The notes beneath the pieces were generated by a model. The model made no database searches and was not told the DNA's origin. It saw only the letters and a list, made by a program, of their open reading frames with translations. A DNA stretch of 64,000 nucleotides. Origin: Mycobacterium spongiae. GTDB lineage: Bacteria; Actinomycetota; Actinomycetes; Mycobacteriales; Mycobacteriaceae. Below, one piece after another: positions 1 through 64,000 of the stretch; the stretch's first letter is position 1, and each line of letters opens with the position of its first letter. Made by a program: the position numbers and the translations under genes. The DNA is taken from the NCBI RefSeq assembly GCF_018278905.1, contig NZ_CP046600.1, positions 3,720,001 through 3,784,000 on the forward strand, in the 5' to 3' direction.

Positions 1-690
1 GACCCGCGGGCGGCAGCCAACGCGCGGGCCATCGCGAGTCAGCTGTCCCGCATGCGTCGTGGCCTCGACGTTCGGCTGGGGTTCTGTGAACAGAATTCGC
101 CGAGCCTGGTCGACGTCCTCACCGGACTGTCCAGAACCCGTGCGGCGGTCGTCACCCCGTTGTTGCTAGCCAACGCTTACCACGCTCGCATCGACATTCC
201 CCGCCAGATCACCAGTTGCGCTATCGCGGACCAGGGGATCGACGTGGCGCAGGCCGATGTGCTTGGCGAGGACGACCGACTGGTGTCGGTGTTGCGTGAG
301 CGGGTGACCGAGTTGGGGGTTTCGCGGCTCGACGACAGGCTCGGCGTGCTCGTGGTCGCGATCGGCACGTCCGACCCCGCGGCGAACGCACGCACCGCGA
401 CGGTCGCAGGGAAGCTGACGGTGGGTACTCGGTGGACCGCCACGACTGCATTCGTCACCCGGCCTGAGCCGTCACTGCATGACGCAGTTATCCAGTTGCG
501 CCGCAACGGCGCCCGCCGTGTCGTCATTGCCCCGTGGTTCCTGGCGCACGGAACGCTGCCGGATCGGGTACAACAGTTTGCACATGTCAAGGACATCGAG
601 ATGGCCGCGCCATTGGGCGCGCACCGTTGGGTGGCCCAGACGGTACTGGCTCGATTCGATCAAGCAACGGCTCGGCGCCTGGCGGCCTGA
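1..690 (+). CDS. che1: CbiX/SirB-type sirohydrochlorin chelatase, 3' part (Rv2393-like)
   Basis: The reading frame is open from base 1 and ends with TGA at 690, so the 5' end lies outside the window; about 229 codons are visible. The start of the visible protein (DPRAAANARA) fits the segment that follows the HGTRDP motif of small class II chelatases, and the later LLLANAYHARIDIP and APWFLAHGTLPDR stretches are the paired histidine-bearing strands of the duplicated CbiX fold. The family inserts Fe or Co into sirohydrochlorin, and siroheme is the cofactor of the sulfite reductase encoded upstream of this gene in M. tuberculosis. That links it to the sulfate importer a few kb downstream. Family assignment is firm; the metal used is not visible from sequence. 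Confidence 0.85.
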   Translation, partial: DPRAAANARAIASQLSRMRRGLDVRLGFCEQNSPSLVDVLTGLSRTRAAVVTPLLLANAYHARIDIPRQITSCAIADQGIDVAQADVLGEDDRLVSVLRERVTELGVSRLDDRLGVLVVAIGTSDPAANARTATVAGKLTVGTRWTATTAFVTRPEPSLHDAVIQLRRNGARRVVIAPWFLAHGTLPDRVQQFAHVKDIEMAAPLGAHRWVAQTVLARFDQATARRLAA

Positions 691-893
691 GCGCACTCAG
701 CAGAAGTCAACGAGAGCGCGCAAGAAGCGACCAGGAACGCGCCTAGGCGAACCAGGGGCGAGAACCTTGGCAAACTACACCACCGCGGCTCCGAATGGCG
801 ATATCGTTGACGTCTGGCGCGATTCGTCGCAGCTTCCGGCGGTCCCCGATCGCGACAGATCACAGCGGTTGTGACGTCCTTGGGAGGCAACAG

Positions 894-2474
<1,581 letters not shown>

Positions 2475-2522
2475 CCCGCAGCGCGGCGGCCGTTCACTGT
2501 AGTTGCGTCGATGTGCCCCGGA

Positions 2523-3617
2523 TCAGGCTGGCGTCAGCGTGTTCCGGTCCTCATCGGTGCCGCCGGCTCCGTCGTCGCGGCGGCCGGCCATCTCACCGGA
2601 GATCGGCGGTACCCGGGTGGCGCGCACGTAGACAGTGTCGCCCTCCCGTAGCGCGAGCGCCTCGGCGTCCCCGCGGGTGATCTGGGCGGTGAAGGCGCCC
2701 CCGGTGGCCGCGCTGGTCAACTCGACGCGGACCTCGAAGCCCAACACCACTACCCGGTCGACGATGGCGCGCGAGACGCCGGTGGATTCCCCGGTGCCGT
2801 CAGCGGTGGCGACTGCCATCTGAGGATTCCGGCCGACCCGGATGTCATGCGGGCGGACCAGAGCACCGTTCAGCGACGACACCGCACCAAGGAAGGACAT
2901 GACGAAGGCGTTCGCCGGGGCATCGTAGACGTCGGTCGGGCTTCCGATCTGCTCGATCCGGCCCTTGTTGAGTACGGCAATCCGATCGGCCACATCCAAC
3001 GCTTCGGCCTGGTCGTGGGTGACTAGCACAGTGGTGACGTGCACCTCGTCATGCAGGCGGCGCAGCCAAGCCCGAAGATCCTCGCGCACTTTGGCGTCCA
3101 GCGCTCCGAATGGCTCGTCCAGCAGCAGCACCTCGGGGTCCACGGCCAGCGCCCGGGCCAGCGCCATCCGCTGTCGTTGACCACCGGACAGCTGGTGCGG
3201 GTAGCGGCCCTGGAATCCGGTCAGACCCACTACCTCGAGCAGGTTGTCCACCTTGGCCTTGATCTCCGGTTTGGGGCGCTTGCGGATCTTCAACCCGAAC
3301 GCCACGTTGTCGCGCACCGTCAAGTGCTTGAAGGCGGCGTAGTGCTGGAACACGAAGCCGATGCCGCGCCGTTGCGGGGGCACTCGGGTGACGTCGCGAC
3401 CGTTGATCGTGATGGTTCCACTATCGGGCTGATCGAGGCCGGCAATGGTGCGCAGCAGGGTCGACTTGCCCGATCCGCTGGGGCCCAGCAATGCGGTCAG
3501 CGAACCGGCTGGCACCACGAAATCCACCCGATCCAACGCGACGAAGTGGCCGTACTGCTTGTAGGCGCCATGCAAAACGATCGCGGGGGCGCTGGACGTG
3601 GGGCCGGTGTCGGTCAT
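2523..3617 (-). CDS. cysA1: Sulfate/thiosulfate ABC transporter ATP-binding subunit
   Basis: 364 residues, ATG at 3617 with AGGAG about 10 nt upstream. Walker [10 protein letters not shown] is at residues 45-53, signature LSGGQ at 143-147, Walker B LLLDEP at 164-169 and the H-loop histidine at 201. The C-terminal ~130 residues form the regulatory OB-like (TOBE) domain of CysA/MalK-type ATPases, ending in a charged tail. It powers sulfate import through the CysT/CysW membrane pair. It is last in the order subI-cysT-cysW-cysA1, starting 15 nt after the cysW stop, so co-translation is likely. Confidence 0.96.
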
Positions 3618-3632
3618 GGTGGAGTCTCCTTG

Positions 3633-4451
3633 TCACGCCTGGCTAATCGCTCGACTTCGGCGGGCGTCCAGCGCCACTTGGACGATCAGGACCACCACCG
3701 AAACAGCCATCAGCAGTGTCGACAGCGCGTAGGCGCCGTACTCGGCACCGCGGTGGTAGCGGTCGGCGACCAACAGCGTCAGCGTTTGCGACGTCCCGGG
3801 CAGATTGGACGACACCATGATCACCGCGCCGTATTCACCGAGGGTTCGAGCGACCGTCAGCACGATGCCGTAGGTCAGGCCCCATCGGATGGACGGCAAC
3901 GTGATCCGCCAGAATGTCTGCCACCAACCGGATCCGAGTGTGGCCGCCGCCTCCTCCTGATCGGTTCCCAATTCATGCAGCACGGGTTCGACCTCGCGTA
4001 CCACGAACGGCAAGGTGACGAACAGGCTGGCGAGCACGATTCCGGGCAAACCGAAAATGACTTTGAGCCCCAAGTCCTTCTCGACGAAACCCAGCGCACC
4101 TGCAGATCCCCAGAGCAGGATCAGCGCCACACCGACGATGACGGGCGACACCGCGAAAGGCAGATCGATAATCGCCTGCAGCGCTCCCCTACCACGAAAA
4201 CGGTTGCGGGCCAGTACCAACGCGGTAGGAATACCGAAGATCACATTCAGTGGCACGACAATGGCCACCACCAGGAGCGAGAGGTTGAGCGCCGATATCG
4301 CCGCCGGCGTGCTGATGTAGTCGTAGAACTGTCCCAGCCCGGGTTGGAAGGTCCGCCACAGGATCAGCACCACCGGAACGACCAGCAATACCGCGACATA
4401 GGCGAGCGCGACCACTCGGAAGAGGTAGCGAACCGCGCGTGACGGCCTCAC
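3633..4451 (-). CDS. cysW: Sulfate ABC transporter permease CysW
   Basis: 272 residues with about six hydrophobic membrane segments. The start is GTG at 4451, overlapping the cysT TGA in a GTGA junction. The cytoplasmic EAA loop that docks to the ATPase is visible as EEAAATLGSGWWQTFWRITLP around residues 165-185. It forms a heterodimeric channel with CysT for sulfate or thiosulfate. The 4-nt overlap supports translational coupling inside the subI-cysTWA operon. Confidence 0.95.
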   Translation of the reverse strand: MRPSRAVRYLFRVVALAYVAVLLVVPVVLILWRTFQPGLGQFYDYISTPAAISALNLSLLVVAIVVPLNVIFGIPTALVLARNRFRGRGALQAIIDLPFAVSPVIVGVALILLWGSAGALGFVEKDLGLKVIFGLPGIVLASLFVTLPFVVREVEPVLHELGTDQEEAAATLGSGWWQTFWRITLPSIRWGLTYGIVLTVARTLGEYGAVIMVSSNLPGTSQTLTLLVADRYHRGAEYGAYALSTLLMAVSVVVLIVQVALDARRSRAISQA

Positions 4452-5323
4452 GCCGCCATCTCCTCGCGCTGGGCCGCACGGGCGCCAATTGTTCGCAACA
4501 CGAGCAGTACGAAGAACGAGATCGAGAGCAGCACAATCGATATCGCGGCGGCGCCCGTCCGGTCGTCATTCTCGATCAGAGTGCGGATCCATTGCGACGA
4601 CACTTCGGTCTTACCCGGCACCGCGCCGCCGATGAGCACAACCGAACCGAATTCGCCAATGGCTCGCGAAAACGCCAGCCCCGCACCGGACAACAATGCC
4701 GGCGTCAGCGACGGCAGCACAACGGACGTGAAGACTTTCCACCCGCTGGCGCCCAGCGACGCCGCCGCCTCCTCGGTCTCTCTATCGATTTCCATCAGCA
4801 CCGGTTGGACGGCGCGAACGACGAACGGCAACGTGACGAACGCCACCGCCACCCCAACGCCAGCGGCCGTGTGCTGCAGATGAAGACCTACCGGACTGTT
4901 ATTCCCGTACAGGGCCAACATCACCAGGCTGGCGACAATCGTGGGAAGCGCGAACGGCAAATCGATGATCGCATCGACAAGCCGTTTGCCAGCGAAGTCG
5001 TCACGCACCAGTACCCATGCGATCAGCAGACCGAATGCGGTATTCACCACCGTGACGCCGGCCGCAATCGTCAACGTCACCCGAAACGACTCCAGGGCGG
5101 CGTGCGAGGTGACCGCCAGCCAGAAGGCCGACCAGCCGCCGCCCGCTGCTTGCCAAGCGATGGCGGCCAGCGGCAACAGCACGATCACCGAAAGCCAGAG
5201 CACCGCGACACCGAGCCGAACCGAACTGCTGCGCGCGCGGCCGAAACTGCGCACACCCACCTCACCCCCGCGGGGATCGAGTTCCGGCCGGACAACCTCC
5301 GGGTCTGGCGCCACCGCCTGCAT
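4448..5323 (-). CDS. cysT: Sulfate ABC transporter permease CysT
   Basis: 291 residues with a ~30-residue charged N-terminal extension before the first membrane segment. The EAA loop reads EEAAASLGASGWKVFTSVVLP. The start ATG at 5323 overlaps the subI TAA as TAATG. It is paired with CysW as the second permease half. Gene order and overlaps match the M. tuberculosis sulfate operon, which is required for sulfate uptake and sulfur auxotrophy phenotypes (established for that species). Confidence 0.95.
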   Translation of the reverse strand: MQAVAPDPEVVRPELDPRGGEVGVRSFGRARSSSVRLGVAVLWLSVIVLLPLAAIAWQAAGGGWSAFWLAVTSHAALESFRVTLTIAAGVTVVNTAFGLLIAWVLVRDDFAGKRLVDAIIDLPFALPTIVASLVMLALYGNNSPVGLHLQHTAAGVGVAVAFVTLPFVVRAVQPVLMEIDRETEEAAASLGASGWKVFTSVVLPSLTPALLSGAGLAFSRAIGEFGSVVLIGGAVPGKTEVSSQWIRTLIENDDRTGAAAISIVLLSISFFVLLVLRTIGARAAQREEMAA

Positions 5324-6396
5324 TATCCGGTGGCCTGCATGTAGATCCGGGTGATGCTGCCGGTGGACTTACCGAACAGCTGGGGATCCACGGTGCCCCA
5401 GCCACCGAGGTCGGCAATCGTCCATAGTTTTGCCGGAGCCGGAAACTGATCGGCGAAATCAGCGGCGACCGATGGATCGACGGGCCGGAAGCCGGCCCGG
5501 GCCCACAACCGCTGCGCCTGCGGGGTGTATTGGAAGTTCTTGAAAGCGGTCGCCGCTTCCAGGTGTGTGCTGGTGGTCACCACTGCCAGCGGGTTCTCGA
5601 TCTTGAACGTCTGCGGCGGAGTGATGTGTTCGACCGGCTTGCCTGCCCGTTCCGTCGCGATGGCTTCGTTCTCGTAGCTGATCAAGACGTCACCGCTGCC
5701 TTCGAGGAACACATCGGTGGCTTCCCGTCCCGAACCCGGGCGCAAGGTGACGTGATCGTTGACCAACCTGGTGACGAAATCGATCCCGGCCTGGTTGTCC
5801 GTGCCGCCCTCGCTCTTGGCGGCATACGGAGCGAGCAGATTCCATTTTGCGGAGCCGGAACTCAGCGGGCTGGGTGTGATGACCTCGACGCCTGGACGTA
5901 AGAGGTCATCCCATCCGCGGATCTTCTTCGGATTGCCCGCGCGCACGACAAACGTCACGACCGACCCGAACGGAATGCCCTTGGTTGCGTCGGCATCCCA
6001 GTCTTTGGAGACCTTGCCGGCTTCGACCAGCCGAGTGATATCGGGTTCGACCGAGAAATTCACCAAGTCGGCCGGTTTACCCTCGGCAACACCGCGCGAC
6101 TGGTCAGCGGAGGCGCCGTAGGAGGTGATCACCTGAATTGCCTTGCCGTCCTCGGAATCGTTGAACGCGGGAATCACTGCGCTCCAGCCGGGTTCTGGCA
6201 CCGCGTAGGCGACCAGGGTGATGCTCGTCTGCGCGTTGCTCGGGCCGGCCCCGCCGACCACATCACTGGGACCGCCCTGACACGCCGTGAGGACACCGGC
6301 GAGGACGAGCGCGAGCCCGAATGCGACACGCTGGCGCCAGCGCGAAGCGCTGCCGACGCCCCTCGACATCGGTAGCGGGGACGACGGGGGAAGCAT
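5323..6396 (-). CDS. subI: Sulfate-binding lipoprotein SubI
   Basis: 357 residues from the ATG at 6396, which has GGAAGGA just upstream; the frame is open further upstream but that part lacks a signal-like sequence. A basic stretch and hydrophobic core lead to the lipobox LTAC with Cys39 as the lipidated residue, so the protein is anchored outside the membrane. The mature part is a type-2 solute-binding fold of the sulfate/thiosulfate family (VAYAVPEPGW, then SSGSAKWNLLAPY and SGDVLISYENEA segments that line the anion pocket). It delivers sulfate to CysT/CysW and is the first gene of the operon. Confidence 0.93.
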   Translation of the reverse strand: MLPPSSPLPMSRGVGSASRWRQRVAFGLALVLAGVLTACQGGPSDVVGGAGPSNAQTSITLVAYAVPEPGWSAVIPAFNDSEDGKAIQVITSYGASADQSRGVAEGKPADLVNFSVEPDITRLVEAGKVSKDWDADATKGIPFGSVVTFVVRAGNPKKIRGWDDLLRPGVEVITPSPLSSGSAKWNLLAPYAAKSEGGTDNQAGIDFVTRLVNDHVTLRPGSGREATDVFLEGSGDVLISYENEAIATERAGKPVEHITPPQTFKIENPLAVVTTSTHLEAATAFKNFQYTPQAQRLWARAGFRPVDPSVAADFADQFPAPAKLWTIADLGGWGTVDPQLFGKSTGSITRIYMQATG

Positions 6397-6664
6397 GGCT
6401 GTCCTTCCGGTGCGGGACGTGTGGACGATGGTCCCGTAGCTGTGGAAGGCGATCCCAGTACACGTCACGCGAGCTCACCCACTCCACACCGAACCGCGCC
6501 CGGGTTGGGGGTCAGAGGCAACAGTGCAGGTCAGATGCGGTGCCGCAGCCGGGGTTGACGACATAGCCCCCCAAGGCATCCGATGCTGCGTGCATGCCGC
6601 GAAGCCTAACAGAATTCGCCAGGCCGACCACTGGGCCGGCTAACGGGCTGGCGTGGGTTCGCGC
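6397..6664. other. Non-coding stretch upstream of subI
   Basis: No convincing gene is seen here. It should hold the subI promoter and the end of whatever transcript comes from the two small membrane genes further upstream. I could not pick a clear -10/-35 pair or a known riboswitch fold by eye. Confidence 0.5.
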
Positions 6665-6741
6665 CTCATCGGGTGACCTCATCGGGTGACCTCATCGGGT
6701 GACCTCATCGGGTGACCTCATCGGGTGACCTCATCGGGTGA
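6665..6741. repeat. 13-bp tandem repeat, six copies
   Basis: The unit CTCATCGGGTGAC is repeated five times without change from 6665 to 6729, followed by a sixth copy of 12 bases. The period is not a multiple of three. On the minus strand each unit reads GAGGTCACCCGATGA, so each carries a Shine-Dalgarno-like GAGG about 7 nt before an ATG that overlaps TGA. The stop codon of the 25-residue ORF at 6731-6808 lies inside the last unit. Perfect identity of the copies suggests recent slippage expansion. Confidence 0.95.
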
Positions 6742-6808
6742 ATAGCCACGCGATGATCACCAGCGCCACGAGCACCACGAGGACCAGAGTGACGTGCGAC
6801 CGCGGCAT
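6731..6808 (-). CDS. Putative 25-residue single-pass membrane peptide
   Basis: The minus strand encodes MPRSHVTLVLVVLVALVII followed by AWLFTR and TGA. The ATG lies 4 nt after the stop of the upstream small membrane gene, and that gene's final codons supply GAGG about 7 nt before the ATG. The composition is one basic N-terminus, one ~17-residue hydrophobic helix and a basic end, as in bacterial small membrane proteins. The stop codon is in the 13-bp repeat array, so repeat changes alter what follows it. No homologue is recalled; it is called on ribosome-binding site, spacing and hydrophobicity only. Confidence 0.45.
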   Translation of the reverse strand: MPRSHVTLVLVVLVALVIIAWLFTR

Positions 6809-6812
6809 CCGA

Positions 6813-7016
6813 TTACCTCGACGTTTCATCGAGGTGGCGGGCGCGGCGCATCAACCCGATGCCCTTGCCGAGCAGGACATCCAGCAACGCCGCCAAGAGA
6901 TATGCCAGAACCAACACGACAGGAATCACAACGAGTGCTTGCAGCACGAACGGGAGCCCGGAGAGCCAGAGCTCAACGCTGTCCCACCAATTGAGGAACC
7001 CGTTCACCGGGCTCAC
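6813..7016 (-). CDS. Small conserved membrane protein (Rv2401A-like)
   Basis: 67 residues from GTG at 7016 (VSPVNGFLNWWDSVELW...), ending TAA at 6813. GTG at 7007 is an alternative start with AGGGTGAG upstream. The frame stays open further upstream, but that part is arginine-rich and looks non-coding. The protein has an amphipathic tryptophan-containing start, one long hydrophobic segment (PFVLQALVVIPVVLVLAYLL) and a basic tail. A small membrane protein is annotated at this place in M. tuberculosis. Function unknown. It is divergent from the trehalase gene and appears to form a two-cistron unit with the 25-residue ORF. Confidence 0.65.
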   Translation of the reverse strand: MSPVNGFLNWWDSVELWLSGLPFVLQALVVIPVVLVLAYLLAALLDVLLGKGIGLMRRARHLDETSR

Positions 7017-7169
7017 CCTATTAGTGCCCGGACCGGAAACCAATCTGTAGGTCGCCACTCGCCGTGTCCGGCCGGATCTTCGGGGGAAAGCGCCGCCGAG
7101 CCAGCGATGGGCGGGCACCACACGGCGCCCGACACGGGGACGCAAAGTCGACCTAGGTGGACGCCGGGC

Positions 7170-9248
7170 ATGTCGACAGATGATGATGGCGGGATGGTCC
7201 TGCAAACCCAACCCGCTGACCAACCGACCTCGCCAGCCGCCCGAGACGCCCAATCTGAGGCGCTCGAAGCGCGTCCCCAGGGCGCGCCCACCGACGGGCC
7301 CGTCGAGTTCGGTCTGCCCGCGGCAGTTGCGTCCAATGCGTCGTTGCGCAACCCGTTTCCCCCGATCGCCGACTACGCGTTTCTGTCCGACTGGGAAACA
7401 ACGTGCCTGATATCACCGGCCGGTTCGGTGGAATGGATGTGTGTCCCCCGGCCGGACTCCCCGAGTGTGTTCGGCGCGGTATTGGACCGCAGCGCCGGCC
7501 ATTTCCGGATAGGCCCCTACGGCGTTTCGGTGCCCGCCGCTCGCCGCTACCTTCCCGGCAGTCTGATCATGGAGACCACCTGGCAAACCCACACCGGATG
7601 GCTGATCGTCCGCGACGCTCTGGTCATGGGGCCATGGCACGACATCGAGCGGCGATCGCGCACGCATCGCCGTACTCCGATGGACTGGGACGCCGAGCAC
7701 ATCCTGTTGCGGACGGTGCGTTGTGTCAGCGGGACCGTCGAACTGATGATGAGTTGCGAACCGGCGTTCGACTACCACCGACTCGGCGCCAACTGGGAGT
7801 ACTCGGCCAACGCCTACAGCGAGGCCATCGCACGTGCCACCAAGCAACCAGACGCCCACCCGACGCTGCGGCTGACCACCAATCTGCGGATTGGGCTCGA
7901 GGGCCGTGAAGCGCGGGCACGCACCCGGATGGTCGAGGGCGACGACGTCTTCGTGGCCCTGAGCTGGACGAAGCACCCGGCACCACAGACCTACGAAGAA
8001 GCCGCCGACAAGATGTGGAAGACCACCGAGTGCTGGCGGCAATGGATCAACATCGGCAACTTCCCCGACCACCCGTGGCGGGCGTATCTGCAACGCAGCG
8101 CGTTGACGCTGAAGGGGCTGACGTACTCGCCTACCGGCGCGCTGCTGGCGGCCGCGACCACGTCGCTGCCGGAAACCCCACAGGGCGAACGCAACTGGGA
8201 CTACCGCTACGCCTGGGTTCGCGACTCGACGTTCGCGTTGTGGGGGCTCTACACCCTGGGATTGGACCGAGAGGCCGACGACTTCTTTGCGTTCATCGCC
8301 GACGTGTCCGGCGCCAACAACAACGACCCCCACCCATTGCAGGTGATGTACGGCGTGGGCGGTGAGCGCAGCCTGGTCGAAGAGGAGTTGCACCACCTGT
8401 CCGGTTACGACCAGGCGCGCCCCGTACGAATCGGCAACGGCGCCTACAACCAGAACCAGCACGACATCTGGGGCTCGATTCTCGATTCGTTCTACTTGCA
8501 CGCCAAGTCGCGCGAGCAAGTCTCGGAGACGTTGTGGCCGGTGCTCAAGCGGCAGGTCGAAGAGGCGATCAAGCACTGGCGGGAGCCCGATCGGGGGATT
8601 TGGGAGGTCCGCGGGGAGCCGCAGCACTTCACGTCGTCGAAGGTGATGTGTTGGGTGGCGCTGGACCGTGGGTGCAAGCTGGCCGAGCGGCAGGGTGAGA
8701 CGAGCTATGCCCAGCAGTGGCGAGCCATCGCCGAGGAGATCAAGGCCGACATCCTGGAGCACGGAGTCGATTCCCGGGGTGTGTTCACCCAGCGATATGG
8801 CGATGACGCCCTGGACGCTTCGCTGCTGCTGGTGGTGCTCACCCGGTTCCTGCCGCCGGACGACCCACGGGTGCGCAACACCGTGTTGGCCATCGCCGAC
8901 GAACTCACCGAGGAAGGATTGGTGCTGCGCTACCGAGTCGAGGAGACCGACGACGGGCTCACCGGTGAGGAAGGGACGTTCACCATCTGCTCGTTCTGGC
9001 TGGTGTCGGCGCTGGTCGAGATCGGTGAGGTGGTTCGCGCCAAGCGGCTGTGCGAGCGGCTCCTGTCTTACGCAAGCCCATTGCTGCTTTACGCCGAGGA
9101 AATTGAGCCGCGGACCGGGCGGCACTTGGGCAACTTCCCGCAGGCGTTCACCCACCTGGCGCTGATCAATGCGGTGGTCCATGTGATCCGCGCTGAGGAG
9201 GAAGCCGATAGCTCCGGAATGTTCCAGCCCGCCAACGCCCCTATGTAA
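7170..9248 (+). CDS. GH15 family trehalase (Rv2402-like)
   Basis: 692 residues from the ATG at 7170, which has AGGTGG 9 nt upstream; ATG at 7194 is an alternative and part of the N-terminal ~50 residues may be disordered. An N-terminal beta-sandwich is followed by the (alpha/alpha)6 barrel of glycoside hydrolase family 15. Family signatures include GERNWDYRYAWVRDSTFALW, NQNQHDIWGSILD, the general-acid glutamate in GIWEVRGEPQHF and a second glutamate in GEEGTFTICSFW. The M. smegmatis homologue has been shown to be a trehalase, so trehalose hydrolysis to glucose is the likely reaction. It is cytosolic with no signal peptide and is transcribed alone. Confidence 0.88.
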   Translation: MSTDDDGGMVLQTQPADQPTSPAARDAQSEALEARPQGAPTDGPVEFGLPAAVASNASLRNPFPPIADYAFLSDWETTCLISPAGSVEWMCVPRPDSPSVFGAVLDRSAGHFRIGPYGVSVPAARRYLPGSLIMETTWQTHTGWLIVRDALVMGPWHDIERRSRTHRRTPMDWDAEHILLRTVRCVSGTVELMMSCEPAFDYHRLGANWEYSANAYSEAIARATKQPDAHPTLRLTTNLRIGLEGREARARTRMVEGDDVFVALSWTKHPAPQTYEEAADKMWKTTECWRQWINIGNFPDHPWRAYLQRSALTLKGLTYSPTGALLAAATTSLPETPQGERNWDYRYAWVRDSTFALWGLYTLGLDREADDFFAFIADVSGANNNDPHPLQVMYGVGGERSLVEEELHHLSGYDQARPVRIGNGAYNQNQHDIWGSILDSFYLHAKSREQVSETLWPVLKRQVEEAIKHWREPDRGIWEVRGEPQHFTSSKVMCWVALDRGCKLAERQGETSYAQQWRAIAEEIKADILEHGVDSRGVFTQRYGDDALDASLLLVVLTRFLPPDDPRVRNTVLAIADELTEEGLVLRYRVEETDDGLTGEEGTFTICSFWLVSALVEIGEVVRAKRLCERLLSYASPLLLYAEEIEPRTGRHLGNFPQAFTHLALINAVVHVIRAEEEADSSGMFQPANAPM

Positions 9249-9276
9249 CCAGCCGAGCACCGGCGACCGATGTCGT

Positions 9277-10065
9277 TCAGCTGAGCGCGCTGATCTTCTC
9301 CATCATGGTGCGTGCGATGTCGATGGCGCTGGTGGAAACTTCTCCCGATCCTTGGTCCGACTGGCTGTGCGCGCTGTAGAAGGCGACTTCGACCTCGACG
9401 AGGCAGTTCACCCGCACCCCGATCGCGCGAGCTTCAGGAATGGTTCCCGAATGTGAGCCGGACGTCGACTCCTCGGACACGGTCGCCGCGAGGACCGAGT
9501 TGGCAACACGGACATCCTCGATCTGGTCACGAAAGCTGAGCCTGGCGCTGCGCAGGGTCAATACCGTTCCATCGCATGTGTCCCATTGCTGGGAGAACTT
9601 GGTGAACAGCGCGTCGGCCTCGGCGGCCGTGGGCAGGGCGACCACGGCCTCGTCCACGCTGATCACCTTCCCGGAATCCCCATCATCCCACCAACTCTCC
9701 CGCGCGACATGTGTGACGTTGGCGGACTGGTAGGCGGCGCGCTGAAGCATCGCGACGACACCGACGCACTCGACAGGCGAGGACAGGACATAGGCACCTG
9801 ACAGCTCGTCGGAACCGCCGAACCGCGGCGGCAATTCGGGATCGGCGGCGAAGGGCTGGTCGAGCATGCGGGACAAGGCGGTGCCGTCGAGCAGTACTTC
9901 CTTGATGATCGACCCGGCTAGCGGTCGGGGCTTCATCCCCGGCGCGGGGTACGCGGTGCCGGTGATCACGGCGGTACAGCCGGTGGCCAGCGCAGCGACC
10001 AACACCGTGACCATCGCCGACCATGTGGCTCTCATCCGGTCGTCACCGTCGCGCCGCGACCCCAT
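9277..10065 (-). CDS. lppR: Lipoprotein LppR, PknH_C-like sensor fold
   Basis: 262 residues. The chosen ATG at 10065 has AGAAGG 6-7 nt upstream and lies 13 nt after the lepA stop. The sequence has a short basic start, a hydrophobic core and the lipobox LATGC with Cys30, so it is an exported lipoprotein. The mature part resembles the PknH extracellular sensor domain family shared by several mycobacterial lipoproteins, with spaced cysteines (VECVG, WDTCDG, VNCLV) that would form disulfides. Ligand unknown. The position directly downstream of lepA matches M. tuberculosis. Confidence 0.85.
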   Translation of the reverse strand: MGSRRDGDDRMRATWSAMVTVLVAALATGCTAVITGTAYPAPGMKPRPLAGSIIKEVLLDGTALSRMLDQPFAADPELPPRFGGSDELSGAYVLSSPVECVGVVAMLQRAAYQSANVTHVARESWWDDGDSGKVISVDEAVVALPTAAEADALFTKFSQQWDTCDGTVLTLRSARLSFRDQIEDVRVANSVLAATVSEESTSGSHSGTIPEARAIGVRVNCLVEVEVAFYSAHSQSDQGSGEVSTSAIDIARTMMEKISALS

Positions 10066-10078
10066 TTCGTGCCTTCTG

Positions 10079-12016
10079 TCATTTCTTACCTTTGTCGGCG
10101 GCGGCATCGGCGGACAGCGCGGCCACGAAGGCTTCCTGGGGTACGTCAACCCGGCCGATGGTCTTCATCCGCTTCTTGCCTTCTCGCTGCTTCTCCAGGA
10201 GTTTGCGCTTGCGGGTGATGTCACCCCCGTAGCATTTGGACAGCACGTCCTTGCGGATCGCGCGGATGTTTTCCCGGGCAATTATTTTCGAGCCAATGGC
10301 GGCCTGGACCGGGACTTCGAACTGCTGGCGCGGGATGAGCTCCTTGAGCTTGGCGGTCATCTTGTTGCCGTAGGCTGCGGCCCCGTCTTTGTGCACGATC
10401 GCGCTGAACGCGTCCACGGCCTCGCCCTGCAAGAGGATGTCGACCTTGACCAGTTGGGCCTCCTGCTCGCCGGCGTCTTCGTAGTCGAGGCTGGCGTAAC
10501 CGCGGGTCCGTGATTTCAGTGAGTCGAAGAAGTCGAAGATGATCTCCCCGAGAGGGATCGTGTAGCGCAGCTCGACTCGCTCGGGCGAGAGGTAGTCCAT
10601 GCCGCCCAACTCGCCGCGGCGCGCCTGGCACAGCTCCATGATTGTGCCGATGAACTCGCTGGGCGCGATGATGGTGGTCTTCACAACGGGCTCGTAGACC
10701 GTTCGGATCTTGCCCTCCGGCCAATCCGACGGATTGGTCACGACAACGGCGTCATCTGCCTTACCTGCCTTTCCCTCCAACACGACCCGGTAGACGACGT
10801 TGGGCGACGTGGAGATCAGATCCAGGTCGAACTCGCGCTCCAGGCGCTCCCTGGTGATCTCCATGTGCAGCAGTCCCAGAAAGCCACAGCGGAACCCAAA
10901 GCCCAACGCCACCGACGTCTCCGGCTCGTAGGTCAGCGCCGCGTCATTGAGTTGCAGCTTGTCGAGGGCGTCGCGCAAATTCGGATAGTCCGAACCATCC
11001 ACGGGATACAGCCCCGAATAGACCATCGGCTTGGGTTCGCGGTAACCAGTCAGCGCTTCCTCGGCGCCATGGCGGGCGGTCGTCACGGTGTCGCCGACTT
11101 TGGACTGCCGCACGTCTTTGACCCCGGTGATCAAGTAGCCAACCTCGCCAACGCCGAGACCCTCGCTCGCTTTCGGTTCGGGCGAGACGATGCCCACTTC
11201 CAGCAATTCGTGGGTGGCGCCAGTGGACATCATCGCGATGCGTTCCCGCGGGCTGATCTTGCCGTCGACGACGCGAACATAGGTCACCACACCGCGGTAG
11301 ATGTCGTACACGGAGTCGAAGATCATTGCGCGGGTAGGGGCGTCGGCATCTCCCTCGGGGGGCGGCACCTGACGGACCACCTCGTCGAGCAGCTCGTCCA
11401 CCCCCTCACCGGTTTTGCCCGATACCCGCAACACGTCGGCGGGTTCGCAACCGATGATGTGGGCGATCTCACCCGCGTAGCGGTCCGGATCGGCCGCCGG
11501 AAGGTCGATTTTGTTGAGCACCGGAATGATCGTCAGGTCACGGTCCAGCGCGAGGTACAGATTAGCCAGAGTCTGCGCTTCGATGCCTTGCGCCGCATCG
11601 ACCAGCAGCACCGCGCCCTCACACGCCTCCAGCGCCCGCGAGACCTCGTAGGTGAAGTCGACGTGGCCGGGGGTGTCGATCAGATGCAGGACGAACTCGT
11701 CGTCGCCGGTCCGCCACGGCAGCCGTACATTCTGCGCCTTGATCGTGATACCACGTTCGCGCTCGATGTCCATCCGGTCCAGGTACTGGGCACGCATCGA
11801 GCGGTCATCGACCACCCCGGTCAGCTGCAACATGCGGTCGGCCAGCGTCGACTTGCCGTGGTCGATGTGGGCAATGATGCAGAAGTTCCGAATCTGCGCC
11901 GGCGGCGTAAAGGTCTTGTCGGCGAAACTACTGATGGGAATCTCCTGGAACGGCGGACGGGCATTCAGCCTATCCGTGCCGGGCGACCAAGACACATCGA
12001 CATCCAACCGCCGCAC
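10079..12016 (-). CDS. lepA: Translation elongation factor 4 (LepA)
   Basis: 645 residues from GTG at 12016. The exact start is uncertain because only the segment from [13 protein letters not shown] onward is conserved. G1 is AHIDHGKST at residues 49-57, followed by DTPGHVDF (G3) and NKIDLP (G4). EF-G-like domains II, III and V and the LepA-specific C-terminal domain follow, ending in the basic [17 protein letters not shown] tail. It is a ribosome-dependent GTPase that remodels or back-translocates stalled ribosomes. It is divergent from the PemK-like gene with only 22 bp between the start codons. Confidence 0.96.
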
Positions 12017-12026
12017 CGATCGCGTC

Positions 12027-12032
12027 TATGCT
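12027..12032 (+). promoter_or_regulatory. -10 box of a leaderless promoter
   Basis: TATGCT fits the mycobacterial TANNNT -10 consensus. It is followed by exactly 6 nt and then the ATG at 12039, placing the transcription start on the A of the start codon. This supports 12039 as the start of the PemK-like gene. Confidence 0.55.
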
Positions 12033-12038
12033 GCGAAC

Positions 12039-12641
12039 ATGGTGTCCGCGCGGAAGTCGCAGTGGAAGACATTCCAGCGCTTCGCCGAGAACCTGGTGTT
12101 CAACGAGGCTCCGAAACTCGTCCGTCAACTCCAGAACCCGCAGGACACGCTGCGAAATCTGCAGCAGGCTGTGAAGCTCACCGCCAACATCATGGCCTCG
12201 GCCGTGCCGGCGCCGCCTGCCGAGATCACCGCCGGCCGCCCGGTGACCAACACCAGCTTCCCCACGGCACAGCGTGCCCGCAAAGTGGTCTATGCCCCGG
12301 ATCTGGACGGCCGGGCCGATCCCGGAGAGATCGTGTGGACCTGGGTGGTATATGAGGACGACCCCACCCGAGGAAAGGATCGACCGGTCCTCGTCGTGGG
12401 CCGCGACCGCCGCGTCCTTTTGGGGTTGATGGTGTCCAGTCAGGAGCACTATGCGACCGACCCGGACTGGGTCGGGATCGGTTCTGGTGCTTGGGATTAT
12501 GAGGGCAGGGACAGCTGGGTCCGCCTGGACCGGGTGCTTGACGTGCCCGAGGAGAGCATCCGCCGCGAGGGCGCGATTCTGGATCGCGACATCTTCGACA
12601 TGGTGGCGACGAGATTGCGGGCCGAGTATTCCTGGCGCTGA
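12039..12641 (+). CDS. PemK/MazF-fold family protein (Rv2405-like)
   Basis: 200 residues. The start at 12039 is supported by a leaderless -10 box. The first ~80 residues are a basic helical extension (MVSARKSQWKTFQRFAENLV). The C-terminal ~115 residues contain the PemK/MazF-like core: DPGEIVWTWVVYEDDPTRGKDRPVLVVGRD, where the GEIVW...KDRPVLVV pattern matches the toxin's first strands and conserved arginine-proline. No antitoxin-like gene is adjacent on either side, so it may be an orphan or have another nucleic-acid role. It is conserved in M. tuberculosis at the same place. The fold call comes from motif reading; toxicity is not shown. Confidence 0.65.
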   Translation: MVSARKSQWKTFQRFAENLVFNEAPKLVRQLQNPQDTLRNLQQAVKLTANIMASAVPAPPAEITAGRPVTNTSFPTAQRARKVVYAPDLDGRADPGEIVWTWVVYEDDPTRGKDRPVLVVGRDRRVLLGLMVSSQEHYATDPDWVGIGSGAWDYEGRDSWVRLDRVLDVPEESIRREGAILDRDIFDMVATRLRAEYSWR

Positions 12642-12739
12642 TGCAAGCGGCGTGCGCCTACGGCGTCGAGTGTGACCACACGGCGTGTTTCGTCGGCTTT
12701 TCCCGCCCTCGGCTCACACCGGAGTCCCTCAGCGCACAC

Positions 12740-13168
12740 TCAACCCTGGGTGATGTAGGACTGCAGCTGCTGCTGCTCGGCCTCGAGCTCTCCCATGCGC
12801 GTTTTCACCACGTCGCCGATGCTGACGATGCCAATCAGCTTCTTCCCGTCCAGCACCGGGACGTGCCGGACCCGGTTTTGAGTCATCAACACGCTGATCT
12901 TGTCGACCGTGTCGGACTTTGTGCAGGTAGCAACCGCGGCCGTCATGATCTTGGAGATAGGCCGCGACAGCACGCTGGCGCCGTGGGAATGCAGCTGGCG
13001 AACGACATCGCGTTCCGACACAATGCCGACGACGCCCTCGTCGCCCACCACAACCATGGCGCCAATGTTCTGCTCGGCAAGGCCGGCAAGTAGTTCCCGG
13101 ACGGTGGCGTCCGGGTTGATCGTCACGACCGCCGCCCCCTTGTTTCGCAAGACGTCCGCGATGCGCAT
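12740..13168 (-). CDS. Two-CBS-domain protein (Rv2406c-like)
   Basis: 142 residues from the ATG at 13168, preceded by GGGAGG with 5-nt spacing; a TTG one codon earlier is possible. Two CBS motifs fill the protein: roughly residues 8-58 (VGIVSERDVVRQL) and 72-125 (IGIVSIGDVVKTR). CBS pairs (Bateman modules) bind adenosyl ligands such as AMP, ATP or SAM and usually regulate a partner. No partner domain is fused and none is obvious next door. Monocistronic, convergent with the PemK-like gene. Confidence 0.85.
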   Translation of the reverse strand: MRIADVLRNKGAAVVTINPDATVRELLAGLAEQNIGAMVVVGDEGVVGIVSERDVVRQLHSHGASVLSRPISKIMTAAVATCTKSDTVDKISVLMTQNRVRHVPVLDGKKLIGIVSIGDVVKTRMGELEAEQQQLQSYITQG

Positions 13169-13319
13169 CAAGGCCTCCCGCCGGTGGTGAGCTTACTCAC
13201 ACCAGGCTACGGCGAACTGGCGTAGCGGGAAAGCCGACCCCCCAACACGTGCCGGCGAGGACACGATGAATCGCACGATTGGGCACCGGACCGTCGGCCG
13301 CCTTGCCAGGATGGGGGCC

Positions 13320-14162
13320 ATGCCCGAGATCACGTTGTTGGGAACCGGAAGCCCCATCCCCGACCCGAACCGCGCCGGACCGTCCACCCTGGTGCGAGCC
13401 GACGGACAGGTGTTCTTGGTGGACTGCGGGCGTGGCGTCCTGCAACGGGCAGCTGCCGTCGGCGTGGGTGCGGGCGGATTGTCGGCCCTGCTGCTCACCC
13501 ACCTGCACAGCGACCACATCGCCGAACTCGGCGACGTGCTCATCACCAGGTGGGTGACCAACTTCGCACCCGATCCCGAACCACTGCCGATCATTGGTCC
13601 GCCGGGAACCGCTGAGGTGGTCGAGGCGACGCTCAAGGCGTTTGGCCACGACATCGGCTACCGGATCGCCCACCACGACGATCTGACCGCGCCACCGCCG
13701 CAGGACGTCCGCGAATGTACCGAGGGCACGGTGTGGCATCGCGACGGTGTGACGATCCGAGTAGCCCCCACCGATCACCGACCGGTCGCACCGACCATCG
13801 GGTTTCGGATCGAATCCGGCGGCGCCTCCGTCGTGTTGGCCGGCGACACCGTTCCGTGCGACAGCCTCGACGAGCTGGCCGCCGGAGCCGACGCGCTGGT
13901 CCACACGGTGATCCGCAAGGACATCGTCACTCACAGCCCGCAACAGCGGATCAAAGACATCTGCGACTACCACTCGTCGGTACAAGAAGCAGCGGCGACG
14001 GCGAACCGCGCCGGGGTGGCAACACTGGTGATGACGCACTATGTACCGGCCATCGTGCCGGGGCAAGAGGAACAATGGCGGGCATTGGCGGCAACCGAGT
14101 TCGGTGGGCACATTGAGCTCGGCGATGACCTACACCGGGTCGAGGTGCACGCGCGGCACTAG
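13320..14162 (+). CDS. RNase Z-like metallo-beta-lactamase-fold hydrolase (Rv2407-like)
   Basis: 280 residues from the ATG at 13320 ([15 protein letters not shown]), with AGGATGGGGG upstream. The frame is open to 13266, but the conserved family start is [10 protein letters not shown]. The zinc motif HxHxDH is THLHSDH, and later ligands are in [17 protein letters not shown] and MTHYVP. This matches the tRNase Z / arylsulfatase-like group. 3' tRNA end processing is the likely role, but the short flexible-arm region leaves room for other phosphodiester substrates. Confidence 0.8.
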
Positions 14163-14364
14163 CGAAGACGGCTCCATCGGGACGAACGCGGCTCGGCACA
14201 GCTTGCCGGCGGCCACGGGCGATCTCCGCACGACCGAGGCTCACCAGCGGTTTTGGATCGATCCAATTCAACGGAAAAGCTAGCTGACAGCGCGGACGGC
14301 GATACGATCCTAAGTCGCAAGCACAGCGAGACGACTGAGCTGTCCCGACCCGACGAGGTGCCGA

Positions 14365-15999
14365 ATGTCGTACGTAGCCGCAACGCCGGAGGCCATGCTG
14401 GCACGCGCCGCCGATTTGGCGGGCCTCGGTTCGACACTGCAGGAGGCCAACGCGCTCGCGGCCGCCCGGACAACTGCCGTGGCCGCGGCCGGGGCCGACG
14501 AGGTGTCCGCAGCCGTAGCGGCGGTGTTCGGGTCGTACGCCCAGAGCTATCAGAGTATCGGCGCCCAGATGACGGCGTTCCACGAGCAATTCGTGCAACA
14601 CCTGGCCGCCAGTTCCAGCTTGTACGCCGGCGCCGAGGCCGCCAACGTTCAACAGGGCCTGCTCGATGTGATCAATGCGCCCACCCAGGCGCTGTTGGGG
14701 CGGCCACTGATCGGCAACGGCGCCGACGGGGGGACCGTCGGCGGGGTTGGGCAAAACGGTGGCGATGGCGGGCTATTGTGGGGCAGCGGCGGCAACGGTG
14801 GCGACAGCACCAACGCCGGAGTGGCTGGCGGAAGCGGCGGGTCCGCCGGCCTTTTCGGCAACGGCGGTAACGGCGGCAACGGCGGGGACGGCGTTGTCGG
14901 CACCTCCAGCGGCGGCGCCGGTGGCAACGCCGGCAACGGCGGGTGGCTGCTGGGCAATGGCGGGATTGGCGGTACTGGTGGCGCCGCCGGAGGCGAGTTC
15001 GACACCTTTGGAGGCCATGGCGGTATTGGTGGCAACGCCGGACTGTTCGGCGGCATCGCCGGAGCTGGCGGCAACGGTGGCATTGGGACGGGAGCTGGCG
15101 GTGGCAACGACGACGGCGGCGGCAATGGCGGCATGGGCGGCAGTGCCGGGCTGATCGGCACCGGTGGGGCAGGCGGTCTGGGCGGAGAGAGCCTGAACAC
15201 GAATGGCGGCAACGGTGGCGAGGGCGGCAACGGCGGGCGCCTATGGGGCATTGGCGGCAACGGCGGCAACGGCGGCAACGGCGCCCTCACCAGCGGCAGC
15301 GGCGGCGATGGCGGCGGTGTCTTCGGGCTGTTCGGCAGCGGAGGTGACGGGGGACACGGCGGCGAAAATGTGAGCGCCTCTGGCACCGTTACCGGCGTCG
15401 GCGGTGACGGCGGCCACGGCGCGTTGCTGGTGGGCTTCGGTGGCCACGGCGGCAACGGCGGCGCCGGCGGCGATTCCATTAGTTTCGGCGGTTGGGGCGG
15501 CAACGGCGGTGACGGTGGCATCCTCTTCGGTATTGGCGGTAACGGTGGTACGGGCGGCCCCAGCGGCTTCGGGGGTGACGGCGGCACCGCGCTGCTCACC
15601 GGTTTCGGTGGTCACGGCGGCGCCGGCGGCGTCGGTAACCCCACCAACACCGCGGGTGGCTTGGGCGGTGACGGGGGCAGGGTCTTCGGCATCGGCAATG
15701 GCGGCATCGGCGGAACCGGCGGAACCGGCTTCGGAACCGGCAATGGTGGTGTCGGCGGGGCCGGTGGCGATGGTGGAGCCTTGTTCGGCAGCGGCGGCGT
15801 CGGCGGGCATGGGGGCGCCGGCGGTACTGGTGGCGGCAACGGTGGCGACGGCGGCAATGGTGGAAACGCCCAGCTGATCGGCAACGGCGGCAACGGCGGC
15901 GACGGCGGCCCCGGCGATGGCGGCGGCGTCGACGGTGACGGCGGGCTCGGGGGGTCGGGCGGGTCGGTATTCGGCCAGCCGGGAAGCCCGGGCGCCTAA
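14365..15999 (+). CDS. PE_PGRS family protein (position of PE24)
   Basis: 544 residues. ATG at 14365 with GACGAGG upstream starts MSYVAATPEA. A PE domain of ~95 residues is followed by [17 protein letters not shown] and then a long GGNGG repeat domain ending VFGQPGSPGA. The H37Rv PE gene at this place (PE24) is, as I recall, a shorter PE without a large PGRS domain, so this would be a lineage difference. It shares the linker region almost base for base with the PE_PGRS at 894-2474. It ends 3 bp from the convergent transglutaminase-like gene. Confidence 0.88.
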   Translation: MSYVAATPEAMLARAADLAGLGSTLQEANALAAARTTAVAAAGADEVSAAVAAVFGSYAQSYQSIGAQMTAFHEQFVQHLAASSSLYAGAEAANVQQGLLDVINAPTQALLGRPLIGNGADGGTVGGVGQNGGDGGLLWGSGGNGGDSTNAGVAGGSGGSAGLFGNGGNGGNGGDGVVGTSSGGAGGNAGNGGWLLGNGGIGGTGGAAGGEFDTFGGHGGIGGNAGLFGGIAGAGGNGGIGTGAGGGNDDGGGNGGMGGSAGLIGTGGAGGLGGESLNTNGGNGGEGGNGGRLWGIGGNGGNGGNGALTSGSGGDGGGVFGLFGSGGDGGHGGENVSASGTVTGVGGDGGHGALLVGFGGHGGNGGAGGDSISFGGWGGNGGDGGILFGIGGNGGTGGPSGFGGDGGTALLTGFGGHGGAGGVGNPTNTAGGLGGDGGRVFGIGNGGIGGTGGTGFGTGNGGVGGAGGDGGALFGSGGVGGHGGAGGTGGGNGGDGGNGGNAQLIGNGGNGGDGGPGDGGGVDGDGGLGGSGGSVFGQPGSPGA

Positions 16000-16002
16000 G
16001 CG

Positions 16003-16842
16003 CTAGGCCAGGCGCGTCACTTCGACGACCACGTCAAGATCGGTGGCTCCCTCTCCGGAATAGATGCCTTTCAGCGGGGAAACGTCCGCGTAGTCTCGGC
16101 CCACCCCCACGCTGATGTATTGCTCGGTGATTTCGGTGTCGTTGGTGGGGTCGTACTGCCACCAATCACCAGTCCAGGCCTGTATCCAGGCGTGGCTGCG
16201 GCCGTCGATCGTCTTTCCGACAACGGCGTTGCGTTTGGGGTGCAAGTAACCGGACACATAGCGACAGGGAATCCCCATGCTGCGCAACAAGATCAGGGAC
16301 AGATGCGCGAAGTCCTGGCAGACTCCCCTACCCTTTTCCAACGCGTCCAGCCCAGACGAGTGCACTCCGGTCGTGCCCGCAATGTAGTCCAACTCGCTGC
16401 GCGCCCATCGGGCTGCGGCGACGACCGCCTCTCGGGGCTCGTGCACCGCCATGATGCGCTTACCCACAGCCGCGACGCGCTCGCTCGTGGGGGTGCGCGC
16501 AGTCGGGCGCAGCACTTCATCGAACCGATCGATCACGGCCGCCGATTGCAGTTCGTCCCAGGTCGCTTTGGCCACTGGCGACTCCGAGCACTCCGTCTCA
16601 ACGACCGACAGGGACGTCACGGTCAGTTCGGTATGCGGCGCATGCAGGTCAAACGCCGTCACCGCAGTGCCCCAATAGTCGACGTACCGGTAGGACCGGG
16701 TGGCCGGGATGGTTTCGACCCGGTTGACGATCAGGTTCTGCCGCACGCCGGATCGTGGTGTCAGCCTTACTTCGTTATAGGAAGCGGTCACTGGCGACTT
16801 GTAGGCATATCCGGTGCTGTGTACCACCCGCGTGCGCCACAT
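16003..16842 (-). CDS. Transglutaminase-like cysteine protease-fold protein (Rv2409c-like)
   Basis: 279 residues from the ATG at 16842, which overlaps the TGA of the upstream gene by one base (TGATG). An N-terminal beta-sandwich domain of bacterial transglutaminases is followed by the catalytic core: Cys in GRGVCQDFAH, His in SHAWIQAW and Asp in WWQYDPTND. No signal peptide is seen. It is the last gene of an ATP-grasp / alpha-E / transglutaminase-like operon. Such trios have been predicted to make and cleave amide-linked peptide or isopeptide products (genome-context inference in the literature). The substrate is unknown. Confidence 0.85.
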   Translation of the reverse strand: MWRTRVVHSTGYAYKSPVTASYNEVRLTPRSGVRQNLIVNRVETIPATRSYRYVDYWGTAVTAFDLHAPHTELTVTSLSVVETECSESPVAKATWDELQSAAVIDRFDEVLRPTARTPTSERVAAVGKRIMAVHEPREAVVAAARWARSELDYIAGTTGVHSSGLDALEKGRGVCQDFAHLSLILLRSMGIPCRYVSGYLHPKRNAVVGKTIDGRSHAWIQAWTGDWWQYDPTNDTEITEQYISVGVGRDYADVSPLKGIYSGEGATDLDVVVEVTRLA

Positions 16843-17819
16843 CAGGATTCCTCCTTTCCGGCGACCAGTTCGCCGCGCTCGGCGGCATCCGACCACGCGA
16901 CCCAGGGCGCCGCATGGAAGTACTGCAGCGCCAACGCATCTCCGACATCACGACAGATTTCCTGCAAACCCGCCAACCGGCCGTCCAGCGTCTCCAGCAG
17001 GACACCCGGCTGCACGAATTCCAGCTCGCTGCGCGCCTGGCCCAGCAACCGCTGCGCTTCGGTGGTGGCCCCAATCCGACTGTGGGGGTTGTGCAAGAGC
17101 TCCTCCAGGTTGTGTTCGGCCAGCTTCAAGGAGTAGAAGACCGAGCGCGGAAAAAGCCGGTCCAACAACATGAACTCGACCACCCGGCCCGCGTCCAGCA
17201 CGCCGCGGTAGGTGCGCAAGTAAGTATCGTGGGCCCCCGCTGAGCGCAGCAGCGTGACCCACGCGGGCGACGACGCGCTGTCGCCCACGCGCGACAGCAA
17301 GAGCCGTACCGTCATATCTACCCGCTCAATCGCGCGGCCCAGCACCATAAACCGGTATCCGTCGTCGCGCGAGAGCGTGGAATCGGCCAGGCCCGCAAAC
17401 ATCGCCGCGCGTCCCTCGACGAAAGACAGAAATTCGTGCGGCCCCAGGCGTTTGGCGGCGCGTTCGCGCTCGGGCAGCGCGTGGTAGGTGGTGTTGATGC
17501 ACTCCCACGTCTCGCTGGACGTGACTTCCCTTGCCGAACTTGCGTTTTCCCGCGCCGCCGAGATCGCATCCACGATCGAACAGCCGCCCTCGGTGTTCGC
17601 GCTGAACGCGACCAGATCGGTCAGTGACCAGACGTCCAACTCGTGGTCGGGGGGCTCGATGCCGAGCACCCGCAGCAGCAGCCGCGAGGCGTGGTCGGGA
17701 TCGACGCTGGAATCCTCGAGCAGTTGATGCACGGCGACATCCAGAATGCGTGCCGTGTCGTCGGCGCGCTCGACGTAGCGGCCGATCCAATACAGCGCTT
17801 CGGCGTTGCGGGCGAGCAT
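16842..17819 (-). CDS. Alpha-E domain protein (DUF403, Rv2410c-like)
   Basis: 325 residues starting MLARNAEALYWIGRYVERAD, the conserved opening of the alpha-E family. ATG at 17819 overlaps the upstream TGA (TGATG). It is all-helical with conserved acidic and arginine positions (RADDTARILD, GRAIERVDMTVRLL) and no recognised catalytic motif. The family is nearly always encoded between a circularly permuted ATP-grasp and a transglutaminase-like protein, as here, so it probably acts in the same complex or pathway. Confidence 0.87.
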   Translation of the reverse strand: MLARNAEALYWIGRYVERADDTARILDVAVHQLLEDSSVDPDHASRLLLRVLGIEPPDHELDVWSLTDLVAFSANTEGGCSIVDAISAARENASSAREVTSSETWECINTTYHALPERERAAKRLGPHEFLSFVEGRAAMFAGLADSTLSRDDGYRFMVLGRAIERVDMTVRLLLSRVGDSASSPAWVTLLRSAGAHDTYLRTYRGVLDAGRVVEFMLLDRLFPRSVFYSLKLAEHNLEELLHNPHSRIGATTEAQRLLGQARSELEFVQPGVLLETLDGRLAGLQEICRDVGDALALQYFHAAPWVAWSDAAERGELVAGKEES

Positions 17820-19483
17820 CAGTCCATCGCCCGCTGCTGTTGCTGCTGCTGTTGTTGTTCGTCCAGCGGCTGATTGTGGGTTGGTCGCTGTTCGTACGGG
17901 TCGGGTGCCGGGTCGGGCACGGGCGGCGGCAATGACCGCACCACTTGCGCGGCGCCCAGCTCGCGTGCCGCCGCCGAAGCGCGCGGCGCCAGCACCCAGG
18001 TGTCCTTGGAGCCGCCGCCTTGGCTCGAGTTGACCACCCGCGAACCCTCGACCTGGGCCACGCGGGTCAGCCCGCCCGGCAACACCCACACGTCCTCACC
18101 GTCGTTGACCGCGAATGGCCGCAGGTCGACGTAGCGGGGCGACAACGTGCCCGCTATCCGCGTCGGCACCGTCGACAGCTCCATCATCGGCTGCGCGATC
18201 CAGCTCCGCGGGTCGTCGCGGATCTTCTTGCTGACCGCGTCCAGTTCTTCCGCGCTGGCCTCCGGGCCGAAGACGATCCCGTATCCGCCCGATCCCTCGA
18301 CGGGTTTGACGACCAATTCGCGGATCCGGTCCAGCACCTCTTCGCGTTCGTCGTCCAGCCAGCACCGCAGGGTCTCCACGTTGGCCAGCAGGGGTTTTTC
18401 CTGCAGGTAGTACTCGATCATCGTCGGCACATAGGTGTAGACGAGTTTGTCGTCGCCGACGCCATTGCCGATTGCGCTGGAGACAACGACGTTGCCCGCG
18501 CGCGCGGCGTTGACCAGGCCGGCCACCCCGAGCACCGAATCGGCGCGGAAATGCAGCGGGTCAAGGAACGCATCATCGATGCGTCGATAGATGACATCCA
18601 CCTGCCGCTCACCCTCGGTGGTGCGCATGTACACCTGGTTGTCCCGACAGAACAGGTCGCGACCCTCGACCAGCTCGACGCCCATCTGCCGAGCCAGCAG
18701 TGAATGCTCGAAGTACGCCGAGTTGTACACCCCGGGGGTCAGAACCACGACCGTGGGATCGGCCTCGTTGGTGGCAGCCGAGTTGCGCAGCGCCCGCAGC
18801 AGGTGCGACGCATAGTCGTCGACCGCACGCACCCGATGCGTGGCGAACAGATTCGGAAATACCCGCGCCATGGTGCGCCGGTTCTCCATCACGTACGACA
18901 CCCCCGAGGGTGAGCGCAGGTTGTCCTCCAGCACGCGGAAGTCGCCGCGATCGTCGCGGATCAAGTCGATTCCGGCAACGTGAATTCGCACGCCGTTGGG
19001 CGGAACGATCCCCACCGCCTCGCGGTGAAAGTGTTCACACGACGTCACCAGCCGGCGCGGGATGACGCCGTCGTGCAGGATCTCTTGATCGCCGTAAATG
19101 TCGTCGAGATACCACTCCAGGGCCTTGACGCGTTGGGTGATCCCGCGCTCCAATCGGGACCACTCGGCGGCCGATATCACCCGCGGCACCAGATCCAGGG
19201 GGAATGGCCGTTCCTGGCCCGACAGCGAAAACGTGATGCCCTGGTCAATGAAGGCGCGTCCCAGTGCGTCGGCCCTGGCCTTGAGCTCTGACGCGTCCGA
19301 AGGGGCCAACTCGGCGTAAATGCCCTTGTAGGGGCCGCGGATGGTGCCCTGCCGATCGAACATCTCGTCGAAGGCCATGGCGTAGACATCCGACGTGTTG
19401 TAGCCGTCGAAGATGCGTTCCGGACGCGTCGGCGACCACCGCCCGGTCTCCTTGCGCGTGTTTGGCAGGCTCACCCTTGACAT
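17819..19483 (-). CDS. Circularly permuted ATP-grasp protein (Rv2411c-like)
   Basis: 554 residues from 19483 (MSRVSLPNTRKETGRW). Conserved blocks include NGVRIHVAGIDLIRD, VLEDNLRSPSGVSYVMENR, NPVVSSAIGNGVGDDK-like nucleotide-site residues and VKPVEGSGGYGIVFG, all typical of the circularly permuted ATP-grasp family. These are predicted amidoligases that join a carboxylate to an amine using ATP. It is the first gene of the operon with the alpha-E and transglutaminase-like genes. The C-terminus carries a proline-rich stretch and eight consecutive glutamines before RAMD. Divergent from rpsT. Confidence 0.87.
   Translation of the reverse strand: MSRVSLPNTRKETGRWSPTRPERIFDGYNTSDVYAMAFDEMFDRQGTIRGPYKGIYAELAPSDASELKARADALGRAFIDQGITFSLSGQERPFPLDLVPRVISAAEWSRLERGITQRVKALEWYLDDIYGDQEILHDGVIPRRLVTSCEHFHREAVGIVPPNGVRIHVAGIDLIRDDRGDFRVLEDNLRSPSGVSYVMENRRTMARVFPNLFATHRVRAVDDYASHLLRALRNSAATNEADPTVVVLTPGVYNSAYFEHSLLARQMGVELVEGRDLFCRDNQVYMRTTEGERQVDVIYRRIDDAFLDPLHFRADSVLGVAGLVNAARAGNVVVSSAIGNGVGDDKLVYTYVPTMIEYYLQEKPLLANVETLRCWLDDEREEVLDRIRELVVKPVEGSGGYGIVFGPEASAEELDAVSKKIRDDPRSWIAQPMMELSTVPTRIAGTLSPRYVDLRPFAVNDGEDVWVLPGGLTRVAQVEGSRVVNSSQGGGSKDTWVLAPRASAAARELGAAQVVRSLPPPVPDPAPDPYEQRPTHNQPLDEQQQQQQQQRAMD
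17834..17857 (-). repeat. CAG/CAA trinucleotide tract (Gln8)
   Basis: Eight consecutive glutamine codons, a mix of CAG and CAA, lie near the 3' end of the ATP-grasp gene. Any whole-codon slippage keeps the frame, so length variation would only change the polyglutamine tail. Confidence 0.9.
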
Positions 19484-19525
19484 GCTGCCTCAATTCGGCA
19501 GTTTCGGCAGGCGACGACTTCGTCT

Positions 19526-19555
19526 TTGGGCTAAAACGTAACCGACTGATACCCT
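19526..19555 (+). promoter_or_regulatory. Candidate rpsT promoter
   Basis: TTGGGC at 19526-19531 and TACCCT at 19550-19555 are 18 bp apart and match the TTGNNN / TANNNT pattern of mycobacterial SigA promoters. The predicted leader before rpsT is about 75 nt. Confidence 0.4.
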
Positions 19556-19636
19556 GGTCAATCGCGCCGTCGCCTGGTCGCGGCGCCCGAGCACTTCGAA
19601 TCGAAACGAGTCCATTGACAACGAGGGAACTAACGC

Positions 19637-19897
19637 GTGGCCAACATAAAGTCGCAGCAGAAGCGCAACCGCACCAACGAGCGCGCCCGCCTGCGCAACA
19701 AGTCGGTGAAGTCCTCACTTCGCACGGCTGTTCGCGCATTCCGCGAGGCTGCTGAAGACGGTGACAAGGAAAAGGCCACCGAGCTGCTGGTGGCAACGAA
19801 CCGCAAGCTCGACCGGGCCGCGAGCAAGGGAGTCATCCACAAGAACCAGGCCGCCAACAAGAAGTCGGCGCTGGCGAAGTCCCTCAACGCGCTCTGA
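19637..19897 (+). CDS. rpsT: 30S ribosomal protein S20
   Basis: 86 residues from GTG at 19637 with GAGGGA upstream. It is a lysine/arginine-rich helical protein starting [21 protein letters not shown], the classic S20 opening. It binds 16S rRNA at the base of the 30S body. Monocistronic, divergent from the ATP-grasp operon and convergent with holA. Confidence 0.97.
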
Positions 19898-19927
19898 GCA
19901 GGGCTCGCCCGCCCCTCAGCTGATTCG

Positions 19928-20923
19928 TCAGCTCCGGTCGGCCGCCAACTCGGCGACCCTTCGGACTGCGGACTCCAGCGCATAGTCGGCGTCTGCCGCG
20001 GCGCCCTTGACGTTGGCGTTGAGCGCTGCGACTAGCCTCATCGCGGTCGCGACCGTGTCGCGCGACCAACGCCGGGCCTGTTTCTGGGCCTTCTGCACCC
20101 GCCACGGCGGCATTCCGAGTTGGGAAGCGAGCCGGTACGGATCCCCGGACAGCGGCCCCACCCGGCCAATGGTGTGCACGGCTTCGGCCAGCGCATCCGC
20201 CAACACCACACGCGGCTCACCGCGCATCATCGCCCACCGCAGCGCCTCCGCGGCTCCCTGAACATCGCCGGCAACGGCCTTGTCCGCGATATCGAAGCCT
20301 TTCACTTCGGCTTTGCCGCTGTGATAACGCCGGACCGCGGCAGCATCGACATCGCCAGCGGTGTCGGCAACCAACTGCGAACACGCGGAGGCGAGTTCAC
20401 GGACGTCGGAGCCAACGGCGTCGAGCATCGCAGTCACCGTCTCCTGGTCGACGGTGGCCCCCAACGAGCGAAACTCCCCGCGAACGAAGTCGGCACGCTC
20501 GCCGAACTTGGTGATGCGCGCGCAGAGATGCACCACCGCACCCAGCGACCGCAGTTCGTTGGCCAGCGCTTTAGCCCGCCCGCCGCCGGAGTGGACCACC
20601 ACCAACAGCGTGCCAGCCGGGATGTCGGCCGCGGCCGAAGCGATCATGGCGGCCGCGTCCTTACCCGCCTCGCCGGCCGCCTCCAGCACGACGACGCGCT
20701 CCTCGGCGAACAGCGATGGGCTCAGTAACTCGGCAAGCTCGTAGGCACTGACGTCACCCGCCCGCATGCGGTTGACCGGGACATCGGGATTGTCCGAGGT
20801 GTCAGAGCCGCTGGATCCCGCCGCGGCCCGCTGCCGCGCCAAGCGCAGCACCTCAGCCACGGCGCGCTCGACCAACAGTTCTTCGTCGCCCAGCACCAGG
20901 TGCAGCGACGCAACCTCGCTCAC
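19928..20923 (-). CDS. holA: DNA polymerase III delta subunit (clamp loader)
   Basis: 331 residues from GTG at 20923 with GGGGG upstream. The N-terminal AAA-like domain begins [20 protein letters not shown], and the helical C-terminal collar domain contains [20 protein letters not shown] and the [18 protein letters not shown] motif of actinobacterial HolA. Delta opens the beta clamp during loading and lacks ATPase residues, as expected. It follows comEC by 25 nt, and the comEA-comEC-holA order is common in Actinobacteria. Confidence 0.9.
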
Positions 20924-20948
20924 CCCCCGATCCTGTCATGGACGGCTG

Positions 20949-22514
20949 TCATGACGACCCAACGAGTCCTGATAGCGACCAGGCCAGCAGGCAGAACACG
21001 GCGACGGCGGACACCGCGGCCCATGCCGCACGAAACCACCGCCAGCGCCACAGCGCGGCAACGAGCAGCGTGGTCCCACCCACGACCACCACGCCGGGCA
21101 GCCCAGGCGCGACCGGAACGGTCGCCGCGGGCACAGCGGCGGCCCAGTGCGCCACGTGCAGCACCCACCACACTTCGGGCCCGGTGAAACGGATCAGCAG
21201 CTGCGCACCGGCTGGCCACGCGAGAGCCAAGACGGCCGCCGCGCTACCCAGAACAGTTACCGGCGCAATCACCACCGCGGTAACGAGATTGGCCGCTACG
21301 GCCACCACACTGACCCTGCCGGAGATCGCGGTGACCAAGGGAGCCGTCACCACCTGCGCAGCCGCCGCGACAGCCAGGGCATCCGCCAACGGTGTGGGCA
21401 CGCCGCGGGCGACCAGACGTCGCGACCAGACCGGCGCGACGAGGATCAGTGCGCCGGTCGCCACCACCGACAAGGCAAAGCCGACGTCGACGGCCAGGTG
21501 CGGAGCGAGGGCTGTTAGCACCAGCACGCTGGCCGACAACGCCGGAATCGCCTGGCGCCGGCGGGACGACAGGATCCCCACCAGGCCTATGGCGCCCATG
21601 ACCGCTGCCCGCAGCACGCTGGCCGTCGGCTGCACCACGATCACGAACGCCCCCAACACGACGGCCGCACATCCCACGGCCGCGCGGGGGCCGATCAGCC
21701 GAGCCAAGACGAGGACCGCCCCACACACGATCGTGACGTTGGCCCCGGAAACCGCGGTCAAGTGCGTCATCCCTGCCGCACGGAACTCGCGGTTCGTTGC
21801 GGCGGTGAGTTCCGAGGTATCACCGAGCACCAGAGCGGGCAGCATCCTGGCCTGATCGGCGGGCAGCGCTTCGCGAACCGTTGCCGCGAACCGAGTGCGA
21901 ACGGTCTGCGCGGCCCGGTACACCAGGCCCGCACGGCCCGCTGTCGGTTGACCCGTCGCGTTAAGTACCGCGACGGTCAAGTCATGACGGGTCGGGCGCC
22001 TGATGCGCGCGCGAAATCGCATCGGTTGTCCCACCATCAGCCCGCGGAATTCCGAAGCCCGCGCGAAAACCACGACGCGGCCTGATATCTCGTCGCCATG
22101 CAACCGCTGCAGGGTCGCGCGAAACATGAGGCGGCCACTGCGCAACGCGACGGCGTTTTCGCTTGGAGTGACCGTCACCCGGGCTGAGGTTCCAAATGCC
22201 GCGGTGATCGGGTGGCCCGCGATGGCGTCGGTACGCAACGCGATCGCGACCCCGTAGCCGGCGCCGACCAGGCCGACCGCCACGAGACTGGCGCCAATGG
22301 CGGCCTGCCGCGCAGATCGGGCCGGCCCATACGCCGCACCCCACCACAACAGACTCGACGCGGCGGCCAGAACGCCACCGCATGCGGCAAGTGCTGCGCC
22401 AACGGGCCACACGGTTGCGACAGCGGTAACAATCCAGCCGGTCAATGCGGCCGGAACGAGGCGCACATCCAAGGGCGCGGCCCGGCCCGCGGAGCCGCCA
22501 ACCTCGTGGGGCAC
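20949..22514 (-). CDS. comEC: ComEC/Rec2-like competence membrane protein
   Basis: 521 residues from GTG at 22514, 5 nt after the comEA stop. It has an N-terminal membrane pair, an OB-fold region, and then the Competence domain with about eight helices and the family motif MTHLTAVSGANVTIV. It lacks the C-terminal metallo-beta-lactamase domain found in full-length Bacillus ComEC, as in M. tuberculosis. The family forms the inner-membrane DNA uptake channel. Natural transformation is not established for mycobacteria, so the present role is open. Confidence 0.88.
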   Translation of the reverse strand: MPHEVGGSAGRAAPLDVRLVPAALTGWIVTAVATVWPVGAALAACGGVLAAASSLLWWGAAYGPARSARQAAIGASLVAVGLVGAGYGVAIALRTDAIAGHPITAAFGTSARVTVTPSENAVALRSGRLMFRATLQRLHGDEISGRVVVFARASEFRGLMVGQPMRFRARIRRPTRHDLTVAVLNATGQPTAGRAGLVYRAAQTVRTRFAATVREALPADQARMLPALVLGDTSELTAATNREFRAAGMTHLTAVSGANVTIVCGAVLVLARLIGPRAAVGCAAVVLGAFVIVVQPTASVLRAAVMGAIGLVGILSSRRRQAIPALSASVLVLTALAPHLAVDVGFALSVVATGALILVAPVWSRRLVARGVPTPLADALAVAAAAQVVTAPLVTAISGRVSVVAVAANLVTAVVIAPVTVLGSAAAVLALAWPAGAQLLIRFTGPEVWWVLHVAHWAAAVPAATVPVAPGLPGVVVVGGTTLLVAALWRWRWFRAAWAAVSAVAVFCLLAWSLSGLVGSS

Positions 22515-22519
22515 CGGGC

Positions 22520-23455
22520 TCAGACGCGAACCAGCTCACGCAGCTTGTCCAGCCGCGCCGGCCCGATACCGTCGACCTCGGTCAACTGGTCGATGCTGGT
22601 GAACCGGCCGTTGGCCTGCCGCCACGCCACGATCGCGGCGGCGGTGACCGGTCCGACCCCAGGTAGGCCGTCGAGCTGCTCCAGCGTCGCGGTGTTGAGG
22701 TCGACTAGCTCGGCTGGTTGAGAGGCTGGTTGAGGGGCCCGCCCAGGCCCACCCGAGGTGCCAGCGTGCCCGGCGCCCGGTCCCGCGGTCGGCGCGGTCA
22801 CCGAGCTGCCCAGCGCCGTCGGTTGCCCCGACGGCGAAGCCAGCCCGACCACAATCTGCTCGCCGTCACCAAGCTGCCGGGCCATGTTCAGTCCGATGGT
22901 GTCGGCACCGTCGAGCGCCCCACCGGCAGCCTGGAGCGCATCGGCGATCCGAGCACCTGGCGCCAAAGTGACCAGTCCGGGGGCATTGACCAGGCCGACC
23001 ACGCTTACAACCACTGGCCGGCCAGACTCGTCCGGCGGGCCCGGACGTGCCGACGACCGAGGGTGCGGCGTCAACGAGACCCGCTCTACCGGTGGAAGCT
23101 TGGCCGACATTACCGGCGCGGATCGATCCCGGATGAGGGTGAAGAGCGTGATCAGCACCGCGAGGGCGGCGATCACCGCCAAGGCGACCGCGCCGGCCCG
23201 GCCGGGATCGGCTCGTAGGCTGGCCACCCAACCTTGACCATCGGATGTGTCGGGAAGCCAACGCGGCAGCAGCGAGTTCGGGTCGTCCTGCGGGTCCGGG
23301 GGTGACTCTCCGGCTAGCGCCGCGCCGGCCTGCTCATCGCAGGTGGAGTCCTCATCATGGCCCATGTCGAGGCCGCCCGCGTCGCCGCGCGTGTCGGCAT
23401 CCGCGACGGCTCCGAGCCGTCTGTGCAGTCGCTCGGCGGCAGGTTCGGTACGCAT
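22520..23455 (-). CDS. comEA: ComEA-like DNA-binding membrane protein
   Basis: 311 residues from the ATG at 23455; no strong ribosome-binding site is seen and GHDEDST-containing downstream starts are possible. A ~90-residue cytosolic start is followed by one membrane helix (VALAVIAALAVLITLFTLI), an SLBB-type domain (VVSVVGLVNAPGLVTLAPGA) and two C-terminal helix-hairpin-helix motifs (LDGLPGVGPVTAAAIVAWR and TEVDGIGPARLDKL). In competent bacteria ComEA captures DNA outside the membrane for ComEC. Here it lies directly upstream of comEC. Confidence 0.9.
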   Translation of the reverse strand: MRTEPAAERLHRRLGAVADADTRGDAGGLDMGHDEDSTCDEQAGAALAGESPPDPQDDPNSLLPRWLPDTSDGQGWVASLRADPGRAGAVALAVIAALAVLITLFTLIRDRSAPVMSAKLPPVERVSLTPHPRSSARPGPPDESGRPVVVSVVGLVNAPGLVTLAPGARIADALQAAGGALDGADTIGLNMARQLGDGEQIVVGLASPSGQPTALGSSVTAPTAGPGAGHAGTSGGPGRAPQPASQPAELVDLNTATLEQLDGLPGVGPVTAAAIVAWRQANGRFTSIDQLTEVDGIGPARLDKLRELVRV

Positions 23456-23653
23456 GTGCCGACCGTAGGCGCGCCCGCCGCTGCAACCACCACGTCCGAC
23501 GGCAACACCACCCCGTGTTGTGAACCAACCCCAGGGTGTGGACAAGCGCTCGGGGGAATGGGTCAAGATGGAATGGTCGCGAACGACCGGAGCCTGCATA
23601 TCTACCCGTACGCGCCAGGCTCCCCCGTTCGTCCCCGACCGAGGAGGCCGCCA

Positions 23654-24814
23654 ATGAAACTCGCGCTGACACCCGATGAAGCCGCCTTCCGCGAGGAGCT
23701 CCGAAACTTCTACAGCACGCAGATACCGGACGAGATCCGCGAGCTGGTACGTCAGGGGCGCGCGCTGACCCGCGACCAGATCGTGACCAGCCAAAAGATC
23801 CTGAACGACCACGGCCTCGCGGTACCGAACTGGCCCGTCGAGTGGGGCGGTAAGGATTGGACTCCCACCCAACATCAACTGTGGGCGGACGAGATGCAAT
23901 TGGCGTGCGTCCCGGAGCCGCTGACCTTCAACACCAAGATGGTCGGCCCGGTGATCGCCGAGTTCGGGTCCCACGAGATCAAACAGCGTTTCCTCCCACC
24001 GACCGCCAGCATCGACATCTGGTGGTGCCAAGGGTTCTCGGAGCCAGACGCCGGCTCCGACCTCGCTTCGCTGCGCACCACCGCAGTGCGCGACGGCGAC
24101 AGCTACATCGTCAACGGGCAGAAGACGTGGACGACGCTGGGCCAGCATGCCGATTGGATCTTCTGTCTGGTGCGTACCGACCCGCAAGCGCCAAAGCGCC
24201 AGGCGGGCATCTCGTTTCTGCTGATCGACATGGCGACTCCAGGCGTCACGTTGCGGCCGATCAAGTTGATCGATGGCGGCCACGAAGTCAACGAGGTGTT
24301 TTTCTCTGACGTCCGCGTACCGGCCGATCAACTTGTCGGACAGGAGAATCAGGGCTGGACCTATGCGAAATACTTGCTGGGCAACGAACGCACGGGCATC
24401 GCCGGCGTGGGCCGGACCAAGGTCCACCTTGCCCGGGTGAAACAGCACGCCGCAGATACCGGGCTGCTCGACGACGCGCTGTTCGCCGCGCGACTGGCCG
24501 AGGCCGAAAACGAGCTACTGGCGTTGGAACTGACCCAAGCGCGGGTGGTTTCCGGCTCTTCGGACGGCAAGCCCAACCCAGCATCATCGGTGCTCAAACT
24601 TCGCGCCAGTCAATTGCAGCAGGTGGTCACCGAACTACTCGTCGAGGTGGCCGGTCCCGACGCGCTGCCCACCGACGGTGGCGACGACATCACCTCACCC
24701 ACCTGGGCGCAGGCCAGTGCCCCGCATTACCTGAACTACCGCAAGACGTCCATCTACGGCGGCAGCAACGAAGTGCAGCGCAACATCATCGCGTCCACCA
24801 TTCTCGGATTGTGA
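23654..24814 (+). CDS. Acyl-CoA dehydrogenase, probable catalytic subunit
   Basis: 386 residues from the ATG at 23654 with GAGGAGG 6 nt upstream. It has the full acyl-CoA dehydrogenase fold: FSEPDAGSDLASL (FAD/substrate loop), NGQKTWTT and the C-terminal YGGSNEVQRNIIA. Glu245 in NERTGIAG is in the position used as catalytic base by the alpha subunits of two-subunit steroid-type FadEs; the MCAD-type base near the C-terminus is a glycine here. It is the first gene of a three-gene operon, 7 nt before a second, divergent FadE. The substrate is unknown; a branched or ring-bearing acyl-CoA is plausible from the heterodimer layout. Confidence 0.85.
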   Translation: MKLALTPDEAAFREELRNFYSTQIPDEIRELVRQGRALTRDQIVTSQKILNDHGLAVPNWPVEWGGKDWTPTQHQLWADEMQLACVPEPLTFNTKMVGPVIAEFGSHEIKQRFLPPTASIDIWWCQGFSEPDAGSDLASLRTTAVRDGDSYIVNGQKTWTTLGQHADWIFCLVRTDPQAPKRQAGISFLLIDMATPGVTLRPIKLIDGGHEVNEVFFSDVRVPADQLVGQENQGWTYAKYLLGNERTGIAGVGRTKVHLARVKQHAADTGLLDDALFAARLAEAENELLALELTQARVVSGSSDGKPNPASSVLKLRASQLQQVVTELLVEVAGPDALPTDGGDDITSPTWAQASAPHYLNYRKTSIYGGSNEVQRNIIASTILGL

Positions 24815-24821
24815 GGCAATC

Positions 24822-25949
24822 ATGGACTTTCAGCTAAGCGATGAGCAGGCCCTGCTCCGCGACACCACGCGCGACCTACTGTCGGCCAGCTATGACGTGG
24901 AGACTCGCAACAAGGTCATCGCCACCGATCTCGGCTTCAGCCGCGACGTGTGGCAACAGCTGGCCGACACCGGGATTCTCAGCCTCGGATTCGACCCAAG
25001 CGAATCCGGCCAGATCGAGATCATGGTCGTGCTGACCGAAGTCGGCCGGCGGCTGGCACCCGAACCCATCGTGCATGCCGCGCTGGCACCGGGCGCCCTG
25101 ATCGCCGAGGTCGGTACCGGGGCACAGCAACGGTTGCTGGACGACGTGGCGGCCGGGACACGACTGCTGGCGTTCGCCCACCTGGAACCCGGCATTCGCA
25201 ACCCAGGCACCCCAAGCTCAGGGGTCACGACCCAGGCGGTGCGCCAAGGCGATTCGTGGACGCTGACCGGCCGGAAGAACCCGGTGCTCGCCGGTGACTG
25301 CGCCGACACCCTGGTGGTCAGCGCTGCGTTGCCGAACGGCGGCACCGGGCTATTCCTCGTCGATCCAGGCCCGGACAACGCGGCGGTCACTCGCCACGCC
25401 TATTCGACCTTCGATGGCCAGCGCGGCGCGCAGCTGGACCTGGACCGGGCATCCGCCGAACCCCTGGGCGACGCCGAGGACGCGTCGGGCGCTATCGGCA
25501 ATGCCATCATCCGAATTCAGTCCGCGTTGTGCTCGGAAGCGGTCGGCGCGATGGAAGAAGCCCTTCGGCTGACCACCGATTACCTCAAGACGCGCAAGCA
25601 ATTCGGGGTCACGCTCAACAAATTCCAGACGCTGACCCAGCGCGCGGCCGATATGTACCTTTCGCTGGAAATGGCGCGCAGCATGAACCTTTACGCGGCG
25701 ATGTCGATCGCCGACGGCAACACCGACCCGGTGATCGCGTCGCGAGCCAAGCTGCAGATCGGCCGCTCGGGCCGGCACATTGGGCAGGAGGCGATCCAGC
25801 TGCACGGCGGCATCGGCATGACCGCGGAGTACCCGGTCGGCCACTACACCGCCCGGCTCACCGCGATCGAGCGCACCCTGGGTTCCTCACACGACCATCT
25901 GCAGACCCTCATGGACCACATCCGCGACTACGACTTGGTCAAACTCTAG
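24822..25949 (+). CDS. Acyl-CoA dehydrogenase, probable partner subunit
   Basis: 375 residues starting MDFQLSDEQALLRDTTRDLL, 7 nt after the preceding FadE. The C-terminal motif QLHGGIGMTAEYPVGHY is conserved, but the middle FAD loop is weaker than in the partner. Paired FadE genes of this kind form alpha2-beta2 heterotetramers in mycobacterial sterol side-chain breakdown (known for FadE26-27, FadE28-29 and others). A similar heteromer is inferred here. The pair is not present between comEA and eis in H37Rv. Confidence 0.83.
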   Translation: MDFQLSDEQALLRDTTRDLLSASYDVETRNKVIATDLGFSRDVWQQLADTGILSLGFDPSESGQIEIMVVLTEVGRRLAPEPIVHAALAPGALIAEVGTGAQQRLLDDVAAGTRLLAFAHLEPGIRNPGTPSSGVTTQAVRQGDSWTLTGRKNPVLAGDCADTLVVSAALPNGGTGLFLVDPGPDNAAVTRHAYSTFDGQRGAQLDLDRASAEPLGDAEDASGAIGNAIIRIQSALCSEAVGAMEEALRLTTDYLKTRKQFGVTLNKFQTLTQRAADMYLSLEMARSMNLYAAMSIADGNTDPVIASRAKLQIGRSGRHIGQEAIQLHGGIGMTAEYPVGHYTARLTAIERTLGSSHDHLQTLMDHIRDYDLVKL

Positions 25950-25963
25950 GGCAAGCGTTATAG

Positions 25964-26386
25964 ATGGCTGACTTGTCAAGCCGGGTCGCCGCGTTCCTCT
26001 CCGAAGGCACCCGCACCGGGATGTTGGGTTTCGTCGCCGCTGACGGCCGACCGCTGGTAACGCCGGTATGGTTCGTCGTCGACAACACAGACCTGGTGTT
26101 CACGACCGCGCTCCATTCCCCTAAAGTCCTTGCACTGCAACGTGATTCTCGAGTAGTAATCTGCGTAGACGACCCCCACCCACCTTATTCTTTTGTTCAG
26201 GTACAGGGTGTGGCGACAGTGACCGAAGACCCCCACCAGGTGCTGGACATCGCGACCAGAGCCGGCGCGCGCTATATGGGCGCTGCCCGCGCCGCCGAGT
26301 TCGGGCACCGCAACGCCGTGCCCGGCGAGGTGGCCGTGCGGGTCCACCCCACCAAGGTCATTTCCGCATTCAATGTCAGCGACTGA
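25964..26386 (+). CDS. PPOX-class flavin/F420-binding split-barrel protein
   Basis: 140 residues starting 14 nt after the FadE stop. It is a single split beta-barrel of the pyridoxamine-phosphate-oxidase-like superfamily: GMLGFVAADGRPLVTPVWFVVD followed by LVFTTALHSPKVLALQRDSRVVICVDD. This subgroup in mycobacteria mostly binds F420 and reduces enones or other small molecules. The cofactor cannot be fixed by eye. Operon context suggests a redox step linked to the acyl-CoA dehydrogenase pair. Confidence 0.75.
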   Translation: MADLSSRVAAFLSEGTRTGMLGFVAADGRPLVTPVWFVVDNTDLVFTTALHSPKVLALQRDSRVVICVDDPHPPYSFVQVQGVATVTEDPHQVLDIATRAGARYMGAARAAEFGHRNAVPGEVAVRVHPTKVISAFNVSD

Positions 26387-26396
26387 CCCCGCGCCC

Positions 26397-27647
26397 TCAG
26401 AACTCGAAACCCGCCTCGGCGGCAATGTCGCTGTCGAACGCCGCGTCGAGGCGCCGTATCAGCCCCGCGTCCTTCGCCTGCAATCGGTTCGCCGCTGCCC
26501 ACGCCGACGCGCGGTGCGCGCCGAGATAGAGGCTGCCCAGCACGCCGCGATCCATCGTAATCTCGGCCGACGCTTCGGTCGGCGTGCAGCGCGCGCGGCC
26601 ATCGCGGATCTCCAGTGCGTATCGTCCGCCGTCGGCACCGGGCCCGTCGGACACCTCCAGCACCGTGCACAGCTCCGCGGGGTAGCTGCGCGCCTCCAGG
26701 GCGCGCGGGACGTCGACGATCCGCAGCCAAAGGCCATCCTGGTGGCGTGTGGTCTGGGCGAGCCGCGCATCAGTCAGTTGGTAGGGCAGCGGGTCAGCCA
26801 CGCTGGTGAACATCGTGATCTTCTCCATCAGATCGAGCCCGAGCAGTGCTCGCCACAACGCGATGTGAGCGTCGGCGGTCGCGGCCCTCAGCTCACCGCC
26901 GCGCACCACCTTGTGATCGATGCCGTGCACCCGGTAGAGCGCGTAGCCGTCGGGATGCAGGAACGCGAACCACGCGGTGCCGCCATAGCGGCTGCTCTCT
27001 CGGTCGGCGAGCAGGTCGTCCCAGAGCGCCACCGGACGCAGTAGCCCCCCGGGTGTCTGCTGGCGCCAGCGCTCGTAGATCTCGGCGAAGTCGTCGCGGT
27101 GCTCACCCGGTTTGACCAGCCGCACTCCGCCTGGAGAGGGTACGTCGGCGTGGAAGCGGGCGAAGCGGCGATCAACGGTCAGCTCGTGCAGGATGGTGGC
27201 GGGGCCATAGCCGAAGCGGCCGTAGATGGCACCCTCGCTGGCATGCAGCGCCGCTAGCGGGTATCCGGAATCGGCAATGCGGCGGTGCAGTTCGGCGCAC
27301 ATCGCGCTCAGCAATCCGCGGCGGCGGTGCGTGGGTGCCACCGCCACCCAGCTGAGGCCGGCGGTGGGCAACACAGCCCCGCCGGGCACGGTCAACCGAA
27401 GGTCGAAATACAGGGCCATCCCGACGATATCAGCGCCATCCTCACAGCCCTCGTCACAGCCATCGACGACCACCACCGCGTTATCGGTCGGCCTGAGGTC
27501 CCGCCAGGCGGTGAACTCGTCCAGCTCGCCGAAATCGCCGAAACTGGTAGCACCCAAGTGCATCATCGCCGGCAAGTCGGCCTCGGTCGCAGGGCGCAGC
27601 CTCAGCGACCCCGGTAGTACGGCGGGCTCGTTCACAGAGCACGACAT
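26397..27647 (-). CDS. eis: Eis-family N-acetyltransferase
   Basis: 416 residues from the ATG at 27647. The start is uncertain; GTG at 27662 is also open, and alignment with Eis begins at [15 protein letters not shown]. The N-terminal GNAT domain has the acetyl-CoA loop [17 protein letters not shown] second GNAT-like region and a sterol-carrier-like C-terminal domain follow, ending in FEF whose terminal carboxylate is catalytic in M. tuberculosis Eis. Known Eis enzymes acetylate several amines of aminoglycosides and lysines of host proteins and form hexamers. It overlaps nothing and is convergent with the FadE operon (11 bp apart). Confidence 0.9.
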
Positions 27648-27777
27648 TGGCACAAACGGCACTCAAGTGCACTCGAATATTTGCCGCGGCCGGCACACTA
27701 GCCTGGCTATGGGTCAGCCATGACGCCCCAGGGCCGCGCAGAGCCCTGCCGGCGACCGCACCACTGAGGAGAGCCGC

Positions 27778-28836
27778 ATGACCAGAACCACCGTGGACCG
27801 TCCGCTGCGAGTGATCCAGTGGACGACCGGCAACATCGGACGGCGATCACTGCACGCCATCATCGGCCGCACCGACATGGAGCTGGTCGGGGTGTACGCG
27901 CATGGGCAGGACAAAGTCGGCGTCGACGCTGCCGAGTTGTCGGGCTGGCCGGAGACAACCGGGGTGCGTGCCACCAACAACGTCGACGACCTGCTAGCAC
28001 TGGGCGCCGACGCGTGCTGCTACAACCCGTTATGGCCCAACGTCGACGAATTGGTGCGCTTGCTGGAATCCGGCGTCAACGTCTGCTCCAGTGCGGCCTG
28101 GATCACCGGCGGTAAACAGACTCCTGACGACCGCGACCGGATCGTGGCCGCCTGCGAACGCGGCCGCTCGACGATCTTCGGCAGCGGCGCACACCCGGGG
28201 ATGACGAATACGGTCGGGATGGTGCTGAGCGCGTCCTGCGAACGGGTCGACGAGATTCGCATCACCGAGTCGGTCGATTGCTCGACGTACGCATCGGCGG
28301 AAACCATGACGGCGATGGGGTTTGCACAGGATCCCGATACCCCGGGGCTTCAGGAGAGCGCGCGCGCCGAAAGCGAGGTCTTCGCGGAGTCGGCGGCGAT
28401 GATGGCCGATGCGATCGGCGCGACGCTGGACCGGATCAGTTTCGACGTCACCTTCACCGCCGCCACCGCCGATACCGATCTCGGCTTCATGACGATCCCC
28501 GCCGGTACCGTCGGCAGCGTCTACGGCTATCACCGCGGCTGGGTGGGCGATCGCAACGTCGTCAGTGTGGGATTCAACTGGGTCATGGGCAATCACGTGG
28601 TTCCGCCCAAGCCACTCGAACACGGCCATGTCATTCAGGTTTTCGGTCTGCCGAACATGCGTACCGTGCTGCACTGCCTTCCGCCGAAGGATTGGACCGA
28701 GCCCGGTTTCATGGGCCTGGGCATGATCTACACCGCAATGCCGGTGACCAATGCCGTTCCGGCCGTCGTGGCCGCCAAACCCGGGATTGTCACGCTCGCC
28801 GACCTGCCGCCGATCACTGGTCGTGCGGCGGTCTAG
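27778..28836 (+). CDS. DapB-like NAD(P)-binding oxidoreductase
   Basis: 352 residues from the ATG at 27778 with TGAGGAG upstream. The Rossmann start RVIQWTTGNIGRRSLHAI is followed by GADACCYNPLWPNVDELVRLL and a C-terminal domain like that of 2,4-diaminopentanoate dehydrogenase / dihydrodipicolinate-reductase-like proteins, which are common as paralogues in mycobacteria. Substrate unknown. The gene lies between eis and degV, a place where H37Rv has no such gene. Confidence 0.8.
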   Translation: MTRTTVDRPLRVIQWTTGNIGRRSLHAIIGRTDMELVGVYAHGQDKVGVDAAELSGWPETTGVRATNNVDDLLALGADACCYNPLWPNVDELVRLLESGVNVCSSAAWITGGKQTPDDRDRIVAACERGRSTIFGSGAHPGMTNTVGMVLSASCERVDEIRITESVDCSTYASAETMTAMGFAQDPDTPGLQESARAESEVFAESAAMMADAIGATLDRISFDVTFTAATADTDLGFMTIPAGTVGSVYGYHRGWVGDRNVVSVGFNWVMGNHVVPPKPLEHGHVIQVFGLPNMRTVLHCLPPKDWTEPGFMGLGMIYTAMPVTNAVPAVVAAKPGIVTLADLPPITGRAAV

Positions 28837-28862
28837 CCACCCGCCCACCGCACCCGGGCAAG

Positions 28863-29711
28863 CTATTCCCGCAATTGGCGCCCATCCCCGTCCAGTTCCA
28901 CACACACCGCGATGGCCTTGGCGCCGACGTGCAGGGCAAGCACCGGTCCCATCGGAGCAACCATCGCCGGCTCGCACCTCGGTAGCCGCTGGGCCAGGGT
29001 CGAAACCACGTCGTGGGCATCGCCCGGGTTGGCGACGTGGTGGACCGCAAGGGCGGCCCGACCGTCGCCGACCACGTCGCAGACCCGGTCTATCATCGCC
29101 GCCATCGCGTTACTGACGGTGCGAACCCGTTGTGCTAGAACAAGTTTACCCGCATCGACGCGCAGTAGCGGCTTGAGCGCCAGCGCGGTGCCCAACCACG
29201 CCTTGGCACCGCCGATGCGCCCGCTCCGACGCAGATTGTCCAACCGATGAACAACAATGAAGCTATGAACGCGCGGCACCACGGCCCGTGCCGCCCGCGC
29301 AACGGTTTCGACGTCAGCGCCCGCTGCCGCGGCCCGGGCGGCAGCCAATGCAACGAATCCGGTACCCATCGCGGCCGATCGCGAGTCGACAACCCGAACG
29401 GTCGGTCCGATTTCCGCCGCGGCCAGCTCGGCGGCGCGGTACGTGCCGGATAGCCCTGACGAGATGTGCACCGCCACCACGCCCTCGCCGCCGCTATCCG
29501 CCAACGCTTGCCGATACGCCGCGCCCAGCTCAGCCGGGGTCGCCGCCGCCGTTGTGGCAGGGCGCCTATGGATGTCAGCGGGGATCTCGTCCACGCCGTC
29601 GCGCAGGTCGAGGTCGTCGAGCAAGATATGCAGCGGAACCTGCTGGATCGACCACTTTTCACGCAGGCCGACGGGCAGGCCCGAAGAAGCATCAGTGACG
29701 ACGACGGTCAA
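28863..29711 (-). CDS. DegV family fatty-acid-binding protein (Rv2417c-like)
   Basis: 282 residues from TTG at 29711, chosen because GGGAGG lies 8 nt upstream and the family start LTVVVTDASSGLP begins there. Domain 1 has the lipid-contact motif SSGLSGTYRAAE; domain 2 contains RSGRIGGAKAWLGTALALKPLL, typical of DegV. In Gram-positives such proteins (FakB type) hold a fatty acid for a kinase partner. A FakA-like kinase is not in this window. It lies downstream of octT, 125 bp away. Confidence 0.86.
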   Translation of the reverse strand: MTVVVTDASSGLPVGLREKWSIQQVPLHILLDDLDLRDGVDEIPADIHRRPATTAAATPAELGAAYRQALADSGGEGVVAVHISSGLSGTYRAAELAAAEIGPTVRVVDSRSAAMGTGFVALAAARAAAAGADVETVARAARAVVPRVHSFIVVHRLDNLRRSGRIGGAKAWLGTALALKPLLRVDAGKLVLAQRVRTVSNAMAAMIDRVCDVVGDGRAALAVHHVANPGDAHDVVSTLAQRLPRCEPAMVAPMGPVLALHVGAKAIAVCVELDGDGRQLRE

Positions 29712-29778
29712 GGCCGCCACCTCCCGCAGGCCGACGGTGCCGCCACTCCCCCGCACGCGGGCGCTATCCCCACCCTTG

Positions 29779-29804
29779 TATGCGGGGTATGCGGGGTATG
29801 CGGG
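29779..29804. repeat. 9-bp tandem repeat, three copies
   Basis: TATGCGGGG is repeated almost three times between the octT stop and the degV start. On the minus strand it would extend the degV frame as PAY repeats if an upstream start were used, which I consider unlikely. Confidence 0.8.
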
Positions 29805-29836
29805 CGTTCCCCGACAGCGTTGTCGCCGCACATCGC

Positions 29837-30580
29837 TCAGCCGCGTGGTTTCTCGTCCGGCACTCCGGCTTCAGCCAGCGCTTTGAGCATCAGTTCGGCG
29901 ACGGCCTGGTGAGCTTCGAAGTTCCAGTGAATACCGTCGGGATTGCCGCGACCGCTCATAATATGTTCGGCAACAGCGGCTTTGAGGTCGACCAAGGGAA
30001 CATCGTGCTGCTGCGCCCACGCGGTGATCGCCGCCGCGGTGCCGGCGCGGCCGTGGTGCGCCTTGCCATAGGTCGGGGCGATATGCACCGACGGTAACGA
30101 GGCGACGATCGGGATACCCGGGCGGTTGAAGTCGATGGCGCCCCGAGTCTGCTCCAGATACTCGGCGGTGAGGTGCGCCGGCAACGCCGCCCTGGCCACC
30201 GGCGAAAGTCGCGGTTGCACCCAGGCGTATCCGTCGCGGACCCATCGCCGCAGCCAGGGCGGACGCACGTAGCGGATGAGCTCGCGCAGCGCCGTCGGCA
30301 ATACCGACGGCAGTGAATCCATTCCGCTGGTAGCAAAGATCACCGCTCCTGCTCGGGGCAGCGCCGCCCACGCTCGGGGATCCTGGGTCGCCGCCCACCA
30401 CACGTCCCGGCAGGTCCAGCCGATGCGGCCGACCAGCTCTAGATCCCAACCCAGTTGGGAAGCAACAATGTTGGGCCAGATGCGCGGATCGTCGGCCGGG
30501 AGGCCACCGGTGGGTCCGTAATAGGCCAGTGAGTCGGCGAAGACCAAGAGCACTGGCTTGGACCGGGGATCAGGGGACAT
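29837..30580 (-). CDS. octT: Diglucosylglycerate octanoyltransferase
   Basis: 247 residues from the ATG at 30580. It is an SGNH/GDSL-type fold with the first block [17 protein letters not shown] (catalytic Ser in ADSL) and the His-bearing last block [12 protein letters not shown]. The M. tuberculosis homologue transfers octanoate to diglucosylglycerate, an early acylation in methylglucose lipopolysaccharide synthesis. It overlaps the 3' end of gpgP by 11 bp, so the phosphatase that makes glucosylglycerate and the acyltransferase are co-translated. Confidence 0.9.
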
Positions 30581-31250
30581 TGCTGGACACCTGCGCCGAC
30601 GCGTTCCAGACGTCCAGGCGCCACCGGATCTGGTCAAAGTCGGCGGATGAATCGTCCGAGTCGTGAGTATGACCACTCAATTGCACCCAGCTGGCATTAC
30701 CCAGGCCGCCGAACACCGGCCAGTCGGCAACTGGTAGCTGCACCAGGGTGGCTGACAGCGCCGCGATCAGGCCCCCGTGCGCCACCAGCACCACCGGTCG
30801 ATCCGGCTGGCCGGCGCCACCCCATTCCGGCGTACCGGAGACCAACTCGGCCACCACCGGCCGACTTCGCGCGGCCACGTCAACCCTGCTTTCGCCGCCA
30901 TGCGGTGCCCAGGTGGCATCCTCGCGCCAGGCCAACCGAGCGCCGGGAGCATCGGCGTCGATCTGGGCGTGGGTCAAGCCCTGCCAATCGCCGAGATGGG
31001 TCTCTCGTAGCCGCCGGTCTATCCGGACCGCAAGCCCGCTACGTTCACTGAGCTTGACCGCCGTGTCGTAGGCCCGACGCAGATCCGACGACACGATCAT
31101 CAGGGGCTGCAGTTTGCTGAGCCATTCGGCGGCCGCGACCGCCTGGTTGCGGCCCAGCTCAGTCAATTGCGTGTCCAGCTGACCCTGCATGCGGGTACCG
31201 AGGTTGAAGTCGGTTTGCCCGTGCCGCAACATCACCAGGCGCCGCCTCAT
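30570..31250 (-). CDS. gpgP: Glucosyl-3-phosphoglycerate phosphatase
   Basis: 226 residues from the ATG at 31250. It has the histidine phosphatase signature [12 protein letters not shown] with phospho-acceptor His10 and the second histidine in [11 protein letters not shown]. The family enzyme removes phosphate from glucosyl-3-phosphoglycerate to give glucosylglycerate, the starter of methylglucose lipopolysaccharide. ATG overlaps the rsfS TGA (ATGA). Confidence 0.9.
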
Positions 31251-31636
31251 GGGGTGGCCGCCGAACTCCCGGACTCGTGGTCGGAGTCCACCGGCACCGC
31301 GGGGCAATCACCCCACAGCCGGTCCAGGGCGTAGAAGCTGCGGTCGTCTTGATGCTGGATGTGCACGACGATGTCGAGGTAGTCCAGCAGTGCCCAGCGG
31401 CCTTCGCGGGCACCTTCGCGGCGCGCCGGCCGGTAACCCGCCTTCCGCATCTTCTCCTCAACCTCCTCGACGATGGCGTTGACCTGCCGCTCGTTGGAAC
31501 CCGAGGCGATGACGAAGCAGTCGGTGATGACCAGCTGCCCGGAGACGTCGATGACAACGACGTCGTCGGCAAGCTTGGCGGCGGCCGCGCCGGCGGCCAC
31601 CATCGCCATCTCGATGGCTTCCTGGTTCGCGGTCAT
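31247..31636 (-). CDS. rsfS: Ribosomal silencing factor RsfS
   Basis: 129 residues. The nucleotidyltransferase-like RsfS core is visible as [31 protein letters not shown] and [14 protein letters not shown]. It binds ribosomal protein L14 and blocks subunit joining under low nutrient supply. The start ATG overlaps the nadD TGA (ATGA); nadD-rsfS is a widely conserved pair. Confidence 0.94.
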
Positions 31637-32304
31637 GTGTTGTTCCCGGCGGGCAGCCTTGTCGCGGCGCCCGCCGCTCCGCTGGCATTCTCACCGCCCG
31701 ATCCGCGATAGAGCCGGCGCTTGGCGACGTATTGAACGACGCCGTCGGGCATCAGATACCACAGCGGCCGCGACTGTTCGGCGCGCTGCCGGCAGTCGGT
31801 CGACGAGATCGCCAGGGCCGGGACCGCGACCAACGTCAACGCATCCTCGGCCAGATGTCCCAGCACATCGGTGATGTGATCGTGGTGCAGCTCGTAGCCG
31901 GGCCGGCTGACCCCGACGAACCGTGCCAAGTCGAACAACTCCTCCCAGCCCTGCCAGGACAAGATGGACGCCAGCGCGTCCGCGCCGGTGATGAAGTGCA
32001 GCTCGGAGTCGGGGTTGAGAGCATGCAGATCCCGCAGCGTGTCCTTGGTATAGGTGGGTCCGCCCCGGTCGATGTCCACCCGGCTCACGGAGAAGCGGGG
32101 ATTGGAGGCGGTGGCGATCACCGTCATCAGATAGCGATCCTCGGCGGCGGAGACCTGCCGATCCTTTTGCCAGGGCTGACCGCTGGGTACGAATACCACT
32201 TCGTCGAGCTCAAACAGGTGGGCGACTTCGCTGGCGGCGACCAGGTGGCCGTAGTGGATGGGGTCGAACGTCCCACCCATCACTCCCAGCCGACGCTTAT
32301 GCAC
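31633..32304 (-). CDS. nadD: Nicotinate-nucleotide adenylyltransferase
   Basis: 223 residues from GTG at 32304. It has the nucleotidyltransferase motif [12 protein letters not shown] near the start and [12 protein letters not shown] (ISSTxxR) towards the end. It adenylates nicotinate mononucleotide in NAD synthesis; nadE in the same window does the final step. It begins the nadD-rsfS-gpgP-octT chain, all joined by overlaps. TAAGCT lies 8 nt before the GTG, so a nearly leaderless transcript is possible. Confidence 0.94.
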
Positions 32305-32468
32305 GATTGGCCAGCTTACTGGAGCTTCGTGCCGCGGTTTCGGCAGCGAGCGCGACGGCCCGCCGCGGAGGCCCGCTGACGACGCCGACTGACTTTGGGG
32401 TCGGACCAGTCTTCAGGTTTTCCCCCGATGCCACGCGATAACTCGGTGGGTCGTGTAAAAGGGGGTCT

Positions 32469-33554
32469 GTGGATAATCTGCCGCTCGAAGCAGACGAGTC
32501 GACGCAGCTCGCGAAGCAGGCGATGACCAGACGGTTTTACACCCGATCGGTGGTCAAAGGCGAGATCACGCTGCCGGCCGTTCCTGCCATGATCGACGAG
32601 TATGTGACGATGTGTGGCGGCCTCTTTGCCGGCGTGGGCCGGAAGTTTTCCGACGACGAGCTGGCTCGACTGCGCGAGGTGCTCGAGGGCCAGTTAGCCG
32701 AGGCCTATGCCACCTCCCAGCGTTCGAGCATTGTCATCACGTACAACGCTCCCATGGGCTCGACCTTGCACTACCAAGTCCGGGCACAGTGGCGGACGGT
32801 GGCGCAGGAGTATGAGCACTGGATCAGCACCCGCGAGCCACCGCTGTTCGGCACCGAACCCGACGCCAAAGTGGTGGCATTGGCCAACGAAGCAGCCGAT
32901 CCCACGGGGTATCGGGTGCTCGATATTGGGGCAGGAACTGGGCGCAATGCCCTTGCGCTGGCGCGGCGCGGACACCCGGTTGACGTGGTGGAGATGACCC
33001 CGAAGTTCGCTGAGATGATCCGCGCCGAAGCCGAACGGGATTCTCTCGACGTGCGCGTCATCATGCGCGACGTCTTTTCGACCGTGGATGACCTGCGACG
33101 CGACTATGCGCTGATAGTGCTGTCCGAAGTGGTGCCCGACTTCCGGACTGTGGAGCAGTTGCGGAGCGTGTTCGAACTCGCTGCCCAGTGCCTGGCTCCC
33201 GATGGACGTCTGGTGTTCAACGCCTTCCTGGCCAACGGGGACTACACGCCCGACCAGGCGGCCCGCGAGTTCGGCCAGCAGATGTATACCGGCATGTGCA
33301 CGCGGCGCGAGGTGTCGACCGCTGCGGCTGGCTTACCGCTACAGATCATCGCCGATGATTCGGTCCCCGACTACGAGAAGGCTCATTTGCCGGACGGCGC
33401 CTGGCCGCACACGAGCTGGTACGCCGATTGGGCCAGCGGACTGGATGTGTTCACCATCGCGCGGGACAAGTGCCCGATCGAGCTGCGCTGGCTCGTTTTC
33501 CAGAAGACGCGGCCGCGGCGGCGCGACGAGAGACTGGGCCTACACCGGCAATAG
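32469..33554 (+). CDS. Class I SAM-dependent methyltransferase
   Basis: 361 residues from GTG at 32469 with GGGGG just upstream. About 140 N-terminal helical residues of unknown function precede a Rossmann methyltransferase domain with motif I VLDIGAGTGRNALALARRG and the acidic residue in VDVVEMTP. The C-terminal part has no recognised substrate signature. The last 15 bp overlap the end of the convergent VWA gene. H37Rv has different genes here (Rv2422-Rv2424c). Confidence 0.75.
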   Translation: MDNLPLEADESTQLAKQAMTRRFYTRSVVKGEITLPAVPAMIDEYVTMCGGLFAGVGRKFSDDELARLREVLEGQLAEAYATSQRSSIVITYNAPMGSTLHYQVRAQWRTVAQEYEHWISTREPPLFGTEPDAKVVALANEAADPTGYRVLDIGAGTGRNALALARRGHPVDVVEMTPKFAEMIRAEAERDSLDVRVIMRDVFSTVDDLRRDYALIVLSEVVPDFRTVEQLRSVFELAAQCLAPDGRLVFNAFLANGDYTPDQAAREFGQQMYTGMCTRREVSTAAAGLPLQIIADDSVPDYEKAHLPDGAWPHTSWYADWASGLDVFTIARDKCPIELRWLVFQKTRPRRRDERLGLHRQ

Positions 33555-34979
33555 CTGGTCGATCACGGCGGCCAGCTGCTTGGCGGACCGGCATTCGTGC
33601 ATCGTGATCACTTCCTGGTAGCGCGGCACCGCCGAGTCGCCGCTGCCCCACAGGTGCCGGGGCTCAGGGTTGAGCCAATGCGCGTGTCGGCTGGCGGACA
33701 CCATGTCGACCAGCACATCGGTGGCGGGGTTTCGATAGTTCGTGCGCCCGTCGCCAAGCACCAGCAACGAGCTGCGTGGCGATAGCACATTCGGGAAAGC
33801 CTGCATGAACGAGACGAAGGCATTGCCATAGTCGGAATGACCGTCCCGGGCGTACACGCCGGCCTCCCGCGTGATCCGCTGGATCGCCACTGCCAGGTCG
33901 GCCTCCGGGCCGAACATGTGGGTCACCTCGTCGGTAGTGTCAATGAAGGCAAAGACCCGCACGCGTGAAAACTGTTGGCGCAGAGCGTGTACCAACAACA
34001 ACGTGAAGTGGCTGAACCCGGCGACGGAACCCGAGACGTCACAGAGCACCACCAACTCCGGCCGCGCCGGGCGGGGTTTGCGCATTACAACGTCGATCGG
34101 CACGCCGCCGGTGGACATCGATTTGCGTAGCGTCTTGCGCAGATCGACTGACCCCGCACGGGCGCGACGGCGCCGGGCCGCCAGCCGGGTGGCCAGCGTG
34201 CGGGCAAGGGGGGCGACGACTCGGCGCATCTGGCGCAGCTGGTCCCCGGAGGCCCGCAGGAACTCGACGTTCTCGGAAAGCTGCGGAATCCCATACATTT
34301 GGACGTGATCGCGGCCAAGTTGCTCGGCGGTGCGTCGCTTGGTCTCGGCGTCGACCATCTTGCGCAGCTGTGCGATCTTCTGGGCGGCAAGCGCTTTGGC
34401 GATCTGTTCCTGGGTGGGTGTGGGCTCGTCGCCGTAGGGAGCCAGCAAGCCGGCCAGTAGCTTGCCCTCCAGCTGATCCAGTGCCATGGCCTTGAGCGCC
34501 TGATACGACGAGAACGACGGGCCGCGGCTGGAACTGTACTTGCCGTAGGCCTCCACGATCCGGGCGATCATTGCGACCAGCCGCTGGTCCAAGTCGGCCA
34601 GGTCTTCGTTGTCAGTCAGCAGATCCAGCAGCATCTGCCGCATTGCCTCGACGTCGTCGGGCGGCAGATCGCCGGAGTCGTCGAAGCCTTCCTCGGTAAC
34701 CGCGGCGCGCGCACCCAGTGCCACCGGGAACCACAGGTCGAACATGGCGTCGTAGGTGTCGCGGTGGTCGGGCCGGCGCAATACCGCACAGGCGATGCCC
34801 TCGCGCAGCACCTCACGATCTTCGAGCCCCAGCGTGGCCATCACCCGGCCGGCATCGACAGTCTCGGAGGGACCCACCGAGATCCCGCTCCCGCGTAGCG
34901 CTTCCACAAAACCAACCAAATGGCCGGGCAGCCCGTGCGGGGCGAGCGGGCGGGTGGGGCGGATCCGACTGGTGGCCAT
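33540..34979 (-). CDS. VWA/CoxE-family protein (Rv2425c-like)
   Basis: 479 residues. A helical N-terminal half (YDAMFDLWFPVALG typical of CoxE) is followed by a basic linker and a C-terminal von Willebrand A domain with the metal-ion site DVSGS and a later TNYRNPATD segment. The VWA protein with an upstream MoxR ATPase forms a chaperone-like pair for assembling or activating a target protein complex; the client is unknown. The gene starts 14 nt after the MoxR stop. Confidence 0.87.
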   Translation of the reverse strand: MATSRIRPTRPLAPHGLPGHLVGFVEALRGSGISVGPSETVDAGRVMATLGLEDREVLREGIACAVLRRPDHRDTYDAMFDLWFPVALGARAAVTEEGFDDSGDLPPDDVEAMRQMLLDLLTDNEDLADLDQRLVAMIARIVEAYGKYSSSRGPSFSSYQALKAMALDQLEGKLLAGLLAPYGDEPTPTQEQIAKALAAQKIAQLRKMVDAETKRRTAEQLGRDHVQMYGIPQLSENVEFLRASGDQLRQMRRVVAPLARTLATRLAARRRRARAGSVDLRKTLRKSMSTGGVPIDVVMRKPRPARPELVVLCDVSGSVAGFSHFTLLLVHALRQQFSRVRVFAFIDTTDEVTHMFGPEADLAVAIQRITREAGVYARDGHSDYGNAFVSFMQAFPNVLSPRSSLLVLGDGRTNYRNPATDVLVDMVSASRHAHWLNPEPRHLWGSGDSAVPRYQEVITMHECRSAKQLAAVIDQLLPV

Positions 34980-34993
34980 AGCGTGTCGTGTCC

Positions 34994-35869
34994 TTAGTTC
35001 AGCCGAAGCTCGCCGGTTGCGCGTTGCTGGTCGGATTGGTGTTTGAGGACTACGCCGAGGGTGGCGGCGACGACCGCGTCGTCGATGGTGTCCAGGCCCA
35101 GCGCCAGCACAGTGCGGCCCCAGTCAATCGTCTCGGCGATCGAGGGGACCTTCTTGAGCTGCATCCCGCGCAGCACGCCGATGATGCGCACCAGTTCCTC
35201 GGCGATGTGCTCGGGCAACTCGGGGACGCGGGATAGCAGGATGCGACGTTCCAGGTCGGGCGTGGGGAAGTCGATATGTAGGAACAGGCAGCGGCGCTTG
35301 AGCGCCTCGGACAGCTCGCGGGTAGCGTTGGAGGTCAGCAGCGCGAACGGCGCCCGTTCTGCGGTGAGCGTGCCGAGCTCGGGTACGGTCACCGCGAAGT
35401 CGGAGAGCACTTCGAGGAGCAGCCCTTCGATCTCGATGTCGGCCTTGTCAGTTTCGTCGATCAGCAGCACGGTCGGCTCGGTCCGCCGGATGGCGGTGAG
35501 CAACGGGCGCTGTAGGAGGAACTCCTCGCTAAACACGTCCGTCTTGGTCGCCTCCCAGTCCCCGGAGCCGGCCTGAATGCGCAAGATCTGTTTGGCGTGG
35601 TTCCATTCATACAGGGCGCGAGCCTCATCGACGCCTTCGTAGCACTGCAACCGAACCAGGCCCGATCCGGTGGCCTGGGCGACGGCGCGGGCCAGCTCGG
35701 TCTTGCCGACCCCGGCGGGGCCTTCCACCAACAGTGGTTTGCCGAGACGATCAGCCAGGAAGACAGCCGTCGCGGTCGCGGTGTCGGGCAGATAGCCGGT
35801 CTCGGCCAGCCTGCGCGAGACGTCGGCGATGTCGGCAAACAGCGGCGTAGGCCGAGCTGGCACGGTCAC
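34994..35869 (-). CDS. MoxR-family AAA+ ATPase (Rv2426c-like)
   Basis: 291 residues from GTG at 35869 with AGAGGAG upstream. Walker A is EGPAGVGKTE, Walker B is VLLIDETDKAD, and sensor 1 is in LTSNATRELSEALKRRCLF. The family acts with VWA proteins in maturation of enzymes or secretion systems. It forms an operon with the CoxE-like gene and lies 43 bp after the proA stop. Confidence 0.88.
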   Translation of the reverse strand: MTVPARPTPLFADIADVSRRLAETGYLPDTATATAVFLADRLGKPLLVEGPAGVGKTELARAVAQATGSGLVRLQCYEGVDEARALYEWNHAKQILRIQAGSGDWEATKTDVFSEEFLLQRPLLTAIRRTEPTVLLIDETDKADIEIEGLLLEVLSDFAVTVPELGTLTAERAPFALLTSNATRELSEALKRRCLFLHIDFPTPDLERRILLSRVPELPEHIAEELVRIIGVLRGMQLKKVPSIAETIDWGRTVLALGLDTIDDAVVAATLGVVLKHQSDQQRATGELRLN

Positions 35870-35912
35870 AATCGGTCTCCTCTTGGCTGAGTTTTGGCTT
35901 AGTTCGACGGCC

Positions 35913-37193
35913 TCAAGCCGGACGGGTGTGGCCCTCTCCCCACGCGATCCACTTGGTGGACGTCAATTCCGGTAGTCCCATCGGGCCGCGGGCGTGCAAC
36001 TTCTGAGTGGAGATGCCGATCTCGGCGCCAAAACCGAATTGCTCGCCGTCGGTGAACGCCGTCGAAGCGTTGACCATCACCGCGGCGGCGTCGACCTGCT
36101 CGGTAAAACGTTGTGCTGCGGCAAGATTGGTGGTCACGATGGCTTCGGTGTGCCCGGTGCCGTACTCGTTGATATGGGCTATAGCGGCGTCCACGCCGTC
36201 GACCACCGCCACCGCGATATCCATCGACAGGTACTCGCGACGCAGGTCGGCTTCGTCGGCGCCGTCAGGCCCACCACCGTGCACCGTCACACCGGCGTCC
36301 TGCAGGGCGTTGCGTAGCCGCGGCATCGCCTCATCGGCGATCGCAGCGTCGACCAGCAGCGTCTCGGCGGCGTTGCAGACACTGGGCCGCCGCGCCTTGG
36401 AGTTCAGCAGGATCTGCTCGGCGATGTCCAGGTCGGCGGCCTCATGCACGTAGACGTGACAATTACCGACGCCGGTCTCGATGGTGGGCACCTGCGCATC
36501 GCGCACCACCGCCTCGATCAGCCCCGCGCCGCCACGTGGAATCGCCACATCGACCAATCCGCGGGCCTGTATGAGGTGAGTGACCGTAGCGCGGTCGGCC
36601 GCCGACAACAGCTGGACCGCATCGGCGGGCAACCCCTCACCAACCAGGGCGGTGCGCAACGCCACGACCAGGGCTTCGTTGGATTTGGCGGCAGACGAGC
36701 TGCCGCGCAGCAGAACGGCATTGCCCGATTTGAGGGTGAGCCCGAAGGCATCGACGGTGACGTTCGGACGGCCCTCATAGATCATGCCCACCACGCCCAG
36801 CGGTACGCGCTGCTGGCGCAGGCGCAGTCCGTTGCGCAACGTATAGCCGCGCATCACCTCGCCGACCGGATCCGCCAGCCCAGCAACCTGCCGCAGGCCT
36901 GCGGCAATACCGTCGAGGCGCTGCGAGTTAAGAGCTAGCCGGTCGAGCATCGCGGTGGGGGTGTCAGCATCGCGGGCCGCTGTCAGATCTTCGGCGTTGG
37001 CGGCCAGGATCTGGTCGCGGTGAGCCAAGACCTCGTCGGCCGCGGCGTGCAGCGCGCGGTCTTTGACCGCGGTGGGCAGCGAGCCCAGGCGGCGGGCAGC
37101 CACCCGGGCACGGCGCGCCGCCTCGTGCACGTGCTCACGCAAATCGGGTTGCTGCTGGGTCGCCGCACTCGAGGACGGTGCTTGCACACTCAT
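35913..37193 (-). CDS. proA: Gamma-glutamyl phosphate reductase
   Basis: 426 residues from the ATG at 37193. It is an aldehyde-dehydrogenase-like fold with [15 protein letters not shown], the nucleotide region [12 protein letters not shown] and the catalytic cysteine in [14 protein letters not shown]. It makes glutamate semialdehyde for proline synthesis from the ProB product. The frame continues without a stop upstream into the HTTM-like gene. A TACCCT box with 6 nt to the ATG argues that proA has its own leaderless start. proB is 21 kb away. Confidence 0.95.
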
Positions 37194-38129
37194 TACCCCA
37201 GGGTAACGGGCCTTGGCTGACCGAGTAAGACAGCCTGTTAGGCCCCCGCGGGGTTGGGGACGTGGCGGTATCGGTGCCGGCAAACCCGCCCGCCTCGGGG
37301 ACACCAAAAAGAAGCCTGCGTACACGAACCCGTAGAGGTGAAAATCAATTCCAAGGAGCAACCAGACCCCAAGATGAAACAGGCTCATCACGAGCAGCCC
37401 GACGCGAAACAGCCGGGGAAAAAACACTGCCGCGACTAACCAGCCTTCGGCGAACAGCGTCGCATAGTCGAGCAGCTTCCAGAACACGGCGCTGTCTAGC
37501 TGCAAGAGCCACGGTGCCAGCGGCCCTGACCTGCGGCTGCCCGCGGTGACCGCGACGAAGAACCGGGTGGCCTGGCGAGCGGGATCGAGCCACCCGGTCG
37601 CCGCCTTCGCTGCGGCAGCGGTAAACATCCCGAATGCAATCAGCGTTGCGTACACCAGCATTGCGTAGCCGCTGGGTTGGGCAGCCTTGCGACGGCAGGC
37701 GTCCACAGACCAGGCCGATCCCCACCCCGCGAGACCGAGCATGAGGGGTGCGACGTCGTACAGGATGAGGTGGTCGGCCTTGCCAAACGAATACGCGAGC
37801 CCGCTGCACCCGACAAGCACCACAGAGAGGCAGCCCGAAGCAGTCCTGGTCTTCCAGCCGATCACGACCCAGATTGCGACAAGAGCGCGAACTATCTCGA
37901 GCGCATGAACCACGCCGGCCGGCGCGGGACCGGGAAGAAGGGCGAATGGCCCTGATGGAGGATCGAAGCCAACCGCCGACATCCTCGCGATCCACCCGAT
38001 GTTCCTGGGCCAGATCACGACATATGTTGCGAATGCGATTCTCAGCAGTGCCATCGGTCGCGATGCGGGGCGATAGCCGTCACTGATCACGTCGATCGCT
38101 GTGGGTGCGCGATCACGCACCGTGCTCAC
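37194..38129 (-). CDS. HTTM-type multi-pass membrane protein, open into proA
   Basis: 312 residues from GTG at 38129 (overlapping the previous TGA as GTGA) up to the proA ATG, with no stop codon in between. About seven hydrophobic segments are visible, including [39 protein letters not shown] and [25 protein letters not shown]. The layout resembles HTTM / vitamin-K-carboxylase-like membrane domains. The last ~35 residues before ProA are proline- and arginine-rich linker. Either translation continues to give a 738-residue membrane-ProA fusion, or the native stop has been lost. Family call is moderate. Confidence 0.6.
37200..37205 (-). promoter_or_regulatory. -10 box of a leaderless proA promoter
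   Basis: On the minus strand TACCCT is followed by GGGGTA and then the proA ATG. The 6-nt spacing places transcription start at the ATG itself. The -35 region is weak (TTACTC at 17-bp spacing). Confidence 0.5.
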
Positions 38130-38728
38130 CAACGAACCTCGCGAACCGTCGCCGGGCCAGCAGGTGTGCGTGCCAGCGTTCGGATGTCCAGGATCACCGG
38201 TTGCCAGGTAACCCGAAGCCCGACGGGATCCGGCCCCAGCTCGAGCCGCTCTGCGTGAGCCTTCAGCCACTTCACGGTCTCATCGGTCGGCTCCGAAGCC
38301 ACCTCGGATGACGGCCGCAGCAGCCGGTCCAATGTCTGCGATGCCGGCCCAGGGGGAAGCGGCGCGAGCAATGCCGCTGCGTTGACGGTGTGCTCGGTCC
38401 CATCTCGATTGATGACGTGAACCGTGCGTTCCGCTACGTGCGCACGCGCATCGGTGCCAACATTCTCCGCGCCAAATACCGGCATTGTCACAACCGGGAA
38501 TGGTTGTCGCCCAGCGACCGGGAACGACGCACCGACGACAAACTGGGCAACCAGCAGGATCCACAGCCCGACGATCAACCAGAGCCGCCATGTTCCCGGC
38601 TGCTCCGCGGTTCCCGGGACGCGGCGAGTACTTCTCCTCAAGATGTCAACGCCGGCGATGGCGGTCCACGCAGACAGTTGCCCAACGCCGCCCGTGTGCC
38701 CGGCCCTGCTGACACCATGGCTCCCCAA
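38126..38728 (-). CDS. Uncharacterised single-pass membrane protein
   Basis: Up to 200 residues from TTG at 38728; the start is uncertain, since the N-terminal ~45 residues look unstructured and no clear ribosome-binding site precedes a start codon. One membrane helix ([19 protein letters not shown]) is followed by an extracytoplasmic domain with [21 protein letters not shown] and [12 protein letters not shown]. Its stop overlaps the GTG of the HTTM-like gene. Pairing of a single-pass protein with an HTTM protein is a recurrent arrangement, so the two probably work together. Function unknown. Confidence 0.55.
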
Positions 38729-38737
38729 CCACCCGAG

Positions 38738-39421
38738 TCAGTAGTGGTAGCAGGAGTGGTAGCAGTGAACGCTGCTGCACCACGTGCTGGCAGCTGGGCC
38801 GTCCCCGGGGGCCGGTGTGACCCGCCACGTTGTTTCGACTGCGTTACCCGATGGACGGTCGGCGGTGTCGATGACGGCGCAGTGCAGCGCGCGCCGCGAC
38901 TTGTCGCAGGTTTCCATCAATTCCTGATCCTCGGAGATTCCCAGCTGATTGCGGATCAGCCGCACGCCGAACCGCTCGATCTTGTCGTGCGCCCGCAGTC
39001 GTTGGGCCAATCCGGCGAGCACCGCCTCATCGTCGGGTCCGATTGGTGCAGCTGGCCCGAAATCGGCGGGCCCGGCGAATTCCATCCCGACCAGGCCTAC
39101 ACCTGCAGACACCTCGGCGTCGAACCGGACTGCAGTGGCGCGTAATCCGCTCGGGGAGAACGCGGCTCGGTCGATGAGGGTGGTATGCGTCTGCGGCGGC
39201 CTACCAATAGCGCGCTCGACGAACACCTCCCCGGGTTCGGGAACGAAGTGCCTGTGCAGCAGCCACACAGCGAATCGCTGCCAGGTATGAGTGTTGACCA
39301 GGTAATCGCCCAGTTCGTTAATGCAATCTTTGTCATCCCGCGTCAGCACACCGACCTTGCTAGCGTCCATATCGGCCAGCTCGGCGTAGTCGTCGACTCC
39401 ATGGTCGCGGATTGTCAACAT
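38738..39421 (-). CDS. Uncharacterised protein with Cys/His-rich tail
   Basis: 227 residues from the ATG at 39421 with AGGAG 7 nt upstream. A soluble, mixed alpha/beta composition is followed by an unusual C-terminal end WCSSVHCYHSCYHY that could bind metal. Two segments, RFAVWLLHRHFVPEPGE and AHDKIERFGVRLIRNQLG, look structured; I do not recognise the family. It is first in a minus-strand chain with the single-pass and HTTM genes (9 nt gap, then overlap). The 5' leader carries a strong hairpin at 39457-39474. Confidence 0.6.
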   Translation of the reverse strand: MLTIRDHGVDDYAELADMDASKVGVLTRDDKDCINELGDYLVNTHTWQRFAVWLLHRHFVPEPGEVFVERAIGRPPQTHTTLIDRAAFSPSGLRATAVRFDAEVSAGVGLVGMEFAGPADFGPAAPIGPDDEAVLAGLAQRLRAHDKIERFGVRLIRNQLGISEDQELMETCDKSRRALHCAVIDTADRPSGNAVETTWRVTPAPGDGPAASTWCSSVHCYHSCYHY

Positions 39422-39456
39422 TGCGAACTCCTGTCACCCGGAGAAGCCCTCCCGGA

Positions 39457-39474
39457 CAGGGGCTGAAGCCCCTG
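39457..39474 (-). promoter_or_regulatory. Leader hairpin upstream of the 38738-39421 gene
   Basis: CAGGGGC and GCCCCTG pair perfectly around a 4-nt loop. In the minus-strand transcript the hairpin ends 35 nt before the ATG and about 20 nt before the AGGAG. It is not followed by a T run, so it is not a classic terminator. A TACGTT -10-like box at 39488-39493 would start transcription just before it. Confidence 0.45.
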
Positions 39475-39703
39475 AATTCGGACTTCCAACGTACTCAAAC
39501 GGTAGCACTGGCAACCAATGAATGGTGAGGGCAGAAACACACATTGCGACCAACGATTCGGCATTTTCTTACGCCTCGAAAACCCCCTCGCGAATTCGAG
39601 AACTTCACCTGTGGCTGGGGTATCGGCCGCCAATACTTCGTGGGCGACCGGGTCCAGATAGGCTCTCGACGAACCGAGCCGACGGCGAAACGGAGACGGG
39701 GTC

Positions 39704-40552
39704 ATGGACGTGCGGTGGCACGACAGCGTCGCCGACTTCCGCGCTAGCGCCGTCGATGTCTACCGGGACGACCCAGTAACCGCCACGGTGGAGCTGATGG
39801 TGTTGTCGGGGCGACTGGTCGACCGCAATCCGGCGCCGCTGCTGATCACGGTGTGGAGCGGCGGGAAGGCGGTCGGAGCGGCGTTTCAGACTTTGCATTC
39901 GCCGCTGTTGTGCAGCGGCCTGCCGGAGCGGACCATCGCGAGTGCGGTCGCCCGAATCTCAACTGTGAAAAAAGATCTGGGCAGCGTGCGGGGCCCACAT
40001 GGCATCGTGGCGAGCTTTGCCGCCGCGTGGCAGACGGCCACCGGGGCACTCGGCACAGTGCGCATACGGGAGCGGCTGCACCGCCTCGATGGACTGCATT
40101 CGCCCGCGGGCGTGGCTGGTGAAGCCCGACGGGCCCGGCCAGCTGACAAAGAACTCCTCCATGATTGGCTCAGCCGGTTTCGCGCCGAGGCGCTGGGCCA
40201 GCTGGTCGATAGCGCCGCCGATCCGGGGCGGGTGCGCACAGCCAAGGAACCGCCGAACGAATTCCTGCTGTGGACGGTAGCCGGTGATCCAGTGAGCCTC
40301 GCTGGCGTGCGCCTGCCAATTCTGGGGGTCTCTCGGATCGGACCGGTGTATACCCCGCCCGAGATGCGCGGGCACGGTTACGGTTCGGCGGTGACGGCCG
40401 CGGCCGCGGACTGGGCGATCGCGGCGGACGCCGGTGAGGTGGTGCTGTTCACCGATCCGGAAAATCCGGCGTCCAATGCGGCGTACCGACGCATCGGGTT
40501 TCAACCGGTCAGCGATTTCGCCCGCATCGATTTCCCACCGGGCAACCGATGA
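39704..40552 (+). CDS. GNAT-family N-acetyltransferase
   Basis: 282 residues from the ATG at 39704. A degenerate N-terminal GNAT-like half is followed by a C-terminal FR47-type GNAT domain with GPVYTPPEMRGHGYGSAVTAA (acetyl-CoA loop R-G-H-G-Y-G) and LFTDPENPASNAAYRRIGF. This duplicated form is common in Actinobacteria. The substrate cannot be told. It is transcribed away from the minus-strand unknown gene, with a 282-bp gap that holds the leader hairpin described separately. Confidence 0.82.
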   Translation: MDVRWHDSVADFRASAVDVYRDDPVTATVELMVLSGRLVDRNPAPLLITVWSGGKAVGAAFQTLHSPLLCSGLPERTIASAVARISTVKKDLGSVRGPHGIVASFAAAWQTATGALGTVRIRERLHRLDGLHSPAGVAGEARRARPADKELLHDWLSRFRAEALGQLVDSAADPGRVRTAKEPPNEFLLWTVAGDPVSLAGVRLPILGVSRIGPVYTPPEMRGHGYGSAVTAAAADWAIAADAGEVVLFTDPENPASNAAYRRIGFQPVSDFARIDFPPGNR

Positions 40553-40596
40553 GTGGGCGCGTCGCTGAAATGCGGCTCGCCGCGAGGGTGCTCGGC

Positions 40597-40602
40597 TAAC
40601 CT
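40597..40602 (+). promoter_or_regulatory. -10 box of a leaderless promoter
   Basis: TAACCT followed by 6 nt and the ATG at 40609 of the O-methyltransferase gene. This arrangement and the lack of a ribosome-binding site suggest a leaderless mRNA. Confidence 0.5.
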
Positions 40603-40608
40603 GGCGCC

Positions 40609-41634
40609 ATGGAGGCGAGCGCGGGGCGAGCACGCCTGGGCGCGTTGGTGTTCGGCGCTATGGCCGCGGAGGCGGTATTCGCCGCGGCACAACTGCGGAT
40701 CGCCGATGTCATCAGCGACGGGCAGCGCAGCTGCGACGACATTGCTGCCGAAATTGGCGCGCTCCCGACAGCACTCGCCCGACTCCTGCGCGTGCTCGCA
40801 GCGCTGGAGCTCCTCGCTGAGCCGGTACCAATGCAGTTCCGGCTGACCGAGGCCGGCCAGCTGCTGAGGGCCGATCAGCCGGATTCGATGCTCGCATTTG
40901 TGCGCATGTTCGGCGACCCCGTCATGCTCTCCGCATGGCGTGAACTCGAAACCGCGATCCGCACGGGTGAGACGCCATTCGAAAGAATTTACGGCACTGG
41001 CTTTTTCGAACACCTGTCTGCGAACCCCGATCTGTCCGAGCGGTTCAACGCGGCGATGCGACAGGGCACCGCCGTGGCTGCCCGACAAGTGCTGCGCCAC
41101 TACGATTTCGGAGCTTTTCGCACGGTGGCCGACATCGGTGGCGGCGACGGCACCCTGTTGGCAGCGGTGTTGGTCAACCACCCCAGCACCCGGGGCATCC
41201 TCTACGACACCGCGGCGGGCCTCGCGCAGGCCGGGGCCACTCTCGCCAAGGCAGGAGTCGGTGACCGCTGCGAGGTCCGCACCGGGGACTTCCTGGAGGC
41301 CGCTCCCCCCGGCGCCGATCTGTACATCGTCAAAAGCGTGCTCCAGGACTGGGACGACGACAACGCGGGCACGATCCTGGCCCACATCCGCGCGGTCGTT
41401 CCCGACCACGGACGACTACTCATCATCGAACCGGTGCTCCCCGAGCGAGTCGACGCCTCTGCGCCCGTCACGATGTACCTCGGCGACCTCAACATGTTGG
41501 TCAACCTCGGCGGCCGGGAACGGACACTAGCGGAACTCAAGAGGCTCTGCGAGGAAGCACATTTCAGCACGGCTTCCACGATTCGGCTGGCACCTCCGGT
41601 CGCTCTGTCCATGCTGGAGGCGACACCGCGCTAG
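40609..41634 (+). CDS. O-methyltransferase, winged-helix plus SAM domain
   Basis: 341 residues. The N-terminal ~100 residues form the dimerisation/winged-helix domain of the acetylserotonin/caffeate-type O-methyltransferase family (FAAAQLRIADVISDG, LPTALARLLRVLAALELL). The SAM domain has DIGGGDG at 175-181 and the catalytic-region motif KSVLQDWDDDNAGTILAHIR, where this family often has His followed by DW. Here the expected catalytic His position reads Gln (LQDW), so base catalysis may differ. Such enzymes usually tailor natural products. It is convergent with the HExxH-methyltransferase fusion gene, 17 bp apart. Confidence 0.82.
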   Translation: MEASAGRARLGALVFGAMAAEAVFAAAQLRIADVISDGQRSCDDIAAEIGALPTALARLLRVLAALELLAEPVPMQFRLTEAGQLLRADQPDSMLAFVRMFGDPVMLSAWRELETAIRTGETPFERIYGTGFFEHLSANPDLSERFNAAMRQGTAVAARQVLRHYDFGAFRTVADIGGGDGTLLAAVLVNHPSTRGILYDTAAGLAQAGATLAKAGVGDRCEVRTGDFLEAAPPGADLYIVKSVLQDWDDDNAGTILAHIRAVVPDHGRLLIIEPVLPERVDASAPVTMYLGDLNMLVNLGGRERTLAELKRLCEEAHFSTASTIRLAPPVALSMLEATPR

Positions 41635-41651
41635 CACGTGGTACCCACTGA

Positions 41652-43706
41652 TCACGCCCGCTTGGCGGCGATCACCACGCCCCCGGACGCGTCGATATCG
41701 GCCACCACAAGCTTCTCGTGATCGAGCACGCTTCGCCGCAACGCTTCTGTGTCGGTGTCGCCGACCGCACGCGCACGGGCAGTCACGGCGGTGTAGTCGA
41801 AGATCAGCATGCCGCCGGGTCGCGACGCGGCCACGATGGCGTCGACGGGCAAGCCAGCGCGTGCGTCGACAAGGATCAGGTCGAACGTACCCGGGTTGCC
41901 GGCCAATGCAGCGTCGACTTCCGAAGTTTCGATGCGCACGTACGGGGGCCACGGGTAAGTATGCGCGGCCGCGCTCAACGTTTCGTCGGTCTCGACCGAC
42001 AGGATGGCCACATCTGTGCGGGAACCGAGCCCGGCCACCAACCACGCGGTCGCGATGCCGACGCCGGCACCCAGATCGAGCATCTGCGCGCCTGGTCGCA
42101 CGTGAGCGGCCTGCACGGCAAGCAATCGGCCCACGTTGTCCCGGCAGGATCTGGTGGTGCGATGCTCGACAGCTCGGCGCTTGGCGTGAGCGACGGGCGC
42201 CGGGATGTTCGTCGCGAGCGCGTACAGCGCATCGCTGGCCTCATCGACCATCTGCCCGACCATCGCATCGTGCGTACCGGACGCACTCAGCCGGTACCCG
42301 TCCGGGGAGGCGTCCAGTAACCAGGTCTCGACGGTGCGCCGGATCTCGGGATAGTGATCGGCGAGTTCGGCGCCGACCAAGCCGGCGAGGGCGGTGTCGA
42401 GTCCGTCGAGTTGTCGATGGGCGCCAAGGTCGCCGAGGATGGCGCGTGCGCTCGCTACGTCCTGTCGAGCGAGGGCGGTGAGCTGTTCGCGTGCGGCCTC
42501 CGGGTGCTCCGAGCGCTCGGACAGCAACTGTTCCACCCGGTCGGTCTCTCTGTGGTAGCGGTCGAGGTAGAGGTGAAGGGTGGAGCCATCCGGGGCCGGG
42601 GCTGGGTCGAGGGCGTCCTGGAGGGTGTCTAGGTGTGACTGCAGCCAGTCGGCGAGCTCCTGACCGAAGGGGCCGAGTTCGTTCCAGCACATCGGCTGCG
42701 CTCGCAGCTGGTGGCCGAGGTAGTGGGCTCGCGTCCGCGCGCGGTGGCTCTCGACTATGCCGGACGGGGCGCCGTAGGTGGTTTCCAGCTCGGGTGCGCG
42801 CCGCTCGGCCACCATACTGAGAAGTGTCAGGTGCACGTAGACGTGAAATGCGGCGAGGACCCGCCAAGCATGCCAACGGTTGGCCCCGGAGAGCAGCGAT
42901 GGGTTCCACGGTGTGACGACCGGGCGCTGGACGTATCGCCCGTCGGATCGCATGAGAGTGTCTCCGTCGAGCAAGTCGTAGAGTTTCATATGCACTGACT
43001 CGTGCAGCAAGTGCTCTGCGACCCACCATGGGCTGCCGAGGCTTTCGCGCAGTAGGACCGTCCCGGACAGGTCGGGGCGTGAGCTGGACCCGAAGAACGC
43101 CTTCGACGTCGGTACGCAGGCAACGATGTGGGCGTGGTGCAAGGTGCTGGGCGCCAACGACGGGAGTAGCTCGTCGAGCAGCCGGGCGCCGGCCGTCAAC
43201 ATGTCGATAGTGCCTGCGTCGGGTGTGCTGGGCAGCATCACGTAGCGCTCTGTCAGCAGTTCCCGGAAGACCCGACCGTACGTGTCGTCGGGGTGTTCGT
43301 CCCGCCAGATCCATCCGTGGTGGGTGCTTGGACCCAACCGCACTAGCGAGCCGTCCTGCAGCGGACTATCGGTGCCGCCGCGCTCCAGATAGCCGGCAGC
43401 GGCGGAGAAGACGGCCGCACAGTCGGTCAGCCGGAGGAGCCGGGGCCCGCGTGGGGTATCCGGAGTCAGCTGTTTGTGGGCGTGCACGATCGCCGATCGC
43501 AAGGTCGTCTCGGTGAAGAGCCGGCGGTGATCGCCGTCGGGACGGTGCGCTACCGCGTCGAGAAGCTCACCGGCGGCGGGCATGCGGGGCGTGAGCTCTT
43601 CGAGCAGCTGAACGAGGCAATCGCGCCGGTGGTCGAGAATGTGTAAGTCATTCCCGAAGGGCTTCTGAGACGCCAGCGCCCGCTCAACGGATTCACACGC
43701 CCCCAT
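41652..43706 (-). CDS. HExxH peptide-modification-like domain fused to a methyltransferase
   Basis: 684 residues from the ATG at 43706, which has AAGGAG 6 nt upstream; GTG at 43742 is an alternative. Residues ~150-300 resemble the HEXXH-motif domain found in RiPP maturation proteins: HLLHESVHMKLYDLLDG with HESVH at 235-239, followed by RPVVTPWNPSLLSGANRW. Members studied elsewhere are iron/2-oxoglutarate peptide beta-hydroxylases (established for the family). A helical middle region (~300-520) leads to a class I SAM methyltransferase with LDLGAGVG at 543-550 and acidic VETDE at 571-575. No radical SAM gene or obvious precursor peptide is adjacent. The two-domain call is from motifs; the substrate is unknown. 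Confidence 0.65.
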   Translation of the reverse strand: MGACESVERALASQKPFGNDLHILDHRRDCLVQLLEELTPRMPAAGELLDAVAHRPDGDHRRLFTETTLRSAIVHAHKQLTPDTPRGPRLLRLTDCAAVFSAAAGYLERGGTDSPLQDGSLVRLGPSTHHGWIWRDEHPDDTYGRVFRELLTERYVMLPSTPDAGTIDMLTAGARLLDELLPSLAPSTLHHAHIVACVPTSKAFFGSSSRPDLSGTVLLRESLGSPWWVAEHLLHESVHMKLYDLLDGDTLMRSDGRYVQRPVVTPWNPSLLSGANRWHAWRVLAAFHVYVHLTLLSMVAERRAPELETTYGAPSGIVESHRARTRAHYLGHQLRAQPMCWNELGPFGQELADWLQSHLDTLQDALDPAPAPDGSTLHLYLDRYHRETDRVEQLLSERSEHPEAAREQLTALARQDVASARAILGDLGAHRQLDGLDTALAGLVGAELADHYPEIRRTVETWLLDASPDGYRLSASGTHDAMVGQMVDEASDALYALATNIPAPVAHAKRRAVEHRTTRSCRDNVGRLLAVQAAHVRPGAQMLDLGAGVGIATAWLVAGLGSRTDVAILSVETDETLSAAAHTYPWPPYVRIETSEVDAALAGNPGTFDLILVDARAGLPVDAIVAASRPGGMLIFDYTAVTARARAVGDTDTEALRRSVLDHEKLVVADIDASGGVVIAAKRA

Positions 43707-43785
43707 CGCCGCTCCTTCCGACACGCGGGTGCACGAGGTCACTACCGTATGTCCAGCTCGGTCTTAGCGACCCGATCAGGATGGC

Positions 43786-44469
43786 CTAAGAAGCACCCAT
43801 CTGAGCAACGAGCCAGCGGTGCAGGCCCGCAAGTTTGCTGAGCCGCGCGGTGCAGAATGCGGTCAACGCGCCTGTCGATACTTCCTCGGGCAGCGGCTCC
43901 GCCCAGCGGAGCTGGAACGTCGCCTTGTGCCGCAACAGGTCTGCGCCGGGGTGATCGGGCGGGAATGGCGAAGGGACCCGTTTGAGATCCGCGCCAGCGA
44001 TGTCGACGTCGCCGATGGCAGCTTGGATGTCCTCAATCAGCCGACGCAGCTCCTCGGCAACCGGGGGGTCACCGACCGCAGCACGCCAACGGTCGGTCGA
44101 TGCGAACACCACACCGGACGCGAAACCGATCTGGCCCGGGTCAATGCGAAGGAACAACGTCGGCGCGGTCTTTTTCGGCGTTCCCTCCCAAAAGCGAAAC
44201 ATCACGTGATCCTTGTAGCGCGGACCATCGGGGTTGAAGCGCAGGTCACGGTTGATCGGGGCGATCGAGCCATTGACCTTTGGTTCGGCGATGAGACCAG
44301 GCGAGATCTGTTCGGTCAGCTGGGCGCCGAGGTCGTCGACGAGGTCGCGGGCGGGGTTCAGCACGTGCTCTTCCCAGTCAGGTCGCACCGCGGAGAAGCC
44401 CGCCGAGTCCAGGGTGGGCAAGCGCGCGAGCAGCGCCAACCCGGCGGGCGGAAAGCCGAGAAAGGTCAT
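43786..44469 (-). CDS. DUF2461 family protein
   Basis: 227 residues from the ATG at 44469, overlapping the YjbR-like TGA (ATGA). It starts MTFLGFPPAGLALLARL and contains INRDLRFNPDGPRYKDHVMFRFW and ADLKRVPSPFPPDHPGADLLRHK, the TIGR02453/DUF2461 pattern (usually R-D-R-F-S...K-P-Y-K). Biochemical role not established. It is co-encoded with a YjbR/MmcQ-like protein and ends 79 bp before the HExxH gene on the same strand. Confidence 0.78.
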   Translation of the reverse strand: MTFLGFPPAGLALLARLPTLDSAGFSAVRPDWEEHVLNPARDLVDDLGAQLTEQISPGLIAEPKVNGSIAPINRDLRFNPDGPRYKDHVMFRFWEGTPKKTAPTLFLRIDPGQIGFASGVVFASTDRWRAAVGDPPVAEELRRLIEDIQAAIGDVDIAGADLKRVPSPFPPDHPGADLLRHKATFQLRWAEPLPEEVSTGALTAFCTARLSKLAGLHRWLVAQMGAS

Positions 44470-44789
44470 TGTTGCCCACTCACGAATTGCCGCGCCTCGT
44501 CGATGAGGGCGGTCCATCTGGCCTCGTCGCGGTCGTCGACCAGGACCCATTCCCGGAAGGTGCGTCCCGCCGGGGCAAAGGGTTTGCCGATCCCCGCATC
44601 GATGAGCTCTTCGACGCGCGGCCGCGGCAGTTTCGCGATGAGATCTCCGGTGCGATGGTCGCACGAAGCAAAGAATGCTCCGTCGACTCGCAAGCACGGA
44701 AAGCCCATCATCGTCCCCGGCTCAACCCCGGGCTGGCTCAGCGCGGTGACCGCGACATCGTGGAAGAAGGCGTCGGGTTGCTCGGACAT
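44466..44789 (-). CDS. YjbR/MmcQ-like protein
   Basis: 107 residues. It has the CyaY-like fold of the MmcQ/YjbR/TfoX-N group, with GFPCLRVDGAFFASCDHRTGDLIAKLP and REWVLVDDRDEARWTALIDEA. These proteins are thought to bind DNA or small ligands; the role is unclear. Translationally coupled to the DUF2461 gene. Confidence 0.75.
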   Translation of the reverse strand: MSEQPDAFFHDVAVTALSQPGVEPGTMMGFPCLRVDGAFFASCDHRTGDLIAKLPRPRVEELIDAGIGKPFAPAGRTFREWVLVDDRDEARWTALIDEARQFVSGQQ

Positions 44790-44881
44790 CAGTAGTCCTC
44801 TCAGACGGTGAGTGCGGCGCCAGGGTTGCCGGCGGTGCGCTCATCCTATGAGCGACGTCCGACAAGTATTGGATCGCGCGG

Positions 44882-45235
44882 TCACCCCGGCATCGCCTGG
44901 CGCAGCAAGGTCGCATCGAAGACGAGCCGGATCGTGGCGATCTTGCCGCCGCGCAACCCGAAGAACTCAGCGGTTCTGATCGTTCCGGCGGGCGAGTTAG
45001 TGACGCAGTCATACAGCAGCGCGGCCCCATCGTCGCTGTAGAACTGCGCGAGCAGGTCCACTCTTGTGAGCATCTGGGCGAATCCGGTCAGCGTCGCAAT
45101 GAAGTCGTCGGCGTTGGTGAACGTGTCGATCGACCCCTGAAAGTCGAGGTCATCGGCCAGGTGGGAACGCGCGGTCACCATATCGCCCCGCGTCCACGAC
45201 TCGTGATAGGTCGTCACCACACGTGCTGCGCTCAT
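44882..45235 (-). CDS. SnoaL-like / NTF2-fold protein
   Basis: 117 residues from the ATG at 45235 with GGAAGGAAG upstream. It begins VVTTYHESWTRGDMVTARSHLADDLDF, the usual opening of NTF2-fold polyketide-cyclase-like proteins, and has the central strands LLAQFYSDDGAALLYDCVT. These small cone-shaped proteins bind or isomerise hydrophobic ligands. It is divergent from a TetR gene, which may regulate it. Confidence 0.75.
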   Translation of the reverse strand: MSAARVVTTYHESWTRGDMVTARSHLADDLDFQGSIDTFTNADDFIATLTGFAQMLTRVDLLAQFYSDDGAALLYDCVTNSPAGTIRTAEFFGLRGGKIATIRLVFDATLLRQAMPG

Positions 45236-45523
45236 CGCACTTCCTTCCAGAACTTGGTGCGGCACGCGCCGCGGCGTCGGGTGGCAGCGTAGCGGGCCGC
45301 CGACGCAGCCGACACTCAGGACCAGATGCGGACCGCGCGGTTGTGCCAGGTCGTCGATCCCGGCTCGGGCCAACGCCAACCCGCTGGCCCCTCCGGTGCC
45401 GGCGCTGCCACTGTTTAGGCGACAACACGCGTCCAATGGATGGTCTATTCTTGGCGTTTGCCCTCTAACCTGGTGCCACCGCCACCGCACCGCACCGGAC
45501 CGCACCGACGATTGGGGAAGACG

Positions 45524-46162
45524 ATGCGCACCCATGGCTGGTCGGGTTCCAAGCCAAGCTCCGATGAAGAAGCTGTCGAACGGATACTGGCCGCGGCCAA
45601 GCGAGCGATCGACCATAGTGGACCTGACTTCAGCATCGTCGACGTCGCCCGTGATCTGGGAGTCACCCGCCAAACGGTCTACCGGTACTTTCCAAGCACC
45701 GAGGCGTTGCTGACCGCCACCGCGATTGGCGCGGTCGGCCCCTTCCTCGACAACATGGCCATTCACCTCACCGGACTTCACGATCCGGGCGAAGCAGTGG
45801 TCGAATCCATCGTCTATGTGCTGGAGCGGCTTCCTCATGATCCATACCTGAGCTTGTTGATGTCCCCGGGATCGACGCTCGTGTCGCCAGCGAGGGTTAC
45901 CTCCGACGTAGCGCTGGCTTTTGGCCGCTTGATCATCGATCGCTTCGACATCGACTGGCCCAGCATCGGTTTCGATGATGCCGATATCAATGGCCTGGTC
46001 GAGCACACGCTTCGGACTCTGCAATCGTTCATCATCGATCCCGGCCGGCCACCGCGGCTGGGCGATGACCTGCGAAACTACCTGAGGCTATGGGTGGCAC
46101 CCGCGATCCCAGGCACCCAGATAGCCAAGAAAGAGACGCACGCTCCACGACACAACAGCTGA
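45524..46162 (+). CDS. TetR-family transcriptional regulator
   Basis: 212 residues from the ATG at 45524; an open frame upstream is proline-rich and unlikely to be used. The DNA-binding helix-turn-helix is DVARDLGVTRQTVYRYFPS at residues ~40-60. The ligand-binding part is unremarkable. It is divergent from the SnoaL-like gene across 288 bp that include a TATTCT -10-like box at 45446-45451. It is convergent with the MscS gene (11 bp). Confidence 0.85.
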   Translation: MRTHGWSGSKPSSDEEAVERILAAAKRAIDHSGPDFSIVDVARDLGVTRQTVYRYFPSTEALLTATAIGAVGPFLDNMAIHLTGLHDPGEAVVESIVYVLERLPHDPYLSLLMSPGSTLVSPARVTSDVALAFGRLIIDRFDIDWPSIGFDDADINGLVEHTLRTLQSFIIDPGRPPRLGDDLRNYLRLWVAPAIPGTQIAKKETHAPRHNS

Positions 46163-46173
46163 CGACGCGTTCG

Positions 46174-47628
46174 TCACCGCTCTCTGCCAGAAACACGCCC
46201 TCGCTGAGCGCCCTCCCGGTAGCCTAACTGCGACACCGTGTTCCGGTACTCGTCGATGATCCGAGCGAAGTCTTGCAGCAAAGCTGGTCTGCGGGTGACC
46301 AGTTCCTCGATATGTTCACGGTTGAGTTCTAGCGCCGTCACTTCTTCTAACGCGTATGCGCCGGTGAAGCTGGGTTGGCGGGTCAGCGTGGTCAGCCCCA
46401 GGAAGGATCCTTCATACAGCGTGCCGACCGTGACGACCAAGCCATCGTCGTCGGTAGCGGTGAGCCGAATGCTGCCGGCAACCACAAAGGAAATCCTCGT
46501 GGGCACCTCACCCAGGTGTTGCATGGCTTCGTCGGCACCGTAGCGCACCATCCGCGCCTGCGGAATGAGCGATTGGCGATCTGCTTCGGTCAGCCGCAGC
46601 GCCGGCCCAACGATGTCACGCAACGCTGCCTCGATGCGTTCCGGCGTCGAAAAATCGTCATAGGCGCCGTCGAGGTGCAGCCCTTCCCGCCGAGCCGCGT
46701 ACCAGATCCACCGCAAGAAGTCGGATTTCGCGGCGAAGGCATCGGTAGCCGAGTTCAGGCCGACCGACGTGCTGTACTGGGTCGCGCCACCGGCCCAGGT
46801 CGTGGCCGTTCCGACGGCCAACGTCGAAGGCTCAACGCCGGGCTTGAGCTGCGGCAGGGCACTCGCGACTCGCGACAGCAACGCGCACACCCGATCGGGC
46901 GGGTCGATGGACAAGAAGGTGGTCACGATCAGGATGTCGTGCGGTCCGTCAGGGCGACTTAGGTTGGTGAAGGAGGTGCCGGCCAGCACCGAGTTCGGAA
47001 TGATCTCCAGCCCACCAACTTTGGCAATGTGCACGGCCCGCCAGTTGACCTCGACGACTTGTCCTCGCGTCGTCGCGACCATCAGCCAGTCGCCGATCCC
47101 GAAGGGTCGCTCGAACAGCAAGAACAGCCCCGACACGACCTGGCCCACGGAGTTCTGCAGCATCAGGCCGACGACGAGCGACCCCACGCCCAGCGCGGTG
47201 AACAGGCCTCCGATCCGGATTCCCCAGATATAGGACAGGATCAGCGCCAAGCCCACGCCGATCAGCAGCAGGCGGGCAACGTCGACCAGAATGCCGGGGA
47301 GCCGTTTACGCCACGAGCCGGTCGGCGCTCCCTGGAAGAGGGTGGCATTGAGCCCGGACAGCGCCAACACCAGCACCGTGAAGGCGAACAGCGTCGCGAT
47401 GATCCGTATCCAGGTGTTGTCGGTGGGGACCTGTGTCGCCCCGACGAGCAGCGCCAGCAGCGCCGCGAGCGGCAACAGATAGTTGCGCAACAGGTTGACC
47501 GGGCCGGCGAGATAGCTCTGTCTGCGGACGAGGGCGTGGTGCCACTCGGTCAGGATGATGAGCCCCGCCGGAAGTCCTACCGCGACACCAATCGCCCAGT
47601 AGAACCAGGACCCACCGGGCGGGTTCAC
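46174..47628 (-). CDS. MscS-type channel with cNMP-binding-like domain (Rv2434c-like)
   Basis: 484 residues from GTG at 47628, overlapping the cyclase TGA (GTGA). About four or five membrane helices lead to the MscS pore helix and beta domain (GLFTALGVGSLVVGLMLQNSVGQVVSGLFLLFERPFGIGDWL, then IPNSVLAGTSFTNLSRP). A C-terminal cyclic-nucleotide-binding-like beta-roll follows (SLIPQARMVRYGADEAM to LNREHIEELV). The phosphate-binding cassette GLTTLTRQPSFTGAYA lacks the usual Glu and Arg, so nucleotide binding is doubtful. Coupled translation with a membrane cyclase-like protein suggests a sensing pair. Confidence 0.85.
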   Translation of the reverse strand: MNPPGGSWFYWAIGVAVGLPAGLIILTEWHHALVRRQSYLAGPVNLLRNYLLPLAALLALLVGATQVPTDNTWIRIIATLFAFTVLVLALSGLNATLFQGAPTGSWRKRLPGILVDVARLLLIGVGLALILSYIWGIRIGGLFTALGVGSLVVGLMLQNSVGQVVSGLFLLFERPFGIGDWLMVATTRGQVVEVNWRAVHIAKVGGLEIIPNSVLAGTSFTNLSRPDGPHDILIVTTFLSIDPPDRVCALLSRVASALPQLKPGVEPSTLAVGTATTWAGGATQYSTSVGLNSATDAFAAKSDFLRWIWYAARREGLHLDGAYDDFSTPERIEAALRDIVGPALRLTEADRQSLIPQARMVRYGADEAMQHLGEVPTRISFVVAGSIRLTATDDDGLVVTVGTLYEGSFLGLTTLTRQPSFTGAYALEEVTALELNREHIEELVTRRPALLQDFARIIDEYRNTVSQLGYREGAQRGRVSGRER

Positions 47629-49802
47629 GGACGCTCCGACAATCGCCAGATTTGCTGCTCGGACCCGCCGACCACAATCGTGCCGGCCGGCGTGAACTCC
47701 CGTGTGTCCCCCATGACCTCGTAGACTCCTGCGCTCACGTAGATGCCGGCCTGCGGCATGCCACTGTGCATCTGGTATGCCAGGCTCACCGCGGGCCCCC
47801 ACAGGTCGTAGGCGACACTGGACAGCCCCACCAGTCCACTGACCGCGGTTCCGGTGGTGATACCGGCGCGAAGCGCGACACCGTCACCGGTCCTGCCGTT
47901 GAACCGGTCTACGATGCGCTGCATTTCCAGGGCGAAGTCGACGGTTCGCCGCACATTGTCCAGTCGCGGGGTGGTGACTCCGCAGGCGGCGAGGTAGCCG
48001 TTGTGCAGAGTGCGGACCCGCTCGACGCCCAGCGATTCGGCAGCCGAATCGAACTGCCGGACCAGTCCGTTCAGCTTCTCTACCAATTCATCGCCCGAGA
48101 GTTCCGTCGACACCTCGTCGAGTCCGACGATGTCGGCGTAGATAGCGGTGATGTCGTGGTGCTCGGCGGCGATCGTCTCGTCGCCCTGGCGGTAGCGCTC
48201 CATCACCGCCTCCGGCATCAGCGACCGCAACAGCCGGTTGTTTTCTTCGCGCTGCTCGGTGAGCAGCTCCTCCTTGATCCGCAGACTTCGACTCATCGCG
48301 TTGAAAGCGGCCGCGAGATCGCCAATTTCGCCGCTCGCCGTCTCCGGGATAGCGACGTCGTAGTCGCCCGCGCTGATCTTGTTGGCGCCGACCTCCAGCC
48401 GCCGGATGGGCCGGACAAACGCCCTCGCAGCCAGCGCCGAGACCAGGCAGACGACGAAAATGATCGCGGCGGTGGTCAGTACGATCCTTCTGGTGAACCA
48501 CGCCGCCCGCGCGAACGCCTCGGAGTTGTCTTTGGTCGCCAGAATCGACCACTGCAGGTCGGAGTCCGGCACAGTCAGCGGGGCGTAGGCCTGCATCTCC
48601 CGCATACCCAAATAGCCTTCGGCGGTGATGATCCCGGTCTCGCCGCGTTGGGCGGCGCGCAGCGCCGCACCGGGAACGGGCTGCACCAGCGTCGTGCCAC
48701 CCAACCGGATCGCTTCGTCCACGACCGCGGACGCGGTGCCCGCGGCCACCGCCTCACGGCGGTATTCCTCCGGATCCTCAAGGAAGAGACGCGAATCCGA
48801 CCGCATCAGATCGTCCGGACCGGCCAGGTACGTCTCGGTCGTCGCGCCTAGCCCCAGTTGTTGCCAGTCCTTGTCGAAGGTCATGACGCGATTGATCTTC
48901 GCGATCGGTAGCGGCACGGCCAATACGCCATAGGTCTCACCGTGCGATCGGACCGGCGCCACCATCCAGGCCGTCGGTGCACCCAGATCCGGCTGATAGC
49001 GCCCAAAGTCGGTGATCCAGGCGAAGTTCAAGGCGTTGGCGCCCAGCGCCTTTTCGTAGCCATCATGCAGTTCGGATTCGCGATACGGCCCAGACACGAT
49101 ATTGGTGCCCAAGTCGAAACCCTTGTTCACGCTGTAGACGACGTTGCCTTGAGCATCCAGCAGCAGCGCGTCCCGGTATTCGAAACGAGTGACCATGTCC
49201 CGGAAATAGCCGTCAAAACGAGTGTTTGCCGCCGACCATGCGCGACCTTCGGGACTGTCATCAGTCGTGGCCGCGTCACCGTCCGCCGCAGCCGCCACGG
49301 TGTAGTGGGTCTGAAGGTACCGCGGGGCGCTGGAACTCGGTAGCACGGCGTCGATGTCAAGTTTGACGCCGGTGTCCCGCTCTGTCGGCGCGATGAGTTC
49401 GTTGGTGTAGTAGTCGACGAGTGCCAGCTGCTGCTCGGGGTCGATCGTTGCGTTGGCAAGCTGATCGAAGCCGGCTGTGAACAGTTGCGCGGCCGCGACC
49501 ACGATCGTGCTGCTGCTGTAGGAGACTAGCGAGGTCGTCAAGTTTTCGAACTCGGCCTGGATCGCTCGTTCCTGCGACGTCCGCAGCTGTGTCAACCACC
49601 GAGCCGACGAGACCGTCGACAATTCACGGCCTGTTCCGAACGCGACGACGGCGATGACCGCCGCCGACACGATGCTGGACATCAACAGCATCACGATGAG
49701 CTTGGACTGGATGCTCATCCGAGAAAACAGCCCCCGCCAGCGTCTGCGCCTTCGCACCGGCACGGGCGTTGCTCCCGGCACTGGTGCCTGTTGCGACGTC
49801 AC
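47625..49802 (-). CDS. Membrane class III cyclase-like protein, degenerate (Rv2435c-like)
   Basis: 725 residues from GTG at 49802 with GGAGAG upstream; GTG at 49814 or 49835 would add 4 or 11 residues. Order: basic start, membrane helix (LIVMLLMSSIVSAAVIAVVAF), a ~390-residue extracytoplasmic dCache-like sensor region, a second helix (IVLTTAAIIFVVCLVSALAA), HAMP, then a cyclase homology domain. The first metal Asp is kept (IYADIVGLDEVS). The second-metal motif GDAY is HNGY, the substrate-specificity Lys region is RVRTL, and the transition-state Asn/Arg pair in WGxxVNxAxRM is Ser/Gln (WGPAVSLAYQM). It is therefore probably inactive as a cyclase. Confidence 0.83.
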   Translation of the reverse strand: MTSQQAPVPGATPVPVRRRRRWRGLFSRMSIQSKLIVMLLMSSIVSAAVIAVVAFGTGRELSTVSSARWLTQLRTSQERAIQAEFENLTTSLVSYSSSTIVVAAAQLFTAGFDQLANATIDPEQQLALVDYYTNELIAPTERDTGVKLDIDAVLPSSSAPRYLQTHYTVAAAADGDAATTDDSPEGRAWSAANTRFDGYFRDMVTRFEYRDALLLDAQGNVVYSVNKGFDLGTNIVSGPYRESELHDGYEKALGANALNFAWITDFGRYQPDLGAPTAWMVAPVRSHGETYGVLAVPLPIAKINRVMTFDKDWQQLGLGATTETYLAGPDDLMRSDSRLFLEDPEEYRREAVAAGTASAVVDEAIRLGGTTLVQPVPGAALRAAQRGETGIITAEGYLGMREMQAYAPLTVPDSDLQWSILATKDNSEAFARAAWFTRRIVLTTAAIIFVVCLVSALAARAFVRPIRRLEVGANKISAGDYDVAIPETASGEIGDLAAAFNAMSRSLRIKEELLTEQREENNRLLRSLMPEAVMERYRQGDETIAAEHHDITAIYADIVGLDEVSTELSGDELVEKLNGLVRQFDSAAESLGVERVRTLHNGYLAACGVTTPRLDNVRRTVDFALEMQRIVDRFNGRTGDGVALRAGITTGTAVSGLVGLSSVAYDLWGPAVSLAYQMHSGMPQAGIYVSAGVYEVMGDTREFTPAGTIVVGGSEQQIWRLSERP

Positions 49803-50085
49803 CCGCTCTCCATTCACTCGTGCGCCGAGAAACACGGACTCCGCTGCAGACTAGCCTGCCGCGACCAGGCATATTGCCGTTAGCAAAAAGTAAGACGTTG
49901 GCCGAAAGTGATAGGCATCCAGGAAGCTCCGCAGCGTCAGCAGAATGGCGGCCTCCGCAATGAGTGCCGACATCTTTGGCGGACAAGTTCCATTGAGCCA
50001 CGTGGCGTCCATAACCGTGGGACCACCCAGATCGCACCGCGTGCAATCGCAGCAGGCAGCTTGCGACGCCGGTTGCGGTTGAGGC

Positions 50086-51462
50086 TCAGGAAGCCTCGGG
50101 CTCCCCGCCGTCAGTAAGCAGTCTCTCGGGATGGTGGTATCCATTGATCCGGGGTTGGCCCCGTAGAACCGAAGAGTCCAGATGCGGCGGCGGGATCCAT
50201 TCGGTGTCGCCGTTTGCGCGTTTTCGGGTGGTCCAGCCCTTTTCGGCCAGCGGGTGGTCTTGGCCGCAGGCGAAGGTCAGGTCGTTGACATCGGTAGTGC
50301 GGCAGGCCGCATACGGGGTGAGGTGGTGGACTTCGCAGAGATAGCCGGGCACATCGCAGCCGGGGCGGGTACAGCCGCGGTCCTTGGCGTAGAGCACGAT
50401 GCGTTGCCCGGGCGAGGCCAACCGTTTGGTGTGGTAGAGCCCGATGGCTTTGCCCTGGTCGAAAATCGCCAGGTAATGGTGGGCATGGCGAGCCAGGCGG
50501 ATGACATCGGTCATCGGCAACAGGCTGCCGCCACCGGTGAGTGCCGTGCCGGTGGCTGACTCCAGGTCTTTCAACGTGGTGGACACCACGATGGTGGCCG
50601 GCAGCCCGTTGTGTTGACCGAGCTCTCCGCTGGCCAACAGCGCGCGTAGCGCGGCAGTGAGGCCGTCGTGGTTGCGTTGGCCGGTGCTGCGGGCGTCGCG
50701 CTCGATTACCGGGTGTGCGGCCACGCCGTCGATCACCGGGGTCTGGTCGTCGGGATTGCACATTCCGGGTGCGGCCAGTTTGGCCAGCACCGCCTCCAGG
50801 GTGGCGCGCGCCTCGGGCGTGAGCCAGCCGGTCAGCTTCGACATGCCGTCGATGTCTTGGTTGCCCAGGCTGAGTCCACGCCGACGAGCGCGGTGCTCGT
50901 CGGTGTAGTCGCCGTCGGGGTGGAGGTAGTCCAGGAGCCGCTGGGCCAGCTTGGCCAGCTCGTCGGGGCGAAACCCGGTGGCCAGCGCGGCGAGGTGGGC
51001 TTCGGCGTGCTCGCGGGTGTTGGCATCCACCGTGGTGGGCAGCCGACCGAGAAATTCCCGGATGACGCGGACGTGGCCGTCGCCGAGGAGGCCGTCGCGC
51101 TGGGCTTGGGCGGTCGCGGTCAACAGCGGTGCCAGGGGTTGGCCGGTCAGGGCACGGCGGGGCCCGAGGTCGGCGGCCGCGGTGATCCGGCGGCTGGCGT
51201 CGCTGCGGGTGATGTGGAGCCGGTCGGCGAGCGTTCTGGGCAGGGTGGCGCCGAGCTCGGTCGCGCTGGCCTGCTCGCCGATCTGGTTGATCAACTCATG
51301 CTCGACGACGGGTAGCCGGCGGCGCAGCGTCTCCACGCGCTCGAGCAACGTCAGCCTTTCCGGAGTTGTCAGGGCATCGAACGACAACCCGCAGGCGCGG
51401 TCCAGATCATCCTCGAGCGCGTCGAGGACCGCGAGGATCTCCTCGCGACTGCTCGAACTCAT
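50086..51462 (-). CDS. 13E12-repeat-family DUF222/HNH endonuclease protein
   Basis: 458 residues. The N-terminal DUF222 helical domain is followed by a C-terminal HNH nuclease motif with zinc-type cysteines: [24 protein letters not shown] and ...[20 protein letters not shown]. This family is repeated many times in mycobacterial genomes and is associated with mobile or prophage-like elements; its exact role is unknown. The start ATG sits inside a LexA box and behind a leaderless -10, so DNA-damage control is likely. H37Rv has no such gene between Rv2435c and rbsK, marking an insertion. Confidence 0.9.
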
Positions 51463-51468
51463 GTTCGA
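51453..51468. promoter_or_regulatory. LexA (SOS) box over the 13E12 gene start
   Basis: TCGAAC-TCAT-GTTCGA is a perfect match to the mycobacterial SOS operator TCGAAC(N4)GTTCGA. It covers the ATG of the 13E12 gene (51460-51462) and abuts the -10 box, so bound LexA would block transcription start. Confidence 0.85.
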
Positions 51469-51474
51469 ATTCTA
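51469..51474 (-). promoter_or_regulatory. -10 box of the 13E12 gene, leaderless
   Basis: TAGAAT on the minus strand, then 6 nt and the ATG at 51462. Fits TANNNT and the leaderless spacing. Confidence 0.6.
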
Positions 51475-51572
51475 TCGCAGGGCACCGACAATCAGTCCCG
51501 CCCATGAGACCACTGAAATCACAGCGACACAGATGATTTCAGTCGACTGGGCTGCCCTGCGTACGAGTCGAC

Positions 51573-51578
51573 TAACCT
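51573..51578 (+). promoter_or_regulatory. -10 box of a leaderless rbsK promoter
   Basis: TAACCT followed by 7 nt and the rbsK ATG at 51586. Confidence 0.45.
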
Positions 51579-51585
51579 CAGCGGA

Positions 51586-52452
51586 ATGGCACCCCGAGTG
51601 TGCGTGGTCGGCAGCGCGAACATGGACATGACCTTCAACGTCACCAAGCTGCCACGCCCGGGCGAGACCATGTTGGCGTCGGCATTGACATGCGCACCAG
51701 GCGGGAAGGGCTGCAATCAAGCGATCGCCGCGGCGCGAGCCGGCGCGCGGGTGCGGTTTGTCGGTGCCGTCGGCGATGATCCTGCCGGCAACCACGTGCG
51801 AGCCCACCTGCTCGCCAACGGAATCGACGTGGCGGGGACCAGCGTGGTCCCCGGACCGAGCGGGACGGCGGTCATCATGGTCGACGCCGACGCCGAGAAC
51901 GCCATCGTCGCGGCGCCGGGCGCCAACGCGCACCTGGTAGTGGCGCCGACGGTGGGCGCCGACTGCGAGGTGTTGCTGACCCAGTTGGAGATTCCCTTGG
52001 CGGCGGCGACAGCGGCGGCGCGCCAAGCCCGGGCGGCCGGGGCGGTCGTCGTGGTCAATGCGTCACCGGTCGGCCAGGATCACAGTTCGCTGGCCGAACT
52101 GGCGGCCGATGTCGACGTCGTTATCGCAAACGAGCGCGAGGCAGCCGACTGGCTCTGGCAGCCAGAACATTTCGTGATGACCCGCGGAGCCCGCGGCGTC
52201 CGGTACCGCGGTGCCGACGGGGAGTTCGATGTGGCCGCCCCGAAGGTATCGGCAGTGGACACCACCGGAGCCGGCGATGTGTTCGCCGGCGTTCTGGCCG
52301 CGCACTGGCCAACCAAGCACGGTTCTGCGGCACAGCGGCTGCGCGCGCTGCAGCGGGCAAGCACCGCGGGCGCACTGGCGACTCTCAAGCTCGGCGCCGG
52401 CGACTGTGCACCTCCTGCCGAAGCGATCGAAGCCGCCCTCCGATGCGGTTGA
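51586..52452 (+). CDS. rbsK: Ribokinase, PfkB family
   Basis: 288 residues. The PfkB first signature is GGKGCNQAIAAARAGARVRFVGAVG and the second is DTTGAGDVFAGVLAAHW, with the catalytic Asp in GAGD. It phosphorylates ribose to ribose-5-phosphate in the cytosol. No ribose transporter is next door, as in M. tuberculosis. The gene is followed by an ICMT-like membrane protein 75 bp downstream on the same strand. Confidence 0.9.
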   Translation: MAPRVCVVGSANMDMTFNVTKLPRPGETMLASALTCAPGGKGCNQAIAAARAGARVRFVGAVGDDPAGNHVRAHLLANGIDVAGTSVVPGPSGTAVIMVDADAENAIVAAPGANAHLVVAPTVGADCEVLLTQLEIPLAAATAAARQARAAGAVVVVNASPVGQDHSSLAELAADVDVVIANEREAADWLWQPEHFVMTRGARGVRYRGADGEFDVAAPKVSAVDTTGAGDVFAGVLAAHWPTKHGSAAQRLRALQRASTAGALATLKLGAGDCAPPAEAIEAALRCG

Positions 52453-52527
52453 GGTGCGAACGAGGTGCGAATGAGTGGCGGATGAGATAGTGGCTATCCG
52501 ACGGACCACACAGCGGGAGGACCTGCG

Positions 52528-53148
52528 ATGCCAGCAACTACCTCGGCCGATATCGCGTTGGTGTTGTTCGCGGTTTTTGCACTGCTCGGATTTGGTTGGC
52601 GTAGCTGGGTTCAATACCGGCGCACCGGATCGAGCGGCTATCGCGGCGTCAGCGGCCGAATCGGCTCACCAGAATGGTTGGCTGGCATCGGATTTGCCGT
52701 AGCACTCATGGTGACGGTCGCGGGCGTGATTGTGCAGCGGATCGATCTTGTCAGGCCACTTGCAGTCCTGACCGCGGTGTGGATTCAGGTGGCTGGGATC
52801 CTGGTGGCGGTCGTCGGCATCGTGGCGACGGTCTACGCCCAGCTCGCTATGGGTGATTCGTGGCGAATCGGGGTCGATGAGCAGGAGTCCACGACGCTGG
52901 TAGCCACCGGGCCATTCGGCTGGGTGCGTAATCCCATCTACACCGCCATGTTCGTGTTTAGCCTCGGGGTGGTGCTCCTCACGCCGAATCTTGCCGTTTT
53001 CGCCGGGTTTATCCTGCTCGTTTGCTCGATCGAAGTACAGGTCCGTGTCGTTGAGGAGCCGTACCTGCTCCGGGAGCATGGGGATTCCTATCGGGCTTAC
53101 TGCGCCAAGGTAGGGCGGTTTGTTCCAGCGGTGGGGCGGATTCGCTAG
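52528..53148 (+). CDS. Isoprenylcysteine carboxyl methyltransferase-like membrane protein (Rv2437-like)
   Basis: 206 residues with a GGGAGG upstream of the ATG at 52528. About five membrane segments are visible. The conserved C-terminal block GPFGWVRNPIYTAMF plus VVEEPYLLREHGDSYRAYCAKVGRFVP matches the ICMT/PEMT group of membrane methyltransferases (RxPxY motif and a terminal E..Y..Y). Bacterial members act on unknown lipids or small molecules. Confidence 0.82.
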   Translation: MPATTSADIALVLFAVFALLGFGWRSWVQYRRTGSSGYRGVSGRIGSPEWLAGIGFAVALMVTVAGVIVQRIDLVRPLAVLTAVWIQVAGILVAVVGIVATVYAQLAMGDSWRIGVDEQESTTLVATGPFGWVRNPIYTAMFVFSLGVVLLTPNLAVFAGFILLVCSIEVQVRVVEEPYLLREHGDSYRAYCAKVGRFVPAVGRIR

Positions 53149-53166
53149 GCATTTGCCCAGCACGCG

Positions 53167-55209
53167 CTAGTCGACGGGTATGTCGCGTTCTATTTCGGCG
53201 AGCCAGACCCGCGCCGACATGTCCGATGGGGCTCGCCAGTCCCCTCGCGGCGACAACGCGCCACCGTGCGACACCTTGGGACCGTTGGGCAATGCCGAGC
53301 GTTTGAACTGACTGAAGGAGTAGAACCGCTCGACGAAAACCGTGAGCCAGTGCCGAATCTGGGCCAACGAATAGGACGGTCGCTTATTCTCGGGGAATCC
53401 GGACGGCCAGGTGCCGTGATCAGGGTCGCTCCACGCGTGCCAGGCGAGGAAGGCGATCTTCGATGGCCGGAACCCGTAACGCAGTACCTGATACAGCGAG
53501 AAATCCTGCAGGGCAAACGGGCCGATTTTTGCCTCGCTGCTCTGCAGTTCCTCCTCCTCACCGGTGGGAACCAGTTCGGGCGTGATCTCGGTGTCGAGGA
53601 CCGACTGGAGCACCTCACCCACCTGCGCCTCGAATTCGCCGGAGGTGATGACCCAGCGCATCAGGTGCTGGATCAGCGTCTTGGGCACACCGGCATTGAC
53701 GTTGTAGTGCGACATCTGGTCACCAACGCCGTATGTCGACCAGCCCAAGCCCAGCTCCGACAGGTCGCCGGTGCCCAGCACGATTCCTCCGCGTTGGTTG
53801 GCGATACGGAACAGGTAGTCGGTGCGCAAACCGGCCTGCACGTTTTCGAACGTGACGTCGTAAGTCTCCTCACCGGCCGAAAACGGATGACCGATGGTGG
53901 CCAACATCAGCCGTGCGGTGTCGCGGATGTCGACTTCAGCGAAGGTGACGCCCAACGCGTGCGCCAACCGCGCCGCGTTGCCCTTGGTGCGGTCGCTGGT
54001 AGCGAAGCCGGGCATGGTAAACGCCAAGATGTCGCTGCGCGGCCGGCCCTCTCGATCCATCGCGCGCGCCGCGACGATCAATGCATGCGTCGAATCCAGG
54101 CCACCCGAAACGCCGACGACCACCTTCGGATAGTTCAGCGAACGGAGCCGCTGCTCCAGCCCGGACACCTGAATGTTGTAGGCCTCGTAGCAATCCTGCT
54201 GCAGTCGAAGCGGATCAGCGGGGACAAAGGGAAAACGCTCTACCTCGCGAAGCAGGCCGATGTCGCCGGCCGGCGGGTCGAGCCGGAAATCGATGCGCCG
54301 CACTGACTCTGCCAACAGCCCGTGGTGGCGTCGATTGTCGTCAAAGGTGCCCATCCGCAGCCGTTCCGATCGAAGCAACTCGGTGTCCACGTCGGCGACC
54401 GACCGGCGCTCCCCCTTCGGGAAGCGCTCAGACTGCGCGAGCAACACTCCGTTTTCCCAGATCATCGTCTGGCCATCCCACGCCAGGTCGGTCGTCGACT
54501 CACCCTCCCCCGCGGCGGCATAGACGTAGGCGGCCAGACAGCGCGCGGATGCCGAACGTGCCAGCAGGCGGCGGTCGTCGGCGCGACCGATCGTGATTGG
54601 GCTACCAGAGAGGTTCGCCAATACCGTGGCGCCCGCCAAGGCTGCCTCCGCGCTTGGCGGCACCGGTACGAACATGTCCTCACAGATCTCGACGTGCAGC
54701 ACAAACCCCGGCAGATCCGATGCGCAGAACAGCAAGTCGGGGCCGAAGGCTGCGTCGATACCACCGATCCGGATCGTGCCGCGCTCCCCAGTGCCGGCAG
54801 CGAACTGCCGGCTCTCGTAGAACTCTCGGTAGGTAGGCAGGTAGGACTTGGGTACCACGCCAAGCACAGCGCCGCGGTGGATGACAACCGCGGCGTTGTA
54901 GATGCGATGCCGATGGCGCAGCGGAGCCCCCACGACGAGTATCGGCAGCAGCTCGGCGGACGCGGCGACCAGATCGAGCAATGCATTCTCGACGGCGTCG
55001 AGCAGGACATCCTGCAGGAGCACGTCCTCGATCGAGTAACCCGACAGCGTCAACTCGGGGAACACCGCCAGCGCTACGCCCTCGTCGTGACATGCGCGTG
55101 CCAGCCGCAGGACCGAGGCGGCATTGGCCGCCGGATCGCCGATGGTGGTGTGGTGCGTGCAGGCGGCAACGCGCACGAACCCGTGCTGGTAAGCCGAGTA
55201 GAAGTTCAT
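53167..55209 (-). CDS. nadE: Glutamine-dependent NAD+ synthetase
   Basis: 680 residues from the ATG at 55209 with GAGGGAG upstream. The N-terminal nitrilase-type glutaminase carries Glu in VFPELTLSGYS, Lys in VPKSYLPTYREFYE and Cys in HVEICEDMFVP. The C-terminal synthetase has the PP-loop VGVSGGLDSTHALI. Ammonia from glutamine is channelled to nicotinate adenine dinucleotide activated with ATP. It completes NAD synthesis begun in this window by NadD. Full family length. Confidence 0.96.
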   Translation of the reverse strand: MNFYSAYQHGFVRVAACTHHTTIGDPAANAASVLRLARACHDEGVALAVFPELTLSGYSIEDVLLQDVLLDAVENALLDLVAASAELLPILVVGAPLRHRHRIYNAAVVIHRGAVLGVVPKSYLPTYREFYESRQFAAGTGERGTIRIGGIDAAFGPDLLFCASDLPGFVLHVEICEDMFVPVPPSAEAALAGATVLANLSGSPITIGRADDRRLLARSASARCLAAYVYAAAGEGESTTDLAWDGQTMIWENGVLLAQSERFPKGERRSVADVDTELLRSERLRMGTFDDNRRHHGLLAESVRRIDFRLDPPAGDIGLLREVERFPFVPADPLRLQQDCYEAYNIQVSGLEQRLRSLNYPKVVVGVSGGLDSTHALIVAARAMDREGRPRSDILAFTMPGFATSDRTKGNAARLAHALGVTFAEVDIRDTARLMLATIGHPFSAGEETYDVTFENVQAGLRTDYLFRIANQRGGIVLGTGDLSELGLGWSTYGVGDQMSHYNVNAGVPKTLIQHLMRWVITSGEFEAQVGEVLQSVLDTEITPELVPTGEEEELQSSEAKIGPFALQDFSLYQVLRYGFRPSKIAFLAWHAWSDPDHGTWPSGFPENKRPSYSLAQIRHWLTVFVERFYSFSQFKRSALPNGPKVSHGGALSPRGDWRAPSDMSARVWLAEIERDIPVD

Positions 55210-55254
55210 CGCTCCCTCATTGTCGCTCGCGGAGCCGAAATTCCCGAATCAGCC

Positions 55255-55260
55255 TAAGCT
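55255..55260 (+). promoter_or_regulatory. -10 box of a leaderless sirtuin promoter
   Basis: TAAGCT followed by 7 nt and the GTG at 55268. No ribosome-binding site is seen. Confidence 0.5.
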
Positions 55261-55267
55261 CGGGTAG

Positions 55268-56110
55268 GTGCAATCCCCCCAATCACCCGAACTTGTTGCG
55301 GTGCTGGCCGGTCGCCGGGTGGCGGCGTTGACCGGTGCGGGGATTTCCACCGACTCGGGCATCCCCGACTATCGTGGCCCCGACTCGCCGCCGAGCAATC
55401 CCATGACGATTCGCCAGTTCACCTCGGACCCGGTGTTTCGGCAACGCTACTGGGCGCGCAACCACCTCGGCTGGCGGCACATGGACGAAACCCGGCCCAA
55501 TGCCGGGCATCGGGCGCTGGCCGCGCTCGAGCACGCGGGGGTGGTGACCGGCGTCGTCACCCAGAACGTCGACCTGCTGCACACCAAAGCCGGCAGCGTC
55601 AACGTGGTGAATCTGCACGGCAGCTATGCGCAGGTGACGTGCCTGAGCTGTGGTGACACCACCACCCGTGCGGCGCTGGCCGAGCAATTGGAAACACTCA
55701 ACCCGGGATTCGTGGAGCGCATCGATGCGGTGGGTGGGTTGGCGGTCGCCCCGGACGCCGACGCCGTTGTGGCCGATACCGAGTCATTTCGCTATCTGGA
55801 CTGCAGGCGCTGCGGTGGCATGCTCAAGCCCGATATCGTCTACTTCGGCGAGAATGTGCCGAAAGAACGTGTTGCACAGGCGTATTCACTGATTGATGGC
55901 GCCGAAGCGCTGCTGGTTGTGGGCTCGTCGCTGGCGGTGTTCTCCGGATACCGGTTTGTCCGACACGCAGCGGCGCTGGGCATCCCGGTTGCGATCGTCA
56001 ACCGCGGTCGCACCCGCGGCGACGACCTGGCAACCGTCAAGGTCGACGGCGGGTGCTCCGAGCTGCTGGCGCTGCTGTGCGACGAACTGTCACCGATGCC
56101 CTTGCGCTAG
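55268..56110 (+). CDS. Sir2-family NAD-dependent deacylase
   Basis: 280 residues from GTG at 55268. NAD motifs GAGIS (23-27) and TQNVDLLH (98-105), catalytic His117 in NLHGS, and zinc cysteines 125, 128, 179 and 182 (CLSC, CRRC) are all intact. The long insert between the cysteine pairs and the overall pattern resemble class II (SIRT4-like) sirtuins. It uses NAD to remove acyl groups from lysine. It adjoins nadE, divergently. It is not at this place in H37Rv. Its stop shares CTAG with the stop of the convergent P450 gene. Confidence 0.87.
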   Translation: MQSPQSPELVAVLAGRRVAALTGAGISTDSGIPDYRGPDSPPSNPMTIRQFTSDPVFRQRYWARNHLGWRHMDETRPNAGHRALAALEHAGVVTGVVTQNVDLLHTKAGSVNVVNLHGSYAQVTCLSCGDTTTRAALAEQLETLNPGFVERIDAVGGLAVAPDADAVVADTESFRYLDCRRCGGMLKPDIVYFGENVPKERVAQAYSLIDGAEALLVVGSSLAVFSGYRFVRHAAALGIPVAIVNRGRTRGDDLATVKVDGGCSELLALLCDELSPMPLR

Positions 56111-57375
56111 AAGGCGCAGGGCATGCTACGGATACCGTGGATGAAGTTGTTCGGCACGTATGTCGCTTCCCCGGCCTCGATATCCGGCAGCTGCCGGAGC
56201 AACTCGCCGAAAATGGCGCGCAGCTGCGCCCGTGCCACGTGGGCGCCGAGGCAGAAGTGGACTCCACCGCCGCCGAAGCCGATGTGTGGGTTGGGACTGC
56301 GGCTCAGGTCCAACCGGTCCGGGCGGTCGAAGGCCTCGTCGTCCCAATTGCCGGACGGATAGAACATCACCACCCGCTCCCCCGCCCGGATGGTCTGACC
56401 ACTCAGCTCGAAATCCGAAACGGCCGTGCGCCGGAAGGTCATTACCGGTGTGGCCCAACGGATGAACTCCTCGACGGCCGTGCCAATGCGGTTGTCGAAG
56501 TCCGCCAGCAGCCATGCCCGCTGGTCGGGAAAATCGGTGAGCGCCTTCATCGCATGGCTGGTGGTCTGGCGGGTGGTGTCGTTGGCCGCCACAGCGAGTA
56601 ACACGAAAAAGGCCCCAACATCCGCGTCCGTTAATCGGTCACCGTCGACCTCGGCATTGACCAGGCCACTGAACAGGTCGTCGCCGGGCTGCTCGCGGCG
56701 CTGGCCGGCCAGTGAGCCAGCCACCGAATGCAGATACATCTGGTTTTCGACCATGACCTGCAACGGATTACGCCCGTCGAGGTAGACCGGGTCGGACCAG
56801 GACACCATTGCATCGGCGGCGTGGGCGACATGCTCGCGCTCGGATTCGGGAATCCCCACCATGTCCGACAACGTGCGGATAGGTAGTTCCTTGGCGCAGT
56901 GGTCGACGAAATCGGCCCCGCTGCCGGCAGCCCGCAGCTCCTCGACAATGGTCTTAGCGTTTGTCTTGATGGAGTCCTCGATCCGGCGGACCTGACGGGG
57001 CGTGAACGCAGCGCTGATGAGCTTTCGCAGCATGGTGTGTCGCGGCGGGTCCATCGCCAGGAAAGACATTGACGCTTCGAGAAGCTCCTCGGGGACGTTC
57101 TCGAAAGTCACCCCCTTACCCGAGACGAACACCTGGTTGTTTCGGCTAACCGTGACGATGTCAGCGCGTCGCGTCACCGCCCAATATCCCCGATCGGCGG
57201 GATCATGCATAAGCGCGTCTTCGACCGGCGGATGCCAGCTCACCGGTCGTTCCGCGCGCAGCACCGCGAACGAGCGCTCCCGTTCGGCCGCCGACAAGGA
57301 CCAAAACGCGCGCGAGGACAGATCGATCGGGTCATAGGTGCGAGCGCTGCCGGATATCTCAGTCACTAGTGCCAT
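56107..57375 (-). CDS. Cytochrome P450
   Basis: 422 residues from the ATG at 57375 with AAGGAGG 8 nt upstream. I-helix oxygen-activation motif is AANDTT at 263-268 (Asn-Asp instead of the usual Gly-Glu/Asp), K-helix ExxR is Glu303-Arg306, and the heme loop FGGGGVHFCLGAHVAR has Cys375 as ligand. It is a soluble bacterial class P450 needing ferredoxin partners, which are not adjacent. The substrate is unknown. It is divergent from a TetR gene with a palindromic operator between. Confidence 0.9.
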   Translation of the reverse strand: MALVTEISGSARTYDPIDLSSRAFWSLSAAERERSFAVLRAERPVSWHPPVEDALMHDPADRGYWAVTRRADIVTVSRNNQVFVSGKGVTFENVPEELLEASMSFLAMDPPRHTMLRKLISAAFTPRQVRRIEDSIKTNAKTIVEELRAAGSGADFVDHCAKELPIRTLSDMVGIPESEREHVAHAADAMVSWSDPVYLDGRNPLQVMVENQMYLHSVAGSLAGQRREQPGDDLFSGLVNAEVDGDRLTDADVGAFFVLLAVAANDTTRQTTSHAMKALTDFPDQRAWLLADFDNRIGTAVEEFIRWATPVMTFRRTAVSDFELSGQTIRAGERVVMFYPSGNWDDEAFDRPDRLDLSRSPNPHIGFGGGGVHFCLGAHVARAQLRAIFGELLRQLPDIEAGEATYVPNNFIHGIRSMPCAF

Positions 57376-57409
57376 CGCGGTGACCTCCTTATCGCCCAAT
57401 TGCCCGACT

Positions 57410-57432
57410 ATATGTCTAGACATATTGTCTAG
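57410..57432. promoter_or_regulatory. Palindromic operator between P450 and TetR genes
   Basis: ATATGTCTAGACATAT (57410-57425) is a perfect 16-bp palindrome. CTAGACA-TAT-TGTCTAG (57416-57432) is an overlapping inverted repeat. The region is AT-rich against the surroundings and lies midway between the two divergent starts, as expected for an autoregulated TetR site. Confidence 0.75.
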
Positions 57433-57481
57433 TCAAGGCGTCATCAGGCCGGCTATGCTAGCCAAAACACAGGAAGGAACC

Positions 57482-58120
57482 ATGCCGTCGGTGACCCGGA
57501 AGCCGCAGGCCAATCGCCAGCAGCGACGAGAGCACATGGAGCGCCGATTGCTGGACGCCACCGAAAGGCTGATGAGCGACGGCGCCTCTTTCACCGAGCT
57601 CAGCGTGGATCGGTTGGCGACCGAGGCCGGCATGTCACGCGCCAGCTTCTATATCTACTTTGAGGACAAGGGCCATCTTCTTCGCCGCCTGGCCGGTCAG
57701 GTATTCGACGATCTCGCTTCCGATTCCGAGCGCTGGTGGGGCGTAGCCTGGCGACACAATCCGGACGACCTGCACGCCGCGATGGCCGGCATCATTGCCA
57801 GCTTTCGACGTCATCAGCCGCTGCTCGTTGCCCTTGCCGAGATGGCCGCATATGAGCCATTGACGGCGCAGATCTATCGCGATCTGCTGGCCGGAATTTC
57901 AGAGCGGCTCGCCGGGGTCATCCAGGACGGTCAGGCGGACGGTTCGATCCGTCGGGAGCTGCCGGCACTCACCACGGCCAGCGCGCTGACGTGGATGGTC
58001 GAGCGAGCGTGCCAGCAGAACCTGCCGGATTCCCAGCCTCGCTACGACGCCGAGCTGGCCGCGACTCTCACCGAGATCGTCTGGGGTGCACTGTATCTCA
58101 CGCCTGCGTCGACGGAGTGA
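57482..58120 (+). CDS. TetR-family regulator of the P450 gene (inferred)
   Basis: 212 residues from the ATG at 57482 with AGGAAGGA upstream. Helix-turn-helix: DRLATEAGMSRASFYIYFEDKG at residues ~44-65. The C-terminal domain is typical of TetR proteins that bind hydrophobic ligands. It is divergent from the P450 with a strong palindrome between, so it probably represses both. A TATGCT -10-like box is at 57454-57459. Confidence 0.88.
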   Translation: MPSVTRKPQANRQQRREHMERRLLDATERLMSDGASFTELSVDRLATEAGMSRASFYIYFEDKGHLLRRLAGQVFDDLASDSERWWGVAWRHNPDDLHAAMAGIIASFRRHQPLLVALAEMAAYEPLTAQIYRDLLAGISERLAGVIQDGQADGSIRRELPALTTASALTWMVERACQQNLPDSQPRYDAELAATLTEIVWGALYLTPASTE

Positions 58121-58130
58121 GGAAGGCGGG

Positions 58131-59252
58131 CTACGGTGCCTCTACCGCCACCAGATCGTCGGCGTGCACGGCGGGACGGCGCAACTCCCCCGGCAGCTCA
58201 GAGGTCGAGCGGCCGATCATGGTGGCAAGCTCCGTCGCGTCGTAGGCGACCACACCACGGGCGACCACGTTCGCGTCCGGACCGCATAGTTCAACGACGT
58301 CGCCGCCGAAGAACCGACCCGATACCCCGGTGATACCCGCGGGAAGCAGCGAGCGCCGCTGCCGCACCACCGCGCGCACCGCGCCTGCATCGAGAGTCAG
58401 CGTGCCCGCGGACTCGGCGGCATAACGCACCCAGAACCGGCGTGCGGACATCCGTCGGGGGCGGGCCGCAAACACGGTGCCGACCGAGGCATCGGTGAGT
58501 GCGGTCGACACATCGGCGGCGGCGGCCAGCAGCACCGGCACCCCGGCGTCGGCGGCTAGCAGCGCCGACGACACCTTCGACGCCATTCCGCCAGTCCCCA
58601 GGTGGCTACTGCGGCCGGCGGTCACACCGTCCAGATCTCCCGGCCCGGATACCTCGGCGATATACCGGGTGGGTGCCGCGGCCTTGCGGGGATCCGACTC
58701 GTAGAGCCCGTCGATGTCAGAAAGCAGCAGCAGGGCGTCGGCACCCACCAGGTGGGCCACGAGGGCCGAAAGCCGATCGTTGTCGCCGAAGCGGATTTCA
58801 TTGGTGGCCACCGTGTCGTTCTCGTTGACGATCGCCACCGCATGGAGTGCCCGCAGCCGGTCCAGCGTGCGCTGGGCGTTGGTGTGCTGCACCCGCATGG
58901 AAATGTCGTGCGCGCTCAAGAGCACCTGCCCGACCGTGCGGCCATACCGGCCGAACGCTGCGCTCCACGCATTCACCAGCGCGACCTGGCCCACGCTGGC
59001 CGCGGCCTGCTTGGTCGCCAAATCATTGGGTCGACGGGACAACCCCAGCGGTTCAATGCCGGCGGCGATGGCACCCGACGACACGATGACGACGTCGGAA
59101 CCCGCCTTCATCCGCTTCTCGATCGCATCGGCGAGTTCGGCCAGGCGGCTGGCGTCAAACAACCCGGAAGACGTGGTCAGTGCGGTGGTCCCGACCTTGA
59201 CGACGAGACTGCGCGCGGTCCGGATGCCTTCGCGGTGGTGGCTGGTCATCAT
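58131..59252 (-). CDS. proB: Glutamate 5-kinase
   Basis: 373 residues from the first of two adjacent ATGs (59252; the other is 59249), overlapping the obgE TGA. The amino-acid-kinase domain has [19 protein letters not shown] and [17 protein letters not shown]-terminal PUA domain ([20 protein letters not shown]) follows. It makes gamma-glutamyl phosphate for ProA and is usually inhibited by proline. The obgE-proB coupling is conserved in mycobacteria. Confidence 0.95.
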
Positions 59253-60742
59253 TCGTCGCCTACGGACGGACTCGGTCCCTCGTCGCGGACGCGCTGGTCG
59301 CCCCGAGCCGGTTCCCGACGTTGACGCCGCGCGGTCTTGCGCTCCGCGGCGCCTACCCGCTCGGTGCGTTCCAACCGCGGGTCGGTGCCCCGGCCGGACG
59401 TCACCACCTGACCTCCGGCGGGAGTTTGCGGCTCCCAGTCGAAGGTCATGGTGCCGATGGTGACCGCGCACCCAGGTTGCGCCCCCAACCTCAGCAATTC
59501 CTCCTCGACACCGAGGCGCGCCAGCCGGTCGGCAAGATAGCCAACAGCCTCGTCGTTGTTGAAGTCGGTCTGGTGAATCCAGCGCTCGGGCCGAGCGCCG
59601 GCAACGACGAAGCTTCCCGGCTGCTGCGGATCGGGTGCGACGGTGAAGCCGCTGTCGTCGGTGGGCACCGGACGGATCACCGGCCGGCGCGGTACCGCTC
59701 GCGGCAGCGCGGCGCGGTAGGCCGAGATCATCTGCCATAGCCCAAAAACCAACGGCTGCAGGTTTTCCCGGGTAGCCGACGATACGCAATAGACCGGCCA
59801 GCCGCGGTCGGCGATATCGTCACGGACGAATTCGGCGAGCTCACGAGCCTCCGGCACGTCGATCTTGTTCAGGACGACAGCCCGGGGCCGCTCAGCGAGG
59901 TCGCCCAATGTCGCGTCCGCCTGCAACGTGGGCGTGTAGGCGGCCAGTTCGGCTTCCAAGGCGTCGATGTCCGAGACTGGATCGCGGCCCGGCTCGGCGG
60001 TAGCGCAGTCCACCACGTGCACCAACACAGCGCAGCGCTCGATATGCCGCAGGAATTCCAGGCCCAGGCCGCGACCTTCGGATGCGCCCGGGATCAGACC
60101 CGGCACGTCGGCGACGGTGAACGTATGCTCGCCGGCCGAAACCACACCCAGGTTCGGAACCAATGTGGTGAATGGGTAGTCGGCGATTTTCGGTTTGGCC
60201 GCCGATATCACCGACACCAGGGAGGACTTGCCCGCCGACGGGAACCCGATGAGGCCGACATCGGCGACGGTCTTCAGCTCAAGGGTGAGATCGCGCGTCT
60301 GTCCCTGCTCGCCGAGCAGCGCGAAGCCCGGCGCCTTGCGAGCCCGCGATGCCAACGCGGCGTTACCCAAGCCGCCCCGGCCCCCAGCTGCGGCCTCATA
60401 GCGGGTGCCCGCGCCCACCAGGTCGGCCAGCATCCGATCATTCTCGTCCAGCACAACGGTGCCGTCGGGAACCTTGACTTCCAGGTCCGCACCGGCAGCG
60501 CCGTCGCGATTGTTGCCCATCCCCTGCTTGCCCGACGGGGCAGTGATGTGCGGATGGAAGTGGAAATCAAGCAGTGTGTGCACCTGCGGATCGACGACGA
60601 AGACGATGCTGCCGCCGCGGCCGCCATTTCCCCCATCGGGGCCGCCCAACGGCTTGAACTTCTCGCGGTGAACCGAGGCGCAGCCGTTACCGCCGGAACC
60701 CGCGCGGGTGTGGATGACGACCCGATCGACAAACCGAGGCAT
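59249..60742 (-). CDS. obgE: Obg-family GTPase
   Basis: 497 residues from the ATG at 60742 with AGAGG upstream. The glycine-rich Obg fold ([29 protein letters not shown]) occupies the first ~160 residues. The G domain has GFPSAGKSS (P-loop), DVPGLI and NKID, and an OCT domain with a charged C-terminal tail follows. It has roles in 50S assembly and stress response. Part of rplU-rpmA-obgE-proB. Confidence 0.95.
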
Positions 60743-60824
60743 CGGGGGTCCTCTCATCCGCCGAGCGTGCAGCTACCGCGAATTTTCTCGCAAATCTTCG
60801 CAGCAGGCGCACACCGGGCGGCGA

Positions 60825-61088
60825 TCAGTCGGTTTGTCCGGCAGCAACGATGTTGACGGTCTTGCGACCGTGCTTGACACCGAACTCGACGGCCCCGTTC
60901 GCCTTGGCGAACAAGGTGTCGTCGCCGCCACGCCCGACGTTGACCCCTGGGTGGAATTTGGTGCCGCGCTGGCGAACCAGGATTTCGCCAGCTTTGACGA
61001 TCTGGCCGCCGAACCGCTTGACACCCAACCGCTGGGCGGCGGAATCGCGGCCGTTGCGCGAGCTGGAAGCACCCTTCTTGTGTGCCAT
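60825..61088 (-). CDS. rpmA: 50S ribosomal protein L27
   Basis: 87 residues starting [22 protein letters not shown], the L27 N-terminus that reaches the peptidyl transferase centre. It starts directly with MAHKKG and has no cleaved leader as in Firmicutes. 14 bp after rplU. Confidence 0.97.
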
Positions 61089-61102
61089 GTCCGTCGCCTC
61101 CC

Positions 61103-61414
61103 CTACTTGATGCCCGTGACCTTCAGGACCGTCAGCTGCTGACGGTGGCCCTGGCGCTTGTGATAGCGGGTCTTGTTCTTGAACTTGTGGATCCGGATCT
61201 TGGGGCCCTTGGTGTGCTCGAGCACCTCGCCGGTGACCGCGACCTTGGCCAACGCGTCGGCATCGGTGGTGACCTTTGCCCCGTCGACCACCAGCGCCAC
61301 CGGCAACGACACCTTGGCTCCGGGCTCGGACTCGAGTTTCTCGACCTTGACCACGTCTCCGACGGCGACCTTGTATTGCTTGCCGCCCGTCTTGACGATT
61401 GCGTAGGTCGCCAT
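61103..61414 (-). CDS. rplU: 50S ribosomal protein L21
   Basis: 103 residues from the ATG at 61414 ([16 protein letters not shown]) with AGGAG upstream; the open frame before it is not coding. Ends [18 protein letters not shown], the rRNA-binding C-terminus. First gene of rplU-rpmA-obgE-proB. Confidence 0.97.
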
Positions 61415-61805
61415 CGTTGCTCCTGCCTTCTGGTCAGCCGCAGCTCGGGCGCTTCGCGCGCGTGCTACCGGCGGTGCGCGTGGTGGGTTTGGGGCGCGGG
61501 CCAAACTCGCGCCAAATTCTCAAGCCCGGCTTGTCCTGTGCTTGTTCCTGGGCCGTTAGCCGACCCTCGCCGTCGCCCGGGTGTCAGCCTGGCGACAACT
61601 GACCCAGGGTACGTGACCAGCGGCTACAGGGTCAAACCGGCGCGTTGACCCATCCCGAATGCCCTCGTGGGGCGATTCGTTGCCTCATCTGACAATGCCC
61701 GCGAGCCATTTGCCGACCTCACAGGCTAAACGAACGGTGCTGGCGAAGGAGATCCTCCCAGGCGCCGAGCCGCGCGGCGGAGTGATCAAACCTTGGCCCG
61801 TGGGT
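61415..61805. other. rplU leader and intergenic region
   Basis: No gene is seen in these 391 bp. It holds the rplU promoter at 61606-61635 and about 185 nt of transcribed leader that could fold or bind L21. I found no clear hairpin by eye. In H37Rv the next gene (dctA) begins near here; nothing similar is present. Confidence 0.6.
61606..61635 (-). promoter_or_regulatory. Promoter of the rplU-rpmA-obgE-proB operon
   Basis: On the minus strand TTGACC (61635-61630) and TACCCT (61611-61606) are separated by 18 bp, a near-ideal SigA promoter. The predicted start is about position 61600. Confidence 0.75.
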
Positions 61806-62762
61806 TCAAGCACGCCAGGCATGCTGGGCGACCCGATAGAAGTTTCCGCCGAGCACTGCGCCGATGTCGTCATTGGCCCAGCCCTGCCCCGAGAGATGCT
61901 CGCCAAGCCTCAGCAATGTTTCCGGCGGCATCCACTGGATCGGCCCCCAGCGGGTGTAGCTGTCATCGAACAAATGCGGGTTGTGGGCGAGTTCGTCGTA
62001 GAAATCGGCATGGTCGAAAGAGAAGTCGGTACTTATGCCGACGTGGTTGATGCCGACCAGGTCGATGGCGTGTTCCAGATGCCGTGTCATGGCGGCAAGG
62101 GTGGGGGTGTTGGGCCCGAGGAAGATGCCGACGCCAGTAATTCCGATTACACCACCGGTTGCTGCGCACGCCCTGGCTTGGTCGTCGGTGATGTTTCGCG
62201 GGTGATCCCAAATTGCGCGCATGCAGGAGTGGCTGTAAATGACTGGGCCAGTGGATATCTCACACATGTCCAATCCAGTGCGGGCACTGCAATGGGAGCC
62301 GTCGGGAACGATACCGATGTTGTTCATTTCGGCAACGACGGCGCGTCCCCAGTCGGTGAGACCCCGATCGCTGGTGTCCAGGCACCCGCTGCCGGCCCGG
62401 TTTGCGTGGTTGTAAGTGGGCAGCAGCGTACGCACACCGAGGCTGGCTAGGGTCGCGAGATTGTCGAGGTCGTCATCGAGGGGACGCGAGTCTTCCAGGT
62501 CGAACACCACCGCTACCCGGCCGCTGCGGTTGATCGCGGCGACGTGGTCGATGGTGGCTGCCAACTCGAGACGGGGGTGGGCTGTGATCACAGCCCGGTA
62601 GTGCCGCAACAGCGCCATCGTGTCGGTGAAGCTGTGGGGTGAGTATCCCGCGTTGACCGATACCAAGGTGCCGGCGCGCTGGTGGTAACGGGTCAGCGGT
62701 TCGACATCGGTGTCGGTTCGCAATGGCAGACACGTGTGCTGGTCCCACAGGAACGACGTCAT
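61806..62762 (-). CDS. M19 membrane-dipeptidase-like metallohydrolase
   Basis: 318 residues from the ATG at 62762 (MTSFLWDQHTCLPL); upstream in-frame starts exist up to 62849 but no clear ribosome-binding site. Renal dipeptidase family blocks are present: FDLEDSRPL (bridging Glu), IYSHSCMRAIWDHPRNITDDQ (two His ligands), VGISTDFSFD. The first zinc motif is QHTC where HxD is usual, so one Asp ligand is replaced by Cys. Substrate could be a dipeptide or another amide. It lies where dctA is found in H37Rv. Confidence 0.8.
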   Translation of the reverse strand: MTSFLWDQHTCLPLRTDTDVEPLTRYHQRAGTLVSVNAGYSPHSFTDTMALLRHYRAVITAHPRLELAATIDHVAAINRSGRVAVVFDLEDSRPLDDDLDNLATLASLGVRTLLPTYNHANRAGSGCLDTSDRGLTDWGRAVVAEMNNIGIVPDGSHCSARTGLDMCEISTGPVIYSHSCMRAIWDHPRNITDDQARACAATGGVIGITGVGIFLGPNTPTLAAMTRHLEHAIDLVGINHVGISTDFSFDHADFYDELAHNPHLFDDSYTRWGPIQWMPPETLLRLGEHLSGQGWANDDIGAVLGGNFYRVAQHAWRA

Positions 62763-62897
62763 AGATACGAATACTGCACCCGCGACCACAGCACGCTGGT
62801 GCGTCCCGGACACAGCATTTCGAAGACCCCGGATGCATTGCCGTCTCAAATCCCGAGAATCGGGAGTGTGAGGGGGACCCGTTTGTTGATCCAGTCG

Positions 62898-63307
62898 CTA
62901 TGCGGCGTGGGGTTGGTGGGTCGTAGTCCACCTTAGTGCGAACTCGGTTGGGGTGAGTTCGCCGTGGGCGTAGTGGGGTCTGTTGGCGTTGTAGTCGCAG
63001 CGCCAGTCTTCGGTAATCACAAAGCCTTCCAGCAGTGAGTCGAAGTGCCACAAGTTGAGCAATTCGTCGCGCATCCGGCCATTGAACGATTCGAACCACG
63101 CGGTCTGCCACGGCAAGCCCGGATCGATCAACAGCGAACGGTGCCGGAGAAGCGGCATTAATCGTTCACGGCGTGGGCCACGAACTCGGGACCATTGTCG
63201 AAACGCACGTAGTTAGGCGCTCCGCGCTGGAGGGCCAGACGTTCCAAGACATCGACGACGCGGTCGGCATCGATGCAACGATCGACGTCGATGGCCCGGG
63301 GCTGGTG
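62898..63307 (-). pseudogene. IS3-family transposase (OrfB) remnant
   Basis: The minus strand encodes RAIDVDRCIDADRVVDVLERL, then the DDE motif VRFDNGPEFVAHAVND, a TAA stop at 63160-63158, and, after an apparent one-base deletion, SLLIDPGLPWQTAWFESFNG and RMRDELLNLWHF. The in-frame stop and frameshift, and the missing 5' part beyond 63307, make it non-functional. Confidence 0.8.
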
Positions 63308-63470
63308 TCAGCTTGCCGATTCGTGCGCGGTCGCCGGCCACCAGCTCGGCGATCGCGGCAAAGTCCTGCCGGTACACCCCGATTGTGTACCCGCGATGGC
63401 TTGCGGACCGCGCGATCGACCAGAAACGCCGAGAACCACGGTGGAAAGACCGACTCCGGGAGGGGAGTGT
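63294..63470 (-). pseudogene. Tyrosine integrase N-terminal remnant
   Basis: The minus strand has PPWFSAFLVDRAVRKPS in one frame and, after one-base loss near 63388, GYTIGVYRQDFAAIAELVAG in another. Joined, these match the SAM-like core-binding domain at the start of mycobacterial phage-type integrases (AFLxDRAxRKPSxHTxxxYRQDF). The catalytic domain is absent; IS3-family sequence follows directly. The call is from motif memory. Confidence 0.5.
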
Positions 63471-63697
63471 CATCATCCGATCTACGAGACGCCTGCACCA
63501 CAGATCCAATTTTCGCACCAAGCTCGCGGATACCAGGGATCCGCTCGCTATGCGGGCCGTGTCGGCAGCAGGCGGCCGGGTGTCGACCGCGGTGGTAGTG
63601 GGACCGGTCTGAGCAGGGCAGATTCGAGATGACGTACCGCAGCGTTATCGGTAGCGGAGGGTAAACGTTGTGGCTCACCCGCAGCCAGACACCCTAA

Positions 63698-63819
63698 TGC
63701 CACCGCAAGCCCGAACATATCCGGATGGACAACGGACCCGAATTGACCAGTCACGCTCTGGCCGACTGGGCGCGCTTCGGCTCGGTGGGCACCGTGTTCA
63801 TTGAACCCGGCGCACCGTC
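63698..63819 (+). pseudogene. Second IS3-family transposase fragment
   Basis: The plus strand encodes HRKPEHIRMDNGPELTSHAL then ADWARFGSVGTVFIEPGAP, a DDE catalytic segment of a different IS3-type OrfB, preceded by a stop codon and losing similarity after GAP (expected WQN). About 40 codons remain, in opposite orientation to the first remnant. Confidence 0.75.
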
Positions 63820-64000
63820 GGCGCGGCCAGTTCGGGGGCGGCCTGGCGAACGTTTTTCCGGTGGGCGGCGTTGTTGCAATTCGGCGAGTCGGTCACGGTC
63901 GGAGATTCCGTTCGCGCCGTGTTCTCGAGTGCGGCTACCCGCGTCGGTCGCGGGTGCCGGCGTGGCCGTGGGGGTTGCGATCGGTGCGCTCGGTCTTGGC
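63820..64000. other. Unassigned end of window
   Basis: No gene could be supported in this terminal stretch. Short frames exist on both strands (for example an Ala/Gly/Val-rich plus-strand frame running off the end), but none has a start signal or recognisable motif. Confidence 0.4.

What the first reader, a model, noticed from the sequence alone, without database searches (positions are those of the whole stretch)
41652..43706. HExxH peptide-hydroxylase-like domain fused to a SAM methyltransferase
A 684-residue protein has HESVH at 235-239 in a context (HLLHESVHMKL...TPWNPSLLSG) like the HEXXH domain of RiPP maturation enzymes, and a complete class I methyltransferase at the C-terminus. HEXXH-domain enzymes characterised elsewhere are 2-oxoglutarate/iron peptide beta-hydroxylases (established for the family). 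A hydroxylation plus methylation fusion in a slow-growing mycobacterium, with no radical SAM partner, may be a new peptide- or protein-modifying enzyme.
Basis: partly seen in the sequence, partly recalled or inferred. Interest (0 to 1): 0.72.

Follow-up and report, generated by a model that had tools for sequence, protein, structure and literature searches.

The report
Peptide hydroxylase fused to O-methyltransferase
A mycobacterial protein joins an iron-dependent peptide-hydroxylating enzyme to a methyl-adding enzyme; relatives in other bacteria sit beside short, histidine- and aspartate-rich peptide genes that look like their substrates, pointing to an apparently undescribed class of modified peptides.

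The parts
41652..43706 (-). 684-residue HExxH hydroxylase / O-methyltransferase fusion
42567..43679 (-). aKG-HExxH fold (residues 10-380)
42990..43004 (-). HESVH, residues 235-239 (proposed iron ligands H235, H239)
   Evidence: 119, 120 and 120 of 120 listed homologues keep H235, E236 and H239; on helix 226-251
42843..42845 (-). His288 in AAFHVYVH, proposed third iron ligand
   Evidence: 120 of 120; on helix 280-311; most, not all, of the remote HExxH proteins printed have His at this place. Geometry not measured
41655..42209 (-). class I O-methyltransferase domain (residues 500-684); D614 and D637 kept, third metal-site position is Tyr638
43712..43719 (-). GGAAGGAG ribosome-binding site of the ATG start
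40609..41634 (+). separate O-methyltransferase (PF00891 + dimerisation domain), convergent with the fusion gene
   Evidence: a 53-residue remnant lies at the same place in L032
39704..40552 (+). GNAT acetyltransferase of the same block
   Evidence: 60% identical copy beside the L032/G230 HExxH gene
38738..39421 (-). 227-residue protein, candidate substrate, divergent from GNAT
   Evidence: 73% identical partner in L032; no Pfam or NCBIfam match
38741..38785 (-). its C-terminal tail TWCSSVHCYHSCYHY (TWCGGVHCYHYCWGC in L032)
   Evidence: in 240 held sequences (1.74 Mb, some overlapping) the motif C.{2,3}HC.H.C, in frames over 60 residues, occurs only in copies of this pair

Best explanation
The protein is an iron- and 2-oxoglutarate-dependent peptide beta-hydroxylase of the aKG-HExxH kind with a C-terminal cation-type O-methyltransferase. 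In the family as a whole it most likely acts on a ribosomally made peptide: a leader helix (LSxxELxxLQxxxDxLE) docks the precursor, the HExxH domain uses H235, H239 and probably H288 to hold iron and hydroxylates the beta-carbon of His and/or Asp residues in the core, and the fused methyltransferase caps a new hydroxyl to give a beta-methoxy residue. In the mycobacterial branch the substrate has probably changed: the best candidate is the C-terminal CxxVHCYHxC tail of the 227-residue protein in the same block, and the methylation step may be weakened or lost. Shown here: domain identities, conservation, the precursor-enzyme association in relatives, the block in two genomes. Inferred: iron and 2-oxoglutarate use, leader docking, hydroxylated residues, methylation of the hydroxyl, the mycobacterial substrate.
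Against: No activity is shown. TIGR04267 is borderline for the branch: of eight further HExxH proteins scanned, four pass 40 bits (L031, L033, L034, L037) and four do not (L032 39.1, L047 35.6, L036 35.3, L053 28). The sequence match to 8s5f alone is not significant (E 0.67 and 0.18). Metal geometry was not measured (no coordinates reached me). The window and the other mycobacterial loci examined (L032/L081, L080) gave no precursor-profile hit better than E 0.4, nor did the own genome (best E 0.285, inside a 647-residue frame). D638 is Tyr in the window and the metal site is eroded in its clade; several close relatives end near the linker without a methyltransferase, though some could be truncated records. 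The 227-residue partner rests on two genomes, and its model failed (pLDDT 33).
Confidence: 0.6

Rival explanations
1. The hydroxylase half works, but the methyltransferase half of the window protein does not: it is a decaying or structural remnant in the mycobacterial branch.
For: D637 kept in 17 of 39 and D638 in 10 of 39 fused clade-A proteins against 55 of 55 and 54 of 55 in the rest of the tree; unfused members inside clade A (P0034, P0035, P0042, P0052, P0053, P0061, P0080/L032); no methyltransferase domain found in L032.
Against: SAM-site residues are kept in most fused clade-A members (G546 37, G550 39, E572 34, D614 38 of 39), and the domain is modelled with confidence apart from 641-649.
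Confidence: 0.35
2. The methyltransferase acts on a carboxylate (Asp side chain, aspartimide chemistry as in RiPP-associated PIMT enzymes) and not on the new hydroxyl.
For: Asp-containing cores; weak PF01135 similarity (13.2 bits, cut-off 20.3; the stand-alone L039 protein scores 21.6, over that cut-off). RiPP-associated PIMT enzymes are known (start of the abstract of PMC13001092).
Against: Best profile and fold matches are cation-dependent O-methyltransferases, with the D-D-D pattern near-invariant outside clade A.
Confidence: 0.15
3. The HExxH half cuts the peptide backbone oxidatively, as PflC and PosC do, and does not stop at hydroxylation.
For: PflC/PosC do both (sections 4, 6 and 13 of PMC12636437).
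Against: The fused methyltransferase and the aldo-keto reductase partners make sense for a retained hydroxyl; I saw no conserved ARMD-like end motif in the 29 precursors printed. L037 has its own CHAT-domain gene next door. Few neighbours were scanned for proteases.
Confidence: 0.15
4. In the mycobacterium the enzyme serves a small molecule together with the neighbouring GNAT and PF00891 O-methyltransferase.
For: Both genes are neighbours in the window, GNAT also in L032.
Against: The PF00891 gene is reduced to a 53-residue remnant in L032 while the hydroxylase persists; most relatives with known surroundings lie with peptide precursors.
Confidence: 0.12
5. An ordinary zincin protease.
For: HExxH motif only; PflC shows hydrolysis without its leader (abstract and discussion of PMC12636437).
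Against: TIGR04267 match and the ChlB fold; leader/core precursors beside relatives.
Confidence: 0.03

Closest known systems
ChlB HExxH domain (8s5f; radical SAM fused aKG-HExxH beta-hydroxylase)
   Different: 16% identity; the window protein is fused to an O-methyltransferase, not a radical SAM domain; relatives have a different precursor family.
PflC/PosC, PesO and BpmH/BipH (aKG-HExxH enzymes of RiPP pathways)
   Same: Members of the same enzyme kind (IPR026337 / aKG-HExxH), peptide hydroxylation.
   Different: Their pathways include MNIO enzymes; PflA has an NHLP-type leader; no methyltransferase fusion was mentioned in the sections and passages I saw.
Cation-dependent O-methyltransferase family 3 (Rv1220c 5x7f, SafC 5log, TrmR 5zw3)
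   Same: Fold, SAM site, D614/D637.
   Different: Fused to a hydroxylase; the third metal-site residue is Tyr in the window.
Nif11-leader / radical SAM RiPP clusters
   Same: L037 has a same-family HExxH enzyme near both.
   Different: The His/Asp precursors have their own leader: no Pfam domain is given for the 120 listed and three scanned match no NCBIfam model.

Membership tests
aKG-HExxH peptide beta-hydroxylase (TIGR04267) | Profile score at or over curated cut-off | tested here: met
   40.9 of 40 bits; 45.1. Narrow; four of eight relatives scanned fall below
aKG-HExxH peptide beta-hydroxylase (TIGR04267) | HExxH motif | tested here: met
   HESVH 235-239
aKG-HExxH peptide beta-hydroxylase (TIGR04267) | Fold of the ChlB HExxH domain | tested here: met
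aKG-HExxH peptide beta-hydroxylase (TIGR04267) | Iron site with a third ligand | tested here: inconclusive
   His288 in 120 of 120; geometry not measured, and the third ligand of ChlB was not looked up
aKG-HExxH peptide beta-hydroxylase (TIGR04267) | Fe(II)/2-oxoglutarate dependent peptide hydroxylation | not testable with these tools
   needs an assay
Cation-dependent O-methyltransferase (family 3) | SAM-binding fold of this family | tested here: met
Cation-dependent O-methyltransferase (family 3) | PF13578 gathering score | tested here: not met
   24.7 of 26.3 bits for the window protein; most listed fused homologues carry PF13578
Cation-dependent O-methyltransferase (family 3) | Asp-Asp-Asp/Asn metal triad (ligand assignment recalled) | tested here: not met
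   D614, D637, Tyr638 in the window; near-invariant D-D-D outside clade A
RiPP system | Precursor gene beside the enzyme | tested here: inconclusive
   Met for relatives (19 of 25 loci L031-L055); for the window no family precursor, only the 227-residue candidate
RiPP-associated PIMT | PF01135 gathering score | tested here: not met
   13.2 of 20.3 bits for the window protein

The most novel reading that the evidence does not exclude
An undescribed, widespread RiPP class in which one bifunctional enzyme turns His/Asp-rich cores into beta-methoxy (O-methyl beta-hydroxy) residues, probably metal-binding peptides made from a two-gene unit; mycobacteria carry a mobile offshoot in which the enzyme was redirected to the Cys/His tail (CxxVHCYHxC) of a 227-residue protein.
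Probability: 0.4. Interest if true: 0.82.

Novelty: new variant of a known kind. Interest (0 to 1): 0.7.

Why it matters
aKG-HExxH enzymes were recognised as oxygenases only recently, and few substrates are known. Here a large branch comes with its probable substrates in hand: 199 precursor hits (E <= 1), of which the 120 listed carry no Pfam domain, with a shared leader and His/Asp-rich cores. Fusion to a methyltransferase, or pairing with an aldo-keto reductase, predicts what happens after hydroxylation. Co-expression in E. coli could test this in one experiment. Beta-hydroxy-Asp and -His are metal ligands in siderophores (recalled), so the products may be ribosomal metal binders.

Tried and rejected
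DUF2461/YjbR as partners: DUF2461 lies 79 bp upstream, but apart from the own genome its 120 listed homologues (of 133) share a contig length with only one listed hydroxylase (6175 bp, P0268 and P0062), which is outside clade A. A precursor in trans: the profile found none in the own genome; pattern CAYCAYGAYCAY gave 79 hits against 111 for the reversed control, and a script over the surroundings flagged no leader-like segment; the wider pattern SAYx4 (1327 hits) was listed only for its first 100 places. Frames of 30-200 residues at 35.5-50 kb: 248 examined, none with a run of four or more His/Asp in its last 45 residues. Viral contigs: none. Plasmids: no match to the one precursor tried. More mycobacterial members: 28 of 148 relatives matched at E <= 0.001, but all except the own gene and G049 matched only over the methyltransferase end or its linker; at E <= 1e-20, 3 of 397 relatives and 3 of 296 in a second genus draw, the same three genomes. 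The genus of L034 (Nocardia): 2 of 150, both matching only the hydroxylase part. Apparent conserved neighbours were mostly antisense frames or close Janthinobacterium synteny. The 227-residue protein's model is meaningless (pLDDT 33), so no fold search was made with it; the PDB sequence search gave nothing credible, plasmids none. G+C does not set the block apart. Papers: the listings of searches (some capped at 20 of hundreds) showed no paper that I recognised as being on a methyltransferase-fused HExxH enzyme or on this precursor family; the library lacks most subscription journals.

Full report

Family. 197 homologues were found at E <= 1e-5 among the 8000 best candidates; 120 are listed. 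In an alignment of those 120, H235 is kept in 119, E236 in 120, H239 in 120, H288 in 120 and Y290 in 120. 94 are 600 residues or longer and were counted as fused (P0110, a double-HExxH protein, was not). The other 26 were counted as unfused; some of these are partial or mis-started (P0031 and P0108 end in a methyltransferase). The tree has 120 tips: 114 hits plus 6 genome loci, six short or odd hits dropped. It puts the window protein in a clade A of 47 with support 1.0 and a long stem. Clade A holds 39 fused tips and 8 unfused ones (two of these, P0080 and L032, are the same sequence). Among the 39, D637 is kept in 17 and D638 in 10; among the other 55 fused proteins D637 is kept in 55 and D638 in 54, with one gap (one search gave 18 and 11 of 40 for a cut by identity that took in one protein from outside the clade). 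I infer that the methyltransferase metal site is under weaker constraint in the window's clade.

Substrate in relatives. In genome loci a short same-strand ORF lies just upstream of the HExxH gene. A profile of 11 such ORFs, run on all frames of 25-400 residues of the loci held then, gave hits at E <= 5e-13 upstream of the gene in 19 of the 25 loci L031-L055; eleven of those 25 are Janthinobacterium and not independent. Of the six others, L050 is weak (E 0.013) and degenerate, L039 has a His/Asp ORF that I saw by eye only, and L032, L037, L041 and L054 have none. The ten more remote loci L056-L065 gave none. Leave-one-out profiles retrieved the upstream ORF as best hit at E <= 1e-5 in 9 of 11 loci (not L035, L039); two loci not in the profile, L126 and L129, scored 5.7e-8 and 1.5e-12. 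A database search with 12 aligned precursors found 199 proteins at E <= 1, 120 listed, nearly all unnamed or 'hypothetical' and all without a Pfam domain. The 29 of those 120 that I printed have cores with clustered His and Asp, and three precursors scanned match no NCBIfam model. Exact contig lengths coincide for 13 of 120 listed enzymes, all of fused length and all outside clade A, against a mean of 0.28 at shifted lengths.

Chemistry suggested by partners. Two Streptomyces loci with unfused enzymes (L039, L126) have a separate methyltransferase homologous to the C-terminal domain. Both proteins begin with a segment like the precursor leader (0 and 3 of 2000 shuffles reach the score of their own pair; the precursor profile itself gives only E 0.04 and 0.22), perhaps a docking tag. 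Another branch has an aldo-keto reductase, fused (L053) or next door (L034, L040). Cyanobacterial L037 has a Nif11 leader peptide (PF07862, E 5e-12) and a radical SAM/SPASM protein; L054 has a radical SAM protein one gene away. These fit hydroxylation of a ribosomal peptide followed by tailoring. The radical SAM fused HExxH enzyme hydroxylates Asp and His, and PflC/PosC hydroxylate Gln and cut the backbone (sections 4, 6 and 13 of PMC12636437); PesO hydroxylates Pro (passages of PMC13060819).

The window. No member of the precursor family was found in the window or by profile in the genome. TIGR04267 rings in 13 of 396 genomes of the genus, 7 over the cut-off; homologues of the window protein itself at E <= 1e-20 occur in 3 of 397 relatives, the own genome included. 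One of these, G230 (the L032 record), has an unfused copy (53-57% identical). Beside it lie the same GNAT (60%), a 53-residue remnant of the PF00891 O-methyltransferase, and the same 227-residue protein (73%), in the same order and orientations. In G230 the block lies between a gene called x7246 here and purA. In the window's genome those two genes are next to each other, with no block hit between them or in the 400 kb searched around them, and the block lies just upstream of proA. Two genomes are few, but the block appears to move together. The third genome, G049, has a 34% unfused copy with none of these neighbours in the 16 kb read. The 227-residue protein ends in TWCSSVHCYHSCYHY (TWCGGVHCYHYCWGC in G230); the motif is in no other sequence held. 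I propose this tail as the substrate in mycobacteria. This is inference from two genomes; the GNAT family is common in the genus (56 of 248), although the closest copy is that of G230, and the next (G070) has no other block gene in the 16 kb read.

Verdict. The finding grows into an apparently undescribed precursor family with a bifunctional enzyme. For the window protein itself the hydroxylase is likely, the methylation uncertain and the substrate only a candidate.

Noticed in passing
window 38738-39421 (-): 227-residue protein without Pfam or NCBIfam match, with a conserved Cys/His-rich C-terminal tail; followed by a 200-residue ORF (38126-38728) and an HTTM-like membrane protein (about 37332-38054, 21.8 bits, under the 27.7 cut-off), neither of which gave a hit in L032.
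   Followed up: partly
L053:7950-10781; L034:9500-10711; L040:1901-3085: Aldo-keto reductase fused to, or adjacent to, same-family HExxH enzymes; the L034 precursor core is NHDTHTSPGGHFTHHHP.
   Followed up: partly
L126:6722-7414 (-), L039:6620-7276 (-): Stand-alone methyltransferases whose N-terminus resembles the precursor leader, perhaps a docking tag.
   Followed up: partly
L037:9798-10073 and 10341-11528; 6464-7864: Nif11 leader precursor and radical SAM/SPASM protein downstream, and a CHAT-domain gene upstream, of a same-family HExxH enzyme in a cyanobacterium.
   Followed up: partly
L035:3604-4680: A second, weakly matching frame upstream with several His/Asp clusters at its C-terminus.
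   Followed up: no
L032:7995-10458: In G230 the methyltransferase domain and most of the PF00891 gene are missing, leaving a 53-residue remnant.
   Followed up: partly
L066-L070 (G348, G237, G375, G320, G337): Other mycobacterial genomes carry HExxH proteins over the TIGR04267 cut-off that tblastn did not link to the window protein.
   Followed up: no
P0110 (1044 aa): A double HExxH protein: two HExxH units in one chain.
   Followed up: no
L034:10779-11657 and L038:9433-10311: Sub-threshold DUF4915 matches downstream of HExxH genes in Nocardia and Actinomadura.
   Followed up: no
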